Part shown: in pieces, positions 1 through 24,041 of the stretch | Numbering within the stretch: the first letter of the stretch is position 1 | How the letters are laid out: every line of letters starts with the position of its first letter | IMG/VR virus record: IMGVR_UViG_3300022934_002239 | Span: 1 to 24,041 of that record | Reading direction: 5' to 3' (one strand) | Length of the DNA: 24,041 nt | From: a virus | Made by a program: the position numbers and the translations under genes | Notes under the pieces: model-generated | What the model was told of the DNA's origin: nothing | Database searches by the model: none | Seen by the model: the letters and a program-made list of their open reading frames with translations, nothing else

Positions 1-9
1 GAAATAGCA

Positions 10-150
10 ATGACAACGAAAGAACTAAATAGAGATTTAAAAAGAATGGGCTTAGTCGCAAAAACAAAAGCCTATAGAGAACAAGTAGTATTCGCACAAT
101 ATTTGTATGTATTTTTAACAGGAATATTATTTGGAGTAATTTTTATATAA
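10..150 (+). CDS. Small hypothetical membrane protein, possibly 5' truncated
   Basis: A 46-codon reading frame runs from an ATG to TAA. The first half is polar and Lys/Arg-rich. The C-terminal half, about residues 28-46, is a continuous hydrophobic stretch rich in F, L, I, V and G that would form one membrane helix, so a small inner-membrane protein is plausible. The frame stays open to the left edge with no stop, so the ATG at 10 may be internal to a longer gene. No clear ribosome binding site is visible in the few bases available. I do not recognise the family. It ends 17 bases before a late promoter, so it belongs to the preceding transcription unit. Confidence 0.45.
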   Translation: MTTKELNRDLKRMGLVAKTKAYREQVVFAQYLYVFLTGILFGVIFI

Positions 151-167
151 ACTGAATATTAAGTTTG

Positions 168-175
168 TATAAATA
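168..175 (+). promoter_or_regulatory. T4-type late promoter
   Basis: The octamer TATAAATA matches the T4 late promoter -10 element exactly; in T4 this element is read by the gp55 sigma factor with the gp45 clamp. It lies 60 bases upstream of hsp20 in an intergenic gap, with no -35 box, as expected for the class. By T4 geometry the transcript would start near 181. Confidence 0.7.
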
Positions 176-178
176 ATA

Positions 179-202
179 GTGGTGCCGAATGGTTCGGGCC
201 AC
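179..202 (+). promoter_or_regulatory. 5' leader hairpin of hsp20 mRNA
   Basis: GTGG (179-182) pairs with CCAC (199-202), and CCGAA (185-189) pairs with TTCGG (193-197), leaving a TGG loop and a small internal loop. It starts almost exactly at the expected start of the late transcript, so it would sit at the mRNA 5' end. No T-run follows, so it is not a standard terminator. A role in mRNA stability is inferred. Confidence 0.45.
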
Positions 203-234
203 AATAACCTTGCTATATATAGGAGGAAACTAAA

Positions 235-687
235 ATGGTAAGAAGTACTATGAGCGTACCTCGCTCACTCTTTATCGGATTTGAGCCGATACTTAACGAA
301 CTTGAGAGAATCCACTCTGCTGGAAGAACTCAAGACAACTATCCACCTCATAACGTTGTTAAGGTAGATGATGAAAACTTTATCATCGAATTAGCTGTTG
401 CGGGATTCTCGGAAGAGGATATTTCCGTTGAGGTAAAAGATGGGATTTTGCTAGTAAAAGGCGAAATCGGAAAAGATGAACGCGAATATGCGCACAAAGG
501 TATATCGTCCCGCAAGTTTGAGAAGTCCTTCCGACTCTCAGAATTTGTCGTAATAGACGGTGCTGATCTAGTGAACGGAATACTTGTAGTGAATGCTAGA
601 GTTGAAGTTCCAGAAGAGAGGCGTCCTAGGAAGATCGAAATAGGGTCTGCTGGGGCATCAAAGAAGAAAGGATTTATCAGAGATTAA
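235..687 (+). CDS. hsp20: Hsp20-family small heat shock protein
   Basis: A 150-aa protein with an alpha-crystallin domain spanning about residues 38-135. The family pattern is clear: an N-terminal beta segment (VVKVDDENFIIELAVAGFS), a central DGILLVKGE strand-turn and a late GILVVNARVEVPEE segment that contains the conserved G-x-L. Small heat shock proteins are ATP-independent holdases that keep unfolding proteins soluble. Homologues are common in marine T4-like phages, where they are thought to help late protein folding or assembly. The start is well fixed by a perfect AGGAGG at 221-226, eight bases before ATG. A TATAAATA late promoter and a leader hairpin precede it, so late expression is expected. 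The C-terminus is basic and lacks an obvious IXI motif. Confidence 0.93.
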   Translation: MVRSTMSVPRSLFIGFEPILNELERIHSAGRTQDNYPPHNVVKVDDENFIIELAVAGFSEEDISVEVKDGILLVKGEIGKDEREYAHKGISSRKFEKSFRLSEFVVIDGADLVNGILVVNARVEVPEERRPRKIEIGSAGASKKKGFIRD

Positions 688-707
688 TCCTAGTGAGCAG
701 CGATTAC

Positions 708-735
708 CCAGTGGATTGAAATATCAATTTACTGG
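708..735 (+). promoter_or_regulatory. Hairpin overlapping the ribosome binding site of the 44-aa ORF
   Basis: A 12-bp stem (708-719 with 724-735, including two G-U pairs) closes an AATA loop. Its 3' arm contains the first two bases of the GGAG Shine-Dalgarno at 734-737. Folding would hide the site, which suggests translational control. This is inferred from base pairing only. Confidence 0.45.
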
Positions 736-745
736 AGATTATAAG

Positions 746-880
746 ATGAAACATCTAATAACTATTGTGCGAAAGCATGATGATTTATCTGAGGCCCTTA
801 AAAATGCAATGGAGTTCTTTTTAGTATTAGGGGGAACTATACTAATTGCACCAACCATTATGTGGATGGCAACACTTTAA
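746..880 (+). CDS. Small hypothetical membrane protein (44 aa)
   Basis: A 44-codon frame starts at ATG 746, eight bases after a GGAG Shine-Dalgarno. The N-terminal half is charged (KHLITIVRKHDDLSEALKNA). Residues 22-44 are strongly hydrophobic and contain a glycine pair, consistent with one membrane-spanning helix and almost no tail. It lies downstream of hsp20 in the same orientation and is closed by a strong terminator 16 bases later, so it is probably co-transcribed with hsp20 as a late gene. No family is recognised. A holin-like or membrane-regulatory role is possible but unsupported. Confidence 0.55.
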   Translation: MKHLITIVRKHDDLSEALKNAMEFFLVLGGTILIAPTIMWMATL

Positions 881-895
881 GGATCAGAACAACTC

Positions 896-925
896 GGTGG
901 GGTTTCGGCCCCACCAACTTTTTTT
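896..925 (+). terminator. Rho-independent terminator
   Basis: A perfect 7-bp stem, GGTGGGG (896-902) with CCCCACC (909-915), closes a TTTCGG loop. A run of seven T residues follows at 919-925. It separates the hsp20 unit from the DNA polymerase promoter, which begins 10 bases later. Confidence 0.9.
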
Positions 926-935
926 AAAAAACCTC

Positions 936-964
936 TTTACATTTGATGTGAATTGTAGTATAAT
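936..964 (+). promoter_or_regulatory. Sigma-70-like phage promoter for DNA polymerase
   Basis: The -35 box is TTTACA at 936-941 and the -10 box is TATAAT at 959-964, with a 17-bp spacer. TGTAG immediately precedes the -10 box. This is the first of nine such promoters in the window. Transcription is expected to start near 971. Confidence 0.85.
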
Positions 965-977
965 ATACTTATTAATT

Positions 978-995
978 ATGGATTGGACCTTATGA
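978..995 (+). other. Five-codon upstream ORF overlapping the polymerase start
   Basis: ATG at 978 begins a frame encoding MDWTL that ends with TGA at 993-995. That stop overlaps the polymerase ATG (992-994) as ATGA. The ATG is only about 7 bases from the predicted transcript start. It may be a leader minicistron giving translational coupling, or simply chance. No product is claimed. Confidence 0.3.
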
Positions 996-3490
996 ATTTC
1001 TACACTAATGTTACCAGATACGGCAATATGCTACTCTATCGTGGCTATGAAAATGGCAAGAAAGTCCAGAAACGTATCAAATTCAAACCAACACTATTTG
1101 TAAATACACCGCAGGGAGATTGGACTTCCCTAGATGGTAAACCATGTGCACCTATCAAGTTCGATTCTATGCGTGAGGCCAAAGAATGGCTAGATGTAAA
1201 TAAGAATACTGCTGGTAGAGAAATCTATGGTAACGATAGATACATTTCTCAATTCATCAATGAACAATTCCCTGGAACTATCGAGTTCAATCGTAACCAA
1301 ATTAATGTAACAACAATCGACATCGAGGTTGCCTCTGATGATGGATTCCCAGAACCAGATCAGGCAGAACACCCAATTATATCAATCGCCATGAAGAACA
1401 ATATTGATAATACCTATTATGTGTGGGGTCTTGGCGAATACAATACTGACCAGTCCATTATGAAAACCAATCGCGTTATCTATGAACACTGCGTATCAGA
1501 AGTAGACCTTATCAATAAATTTATCAATCATTGGTCTTTACCAAGTAACTGTCCAGATATTATTACTGGCTGGAACAGTATGTACTTTGATATACCTTAC
1601 ATTATCAATCGCACAATCAGACTACTCGGCGACGAGGCACCTAAAAGATTATCACCATGGGGTATGGTAGAACGTAGAACGGCCCGTAAACTTAACCGAG
1701 AACAAACAGTATTCAATATTCAAGGTGTTGGTCATGCTGACTATATGGAACTATTCCAAAAATATACTTACTCAGCCCAAGAGTCCTATGCTCTTAACCA
1801 CATTGCCCATATTATTCTTGGCGAGAAGAAATTATCCTATGAAGAATATGGTTCACTTCACAGCCTATACAAGAACGATCACCAAAAATTTATTGACTAT
1901 AATATCAAAGACGTTGAGTTGGTAGATCGCCTAGAAGATAAGATGGGTTTAATTACTCTCATGTTAACCATGGCATACAAAGGCGGTGTAAACTATTCCG
2001 ATACTTTCGGAGTTACTGCAATCTGGGATACTATTATCTACAGATACCTAGATGCCAAAAAGATTGCCATGCCATTTGGTGAAACTAAAATCAAGACAAA
2101 CTATCCCGGCGGTTATGTAAAAGACCCTAAAGTTGGCTTACACGAACACGTGGTATCATTCGACCTTAACTCACTATATCCATCAATTATCATGCAGTAC
2201 AATATGTCGCCAGAGACAATCGAAAATGGTAAAGTATTGCCAATTAACCTAGACAAGATACTAGAGGGTTACACATTCGACAGACAAGGTAGTGCCGTAG
2301 GTGGTAATGGTCAATGTTTCACTACTACAAAACGTGGCGTCATGCCAACCTTAGTAGATGATTTATACAGTGAACGTGTTGTAATCAAGAACGAGATGAT
2401 ACAGGCCCAGAGAGAATTGCAGAAAGTAGTTCCAGGTGATAAACAAAAACTTTACGATATAGAACGTAGAATATCCGTTGCAGAAAACCAACAGATGGCA
2501 ATTAAAATTCTACTTAACTCACTTTATGGCGCTATGGGTAACAAGTACTTCCGTTTCTTTGACCAACGTATCGCCGAGGCCATTACACTTTCTGGTCAGT
2601 TGACTATCAGATGGGCAGAAGTTGCACTTAACAGATACCTAAATAAAGTAATGAAAACAGACACCGATTATATTATCGCCATTGACACAGACTCGCTCTA
2701 TGTCAATCTAGGCCCACTGGTCGAACAGGTCAACCCTTCCAATCCAGTTGACTTCCTTGATAAAGTTGCTAGTGAAAAACTAGAACCAGTCCTCAGTAAG
2801 GCATATCAAGAACTGTTCGATCAGATGGGTGGCATCGACAATCGTATGGTTATGAAAAGAGAGGCCATTGCAGATCGTGCAATCTGGACTGCCAAGAAAA
2901 GATACATACTCAATGTCCATGATAACGAGGGTGTCCGTTACAAAGAACCTAAACTCAAAATCATGGGTATCGAGGCCATCAAATCTTCTACTCCTGCACC
3001 ATGCCGTGATGCTCTTAAAGAATTGTTCAAAGTTATTATGAAGGGTTCCGAGAAAGAAAACCAAAAGGCAATCTTACATTTCAAAGAATACTTCCAAACA
3101 TTACCAGCACATGATATTGCATTCCCACGTGGAGTAAGTAATGTAGTCGAGTATTCCAGTGCAGAGACTATTTACAAGAAGGGTACTCCAATGCATGTAC
3201 GTGCCGCTCTACTACACAATCGCCAGATCAAAGATCGTGGCCTGTCGAGAAAGTATCAACCAATCAGAAATGGCGAGAAGATCAAATTTATCTATCTCAA
3301 AACACCCAACCCAATCAAAGAAAATGTTATCGGATTTATGCAGTATCTGCCAAAAGAGTTTGAATTGGATCACTATATAGATTATGAAACACAATTTCAA
3401 AAGACATTCCTTGACCCTATTGAACCTATATTCAAGGCGATTGGATGGAGTACAGAAGAAACTTCAAGTTTAGAGGATTTTTTTGGATAA
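992..3490 (+). CDS. 43: Family B DNA polymerase (T4 gp43-like)
   Basis: This 832-aa replicative polymerase has both 3'-5' exonuclease and polymerase activity. Exonuclease motifs are DIE at residues 110-112, GWNSMYFDIPY near 193-203 and Y303/D307 in YNIKD. Polymerase motif A is DLNSLYPS with catalytic D391. Motif B is KILLNSLYG at 505-513. Motif C is DTDS with D565 and D567. A KKRY motif lies further on. Its length is close to T4 gp43 (898 aa). The tail SSLEDFFG resembles the gp43 clamp-binding peptide for gp45, which is inferred. I chose ATG 992 over the in-frame TTG at 983. The Shine-Dalgarno is weak, and a five-codon upstream ORF overlaps the start. The promoter is at 936-964. Confidence 0.97.
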   Translation: MNFYTNVTRYGNMLLYRGYENGKKVQKRIKFKPTLFVNTPQGDWTSLDGKPCAPIKFDSMREAKEWLDVNKNTAGREIYGNDRYISQFINEQFPGTIEFNRNQINVTTIDIEVASDDGFPEPDQAEHPIISIAMKNNIDNTYYVWGLGEYNTDQSIMKTNRVIYEHCVSEVDLINKFINHWSLPSNCPDIITGWNSMYFDIPYIINRTIRLLGDEAPKRLSPWGMVERRTARKLNREQTVFNIQGVGHADYMELFQKYTYSAQESYALNHIAHIILGEKKLSYEEYGSLHSLYKNDHQKFIDYNIKDVELVDRLEDKMGLITLMLTMAYKGGVNYSDTFGVTAIWDTIIYRYLDAKKIAMPFGETKIKTNYPGGYVKDPKVGLHEHVVSFDLNSLYPSIIMQYNMSPETIENGKVLPINLDKILEGYTFDRQGSAVGGNGQCFTTTKRGVMPTLVDDLYSERVVIKNEMIQAQRELQKVVPGDKQKLYDIERRISVAENQQMAIKILLNSLYGAMGNKYFRFFDQRIAEAITLSGQLTIRWAEVALNRYLNKVMKTDTDYIIAIDTDSLYVNLGPLVEQVNPSNPVDFLDKVASEKLEPVLSKAYQELFDQMGGIDNRMVMKREAIADRAIWTAKKRYILNVHDNEGVRYKEPKLKIMGIEAIKSSTPAPCRDALKELFKVIMKGSEKENQKAILHFKEYFQTLPAHDIAFPRGVSNVVEYSSAETIYKKGTPMHVRAALLHNRQIKDRGLSRKYQPIRNGEKIKFIYLKTPNPIKENVIGFMQYLPKEFELDHYIDYETQFQKTFLDPIEPIFKAIGWSTEETSSLEDFFG

Positions 3491-3494
3491 ACAC

Positions 3495-3523
3495 TTTACT
3501 TTTATGCGAAAGTGTAGTATAAT
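3495..3523 (+). promoter_or_regulatory. Sigma-70-like phage promoter with inverted repeat
   Basis: TTTACT (3495-3500), a 17-bp spacer and TATAAT (3518-3523), with TGTAG before the -10 box. The -35 region and spacer hold a perfect inverted repeat, ACACTTT (3491-3497) with AAAGTGT (3509-3515). It drives the 3550-6325 genes and starts right after the polymerase stop. Confidence 0.82.
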
Positions 3524-3549
3524 ATATAAATTAAATTAAGGAAATTATT

Positions 3550-3834
3550 ATGAAACTAGTAAGAATATCATCAGGAGAAGAGGTTATTGGAGAAGTAACC
3601 GAAACCCCTTATGGAGCAACAATTAAAAAGGGATATGTATTAATCCCTGGCGGTGAAGGTAAGATCGCATTCATGCCTTTCATGCCATATACAAAGAGTT
3701 GGAAAGAAGGCCTTGAGATTAGTAAAAAGAATATTGTTTTTATTGCTGATCCAGTTGACGAGTTAGTTGAACAAGTAGAGGCAGTCAGAAACCCTAAGAA
3801 AATTATTTCACCTAAGAAGGACATTATAATCTAA
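3550..3834 (+). CDS. Small beta-rich phage protein, possibly Sm/LSM-like
   Basis: A 94-aa protein. The N-terminus MKLVRISSGEEVIGEV and the alternating short strands and glycine turns through residue 60 suggest a small beta-barrel of Sm/LSM type. The tail is charged and ends in KKDIII. Short proteins with this xxLxSGEEVIG opening are frequent hypothetical proteins in marine T4-like phages, from memory. AAGGAA precedes the ATG. It is the first gene after the 3495 promoter, and its TAA overlaps the ATG of mazG. An RNA-binding role would fit the fold but is not shown. Confidence 0.75.
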   Translation: MKLVRISSGEEVIGEVTETPYGATIKKGYVLIPGGEGKIAFMPFMPYTKSWKEGLEISKKNIVFIADPVDELVEQVEAVRNPKKIISPKKDIII

Positions 3835-4142
3835 TGAATACGAGCGTAAGAACTGGAGAATGGGTAGACAAGATTGGTCAATGGCACCATGATAGAAACC
3901 TAATTGAAGGTGCAACAGACAAAGATCAAGTATGTAAATTAATTCAAGAAGTTGGAGAATTATCAGACAATGTATGTAAAGGGAACGATGTTGCCGATGA
4001 TATTGGTGACTGTATGGTGGTACTTATTAATATCGCTATTAGAAATGGTTTAACTATTGATAGGTGTTTAGAAGTTGCGTACAATGATATTAAGGACAGA
4101 AAGGGCCGTATGGTTGACGGCATCTTCATCAAGGAGGAGTAA
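3834..4142 (+). CDS. mazG: MazG-like nucleotide pyrophosphohydrolase
   Basis: A 102-aa single-domain all-alpha NTP pyrophosphohydrolase of the MazG type. The metal-binding pattern is visible as E39 and E42 in LIQEVGELSD, followed by D56 and D59 in DVADDIGDC. Such enzymes hydrolyse (d)NTPs to monophosphates and pyrophosphate. In phages they clean up non-canonical dNTPs or alter host nucleotide signalling. The ATG overlaps the preceding stop by one base (TAATG), and its own stop overlaps the next ATG, so translation is coupled. Position directly before two putative base glycosyltransferases would fit a role in managing a modified nucleotide pool, but that is inference. Confidence 0.8.
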   Translation: MNTSVRTGEWVDKIGQWHHDRNLIEGATDKDQVCKLIQEVGELSDNVCKGNDVADDIGDCMVVLINIAIRNGLTIDRCLEVAYNDIKDRKGRMVDGIFIKEE

Positions 4143-5050
4143 TGGCAGGAAATCAACCCAAATATCCAATCTATATTATCTCTAAGGGTCGTGCAGACAC
4201 TAGACTAACAGTTAAGACACTAGAGGCGAACGGAACTCCTTATACGATTGTAGTTGAACCACAAGAGTATGAAGAGTATGCTGCAGTTATTGATCCAGCC
4301 AATATTTTGGTTACCCCATTTTCAAATCTAGGACAAGGATCAATTCCTGTCCGTAACTTTGTATGGGAACATGCTAAGAATACTGGTGCAGAAAGACACT
4401 GGATCCTAGATGATAATATTCAGCATATGTACAGACTACATAAAAATGCTAAGATCAAGATTACAGACGGGACATGCTTTAGTGCAAGTGAAGAGTTTAC
4501 TGACAGATATGAAAATGTTAAAATGTCAGGACTGAACTACAGTTACTTCCTACCAGCAACTACAAAACGTCCACCCTATTATCATAACACTAGGGTTTAT
4601 TCTTGTATCTTACTTGCAAATGATATCTATCCAGAATTTGCATGGAGAGGTAGATTCAATGAAGATACAGACCTATCACTTAGGATTATGAAGGCTGGTT
4701 ATCACACTTTCCTATTTAATAACTTTGCTTGTGGTAAGATAACTACAATGACAATGAAAGGTGGTAATACAGAAGAGCTATATAATATAAATCAGACAGG
4801 AGATCAGAACAATAGAAAGGGTAATGAAAACTTTGATAACAGATATGAGTTTGCAGAATCACTAAGAAAGCAACATCCAGACTGTGTTAAAGTTACATGG
4901 AAATGGGGCAGGTGGCATCACCACATTGACTACTCCATATTCCAGAAAGAAAAACCCACTCTTAAGGCAGACCTAAATATACCTAAAGTGGTAGATAATA
5001 AGGGATTAAAATTAGTTAGATTAAAACAGGAGGCAATAAATGGCAGTTAA
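4142..5050 (+). CDS. TAGT-like glycosyltransferase, copy 1
   Basis: A 302-aa GT-A-type glycosyltransferase. The N-terminus PIYIISKGRADT (9-20) followed by VVEPQEYEEY (37-46) is the pattern I associate with the TET/JBP-associated glycosyltransferase (TAGT) family. That family is proposed to attach sugars to hydroxylated DNA bases in phages. A DD pair within HWILDDN (residues 90-91) is the likely metal/nucleotide-sugar site. A second acidic cluster, EDTD (174-177), lies in a WRGRFNEDTDLSLR segment, followed by MKGGN. A paralogue lies at 5399. The neighbours are MazG, UDP-glucose dehydrogenase and an epimerase. The substrate is unknown, and protein or capsular targets remain possible. Confidence 0.78.
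   Translation: MAGNQPKYPIYIISKGRADTRLTVKTLEANGTPYTIVVEPQEYEEYAAVIDPANILVTPFSNLGQGSIPVRNFVWEHAKNTGAERHWILDDNIQHMYRLHKNAKIKITDGTCFSASEEFTDRYENVKMSGLNYSYFLPATTKRPPYYHNTRVYSCILLANDIYPEFAWRGRFNEDTDLSLRIMKAGYHTFLFNNFACGKITTMTMKGGNTEELYNINQTGDQNNRKGNENFDNRYEFAESLRKQHPDCVKVTWKWGRWHHHIDYSIFQKEKPTLKADLNIPKVVDNKGLKLVRLKQEAINGS
4248..4279 (+). repeat. Near-identical 32-bp repeat, copy 1 (glycosyltransferase paralogues)
   Basis: This stretch encodes the VVEPQEYEEY motif and matches 5625-5656 at 31 of 32 bases, while the surrounding coding DNA has diverged. Conserved codons as well as residues suggest recent duplication, gene conversion or constraint at this site. Confidence 0.7.
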
Positions 5051-5399
5051 AAATAATTCTACAAAAGATAGGCAAGCCAATTACGAAGGCGAAAGTCTAT
5101 TTGTTTTATCGGGTGCAGAAGAGGCAGAAACTCCACATCAGTGGGACTCAATGCCAGAATTCGATCAAAAACAAAATGAGGCATGGAAAATGCTAAAAGT
5201 CAGATTCCGTAATGAAGCAGACTTAATGGCATTTGCAGAATTGGTTGGGCAAACAGTAACACCAAAGACAAAAGGTATTTGGTATCCAGCAGCAGATAAA
5301 TCTAAGAACTCGTTACTTAGATGGATGCATGAAGATCAGATAGAAGGCAATCCAGATGTTGATGAAGTTCTTACTGATGATGCAATAAAGGTTGAATAA
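5040..5399 (+). CDS. Conserved phage protein between the two glycosyltransferases
   Basis: A 119-aa protein. Residues 33-41 (HQWDSMPEF) and 52-71 (LKVRFRNEADLMAFAELVGQ) followed by TKGIWYP (77-83) look like a compact alpha/beta domain. I recall similar WDSMPEF / IWYP modules in phage proteins, either alone or linked to other domains, but I cannot name a function. The start is supported by AGGAGG at 5028-5033. It overlaps the first glycosyltransferase by 11 bases, and its TAA overlaps the next ATG. Being translationally coupled between the two paralogues suggests it works with them, for example as an accessory or target-recognition subunit. That is inference. Confidence 0.75.
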   Translation: MAVKNNSTKDRQANYEGESLFVLSGAEEAETPHQWDSMPEFDQKQNEAWKMLKVRFRNEADLMAFAELVGQTVTPKTKGIWYPAADKSKNSLLRWMHEDQIEGNPDVDEVLTDDAIKVE

Positions 5400-6325
5400 T
5401 GATTAATATAAAGAACTATCTTGAAGAGCAACAAGACCTTTTTGCTCTAATGGATGGAACAGAACAAGAGTCCGATTTTAATTTAGTTGGTTTAGTAGAA
5501 GATTTAATTGCAGACTACAGCAATCAAACTTCTCAAGTATATACAGTTTATATACCATCTAAAGGCAGGGCAGATACTCCTAATACCTATGATATTTGCA
5601 ATGAAGAAAATATCCCATGTAAGGTTGTAGTTGAACCACAAGAGTATGAAGAATATCACCAAACCATTCCGTCAGAAGATTTACTTACCTTAGATAAGAA
5701 TGATCAAGGTGTTCAATATGCTAGATCGTGGATTAAAAACTATTCAACAAGTATAGGCGAAGAATATCATTGGCAGTTTGATGATGATATGAAATACTTT
5801 ACAATGAGAATTGATGATAAAAATCAAAGAGTCAATCTAGTGCATTCTAAATCTATTATCGAACAAGTTGCAACTCTTTTTGAAAACTTTGCAGTTGGCG
5901 GTATGACTTCAAATGCATTTGCTTTCTCTAAACCAAATCCAGTAAAACTCAATCAGTTGGGTTATGGCTGTACATTTATTAATAATAATTTCAAACAAGA
6001 ATGGAGAGACAAGACAGTAGAAGATTGGGATTATACATTACGTGCTCTAGAGGCAGGAATGTGTACCATGGCATTCTCTCACATTAACTTTCAAACGCCA
6101 TCTTCTGGCACAAACAAAGGTGGTAACAATCTTACCGACTGGGCCACTATTGAGAAAAGAAAAGAATTTTATGATTACTTCGCCTCACTCTGGCCTAAAA
6201 ACTTTAGGGTAGTAGAGTTGGTAGAAGGATCAAGTAAAGGCTACAAATTAGAACATAAAAGACGTTTCTTTAACGATTATAAAAATTTAAAATTAAAGTT
6301 AAAAACCTCTTTACAAACGGATTAA
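5399..6325 (+). CDS. TAGT-like glycosyltransferase, copy 2
   Basis: A 308-aa paralogue of the 4142 gene. It has VYIPSKGRADT (50-60), VVVEPQEYEEY, FDDD (127-130) as the likely metal site, EDWD (208-211) and NKGGNN near 240. Unlike copy 1 it carries an extra acidic N-terminal extension of about 45 residues beginning MINIKNYLEEQQDL. The start is set by TAATG coupling to the preceding gene. The last codons (LKTSLQTD) are encoded by the same bases as the -35 box of the next promoter. Two diverged copies suggest two different acceptors or donor sugars. Enzyme class is likely; substrate is unknown. Confidence 0.78.
   Translation: MINIKNYLEEQQDLFALMDGTEQESDFNLVGLVEDLIADYSNQTSQVYTVYIPSKGRADTPNTYDICNEENIPCKVVVEPQEYEEYHQTIPSEDLLTLDKNDQGVQYARSWIKNYSTSIGEEYHWQFDDDMKYFTMRIDDKNQRVNLVHSKSIIEQVATLFENFAVGGMTSNAFAFSKPNPVKLNQLGYGCTFINNNFKQEWRDKTVEDWDYTLRALEAGMCTMAFSHINFQTPSSGTNKGGNNLTDWATIEKRKEFYDYFASLWPKNFRVVELVEGSSKGYKLEHKRRFFNDYKNLKLKLKTSLQTD
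5625..5656 (+). repeat. Near-identical 32-bp repeat, copy 2
   Basis: Partner of 4248-4279, differing by one silent base within the final Glu codon of the motif. It lies at the equivalent position in the second glycosyltransferase. Confidence 0.7.
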
Positions 6326-6338
6326 ATTGTAGTATAAT
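6310..6338 (+). promoter_or_regulatory. Sigma-70-like phage promoter inside the end of the previous gene
   Basis: TTTACA (6310-6315), a 17-bp spacer and TATAAT (6333-6338) preceded by TTGTAG. The -35 box lies inside the last codons of the second glycosyltransferase. The predicted start near 6345 is only about 4 bases before the ATG at 6349. Confidence 0.85.
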
Positions 6339-6348
6339 ATACAATATT

Positions 6349-7275
6349 ATGGATAAAGTTTCTGGTACATTATTTGAGTCACTCTTTGATGTCAAGACAG
6401 ACAAGAGAATAGACTTACCATCATTTAAAGACTTTGAAGAAATACTATATCGCTTATCCGAGAAACCAAGAAAAGATAAAAAGTCAGCAGAGTTAATGTC
6501 TCCTGCTTTTTATTCTGTCGGCAGTACAAGGAAAAACGATAATGTAGAAGGCTGGGGTGGTTGGTGTGCCATAGATGTAGATGATTGCACTGAGGACTTG
6601 AATAAATTCCTAGAGAAAAAGTGCAAAGATTATTATTATATCTGTTACTCTACTGCTTCATCCACTAAGGACTTGCCAAAGTTTAGACTTGTCTTTCCCC
6701 TAACAGAGTTTGTAACAAAAGACAAGATTAAACATTTCTGGTTTGCGCTCAACAAGGAACTTGGAGAAATGGGCGATATACAGACCAAAGATTTATCGAG
6801 AATGTATTATATACCCGGCAAGTATGCTAACGCATATAACTTCATCTTTACAAAAGAAGGTAAGGCAATATCCCCTGTGGATATTATGTCAAGACACGAG
6901 TATATAGAAAGAAGTGGTAATACATTCTTCGATAAATTACCTAAGAGTATGCAAGAGGCTATGTTGGCCCATATGAAATCATCACTAACAAATACTAAAG
7001 TTACATGGACTGGCTATAAAGATTGTCCATTCTTTCCAAAACAATTAGAACAAGAATATAGATCAATTACTGGAACTGGTTGGTATCATAAAATGTATCA
7101 GATTATGGTCGCACTGGCTGGTAATGCAGTGAAGAACAAATATCCAATTACGGCAAAAGAAATCGCGTATCTCTGCAGAGAACTAGATTTAGATACTGGT
7201 AATTGGTATAAAAAGAGGCCGTTAGATAAAGAGGCTGAAAGGGCCTTAGAATTTGTGCATAGGAATAGTTTATGA
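6349..7275 (+). CDS. Putative archaeo-eukaryotic primase-like protein
   Basis: A 308-aa protein. Residues 70-160 carry features of AEP/prim-pol and related replication-protein domains: WCAIDVDDC with DVD at 76-78, YYYICYSTASSTKD (95-108), KFRLVFPL (111-118) and DLSRMYYIPG (148-157). In AEP enzymes a DxD pair binds metal and a later Arg/His strand contacts the nucleotide. The C-terminal half is helical and may resemble a primase C-terminal helical domain. No DnaG/TOPRIM gp61-type primase is visible here, so this may supply primers for gp41, but gp61 may lie elsewhere. No Shine-Dalgarno precedes the ATG and the transcript would be nearly leaderless. Its end overlaps the next gene as ATGA. Family assignment is tentative. 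Confidence 0.6.
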   Translation: MDKVSGTLFESLFDVKTDKRIDLPSFKDFEEILYRLSEKPRKDKKSAELMSPAFYSVGSTRKNDNVEGWGGWCAIDVDDCTEDLNKFLEKKCKDYYYICYSTASSTKDLPKFRLVFPLTEFVTKDKIKHFWFALNKELGEMGDIQTKDLSRMYYIPGKYANAYNFIFTKEGKAISPVDIMSRHEYIERSGNTFFDKLPKSMQEAMLAHMKSSLTNTKVTWTGYKDCPFFPKQLEQEYRSITGTGWYHKMYQIMVALAGNAVKNKYPITAKEIAYLCRELDLDTGNWYKKRPLDKEAERALEFVHRNSL

Positions 7276-8456
7276 GTAAAAAAATTACAGTAGTAGGAGC
7301 AGGTTATGTCGGTATGGCAAATGCCACAATGCTTGCAAAATACAATGACGTTAAAATTTTAGAGCTGAGTGATGATAAGGTAGATGATATTAACCATGGT
7401 GTCTCTCCTATATTTGATCCAGATATTTCAAATGAATTGCCATTAATGGGAATTATTGCAACAAGATCTGCTGATGAGGCATATTCGGAAGGGCCAGATA
7501 TAGTTATGATCGCAACACCAACAGACTATGATCCAGATACGGATTCATTTGATACTAAGTCTGTAGAATATGTTATCGGCGATGTGGTTAGAAGAAACTT
7601 TAATCCTATCATTATTATTAAGTCCACTATTCCAGTAGGCTTTGTTGATTCTATGAGAGAGAAGTTCCAGTATGAAAACATTATATTCTCGCCAGAATTT
7701 TTAAGAGAGGGTAGGGCATTAAGAGATGCTCTCAGGCCAACAAGAATTGTAGTTGGTGATAGAAGTGATGAGGCTACAGAATTTGCAAATGTAATAAAAG
7801 AGGCTATTATCCCACAGTCAATTGAACCACCTGTAATCTATACAGGAACAAGAGAAGCAGAAGCGATTAAGTTATTTGCAAACGGCTATCTTGCTATGAG
7901 AGTTACCTTTTTTAACGAGCTGGATATGTATGCAGAAAGATATGGATTAAGTCCTCGTGATATTATTGAAGGTGTTGGCTATGATGAACGTATTGGAAGA
8001 CACTATAATAACCCTTCATTTGGTTACGGCGGTTACTGTTTTCCAAAAGATACCAAACAACTAAAGGCTCTTTATACTAAAGGTAATATACCTAATGATA
8101 TTATAAGTTCAATCGTTGATTCTAATGAAACAAGAATGGACTGGATAACAAGGCGTATTCTATATAAGAAGCCTAAGACAGTAGGAATCTATAGGCTGAT
8201 TATGAAATCTGGTTCAGATAACTTTAGAAGTTCTGCAATACAAGGTGTTATAGAACGTCTCAAAAAGAGAACAGAAGTTATTATTTACGAGCCCGAATTT
8301 CCACCAGAGATTGAAAACCTTATGGATTGTGAGATCGAGCATTTCCTAAATAGTTTTAAACGAAGATCAGACGTTATCGTTACCAATAGAATGGATGGCG
8401 AACTTTTAGATGTTTATGATAAAGTATATACGCGAGATGTTTTCAATAATAATTAA
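7272..8456 (+). CDS. ugd: UDP-glucose 6-dehydrogenase family protein
   Basis: A 394-aa protein of full family length. The N-terminal Rossmann motif is VVGAGYVGMANA (8-19). IATPTDYD and KSTIPVGF are typical cofactor-domain strands. SPEFLREGRAL is the conserved substrate segment, and GYGGYCFPKDTKQL carries the catalytic cysteine. The reaction oxidises UDP-glucose to UDP-glucuronate using two NAD+. Related UDP-hexose dehydrogenases (UDP-ManNAc or UDP-GlcNAc type) cannot be excluded from sequence alone. The start overlaps the previous gene as ATGA. An epimerase follows after a separate promoter. With two putative glycosyltransferases just upstream, it could supply an acidic sugar for transfer to DNA or another acceptor. 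Confidence 0.9.
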   Translation: MSKKITVVGAGYVGMANATMLAKYNDVKILELSDDKVDDINHGVSPIFDPDISNELPLMGIIATRSADEAYSEGPDIVMIATPTDYDPDTDSFDTKSVEYVIGDVVRRNFNPIIIIKSTIPVGFVDSMREKFQYENIIFSPEFLREGRALRDALRPTRIVVGDRSDEATEFANVIKEAIIPQSIEPPVIYTGTREAEAIKLFANGYLAMRVTFFNELDMYAERYGLSPRDIIEGVGYDERIGRHYNNPSFGYGGYCFPKDTKQLKALYTKGNIPNDIISSIVDSNETRMDWITRRILYKKPKTVGIYRLIMKSGSDNFRSSAIQGVIERLKKRTEVIIYEPEFPPEIENLMDCEIEHFLNSFKRRSDVIVTNRMDGELLDVYDKVYTRDVFNNN

Positions 8457-8465
8457 CAAAAACAC

Positions 8466-8494
8466 TTTACATTTATTAAAAAGTGTAGTATAAT
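8466..8494 (+). promoter_or_regulatory. Sigma-70-like phage promoter with inverted repeat
   Basis: TTTACA (8466-8471), a 17-bp spacer and TATAAT (8489-8494) with TGTAG before it. As at 3495, ACACTTT (8462-8468) and AAAGTGT (8480-8486) form a perfect inverted repeat with the same 11-base gap. It drives the epimerase-to-cytidylyltransferase operon. Confidence 0.85.
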
Positions 8495-8517
8495 AGTACC
8501 ATTAAAAGGTAAAGAAC

Positions 8518-9369
8518 ATGAGTAAAATATTAGTTACAGGTGGAGAAGGATTTATCGGATCCAACCTTATCAAGAGGCTCCTCAAACAAGGCCATGAAGT
8601 AGTATCAATGGATAATGGCCATTCAAATAAAATCACAAATAGACACAAAGGCTGTACATATTATTTCGGAGATGCATTTGATCTCTTTAGTACACTTCAA
8701 CACACTAATCCTTGCTTTGATTATATCTATCACTTCGGAGAATATGCAAGAGTAGAACAATCATTTGATGATTACGATACAGTTATTGATTATAACTTAA
8801 TGCAGTTTCCAGAAGTCCTAAGATTTGCATCATATCAAAATGCCAAACTTATCTACTCTGGTTCATCTACTAAGTTTGCAGATAATACATATTCTGCTAG
8901 TCCATATGCATATACCAAAGCGCAAAATACAGAACTTCTTAAAAATTATGCAAACTGGTTTGGACTAGACCACGTGATAGTATATTTCTATAATGCATAT
9001 GGAGACAATGAGATTGATAGAGGTAAATATGCCACAGTGGTTGGTAAGTTCCTAAGAATGGTAAAAGAAGGCAAGAAAGAATTACCTATGACTGGAGATG
9101 GCTCACAATTAAGAAACTTTACTCACGTTGATGATATAGTAGATGGCCTTTTGCTTGCTGCCGAACATGGAGATGGCGATAATTATGGTATAGGTGCAGA
9201 TGAACAACATTCAATACGTGATCTAATTAATTACCTAGGTGCTGAACCTAACTTTAAACCAGATAAACCAGGCAATAGAAAATCAGGTAAATTAGTTACA
9301 CAGAAAATAAAAGACTTAGGTTGGAGTCCTAAGAGAGATTTAAAAACTTATATTAAGGAAAGGCTATGA
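8518..9369 (+). CDS. NAD-dependent sugar-nucleotide epimerase/dehydratase
   Basis: A 283-aa extended short-chain dehydrogenase/reductase. The NAD-binding motif is TGGEGFIG (7-14). YHFGEYARV, YSGSST and the catalytic Y130-x3-K134 in SPYAYTKAQ follow. VYFYNAYG and RNFTHVDDIVDGLLLA are typical of UDP-glucose/UDP-glucuronate 4-epimerase relatives. At 283 aa it is shorter than many GalE proteins (about 340). An AAGG site precedes the ATG. Acting after the dehydrogenase, it could convert UDP-glucuronate to UDP-galacturonate or another sugar, but the substrate cannot be read from the sequence. It is the first gene of the operon from the 8466 promoter and overlaps the next ORF as ATGA. Confidence 0.88.
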   Translation: MSKILVTGGEGFIGSNLIKRLLKQGHEVVSMDNGHSNKITNRHKGCTYYFGDAFDLFSTLQHTNPCFDYIYHFGEYARVEQSFDDYDTVIDYNLMQFPEVLRFASYQNAKLIYSGSSTKFADNTYSASPYAYTKAQNTELLKNYANWFGLDHVIVYFYNAYGDNEIDRGKYATVVGKFLRMVKEGKKELPMTGDGSQLRNFTHVDDIVDGLLLAAEHGDGDNYGIGADEQHSIRDLINYLGAEPNFKPDKPGNRKSGKLVTQKIKDLGWSPKRDLKTYIKERL

Positions 9370-9545
9370 GTATTGAAAAAATCGTAGAAAAATTTAAAGT
9401 TATAGACCCTAAACTTAGAACCTACTATATTGGAAAGTGGGCCGAAGAAAAAGGTATTGACTCAGACCTTGCAATGGAAATGGCAGGTTATGTAAAAGAT
9501 GGTTATATAGGTGCAGGTGCTTGGAATTGGAGGTATCAACAATGA
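9366..9545 (+). CDS. Small hypothetical protein (59 aa)
   Basis: A 59-codon frame with ATGA overlap at both ends: its ATG overlaps the epimerase stop, and its TGA overlaps the ATG of the SleB-like gene. The product is mixed helical and polar (MSIEKIVEKFKVIDPKLRT at the start) with an aromatic/Gly-rich tail, GYIGAGAWNWRYQQ. It has no membrane segment or signal peptide. No family is recognised. The two couplings make it a real gene in my view, and it probably belongs functionally with the following hydrolase or the epimerase. Confidence 0.7.
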   Translation: MSIEKIVEKFKVIDPKLRTYYIGKWAEEKGIDSDLAMEMAGYVKDGYIGAGAWNWRYQQ

Positions 9546-10048
9546 AAAATATAATGAACGTTGCAATATTACTTGCACTAGTATCAATAGGCTTTGTCGG
9601 CCAAATTAATGCAATAAATGTAACAGATGAACAAGCAGAGGCAAGATTTTGTCTAGCACAGAACATATATTTTGAATCAGCCAATCAACCATATGCAGGT
9701 AGAGTGGCAGTCGCAAACGTTGTTATGAATAGGGTAGAGGATTTACAGTTCCCTGATACAGTTTGCGGTGTAATATATCAAGCGAAACTAAGAGAAAACT
9801 GGAAAGGCAATATGGTTCCTGTAAGAAATCAATGTCAGTTCAGTTGGTATTGTGATGGTAAGTCGGATGAACCCACGGATTCAGTTACGTGGATGGAATC
9901 TTTACGTATCGCACATTTAGTATTGACAGGCACAGTGCCTGACTTAACGGAGGGAGCTCTGTATTATCATGCAGATTTTGTATCACCATATTGGGCTCCA
10001 TATTTAACCAAGGTTGTTACTATAGACAACCACATTTTTTATAAGTAG
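9542..10048 (+). CDS. Secreted SleB-like cell wall hydrolase
   Basis: A 168-aa protein. Residues 1-24 form a signal peptide: MK, a hydrophobic core, and likely cleavage after QINA. The SleB/Hydrolase_2 domain follows, with ARFCLAQNIYFESANQ (catalytic Glu near 45), GRVAVANVVMNRV, CQFSWYCDG and YYHADFVSPYWA. SleB enzymes are lytic transglycosylases that cut peptidoglycan glycan strands. Export to the periplasm through the host Sec system would let it act without a holin. I chose ATG 9542 over the upstream TTG at 9521 because GGAGG at 9529-9533 is well spaced and the signal peptide then starts correctly. It overlaps the 59-aa gene. Likely role: endolysin or envelope remodelling. Confidence 0.88.
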   Translation: MKNIMNVAILLALVSIGFVGQINAINVTDEQAEARFCLAQNIYFESANQPYAGRVAVANVVMNRVEDLQFPDTVCGVIYQAKLRENWKGNMVPVRNQCQFSWYCDGKSDEPTDSVTWMESLRIAHLVLTGTVPDLTEGALYYHADFVSPYWAPYLTKVVTIDNHIFYK

Positions 10049-10054
10049 AGTAAT

Positions 10055-10300
10055 ATGAGAAAAGACGGATTTCAAGACCAATACGAAACAGTATGTGAAG
10101 TGACTTGCATTGATAATGGCAGATCAATGGAAGTAGATGTAATTAACTTTAGGCCAGAACATTCTTGCAAGATACTGGTAGAAAAAAAGATTGATGTTTT
10201 TCTCAAGTATAATGCCAAGCATGATCTATATGTAGGATCAAAAGCAGGTATGGACTTTACAACAAAAGGCCCATCATATATTGGGTCATTTAGATATTAA
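10055..10300 (+). CDS. Conserved small phage protein of unknown function
   Basis: An 81-aa, beta-rich protein. The C-terminal half reads KIDVFLKYNAKHDLYVGSKA then GMDFTTKGP, a pattern I recall from many marine phage hypothetical proteins (K-Y-N-x-K-H-D-L-Y-V-G-S). The first half contains several Cys and acidic residues. There is no signal or membrane segment. It starts 6 bases after the SleB-like gene in the same operon, without a strong Shine-Dalgarno (GAGTAAT upstream). Function unknown. Confidence 0.7.
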   Translation: MRKDGFQDQYETVCEVTCIDNGRSMEVDVINFRPEHSCKILVEKKIDVFLKYNAKHDLYVGSKAGMDFTTKGPSYIGSFRY

Positions 10301-10309
10301 GGAGAATTA

Positions 10310-10738
10310 ATGTATCAGTATAAAGCATATGTAACGAAAGTAGTAGATGGAGACACGGTCGATGTAGATGTCGATTTAGGTTTCGGAATGATTTATAAGA
10401 AGCAAAGAGTCAGAATGGTGGGAATAGATACACCCGAATCAAGAACAAGAGATTTAGAAGAAAAGTTTTTTGGAAAGGCTTCTAAGGCTCATCTTAAAAA
10501 ACTGTTAGAACAAAACGACAATAAAGTTTATTTAACATCACATGATAAAGGTAAGTTTGGCCGTATTCTAGGCGACTTGCGTTTAACACATGATGCAGAT
10601 AAAACTGTTAATCAAATAATGATTGACGATTTTCATGCTGTTGAATATTACGGCGGGAATAAAGAGCTTACTGAAAAGGCTCATTTGGAGAATAGAGTAG
10701 CACTTGGACTTAAAGGGCTAGTTTATGTTAAAGATTAA
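10310..10738 (+). CDS. Staphylococcal-nuclease-like (SNase/TNase) endonuclease
   Basis: A 142-aa single SNase-fold (OB) domain. VVDGDTVDVDVDLGFG (11-26), RVRMVGIDTPES (33-44) and GKFGRILGDL (81-90) are the hallmark segments. The catalytic set is present: R35, E43 and R85, with D40 as a metal ligand. The family cleaves DNA and RNA with Ca2+. There is no signal peptide, so it acts in the cytoplasm or inside the particle. A possible role is host nucleic acid degradation or DNA processing. GGAG precedes the ATG. It sits between a small unknown protein and a GIY-YIG nuclease in the epimerase operon. Confidence 0.9.
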   Translation: MYQYKAYVTKVVDGDTVDVDVDLGFGMIYKKQRVRMVGIDTPESRTRDLEEKFFGKASKAHLKKLLEQNDNKVYLTSHDKGKFGRILGDLRLTHDADKTVNQIMIDDFHAVEYYGGNKELTEKAHLENRVALGLKGLVYVKD

Positions 10739-10758
10739 TTATATTATGGAGAAAAATT

Positions 10759-11427
10759 ATGGCTTATCCTAAAGCATACATGGAAACACTTGGATCATAC
10801 GTCTATGGATATTATCCTGAAGGACTGAGTGGTCAAGCAGAATATATTGGTAAAGGGGTAGACACACGTTGTCTAGCTCATGTAAAAGATAAAAACCAAG
10901 ACCCGGCAAATCTTTATATCTTAGGTAGAAACCTAGAGAAGTATGCCAAATCAACACCAGCAGAAGAGATTGCATCTTTTGCCGCAGAGGCAGCAATCAT
11001 TGCGATTACTAATCCTAAACTGAATAGTGTTTCGGGTAGATATGGAGACCTATGGAAACCAGAAAGACTTGACGACTTATATCAAGAATGGAAGAAACAA
11101 CAAATCAATCCAGTAAAAGAATCAATGAGATTTTATAATGATCACCCAGAAATCCAAGAGCATGTTAAAGGCATGTGGGCAACGGGTAACTCATTTGTAT
11201 TTACTTCGCCAACTTCAAATGGAATTGAATATATACTAAACGTGACTCCAGAAGTAGATGGGTTTGTTCCAGTTGTTAAAGTTAAATTCTCTAGGGATAA
11301 GAGAGAAGAGCTAAGAGAAAAGTGGATTAAAGATAATGATTCAGAATATAATCTAAGTGCAGATGGAGAAATGGTAAACGTAACAGGATTAACAGTGGAG
11401 AAAGCCATAGAGCTTTGGATGTCATGA
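10759..11427 (+). CDS. GIY-YIG endonuclease with C-terminal extension
   Basis: A 222-aa protein. The N-terminal GIY-YIG nuclease domain spans about residues 12-100: YVYGY (14-18), YIGKG (29-33), then R37, H41, E77 and N89 at the expected spacing for Arg, His, catalytic Glu and Asn. This version resembles the LEM-3-like branch more than classic group I intron enzymes. The C-terminal part (about 110-222) is unrecognised, with a beta-rich segment and a charged helical region. It may bind DNA. GGAG lies upstream. The stop overlaps the next gene as ATGA. It may be a free-standing homing or host-DNA nuclease; no interrupted gene is visible nearby. Confidence 0.82.
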   Translation: MAYPKAYMETLGSYVYGYYPEGLSGQAEYIGKGVDTRCLAHVKDKNQDPANLYILGRNLEKYAKSTPAEEIASFAAEAAIIAITNPKLNSVSGRYGDLWKPERLDDLYQEWKKQQINPVKESMRFYNDHPEIQEHVKGMWATGNSFVFTSPTSNGIEYILNVTPEVDGFVPVVKVKFSRDKREELREKWIKDNDSEYNLSADGEMVNVTGLTVEKAIELWMS

Positions 11428-11846
11428 GAGTAGGAATTACAGCATCAACATTTGACTTGCTACATGCAGGTCATTGTGCTATGTTAAGAGAAGCAAAAAC
11501 ACAATGTGATTATCTTATTTGTGCACTACAAAATGACCCATCATTAGATAGACCAGATAAGAATAAACCAATTCAAAATATAGTAGAAAGACAAGCGCAA
11601 CTAGCCGCAATTAAATATGTGGATGAAATCCTAGTATATAATACCGAACTAGAGTTGCTCGATATTCTAGCCATGTATGACATTGATGTCAAAATTATGG
11701 GTGTTGAATATAGAGACAAAGACTTTACAGGTAAGGATATGTGCCAAAAAAGAGGCATTGAATTCTACTTTAATAAGCGAGATCATCGCTTTTCAACAAC
11801 AAACTTACGCGAAAGAATTGAACAAAACACTTTACAATCTGAGTGA
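11424..11846 (+). CDS. Cytidylyltransferase-like nucleotidyltransferase
   Basis: A 140-aa protein of the small HIGH-type nucleotidyltransferase family. GITASTFDLLHAGHCAML (residues 4-21) contains the nucleotide-binding HxGH. IKYVDEI and the C-terminal FSTTNLRERI (RxSTTxLR type) match glycerol-3-phosphate cytidylyltransferase (TagD) and the adenylyltransferase domain of HldE. It would activate a phosphorylated small molecule with CTP or ATP. I chose ATG 11424, coupled by ATGA overlap, over the upstream TTG. The last codons overlap the next promoter's -35 box. Location in the sugar-nucleotide operon suggests synthesis of an activated sugar or polyol, but the substrate is unknown. Confidence 0.83.
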   Translation: MRVGITASTFDLLHAGHCAMLREAKTQCDYLICALQNDPSLDRPDKNKPIQNIVERQAQLAAIKYVDEILVYNTELELLDILAMYDIDVKIMGVEYRDKDFTGKDMCQKRGIEFYFNKRDHRFSTTNLRERIEQNTLQSE

Positions 11847-11859
11847 ATTGTAGTATAAT
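11831..11859 (+). promoter_or_regulatory. Sigma-70-like phage promoter for bS21-uvsX
   Basis: TTTACA (11831-11836), a 17-bp spacer and TATAAT (11854-11859), with TTGTAG before the -10 box. The -35 box lies inside the cytidylyltransferase reading frame. Confidence 0.86.
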
Positions 11860-11886
11860 ATACTTAATATTAAAACAGGAGAATAT

Positions 11887-12153
11887 ATGCCGTCAATAGA
11901 TTTAAGACCTAGGAAAAGACACCCTAAGGATAAAAGACCAGCAAAACCAATGCCGTTTGACGTAGCCCTAAGAAAATTTAGAAAGGCTGTTGAACGCGCT
12001 GGTATTTTGCAAGATGTTCGTAGAAAGGAGTTCTATGAAAAACCTACTGCGAAAAGAAAACGTAAAAAGGCCGAAGCCGTCGCAAGATGGAGAAAGAAAG
12101 AAAGGGCCATTGAAATGCAATTAGGTACTGGTAGTACCAGGAGAAAAAGATAA
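11887..12153 (+). CDS. rpsU: Ribosomal protein bS21 homologue
   Basis: An 88-aa, very basic protein. Residues 22-60 ([18 protein letters not shown], then [20 protein letters not shown]) match bacterial 30S protein S21 closely. Compared with E. coli S21 (71 aa) it has about 15 extra Arg/Lys/Pro-rich residues near the N-terminus and a GTGSTRRKR tail. bS21 sits near the 3' end of 16S rRNA and helps mRNA binding and initiation. Phage-encoded bS21 is known from some pelagiphages and very large phages and is thought to enter host ribosomes. AGGAG precedes the ATG, it is first after a promoter, and its TAA overlaps the uvsX ATG. Confidence 0.93.
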
Positions 12154-13208
12154 TGTCAGTAATGGATAAATTAAAAAAGAATTCTAAGATCAAGACAACC
12201 AATGTATTGTCTAAATCAGTATTCTTTACAGAAAAAGATATGGTACCAACTGAAGTACCAATGGTAAACGTAGCTCTATCTGGAGATACGGAAGGTGGTC
12301 TTACATCAGGACTAACAGTTCTTGCAGGGCCTAGTAAACACTTTAAAACTTCTTTTGCCCTACTTATGGCAGGTGCGTATATGAAGGAACATGAAGATTC
12401 AGTATTATTATTTTATGATTCAGAGTTTGGTTCACCACAATCATACTTCGAAGCATTTGGTATTGATACTGATAGAGTATTGCATACTCCAATTACAGAT
12501 GTGGAACAACTCAAGTTTGACCTAGTATCACAATTAGATAATATAGAAAGAGGTGATAAGGTAGTTATTGTAATTGATTCTATCGGTAACCTAGCATCTA
12601 AGAAAGAGCTAGAAGATGCTCTTAGTGAAAAATCAGTTGCAGATATGTCCAGGGCAAAAGCACTGAAAGGATTATTCAGAATGGTTACTCCTTATTTAAC
12701 CATGAAGAATGTTCCACTTCTCGCAGTTAACCATACTTACCAAGAGATTGGTCTATTCCCTAAAGCTATCGTATCAGGTGGTACAGGAATTTACTACTCA
12801 GCAGATAACATCTGGATTCTTGGCCGTAGACAAAATAAGACAGGTTCAGATGTAACAGGTTATGACTTTATTATCAATGTAGAGAAGTCAAGATTTGTAA
12901 AAGAGAAGTCAAAGATTCCAGTATCAGTTTCATGGGAAGGTGGTATTGAAACTTATTCAGGCTTACTAGATATTGCCTTGGCAGGTGGATATGTGGTTAA
13001 ACCTACAGTCGGTTGGTATTCAAGAGTAGATCAAGCTACTGGCGAAGTATTACAGCCAAAAGTAAGACAGAAAGATACACTTACTAAAGAATTTTGGGAT
13101 CCAATCTTTAATGAAACAGACTTCAAAAAGTTTATTAAATCTTACTATCAGATAGGACATAAACCTTTGTTAGAAATTGATTTAGAAACCACTTTACAAG
13201 AGGAGTAA
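12153..13208 (+). CDS. uvsX: UvsX recombinase (RecA/Rad51 family)
   Basis: A 351-aa strand-exchange ATPase, somewhat shorter than T4 UvsX (391). Walker A is GPSKHFKTS (59-67). The catalytic Glu is E91 in YDSEFG. Walker B is KVVIVIDSIGN with D142. NHTYQEIG and GGTGIYYSADNIW follow as the L2-side and core strands. It forms filaments on single-stranded DNA and drives recombination-dependent replication and repair. The acidic tail TTLQEE is encoded by the -35 box of an internal promoter. It starts by TAATG coupling to bS21. A UvsY mediator is not seen in this window. Confidence 0.95.
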   Translation: MSVMDKLKKNSKIKTTNVLSKSVFFTEKDMVPTEVPMVNVALSGDTEGGLTSGLTVLAGPSKHFKTSFALLMAGAYMKEHEDSVLLFYDSEFGSPQSYFEAFGIDTDRVLHTPITDVEQLKFDLVSQLDNIERGDKVVIVIDSIGNLASKKELEDALSEKSVADMSRAKALKGLFRMVTPYLTMKNVPLLAVNHTYQEIGLFPKAIVSGGTGIYYSADNIWILGRRQNKTGSDVTGYDFIINVEKSRFVKEKSKIPVSVSWEGGIETYSGLLDIALAGGYVVKPTVGWYSRVDQATGEVLQPKVRQKDTLTKEFWDPIFNETDFKKFIKSYYQIGHKPLLEIDLETTLQEE

Positions 13209-13221
13209 AATGGAGTATAAT
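13193..13221 (+). promoter_or_regulatory. Sigma-70-like promoter straddling the uvsX stop and next start codon
   Basis: TTTACA (13193-13198), a 17-bp spacer and TATAAT (13216-13221), sharing the ACTTTACA and AGTATAATATA flanks of the other copies. The ATG of the 118-aa gene (13210) lies inside the spacer, so transcripts from here (start near 13228) would miss it and serve gp41 and later genes. Confidence 0.65.
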
Positions 13222-13566
13222 ATAACTAACAAAGATTATACTTTGGTCGAAAACGATAGTGGAGAACTAGCAGACTTCTATGGTATCAGACTAAAGACTG
13301 GCAAATGGAAAAATGTAATCTTCGTTTATGGTAAAGTATCCGTAAAAGAAGATCAGACAAATGATACAGCAACATTATCATTTACATACACTATCCAAGA
13401 CCCAGTCGATCATGATATAGATAAACTGCAAAGTGATCCAGATTTTAATAACTACCTAGGTGCTTTGTTACAACATATTATTTCAGAAAACCTAGAGAAC
13501 AAAGAGGCACAAATTGGATTTAAAACATCAACTACCGACACACATACTGAGCAACTTACTGAATAA
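13210..13566 (+). CDS. Conserved hypothetical protein between uvsX and gp41
   Basis: A 118-aa protein, mainly beta-strand by pattern (WKNVIFVYGKVSVKED, ATLSFTYTIQD), ending in a helical segment with NNYLGALLQHI. Small proteins with this shape occur between uvsX and the helicase in other T4-like marine phages, from memory; no function is known to me. AGGAG (13201-13205) precedes the ATG. Its last 53 bases overlap the helicase reading frame. Only transcripts from the 11831 promoter can express it, because the 13193 promoter starts downstream of its ATG and it has no internal Met. Confidence 0.75.
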   Translation: MEYNITNKDYTLVENDSGELADFYGIRLKTGKWKNVIFVYGKVSVKEDQTNDTATLSFTYTIQDPVDHDIDKLQSDPDFNNYLGALLQHIISENLENKEAQIGFKTSTTDTHTEQLTE

Positions 13567-14905
13567 CGAGAGTTATTGCAGAAGAGTTATTCCGTATATC
13601 AAACCCGAATATTTCGAGGGTGAGCATCGTACAGTATTTAATCTAGTTGCACAGTTTGTTGGCAAACACAATAAACTACCAACAGCAAGTATCTTAGAAC
13701 TAGAACTTAGAAAGCTCGATGCACATGATGATTTATTAAATAATGCATCACAGTTGGTAAAAGTATTACAAGCAGAAGAAATAATTGATACAGATTATCT
13801 TATTAAAGAAAGTGAAAAGTGGTGTAGAGATAGAGCAGTATATTTGGCAATTATGGATTCCATTGGTATCATTGATGGAAAGGATAAAAATAGAACAGAC
13901 GGCGCTATTCCAGAAATACTATCAGATGCTCTAGGTGTTTCATTTGATCAAGCCATTGGTCATGATTATATTGATAATTCAGATGAACGATTTGATTTCT
14001 ATAATACGAAAGAAGATAGGACTCCATTTGATTTAGATTATTTTAATAAGATCACTAAAGGCGGCTTACCTAATAAAACACTGAACATTGCTTTGGCAGG
14101 AACAGGTGTAGGTAAGTCCCTCTTTATGTGTCATTGTGCTGCATCAGTATTACAACAAGGTAAGAATGTGCTGTATGTAACAATGGAAATGGCAGAAGAA
14201 AGAATTGCAGAACGTATCGATGCCAATCTAATGGACTTACCAATAGAACAACTCGCAAGAATTAATAAATCAACATTCGATAGTAAAATACAAAAGATCG
14301 CACAGGCATCTATAGGGAAACTTATTATTAAAGAATATCCCACAGGTGCCGCTCATACGGGTCATTTTAGGGCATTACTTAATGAACTAAAGATGAAAAA
14401 GAACTTCCGTCCGGATATGATATATATAGATTATCTTAATATATGTGCGTCTAGCCGTATGAAAGGGCTGGGTGGAAGTATAAATAGTTATTCTTACATC
14501 AAGGCAATTGCAGAAGAACTGCGTGGTCTTGCTGTAGAATTTAATGTTCCGATAGTATCGGCAACTCAAACTACCAGATCAGGATTTGGTAATACAGATG
14601 TCGGACTTGAAGACACGTCAGAGTCATTCGGGCTTCCTGCCACGGCTGACCTTATGTTCGCTCTTATTTCAACAGAAGAGCTTGAGGACTTGGGCCAGAT
14701 TATGGTAAAACAATTGAAAAATCGTTATAACGATCCGACCAAATACAAGAGATTTGTTGTCGGTATAGATAGAAGTCGGATGAAACTTTTTGACGTAGAA
14801 GAAAGTGCACAACAGGACTTAGTCGCCGAGAGTGTGCCTGATAAACCAATAGCAACGTGGGGCGACAGAGAAACCAAAGACACGTTTGCTGAATTTAAAA
14901 TATAG
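13514..14905 (+). CDS. 41: Replicative DNA helicase (T4 gp41 / DnaB family)
   Basis: A 463-aa hexameric helicase, near T4 gp41 length (475). An N-terminal helical domain (about 1-150) is followed by a RecA-like motor: Walker A AGTGVGKS (195-202), E225 in YVTMEMAEERI, Walker B PDMIYIDYLN (300-309), VSATQTTRSG and GLPATADLMFAL. It unwinds DNA 5'-3' on the lagging strand and works with a primase. No ATG lies near the expected N-terminus. TTG 13514, with AGAGG just upstream, gives an N-terminus (LPTHILSNLLNNESYCRRVIPYIK region) that fits the family. It overlaps the previous gene by 53 bases in another frame. Confidence 0.94.
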   Translation: MDLKHQLPTHILSNLLNNESYCRRVIPYIKPEYFEGEHRTVFNLVAQFVGKHNKLPTASILELELRKLDAHDDLLNNASQLVKVLQAEEIIDTDYLIKESEKWCRDRAVYLAIMDSIGIIDGKDKNRTDGAIPEILSDALGVSFDQAIGHDYIDNSDERFDFYNTKEDRTPFDLDYFNKITKGGLPNKTLNIALAGTGVGKSLFMCHCAASVLQQGKNVLYVTMEMAEERIAERIDANLMDLPIEQLARINKSTFDSKIQKIAQASIGKLIIKEYPTGAAHTGHFRALLNELKMKKNFRPDMIYIDYLNICASSRMKGLGGSINSYSYIKAIAEELRGLAVEFNVPIVSATQTTRSGFGNTDVGLEDTSESFGLPATADLMFALISTEELEDLGQIMVKQLKNRYNDPTKYKRFVVGIDRSRMKLFDVEESAQQDLVAESVPDKPIATWGDRETKDTFAEFKI

Positions 14906-14915
14906 GAGAAAATAT

Positions 14916-15095
14916 ATGGATATGTTACTAAAAGCTAAAGACTGGGTCGTAGCAAGACTTGGTGAAAGAACATCTTGGGATGGACTAGCACTTATTGGAG
15001 CTTGTGGCGCAGTATTACTATTTGGCGGACTTGCCAAGTTACTAGCCTGGGTTGGATTACTTTGGGGTGTATACACATTGGTAAAGAGTGACTAA
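14916..15095 (+). CDS. Small two-helix membrane protein (59 aa)
   Basis: A 59-aa protein with an amphipathic, charged N-terminus (MDMLLKAKDWVVARLGERTS). Two hydrophobic segments follow, about residues 23-40 and 42-57, separated by one Lys, and a short KSD tail. A GGAG site sits 9-10 bases before ATG 14916, which I prefer to the upstream TTG. No family is recognised. Size and topology would fit a holin-like or membrane-anchoring peptide, but nothing proves that. It lies between gp41 and thyX in the same operon. Confidence 0.68.
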   Translation: MDMLLKAKDWVVARLGERTSWDGLALIGACGAVLLFGGLAKLLAWVGLLWGVYTLVKSD

Positions 15096-15101
15096 TAATA
15101 T

Positions 15102-15761
15102 ATGTTTGACGTGAAACTTATATCATATTCGCAACCACCTGCAGAGGTTGAGTTAAATCCCGATCTACTGCAGATGGTTGCCTATTCTGCTAGAGTCAGT
15201 AACCCTAGCAATCAACACAACGAAGAAACTTCCGAAAAACTTGTTAAGTATTTAATTAAACACAAACACTGGAGCCCATTAGAAATGGTAAGTGCTTGTT
15301 TAGAGATTAACTGCCCAAGAGATATCGCAAGACAAATTCTTCGACACAGGTCTTTCTCATTCCAAGAATTCAGCCAAAGATATGCTGATCCTACGGAAGA
15401 CCTTAATTTTGTCACAAGAGAAGCAAGATTACAAGATACTAAAAATAGGCAGAACTCTATAGAGATACCTATGGAAGATTCAATTAATTATGTATGGGAA
15501 TCATACCAAGAAGTAATTATTGAAAGATGTAAAAAGGCTTACGACTGGGCAATCAAAGCAGGAATTGCAAAAGAACAGGCCAGGGCTGTGTTACCCGAAG
15601 GTCTTACAATGTCACGTATGTATGTAAATGGAACTCTACGCTCTTGGATCCATTACATAGAATTAAGAAGTGCCAATGGTACTCAAAAAGAGCATATGGA
15701 TATCGCCAAAGCAGTTGGTGATGTAATCTATAAAATCTTTCCAGTGGACGATGTAGTATAA
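15102..15761 (+). CDS. thyX: Flavin-dependent thymidylate synthase ThyX
   Basis: A 219-aa enzyme that makes dTMP from dUMP using methylenetetrahydrofolate and reduced FAD. The ThyX signature RHRxxSxxxxSxR appears as RHRSFSFQEFSQRY at residues 81-94. SPLEMVSACLEI and the C-terminal SWIHYIELRSANGTQKEHMD also match the family. It forms a tetramer in known relatives. It would feed phage DNA synthesis. The ATG is 6 bases after the membrane peptide gene, with no strong Shine-Dalgarno. Five bases after its stop a tRNA gene begins. Confidence 0.96.
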   Translation: MFDVKLISYSQPPAEVELNPDLLQMVAYSARVSNPSNQHNEETSEKLVKYLIKHKHWSPLEMVSACLEINCPRDIARQILRHRSFSFQEFSQRYADPTEDLNFVTREARLQDTKNRQNSIEIPMEDSINYVWESYQEVIIERCKKAYDWAIKAGIAKEQARAVLPEGLTMSRMYVNGTLRSWIHYIELRSANGTQKEHMDIAKAVGDVIYKIFPVDDVV

Positions 15762-15766
15762 TACAT

Positions 15767-15842
15767 GGGGCTATAGCTCAGTAGGGAGAGCGACTGGTTT
15801 GCAACCAGTAGGTCGGGGGTTCGATTCCCTCTAGCTCCACCA
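15767..15842 (+). tRNA. tRNA-Ala (anticodon UGC)
   Basis: A complete 76-nt cloverleaf. The acceptor GGGGCTA pairs with TAGCTCC and contains the G3-U70 wobble pair that identifies tRNA-Ala. The D stem is GCTC/GAGC. The anticodon stem ACTGG/CCAGT encloses loop TTTGCAA with anticodon TGC at 15800-15802. The T stem is GGGGG/CCCTC with TTCGATT loop. CCA is encoded (15840-15842). It reads GCA and probably other Ala codons. It is transcribed with thyX and followed by a terminator. Confidence 0.97.
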
Positions 15843-15849
15843 TTATTGC

Positions 15850-15870
15850 GAAAAAAGTACCACTTTTTTC
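15850..15870 (+). terminator. Terminator hairpin after tRNA-Ala
   Basis: A perfect 9-bp inverted repeat, GAAAAAAGT (15850-15858) with ACTTTTTTC (15862-15870), closes an ACC loop. The T-run is part of the 3' arm. It ends the bS21-to-tRNA operon 10 bases before the next -35 box and may also help 3' processing of the tRNA. Confidence 0.7.
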
Positions 15871-15880
15871 AGCAAAACAC

Positions 15881-15910
15881 TTTACAAGCCTCTCCTTTTT
15901 GTAGTATAAT
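15881..15910 (+). promoter_or_regulatory. Sigma-70-like phage promoter
   Basis: TTTACA (15881-15886) and TATAAT (15905-15910) with an 18-bp spacer, one longer than the other copies. It has the AAAACAC upstream flank and TTGTAG before the -10 box. It drives the 105-aa gene. Confidence 0.83.
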
Positions 15911-15935
15911 TATATTATAAATTAAAAGGAGAACG

Positions 15936-16253
15936 ATGAAAGATAAAAACCCATTTAACAGTAACTATCCATCAGTAGATAGATTTTCAGATTACGGCGT
16001 CAGGATTGGAGATGCAGTAGAGTATAGAATACCTGGTTCAAGTGATTACACTAGAGGCTATATTTCAGAATTACGTGAAGATAGAATCAACGTAAGAACA
16101 TATACAAACGGACAATTTGAAACAGAAGCTAGATTACCTAAAAGTTTATTTGATGAGTTTAAATTGGAAATCTTTGATGATAACAGAGGATGTGATAATT
16201 CAGCAATTGGACTATCAGGATGCTATGAACCATGGAGAAGAATGTGGCATTAA
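15936..16253 (+). CDS. Hypothetical protein (105 aa), possible SH3/KOW-like barrel
   Basis: A 105-aa protein with a strong AAGGAG site. Residues 20-80 alternate short strands and turns: VRIGDAVEYRIPGSSDYTRG, then ISELREDRINVRTY. The GDxVEY opening and regular strands resemble small SH3- or KOW-like barrels that often bind nucleic acid or protein, but the match is weak. The C-terminus has two cysteines and a Trp-rich end (CYEPWRRMWH). It stands alone between two promoters, with a repeat array beginning at its stop codon, so it may be separately regulated. Function unknown. Confidence 0.65.
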   Translation: MKDKNPFNSNYPSVDRFSDYGVRIGDAVEYRIPGSSDYTRGYISELREDRINVRTYTNGQFETEARLPKSLFDEFKLEIFDDNRGCDNSAIGLSGCYEPWRRMWH

Positions 16254-16300
16254 TTGTTACATTTATGTTACAATCGTGTAACAATTGTGTAAATTTTTTT
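16252..16300 (+). repeat. Overlapping inverted repeats of TGTTACA with T-run
   Basis: Two TGTTACA boxes (16255-16261 with one T offset, and 16266-16272) face TGTAACA (16277-16283) and a partial TGTAAA (16288-16293). AATTGTTACA (16252-16261) pairs perfectly with TGTAACAATT (16277-16286). Alternatively the inner TGTTACA pairs with the same arm around an ATCG loop. Seven T residues follow at 16294-16300. It could be a terminator with alternative folds or an operator array. Confidence 0.55.
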
Positions 16301-16309
16301 AAAAAACAC

Positions 16310-16338
16310 TTTACAAGCCATGCAAAACCAGTTATAAT
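16310..16338 (+). promoter_or_regulatory. Sigma-70-like phage promoter for the ligase operon
   Basis: TTTACA (16310-16315), a 17-bp spacer and TATAAT (16333-16338). It keeps the AACAC flank before the -35 box but lacks TGTAG, having CCAGT before the -10 box. Confidence 0.8.
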
Positions 16339-16369
16339 AGTAGAGTAAATTAAATAAATGGAGTAAATT

Positions 16370-16666
16370 ATGAAATTATCATTTGAAGATCAAGTTATTC
16401 AAGACACTCATACAGAAGTAGCCGCACTATCAGATAGGCAAGTTCTACAAATTCTACACGAAACATTTAATGATCCTAGTCCATTATCTGGAGAAGATGC
16501 AAACAGGGCAGATGCATGGATGGCTACTAGAAGGGCCGATCTTAAACAACACCTTTACAATATCTATATGAATGGTATTCCAAATTTAGATTACGACCTT
16601 TGCAGTTGTGGTTCTCTTTTGGAACTGTGCCCAGATTCATATGAGCATATGACACACGGATATTAA
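16370..16666 (+). CDS. Hypothetical protein (98 aa)
   Basis: A 98-aa, acidic and mostly helical protein. Residues 1-65 read as helices (QVLQILHETFND, NRADAWMATRRADLKQHLYN). The C-terminus has a Cys cluster, LCSCGSLLELC, which could bind a metal, although only three Cys and a nearby His are seen. GGAG precedes the ATG. It is the first gene after the 16310 promoter and is followed by a 68-aa gene after one base. No family is recognised. Confidence 0.65.
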   Translation: MKLSFEDQVIQDTHTEVAALSDRQVLQILHETFNDPSPLSGEDANRADAWMATRRADLKQHLYNIYMNGIPNLDYDLCSCGSLLELCPDSYEHMTHGY

Positions 16667-16667
16667 T

Positions 16668-16874
16668 ATGAGAGCTTTTAAAGAAATAACAAAATGGCCA
16701 GATGGAACTCTTAATCACACTTATATCCTTAACGACCACGGCCATTTAGTTGGTTATAGAAATACAGTAACCAAAGAATACAAACAATTTAAAACTCCGA
16801 TGAAACAGTTTTCAAAAAGTCACAGAAAATTCATCGAGTTAAAACCAGTAGAAAAATATATGGAGACAGCATGA
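16668..16874 (+). CDS. Hypothetical protein (68 aa)
   Basis: A 68-aa basic protein. The first 30 residues look like a small beta hairpin (TLNHTYILNDHGHLVGYRN), followed by Lys-rich stretches (KEYKQFKTPMKQFSKSHRKF). It has no membrane segment. It starts one base after the previous stop, and its TGA overlaps the DNA ligase ATG, so all three genes are translated together. It could bind nucleic acid because of its charge, but this is only a suggestion. Confidence 0.65.
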   Translation: MRAFKEITKWPDGTLNHTYILNDHGHLVGYRNTVTKEYKQFKTPMKQFSKSHRKFIELKPVEKYMETA

Positions 16875-18136
16875 AACCTTGGGAAGTAATTAAACACCTC
16901 GAAACTAACAACTCTAGGCTATTTAAAGAAGAGGTTGTTTCCCAACATATTGCAGATAAAGAATTCCAAACTGGAGTAAAGTTGGCCCTTAACCCATACG
17001 ACACGTTCGGCGTTAAATTGATAGATACTTCTAAGAAGGACGGGCCGGGGTTAGGGGCCAACGAATTTATGTCATTAGTACTATCACTTTCTTGTAGATG
17101 CCTTACAGGTAATGCCGCGAAAGATAAGATAGAAGAGTTAATGAATAAAGCCACAATGGACGAGTGGAACTATTGGTATCGCAGAATCCTTCTTAAAGAT
17201 TTAAAATGTGGTGTATCAGAAAAGACAATTAATAAAGTCGGTAAGGCAATTGGCTTTGAGATTCCGAGATTCAATTGCATGTTGGCCACAAATGGTGAAA
17301 ACAATAAACACATGAAAGGTGAATGTCTTATCGAGTACAAGTATGATGGGGTAAGAGCCATTACCATAGTTAGTAATGGTAAGGCCACTATCTATTCTAG
17401 GAATGGTAAAGTATATTCCAACTTTCCTCATATCGAAGAAGCCTTGAGTCAGCCAGAGTACGAGGGCATGGTATTTGATGGCGAGATAATGAGTGAGAAC
17501 TTTACAAGTTTAATGAAGCAAGTTCACAGAAAAGAAGGTGCCCAAACACAAGATGCATTCCTTGCATTGTTTGATATGATTACACTAGAAGAGTTCAATA
17601 AAGGACTTTCAAATGATGGCTGTTATGATAGAAAACTAATTATGGAAGAACAGTTATCAGATTTACCTGAGTGTATTAAGTTGGTAGATTATGAAGTTGT
17701 AGACTTAGAACAAGAGGCTGATGTATTTAAACAGATAAATAAAGATGCCATAGAAAATGGCTATGAAGGAATTATGGTAAAACCAGTAGATGGTTTATAT
17801 GAATGTAAAAGAAGTAATGCTTGGTTTAAGATCAAGCCATATATTGAAGTTACCCTTACAGTAGAAAGTATAGAAGAGGGTCAAGGAAAATTCGAAGGAA
17901 CAACAGGTGCACTAGTATGTGCAGGACACGATGAAGGCGTTGATATTAAAGTCAATGTTGGTGGTGGTCTTACCGACACTATTAGAGATAGTATTTGGAA
18001 AGATCAGAATGCTGTATTAGGCCAGTTAGTAGAGATTAGAGCAGACTCTATATCTCAAAACCAGGACGGGACTTATTCATTAAGATTCCCGAGATTTAAA
18101 ACTTTTAGAGGATTCGTCCCAGGAGAAAAATTATGA
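16871..18136 (+). CDS. 30: ATP-dependent DNA ligase (T4 gp30-like)
   Basis: A 421-aa ligase, slightly shorter than T4 gp30 (487). The N-terminal helical DNA-binding region (about 1-145) is followed by the nucleotidyltransferase domain: motif I EYKYDGVR with adenylated K157, motif III VFDGEI (201-206), LFDMIT, motif IV EGIMVK (299-304) and motif V WFKIKP (318-323). An OB-fold domain completes it, ending RFPRFKTFRGFVPGEKL. It seals nicks using ATP, joining Okazaki fragments and repair ends. The ATG overlaps the upstream stop (ATGA), and its own stop overlaps the next ATG. Confidence 0.96.
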   Translation: MKPWEVIKHLETNNSRLFKEEVVSQHIADKEFQTGVKLALNPYDTFGVKLIDTSKKDGPGLGANEFMSLVLSLSCRCLTGNAAKDKIEELMNKATMDEWNYWYRRILLKDLKCGVSEKTINKVGKAIGFEIPRFNCMLATNGENNKHMKGECLIEYKYDGVRAITIVSNGKATIYSRNGKVYSNFPHIEEALSQPEYEGMVFDGEIMSENFTSLMKQVHRKEGAQTQDAFLALFDMITLEEFNKGLSNDGCYDRKLIMEEQLSDLPECIKLVDYEVVDLEQEADVFKQINKDAIENGYEGIMVKPVDGLYECKRSNAWFKIKPYIEVTLTVESIEEGQGKFEGTTGALVCAGHDEGVDIKVNVGGGLTDTIRDSIWKDQNAVLGQLVEIRADSISQNQDGTYSLRFPRFKTFRGFVPGEKL

Positions 18137-18360
18137 GCAGTAAATACGTTTACAAAGGCATTGACAAAGAGTCAACTATAGTATGGAAACCAAAAGTCTA
18201 TGACGATCCATTCAAATTCGATTATGAAAGAACTAAGGCCAGAATTGAGGCCGCAGAAGAAGCAGGTTATACTGATGATGTAGAAACAATTAAGAAAAAC
18301 ATTAAAAGGGTAGTTGCAGATAACCCCGGCATGTTTGATGATTTCTTGGAGTTAGTATGA
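18133..18360 (+). CDS. Hypothetical protein (75 aa)
   Basis: A 75-aa charged protein, predicted mainly helical after residue 30 (YERTKARIEAAEEAGYTDDV, then IKKNIKRVVADNPGMFDDFL). It has no membrane segment, signal peptide or cysteine. ATGA overlaps at both ends tie it to the ligase upstream and the 56-aa ORF downstream. No family is recognised. Confidence 0.68.
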   Translation: MSSKYVYKGIDKESTIVWKPKVYDDPFKFDYERTKARIEAAEEAGYTDDVETIKKNIKRVVADNPGMFDDFLELV

Positions 18361-18527
18361 CAGAAGATACAATAGTGGGTAATGGCTGGAAAGTCTATGC
18401 CCACGAAAATAATAAACTTTTAGCAGAATATCTTTTTGCTGTTAAAGAAGAAGCAGAAAAATTTGAAGAAGATATGAAATCAAAAGGCTACGAAACTAAA
18501 TTACTGAGAGTTGAATGGACTATTTAA
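18357..18527 (+). CDS. Small hypothetical protein (56 aa)
   Basis: A 56-codon frame starting by ATGA overlap with the 75-aa gene and ending TAA. The product is acidic, with an amphipathic central helix (LLAEYLFAVKEEAEKFEEDM) between two short strands (GWKVYAHE and TKLLRVEWTI). It overlaps the next ORF by 13 bases. No family is recognised. The coupling and even composition support it as a real gene. Confidence 0.6.
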   Translation: MTEDTIVGNGWKVYAHENNKLLAEYLFAVKEEAEKFEEDMKSKGYETKLLRVEWTI

Positions 18528-18670
18528 TTTTTGGCCTAGTTATCTTAGGCGTAGGCTTTACATCATACAATTTAGGTATCAAAGATGGTGCTTCAAAGAC
18601 AGTTGAAAAACTAATCGACTTACAAATCATCAAACTAGATGGTAAAGGTAATCTAATATCTGGCAAGTAG
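18515..18670 (+). CDS. Small membrane protein (51 aa)
   Basis: A 51-codon frame starting at ATG 18515 inside the end of the 56-aa gene. Residues 3-20 (YLIFGLVILGVGFTSYNL) form one N-terminal membrane helix. A polar cytoplasmic or periplasmic tail follows, with KTVEKLIDLQIIKLDGKGNL, a segment reminiscent of small phage membrane proteins that end in a LDGKGN-type beta turn. It is the last gene of the ligase operon and is followed by late and common promoters. Confidence 0.6.
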   Translation: MDYLIFGLVILGVGFTSYNLGIKDGASKTVEKLIDLQIIKLDGKGNLISGK

Positions 18671-18682
18671 GTCTCCTAATAT

Positions 18683-18690
18683 TATAAATA
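18683..18690 (+). promoter_or_regulatory. T4-type late promoter upstream of the 18756 gene
   Basis: An exact TATAAATA in the intergenic gap, 66 bases before the ATG at 18756. By T4 geometry transcription would start near 18696. It lies 13 bases upstream of a second, sigma-70-like promoter, so the downstream genes may be expressed both early and late. Confidence 0.62.
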
Positions 18691-18703
18691 GTTATATCGA
18701 AAC

Positions 18704-18732
18704 TTTACAAAGCGTTGGTTTTGTAGTATAAT
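18704..18732 (+). promoter_or_regulatory. Sigma-70-like phage promoter for the 18756-24041 genes
   Basis: TTTACA (18704-18709), a 17-bp spacer and TATAAT (18727-18732) with TTGTAG before it. The start is expected near 18739, giving a short leader with GGAG before ATG 18756. Confidence 0.83.
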
Positions 18733-18755
18733 ATCTTTATATACACGGAGACAAT

Positions 18756-20216
18756 ATGATAAGATTTAAAAACAGTTTTATGACAGAAGAGCTAAGTGCT
18801 CTCTCAACTACTGACGATAATCTGAACGCAGTAAAGTTAGTACAAGCAATAGATGATGCAATTTCATCTATAGACACGGAAGTAGAATTAGACCTTAGAC
18901 AAGGCAAATCAAACTCTAAAAAGATCGGCATCTCTCAATTGATGGACGATAAATCCCGAAGAAAGTTTGCAGAACTTGCAAGAGAAGTAATAGACAAAGA
19001 CCCTAATTTAGAACTTATCAAAATTAGTGGTGCAAGAGCAGAAAAAGATTATTACTTTAAACATAAAGATATGGATAGAGCAGTTTATGTAAATGCCAGA
19101 CCAAAAGGTGGTCGTAGTGCACTTGGAGATGATCCTCATGAACTTATGACTGCTGCTCTTTGTCTTTTCCCTAAGAAACATAATATTACTAATTCAGATG
19201 AAATGGATGCATTAATTCAATTAGTAAGAGGGCAATTAAAGAAAGTAAAGGGATATAAAGATAGTCAGGTTGAATCATTAGTTGGTAGTTACCCTAACCT
19301 AGCCCAAGCAGTGTCTGCTGCTAATGTTATTATCGATGCAGGATATGGTAATGCTGATATGGTTTATCTTACAGGCCAATCTTGGGACGATGATGTAAAA
19401 CAATTTAAAATGTCCAAGTATGGGATGCAAGATTTTAACTCTTCCGACTTTATTATTAAAAAGGGTAATAGTTTCCTAGGTGTTTCTCTTAAAAAGAAAA
19501 AGAGAGTTACCGAAGAGGACCCAACACTCATCAATAAATCATTTACAAAGTTACTGAATGAACCTAAACTTAAAAAGTTAAAACAGGCAGTAGAAGATGA
19601 CGCAGGTAGATTTTATGTTCACGTAATCAACCTTGCTCAGAGATTAAGAAAAAGATATCCAAATGTGATGTCAGATGAATTATATGACGAGTTAAAAAAG
19701 AATCCAGCAACAGTAAAGAACTGGAAAAAATATATTAACAGAGTTCCTAATGATTTAATTAATAGGGTATTAAAAGGTAAAAGAACTTTATTCAGAATGA
19801 TGGGCGAGACAATTCTAAAGCAGTCCGAACTCTTCTCAAATATTCTAGTACAACTTATTTTTAAATCAGACCTAAAAGAACTTAAAAAAGTAAACTTTGA
19901 TTTTGCTCTAGTAACAGGTATCGGCGACTACGGACCACAGAAAGGTGTAGTTGTTGAAAAGGGAGAATATAAAGATATTGATACAGTATCAAGCAAACTA
20001 GATGATTTATTCTCACAGGGCAAACCTAACATGCAATACACTCCAGGAGCAAAACAAGCATTCGACCCTGGGTCAGGAGCAGCCAACTTGAAGTTTACTC
20101 TCTTCATTGGTAAAGTACCTATCTGTAATATTATACTCAGATATAAAGGTAACTTTTCTAGTGCTCCAAACTTTAATGCTACAATGACAAATGAATTTAA
20201 GGGGTTATACAAATGA
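18756..20216 (+). CDS. Large phage protein with possible PD-(D/E)XK nuclease-like core
   Basis: A 486-aa protein with no membrane segment. Residues 120-250 may form a restriction-endonuclease-like core: E129 in DDPHELMTAAL, then GNADMVYLTGQSW (198-210), SSDFII with D231, and GVSLKKK with S244-x-K246, giving a D-(x)n-S-x-K pattern. The C-terminal third is beta-rich and Gly/Ala-rich (FDPGSGAANLKFTLFIG). The N-terminus MIRFKNSFMTEE resembles a capsid-targeting peptide. I recall related proteins in marine T4-like phages annotated as hypothetical or structural. GGAG precedes the start. A head-packaged nuclease is one reading; a plain structural protein is the alternative. Confidence 0.8.
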   Translation: MIRFKNSFMTEELSALSTTDDNLNAVKLVQAIDDAISSIDTEVELDLRQGKSNSKKIGISQLMDDKSRRKFAELAREVIDKDPNLELIKISGARAEKDYYFKHKDMDRAVYVNARPKGGRSALGDDPHELMTAALCLFPKKHNITNSDEMDALIQLVRGQLKKVKGYKDSQVESLVGSYPNLAQAVSAANVIIDAGYGNADMVYLTGQSWDDDVKQFKMSKYGMQDFNSSDFIIKKGNSFLGVSLKKKKRVTEEDPTLINKSFTKLLNEPKLKKLKQAVEDDAGRFYVHVINLAQRLRKRYPNVMSDELYDELKKNPATVKNWKKYINRVPNDLINRVLKGKRTLFRMMGETILKQSELFSNILVQLIFKSDLKELKKVNFDFALVTGIGDYGPQKGVVVEKGEYKDIDTVSSKLDDLFSQGKPNMQYTPGAKQAFDPGSGAANLKFTLFIGKVPICNIILRYKGNFSSAPNFNATMTNEFKGLYK

Positions 20217-21457
20217 TTAGATTAAAAAATTATGTACCTCTATATGAGGCAGCAAAGAATACTCACATGACACACATTGAGGATTTAATCCTTGATGGTG
20301 GAGTTAAGGGGGCACGCCAAGCTATCCTAGCGCTTAGAAGTCTTAGGGATATGTTATCGGGAAACGCCAAAGCACCAGTGGACGTTACGGTCAAGTGGGA
20401 CGGTGCCCCCGCCGTCTTTGCAGGAGAGGATCCAGAAACTGGAGAATTCTTTGTTGCAAAGAAAGGCATCTTTGCGAAGAACCCGAAAGTATATAAAAAT
20501 CATGCTGACATTGATGCCGATACATCTGGTGATCTCAATAAAAAATTAAAACTAGCTTTCGATAGTTTAAAAGGGCTGGGTATTAAAGGTGTTATCCAAG
20601 GCGACTTTATGTACGATAAAGCCGATCTAAAGAAAGAAAAGATTGACGGCGAGTCTTATATTGTGTTTCATCCTAACACAATTGCATATGCCATTCCAGC
20701 AAGTAGTTCATTAGCAAAAGAAATTACAAGAAGTAAGATTGGTATTGTTTGGCATACTTCTTATAGTGGTGCAACATTTGAAACTATGAGAGCAGAGTTT
20801 GGTAGAGAGATAGTACCAAAGTTAAAGAAATCAAAAGACGTATGGATGCAAGATGCTACATTGCCCGATCTATCTGGTACAGCAACCCTTACCGCCAAAG
20901 AAACAGCAGAGTTAAATAAAAACTTATCTAGTGCAGGTAAGATATTTAAACAGATCGCATCTACAGTATTAAAAGAAATAGAATCAAACAAAGAATTAAA
21001 TCTAGTAATAAATGTTTATAACAATAGAATGGTAAGAGAAGGCCAAAGAATTGCAGATACTAAAAAACATGCTACTGGTCTAGTAATGTTTGTTAATAAT
21101 AGATATCAAAAAGAGATTGATAAAAGAACTTCTGAGAAGGGTAAACAGACACAAATAGACAAAAGGGACGAATTGTTAAAGTTTTTTAGTAAAAATAATA
21201 TAAAAAACTTAAAATTAATCTTCGATTTACAGAATTTTGTAATAAATAGTAAATTAATTATTATAAATAAACTAAATAGTCTTAATAAAATTAATACTTT
21301 TGTTAAAACTAAATCCGGGTTTAAAGTAACCAATCAAGAAGGTTTTGTTGCTATAGACCGAATGGAAGGTGGCGCTGTTAAGTTAGTAGACAGATTAGAA
21401 TTCTCGTTCAATAACTTCAGTAAAGATATTATTAAAGGTTGGGATAATCCTAACTAA
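20213..21457 (+). CDS. Conserved phage protein with ligase-like KxDG motif
   Basis: A 414-aa protein; the family is conserved in marine T4-like phages (possibly DUF6267, from memory). VTVKWDGAPAVFAG (58-71) has the K-x-D-G of covalent nucleotidyltransferases (motif I, K61). GVIQGDFMY (126-134) resembles motif III. YIVFHPNTIAYAIP and SKIGIVWHTSY follow. This suggests an RNA/DNA ligase-like or related fold, but motifs IV and V are not clear. The N-terminus MIRLKNYVPLYEAAK resembles a T4 capsid-targeting sequence with an LxE-A cleavage point. The stretch encoding residues 323-365 is unusually AT-rich. It overlaps the preceding stop as ATGA. Confidence 0.8.
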   Translation: MIRLKNYVPLYEAAKNTHMTHIEDLILDGGVKGARQAILALRSLRDMLSGNAKAPVDVTVKWDGAPAVFAGEDPETGEFFVAKKGIFAKNPKVYKNHADIDADTSGDLNKKLKLAFDSLKGLGIKGVIQGDFMYDKADLKKEKIDGESYIVFHPNTIAYAIPASSSLAKEITRSKIGIVWHTSYSGATFETMRAEFGREIVPKLKKSKDVWMQDATLPDLSGTATLTAKETAELNKNLSSAGKIFKQIASTVLKEIESNKELNLVINVYNNRMVREGQRIADTKKHATGLVMFVNNRYQKEIDKRTSEKGKQTQIDKRDELLKFFSKNNIKNLKLIFDLQNFVINSKLIIINKLNSLNKINTFVKTKSGFKVTNQEGFVAIDRMEGGAVKLVDRLEFSFNNFSKDIIKGWDNPN

Positions 21458-21472
21458 TGGGACCAGGGATAA

Positions 21473-22783
21473 ATGAAAATAAAAAACTTTAGCGACTATA
21501 TAGTCGAATCATCAAAAGAAATCACAATAGTATTCGGACGATTTAATCCGCCTACTATTGGTCACGAAAAACTTTTTGAAACTCTTAAAAAGGTATCACG
21601 TGGTGGGTCATATAGAATATATGCATCACAATCAAGTGACCCTAAAAAGAATCCTCTTAAATTCAAAGATAAAATTAAATTCCTAAGAAAGATGTTTCCA
21701 AGACATGCCAGAAATATTATGGCAGATGGAGATGTAAGAACAGTTATAGAAATTGCAGTTAAATTATACGATCAAGGATTTACTAAGATGTCCATGGTTG
21801 CAGGTTCAGATAGAATAAAAGAATTTGAGATCTTGTTAAACAGATATAATGGTGTACAGGCAAGACATGGCTTCTATCAGTTCGAGGGTGTAATTAAAGT
21901 AATCTCTGCTGGAGAACGTGATCCAGATTCAGAGGGTGTAACAGGAATGTCCGCAAGTAAAATGAGACAAGCGGCTGCAGATAAAGATTTACAAAAATTC
22001 TCTAGTGGTCTTCCAAAAGGATATACTGGAGCAGCAGACTTATTCAACGCAGTAAGAAAAGGGATGGGTCTTAAAGAAGAAAGAACATTTAGATCACATA
22101 TTGAATTGCCTACAGTATCAGAGACAAGAGAAAAGTTTGTTCTCGGAGATTTATTTAACGTAGGCGATATGGTAAGATTAAAAGAAAGTAAAGAAGAAGG
22201 TAAGATTATTACCAAAGGAGCCAACTATCTTACAGTATCATTTAAGAGTGGTAGCAAAAAAGTTTGGTTAGAACAAGTAGAACAAATCACAGAGGGTGGC
22301 GAAGATCCAGATATTGGTAAAAGAAAAGGATCACAACCTGCGAACTACTATAAGGGTTTAGGTAAATCAACTAAATCAAAGAGAGCCGCCCAATTTAAGA
22401 AACAAGCAAAGATGGACGATGATAATCCAGCGGCTTATAAACCAGCCCCTGGAGATGCAAGAGCAAAAACTAAACCATCTAAACACACTAAAAAGTTTAA
22501 GCAGATGTATGGTGAAATGGCCAAACATCTGACTTTTGAAGATTATGTAGTTACTGAACAAGATAGTAAAAAGGCATTACAGAAGAAGGCTGATAAGTCA
22601 GGAATGCCGTATGCTATTTTGAAGAAAGTATTTGATAGAGGAGTTGCTGCATGGAGAACAGGTCATAGACCAGGCACTACTCCTACACAATGGGGATTAG
22701 CAAGAGTTAATTCATTCGTAACCAAATCTGCTGGTACATGGGGTAAAGCAGATAAAGACTTGGCCGCAAAAGTAAGAGGGTAA
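21473..22783 (+). CDS. NMN adenylyltransferase-like fusion (nucleotidyltransferase + KOW-like + DUF5872-like)
   Basis: A 436-aa protein in three parts. Residues 15-200 form a HIGH-type nucleotidyltransferase: VFGRFNPPTIGHEKL (20-34), MVAGSDR and GMSASKMR (158-165), like NadM/NMN adenylyltransferases. Residues 226-272 form a KOW/SH3-like unit (VGDMVRLKES, EGKIITKGANYLTVSF). A basic linker follows, then residues 363-436, DUF5872-like by pattern (KKALQKKADKSGMPYAILKK, RTGHRPGTTPTQWGLARVNS). The N-terminus MKIKNFSDYIVESS looks like a capsid-targeting peptide, and a similar motif, LTFEDYVVTEQ, recurs at 353-363 before the last domain. It may make or modify NAD-type nucleotides. No strong Shine-Dalgarno is visible. 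Confidence 0.85.
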   Translation: MKIKNFSDYIVESSKEITIVFGRFNPPTIGHEKLFETLKKVSRGGSYRIYASQSSDPKKNPLKFKDKIKFLRKMFPRHARNIMADGDVRTVIEIAVKLYDQGFTKMSMVAGSDRIKEFEILLNRYNGVQARHGFYQFEGVIKVISAGERDPDSEGVTGMSASKMRQAAADKDLQKFSSGLPKGYTGAADLFNAVRKGMGLKEERTFRSHIELPTVSETREKFVLGDLFNVGDMVRLKESKEEGKIITKGANYLTVSFKSGSKKVWLEQVEQITEGGEDPDIGKRKGSQPANYYKGLGKSTKSKRAAQFKKQAKMDDDNPAAYKPAPGDARAKTKPSKHTKKFKQMYGEMAKHLTFEDYVVTEQDSKKALQKKADKSGMPYAILKKVFDRGVAAWRTGHRPGTTPTQWGLARVNSFVTKSAGTWGKADKDLAAKVRG

Positions 22784-22784
22784 T

Positions 22785-23969
22785 ATGCAAAACTTTAAAT
22801 TAATTAGAGAAAAATACAGAAGTAAATATCCCGCGTCTTTAGTGGCCGCGGCAGTAAAAATCGCCTTAGATATGGCTGGTAACATGACCGGAGCATATAA
22901 AAAGATCGAGGCGATGAAGAGAGGTCTAGCTGATGATAAAATCGTAAAAGATGCACTCAGACAAGCTAATGAACAAAAAGAAGATAAAGTTAACGAAAAC
23001 TATGCCCAAGACCTAGACCTTGCTCAAAAAAATATGGCAAGACTTGCAAAGCAAGAAAAGGGGCAAGAGAAGAAAGACTATATGGCAGTTGCTAGAGCAT
23101 TAAATCAAGGTAATCTTGGTGCAGTTAAGAAAATAATTAAAGGTATTAGTACTGATGAAATTAAAGCAGATATTTTAAATGTACTTGTAGGTTATAATGA
23201 TCTAATTGCTAAGATGTACCCTAAAGCAGTAGATGGTAAGGGTAGACTTAAAAGTGGTATGACTGTAGGTAAAATGATTAAAGATGATACAGCCGAAGCA
23301 GTTTCTCCAGAAGAAAAGGCTCAACTTGCTCTTAAACATGCCAAAGAAAAAGAAGCATTACAAAAGAGACAAGAAAGAGAAAAGGAGAATATGAAAGATG
23401 AAGCAGTTTCTCCAGCTCAACAAGCCGCTATTGCAATTGCAAAGAAGAAAGCAAAGGCTAAACTATTAAGAAGAGAATCAACTTTATCTGAAGCAATGTC
23501 AAAGAAGATATCTGATAGAGAAGCTAGAGCCATACAGAAAAAATATAATTTATCTCTTGACCAAATGCAGGATATGAAAAATGATTATTCACCAGCCAAA
23601 TCTGCAAGACCTAGAGCATGGTTATCACTTAATTATCCAGTAAGAGATGGAGATTACTATTTTGCATTTATTTCAAGTAGTGAAAAAGATAATATTAAAT
23701 ATAATAACTTACTCAATGATGTTATTAAAAAGGCCGCTAAAGAAGTTCCAGCAGGTGAGAAACCAACTGACAAGGCAGATTATATTTGGGATAAAGCAAG
23801 TGATGCAGTTAAAAAATTCCCAAGAGCTTTAGGTTGGAACGATACAATGACCAGAGAAGAAATTTGGGCATCAATTGGACATCTTATTGGAGTAAGAGAA
23901 GAAATAGAAGAAATCGCTCTTGATAAAATGAGAGTCGGTAAAAGAAAGAAAGCACCTAAGTGGTCTTAA
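22785..23969 (+). CDS. Lys/Glu-rich helical phage protein, possible head protein
   Basis: A 394-aa protein. Residues 14-64 form a conserved-looking helical module (YPASLVAAAVKIALDMAGN, then GAYKKIEAMKRGLADDKIVK). The middle (about 165-235) is a low-complexity Lys/Glu/Ala helix that probably forms a coiled coil and holds two EAVSP repeats. The C-terminal domain (about 245-394) is folded, with RAWLSLNYPVRDGDYYFAF and FPRALGWNDTMTREEIWASI. There is no signal or membrane segment. It starts one base after the preceding stop. I cannot assign a function. Its setting beside proteins with capsid-targeting-like starts suggests a virion or scaffold-associated role. Confidence 0.78.
   Translation: MQNFKLIREKYRSKYPASLVAAAVKIALDMAGNMTGAYKKIEAMKRGLADDKIVKDALRQANEQKEDKVNENYAQDLDLAQKNMARLAKQEKGQEKKDYMAVARALNQGNLGAVKKIIKGISTDEIKADILNVLVGYNDLIAKMYPKAVDGKGRLKSGMTVGKMIKDDTAEAVSPEEKAQLALKHAKEKEALQKRQEREKENMKDEAVSPAQQAAIAIAKKKAKAKLLRRESTLSEAMSKKISDREARAIQKKYNLSLDQMQDMKNDYSPAKSARPRAWLSLNYPVRDGDYYFAFISSSEKDNIKYNNLLNDVIKKAAKEVPAGEKPTDKADYIWDKASDAVKKFPRALGWNDTMTREEIWASIGHLIGVREEIEEIALDKMRVGKRKKAPKWS
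23295..23415 (+). repeat. Two direct copies of a 16-bp repeat encoding EAVSP
   Basis: GAAGCAGTTTCTCCAG occurs at 23295-23310 and 23400-23415 in the same frame, 105 bases apart. Both encode EAVSP followed by a helix-forming stretch, which suggests internal duplication of a roughly 35-codon helical segment that has since diverged. Confidence 0.75.
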
Positions 23970-23970
23970 T

Positions 23971-24041
23971 ATGAAGTCATTTAAAGAACACGGATTTAAC
24001 GAAAAGGCCGATGTAAGAAAAGCCCTTAAAAAGGTTAAGGG
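23971..24041 (+). CDS. Partial gene, N-terminus like a capsid-targeting sequence
   Basis: An ATG one base after the previous stop opens a frame that runs off the window. Only 23 full codons are visible: MKSFKEHGFNEKADVRKALK and three more residues. The opening MKSFKEH resembles the M-K-x-(F/Y)-x-E/D start of T4 head-targeted internal proteins. The gene is cut at its 3' end by the window edge, so the product is unknown. Confidence 0.6.
   Translation, partial: MKSFKEHGFNEKADVRKALKKVK

Follow-up and report, generated by a model that had tools for sequence, protein, structure and literature searches.

The window, that is, the whole stretch of DNA analyzed here, is a whole record of 24,041 bp from a marine bacterial virus, a T4-like marine myophage. 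On its + strand, a gene for a MazG-like nucleotide pyrophosphohydrolase (3834-4142; phrog_1992, E=8e-38), with a possible role in the nucleotide pool, is followed by the genes for TAGT1 (4142-5050), a GT-A type glycosyltransferase of 302 aa, p119 (5040-5399), a TAGT-partner protein of 119 aa with a core domain at about 5130-5324, and TAGT2 (5399-6325), a second, distant TAGT paralogue of 308 aa. Further along lie the genes for a 308-aa primase-like protein (6349-7275; phrog_9765, E=4e-46), a neighbour that was left out of the pathway, for a full-length UDP-glucose 6-dehydrogenase of 394 aa (UGD, 7272-8456), and for a putative extended-SDR sugar-nucleotide epimerase of 283 aa belonging to a GEY(A/S)RV subfamily (EPI, 8518-9369). 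A cytidylyltransferase-like nucleotidyltransferase (RfaE-II/GPCT-like; 11415-11846, + strand) may be a further sugar-activation part. The MazG stop and the TAGT1 start have 1 nt in common (4142), and the MazG-like gene adjoins TAGT1 also in L003-L011. The translational coupling that had been proposed for the small protein is visible in the sequence, with TAGT1 and p119 overlapping by 11 nt and the p119 stop sharing 1 nt with the TAGT2 start (5399); AGGAGG-like ribosome sites are present upstream of TAGT1 and of p119. All the reading frames that a sequence-only reading had assigned to a single module at 4142-9369 are present at the coordinates given above. Its gene list was incomplete, since the primase-like gene between TAGT2 and UGD had been left out, and the "module" is thus three transcription units rather than one run. 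The identical gene set and order were found in L003 (100%), L005, L006 and L007, and hence the arrangement is no assembly accident. The sole match in an Rfam search was a tRNA.

Each unit has a promoter-like site on the + strand: TTTACT-N17-TATAAT (core TGTAGTATAAT) at 3495-3523 for the MazG-TAGT1-p119-TAGT2 unit, and TTTACA-N17-TATAAT at 6310-6338 for the primase-like/UGD unit and at 8466-8494 for the epimerase gene. Eight exact promoter cores were found in the window, all on the + strand, where 1.2 are expected even with one mismatch allowed. The site is common to the three units, polB and uvsX, and the structural blocks of G003 contain no exact copy of the core. The cassette lies between polB (983-3490) and uvsX (12153-13208), as do gene 42 and ggt in T6; in the T-evens, the polymerase-uvsX interval is the home of base-modification and sugar-donor genes (PMC6024577, PMC8056088).

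Both glycosyltransferases proved to be TAGTs, as proposed from the sequence. They matched the Pfam PF20691 profile (curated cut-off, 27.5 bits) with 158 bits (E=3.2e-46) for TAGT1 and 92 bits (E=5.5e-26) for TAGT2, and each carries a DxD-type metal motif and an acidic catalytic motif (HWILDDN and NEDTD in TAGT1, HWQFDDDM and VEDWD in TAGT2), those of TAGT1 being largely invariant among relatives. The GT-A fold was assessed on a relative, the p119-TAGT fusion of L134, in place of the window proteins. The catalytic core of the predicted model had a pLDDT of about 90, and the best PDB matches were majastridin (3e-5) and heparosan synthase (1e-4), with low TM-scores (0.2-0.5). TAGT1 and TAGT2 lie apart in the tree, each in a well-supported region of its own, and are not recent duplicates; TAGT2 is optional, being absent in several relatives. 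"Solitary" TAGTs of undefined function, with neither alpha-GT nor beta-GT, account for 288 of 753 GT-bearing phage genomes (PMC13216743).

Locus counts, same-strand spacing and natural fusions revealed that p119 is a near-obligate TAGT partner, which bears out the importance given earlier to the sandwiched protein. A TAGT was present within 5 kb in 78 of the 79 loci found via p119 alone, and the one exception ends at a contig edge. Among 159 TAGT genes, 124 had p119 in the same orientation and no more than 60 nt away, and at least seven cultured phages encode the two as a fusion; the class is represented in culture by Aeh1, 65, POP12, PTm1, Kuja, Vibrio 1.076.O and Vibrio 1.124.O. In total, over 300 p119-TAGT loci were found (a redundant set). 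The domain spans roughly 65 aa with the motif W..MPEF..VRFR.E.D...FA.L.GQ..T.KTK.IWYP, and no entry of Pfam, PHROGs, NCBIfam or PDB matches it. The idea of a phage coat protein was rejected, because the Pfam Phage_Coat_A match (E=0.0046) was below cut-off and unsupported elsewhere. The predicted structure of p119 was weak (pLDDT 74, pTM 0.42), and the structure search returned no PDB match. Only in some relatives is p119 fused to a ParB-like domain; the ParB N-terminal domain is not in the window p119.

The same genes could serve to glycosylate a protein (of the virion, of replication, or p119 itself), p119 being the acceptor or an adaptor and UGD and the epimerase providing the donor. Consistent with a protein target, ParB/p119-TAGT is frequently found upstream of genes read as terminase subunits, and in Vibrio phage 1.076.O the p119-TAGT fusion gene is located amid head genes, between the portal and head genes. 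Furthermore, most p119-TAGT genomes are without a base-hydroxylating enzyme, and when five diverse genomes were compared in search of a common acceptor-making enzyme none was found, the common proteins being p119-TAGT and a generic helicase-like protein only. However, the polymerase-uvsX position and the replication promoters argue against it, as do a TAGT family member known to act on DNA, the T6 beta-glucosyl-HMC-alpha-glucosyltransferase (PMC13216743, PMC2993671), and the L148 cluster, in which Tet_JBP, ADDT, a P-loop kinase, p119 and TAGT follow one another on a single strand. The epimerase subfamily also adjoins a DNA alpha-glucosyltransferase (see below), and we consider a protein target unlikely.

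The sequence-only reading had noted that no TET/JBP oxygenase or hydroxymethylase lies near the cassette, and had proposed that the acceptor-making step lies elsewhere. The first point held: no TET/JBP was found in the window-lineage contigs searched, from an incomplete genome, and there was no PF00303 or profile match for a dCMP hydroxymethylase (ThyA fold) in G001-G003. As to the second, no ThyA-type hydroxymethylase or TET/JBP was found in the window lineage (contigs to 120.8 kb) or in most of the large p119-TAGT genomes; some relatives have one or the other. Hydroxymethylase, TET/JBP, alpha-GT, ADDT and modification kinase were all absent from G001-G003, G006 (170 kb) and G008 (151 kb), and from two 47-kb Vibrio phages with p119-TAGT. 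A hydroxymethylase was seen near none of 333 p119 loci (redundant) and near non-p119 TAGTs only, and p119 occurs together with TET/JBP in L148 and L371 only. L405 and L407-L410 are close kin of the window (polB 67%, uvsX 84%) and carry the window EPI subfamily in the polymerase-uvsX interval, along with a hydroxymethylase-like gene (PF00303, RSND..GYRND), a dCMP deaminase, a TAGT (PF20691, 4e-14) and a C5-methylase homologue; L405 and L408-L410 extend to uvsX, and there UGD is also in the interval. In L429-L434 this EPI subfamily adjoins a homologue of the T4 DNA alpha-glucosyltransferase (PF11440, E=1e-77), and hydroxymethylase and deaminase genes are present as well. The subfamily is found beside three different DNA-glycosyltransferase types. 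Aeh1 and 65, both with p119-TAGT, are without genes 42 and 56, and relatives without that network are thought to be largely unmodified (PMC2993671). Our literature search found no nucleoside data on p119-class phages.

The two enzymes predicted to make the donor fall in the families first assigned to them. UGD matches the Klebsiella enzyme 3PHL with E=1e-129 and retains the catalytic GYGGYCFPKD active-site (Cys) motif, as expected of a true UDP-glucose 6-dehydrogenase, which it is; EPI is an extended SDR (PF01370, E=1e-39). The NAD motif and the catalytic Ser...YxxxK (SST...YAYTK) of EPI fit, its nearest solved structures are GalE-like, and it scores below every NCBIfam equivalog cut-off. The catalytic Glu of decarboxylases and dehydratases (TSE/TDE), which in SDR enzymes of the UXS and 4,6-dehydratase types generally lies two residues after the Ser/Thr, is absent: the window has SST, and aligned subfamily members SST or SSS. 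A xylose or arabinose donor made by a UXS-type decarboxylase was rejected for the window because its SDR has no such Glu; the TSEVYG motif occurs only in L034-L036, which have a UXS-like gene. With UGD intact and an epimerase lacking the decarboxylase/dehydratase Glu, the motifs make an acidic sugar donor plausible.

UGD, the epimerase and the nucleotidyltransferase might instead change a surface polysaccharide (e.g., to block superinfection) and be unrelated to the TAGTs, which would then put host UDP-glucose on DNA or act otherwise. Cyanophage sugar clusters have been read in this way (PMC7824862), and TAGT-less UGD-seeded loci are common, a TAGT being present in 38 of 79. In 8 loci, UGD occupies the same polymerase-uvsX interval with a different epimerase subfamily and no TAGT, so UGD plus EPI was rejected as a TAGT-specific signature; the TAGT-less interval carries UGD, epimerase and nucleotidyltransferase, and in some loci also phosphomannomutase-like and cupin-like genes. 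However, the window EPI is only about 25% identical to the epimerases of those TAGT-less loci, and of 80 loci with its own subfamily in an independent scan, 51 had a TAGT nearby and 6 an alpha-GT, many of the others being incomplete. In addition, unrelated phages have UGD and EPI next to p119/TAGT or on either side of it: TAGT, p119, UGD and EPI are contiguous with the nucleotidyltransferase in L127, and the order in L059 is UGD-ParB/p119-TAGT-TAGT-EPI. A surface role separate from the TAGTs is quite improbable. That the cassette is degenerate or silent and retained through drift, as the missing TAGT2 or truncated UGD of some relatives might suggest, is very improbable, because ORFs and motifs are intact in a diverse set of relatives, among them separate contigs with 92-94% identity, and spacing and promoters are conserved.

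Known systems share parts of this arrangement. T2/T6 ggt/ba-gt (PF20691), with gene 42, is alike in Pfam family, in the polymerase-uvsX interval and in having the second-sugar enzyme beside the first. However, the T6 protein is very distant (PF20691 E=1e-8, no p119-class profile match, no p119), and T6 has a hydroxymethylase and uses host UDP-glucose, whereas the window has UGD, an epimerase and p119, and no hydroxymethylase. The TET/JBP-linked (Iyer-type) TAGT of Nonlabens phage P12024L shares the TAGT family and a modification context; the window class differs in having p119 and no adjoining TET. Aeh1, 65, POP12, PTm1, Kuja and Vibrio 1.124.O belong to the same class, but there p119 is fused in front of the TAGT, whereas in the window it is a separate gene after TAGT1, accompanied by TAGT2, UGD and EPI. 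An Aeh1 glucosyltransferase gene is presumed to be DNA-modifying, the base being unknown (PMC8056088). RB69/NP arabinosylation resembles the window in that the polymerase-uvsX interval holds genes for a phage-made sugar donor next to DNA-modification genes, and in the two serial transfers proposed, as here; RB69 differs in its GT-B transferase, its other donor genes and the presence of a hydroxylase gene (PMC6024577, PMC13390438). SP-15, which carries glucuronolactone/glucose on dihydroxypentyluracil, likewise has a UDP-glucose dehydrogenase and two glycosyltransferases and provides a precedent for an acidic sugar on a phage base, although its sugar is linked through phosphate and it is a Bacillus phage with another gene set (PMC5977210).

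These results suggest, with a probability of roughly 0.6, that the locus is a DNA-hypermodification cassette in which a sugar made by UGD and EPI is put on phage DNA by TAGT1 (with p119) and TAGT2. Genome position and the gene content of relatives speak for the DNA-modification role proposed earlier, and it is from this position and gene context that we infer DNA as the acceptor, whereas the identity of the sugar, the role of p119 and the order of transfer are presumptive. The cassette would be expressed together with the replication genes. UGD would make UDP-glucuronate from UDP-glucose. The SDR epimerase would act at C4 of a UDP-sugar, and the resulting donor, either UDP-galacturonate or some other non-glucose UDP-sugar, may be one that is not available from the host. 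With p119 to dock or steer it, TAGT1 would place the first sugar onto a phage DNA base; TAGT2 might add a second sugar, or act on another base or linkage. Such a sugar coat could shield the genome against host nucleases.

A bolder and only tentative proposal, which we hold to be unlikely, is that p119-TAGT is a separate phage DNA glycosyltransferase class that does not need a dedicated hydroxymethylase or TET/JBP, its substrate in the presence of p119 being either ordinary DNA or a base that some undescribed enzyme has activated; the sugar attached here would be a uronic acid or other UGD/epimerase sugar extended by TAGT2. The p119 domain provides a marker for a seemingly large TAGT class and an experimental partner for co-expression, and the cultured p119-TAGT phages make the class testable now. 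The link of epimerase and UGD to three kinds of DNA glycosyltransferase predicts phage DNA sugars beyond glucose and arabinose, which would bear on the escape from restriction, CRISPR and type IV nucleases, and on new base-modifying enzymes.

The open reading frames and gene order of the cassette were as the sequence-only reading had described them, and both glycosyltransferases that it had called TAGT-like (TAGT1, 4142-5050; TAGT2, 5399-6325) belong to the Pfam TAGT family (PF20691), with scores well over the cut-off. A MazG-like gene (3834-4142), TAGT1, the gene for a 119-aa protein (5040-5399) and TAGT2 form a chain with successive overlaps of 1, 11 and 1 nt, and a primase-like gene (6349-7275) sits between TAGT2 and the dehydrogenase. 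The source record is a 24-kb virus contig; the cassette genes recur at 100% identity on a 41.9-kb contig (L003), and in identical order, at lower identity, on L005-L007. From the Hsp20, family-B DNA polymerase, UvsX, DnaB-type helicase, ThyX and ligase genes that the window also encodes, we infer that the source is a T4-like marine myophage.

The 119-aa protein contains a domain of about 65 residues, p119, which matched nothing in Pfam, PHROGs, NCBIfam or among PDB sequences. This domain is a partner of TAGT. It was present at 118 of 128 loci in TAGT-seeded searches, and in an independent p119-seeded search TAGT lay within 5 kb at 78 of 79 loci, the sole exception beginning at a contig end; both sets include related contigs, so that loci are not independent events. 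Of 159 TAGT genes, 124 have p119 on their own strand at a distance of at most 60 nt, with upstream and downstream placements in roughly equal numbers; 8 are fused to it. Gene order, spacing and fusions vary between groups of these loci. In the cultured phages POP12, Aeh1, 65, avDM6, PTm1, Vibrio 1.076.O and 1.124.O p119 is N-terminal to TAGT in one fused gene, cultured phage Kuja carries two p119-TAGT fusions, and in henriette 12B8 p119 appears split off from TAGT. Unlike the window, P12024L has a TET-linked TAGT without p119, and T6 also lacks the domain. In other phages, p119 is the C-terminal part of a ParB-like protein adjoining TAGT. Such fusions occur at L139:6105-7652, L027, L032 and L059, directly upstream of genes that, on visual inspection, look like those of the small and large terminase subunits; L139 alone joins ParB-like, p119 and TAGT in one protein. 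POP12 has another p119-like domain in a 59-aa ORF downstream of its fusion gene (L002:11143-11322; E=4e-11). The role of p119 may be docking or specificity, and its structure model is weak and supports nothing further.

The cassette is located between the DNA polymerase (983-3490) and uvsX (12153-13208), the interval occupied in T6 by gene 42 and ggt. Work on RB69 and the T-evens describes it as the region where genes for base modification and for sugar donors reside (PMC6024577, PMC8056088). In the same interval, close kin (L405, L407-L410) carry primase-like and epimerase genes, then genes for a hydroxymethylase-like protein, dCMP deaminase, TAGT and a C5-methylase homologue, with an SDR and UDP-glucose dehydrogenase upstream of uvsX wherever the contig extends that far. 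Their ThyA-like protein reads RSND..GYRND, with Asp at the Asn position of thymidylate synthase, as in dCMP hydroxymethylases. At L429-L434 the window's epimerase subfamily adjoins a homologue of DNA alpha-glucosyltransferase (PF11440, E=1e-77), and hydroxymethylase and deaminase genes are present too. The C5-cytosine-methylase homologue (PF00145) of both groups always lies beside hydroxymethylase-like, dCMP deaminase and DNA-glycosyltransferase genes. A 4.1-kb contig (L148:225-3982) holds a compact cluster of Tet_JBP, ADDT, P-loop kinase, p119 and TAGT, in that order, and at L371 a fused p119-TAGT adjoins Tet_JBP and a second TAGT. In a marine T4-like relative (L285:2742-4972), Tet_JBP is next to TAGT between sliding-clamp-like and clamp-loader-like genes. 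Taken alone, the reading that DNA is the target of the cassette is likely.

The sequence-only reading had placed the acceptor-making step elsewhere or else allowed for a target other than DNA. No hydroxymethylase, TET/JBP, alpha-glucosyltransferase, ADDT or kinase gene was found in the 40 to 120.8 kb read of the window-lineage contigs (G001-G003, none shown complete), nor in two larger p119-TAGT genomes (G006, 170 kb; G008, 151 kb) and two small Vibrio phages. In a redundant cross-table of TAGT loci, covering flanks rather than whole genomes, hydroxymethylase accompanied only p119-less TAGT (6 loci, including T6; 0 of 333 with p119), and TET/JBP was seen at 2 loci with p119 and 2 without. Genes 42 and 56 are missing from Aeh1 and 65 (PMC2993671). 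The p119 class would thus use either an acceptor made by some undescribed route or one other than a hydroxylated base.

TAGT1 and TAGT2 are far from each other in the tree, and TAGT2 is missing from L012-L015 and L031. Elsewhere, the position following p119 or adjoining TAGT is filled by a sulfotransferase (L044:2155-2781), GT32-type (L045:3909-4556), radical-SAM/SPASM (L161:7046-8005), methyltransferase-like (L103:3084-3872) or GT4 (L107:2661-3833) gene. The pair p119-TAGT1 looks like a constant core to which interchangeable finishing enzymes are attached, and this supports the view that the two transferases may work in series. Two sugars are added in series in T6, and two serial transfers are proposed for RB69/NP (PMC13216743, PMC13390438).

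The UDP-glucose 6-dehydrogenase (7272-8456) is full length with complete motifs. The SDR (8518-9369) is a member of a GEY(A/S)RV subfamily. Its SST...YxxxK motif fits a 4-epimerase rather than a UXS decarboxylase or dehydratase, and it reached no curated equivalog model. Possible donors are glucuronate, galacturonate or galactose. A nucleotidyltransferase (11415-11846) is part of the cluster in some relatives (L127). With the epimerase subfamily as seed, TAGT was found at 51 of 80 loci and alpha-glucosyltransferase at 6, many of the remaining loci being truncated; with the dehydrogenase as seed, TAGT was found at 38 of 79. At 8 loci the dehydrogenase and a different epimerase subfamily occupy the polymerase-uvsX interval without TAGT, so the link of the sugar genes to TAGT is not exclusive. 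Dehydrogenase homologues of 260-308 aa without the C-terminal UDP-binding domain (L022, L057, L059, L127, L314, L431) are as common next to TAGT as full-length ones. A SleB-like cell-wall hydrolase with an apparent signal sequence (9521-10048) directly follows the epimerase, a conserved position, and members of an unassigned GT-A-looking protein family without a Pfam match (phrog_1574 at L057:12729-13592; L432:10345-11202) lie near cassettes.

The window contains 8 copies of the promoter core TGTAGTATAAT, always on the coding (+) strand (954, 3513, 6328, 8484, 11849, 15752, 15900 and 18722; 1.2 expected even with one mismatch), and 6 of the 8 copies terminate a TTTAC(A/T)-N17-TATAAT site. Cores lie upstream of the polymerase, the TAGT unit, the primase/dehydrogenase unit, the epimerase and the uvsX unit. 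In G003 the exact core precedes the polymerase, clamp-like, ribonucleotide-reductase, uvsX, epimerase and primase/dehydrogenase units, and was found neither in structural blocks nor upstream of the TAGT unit. This distribution, on replication units and not on structural blocks, argues for expression of the cassette with replication rather than virion assembly.

The combined mechanism, with DNA as the target, a donor pathway and p119 as partner, has in our estimate a probability of roughly 0.6. TAGT-based DNA glycosylation itself is known; on this reading, it would here be joined by a partner domain and by a donor pathway that the phage itself encodes.
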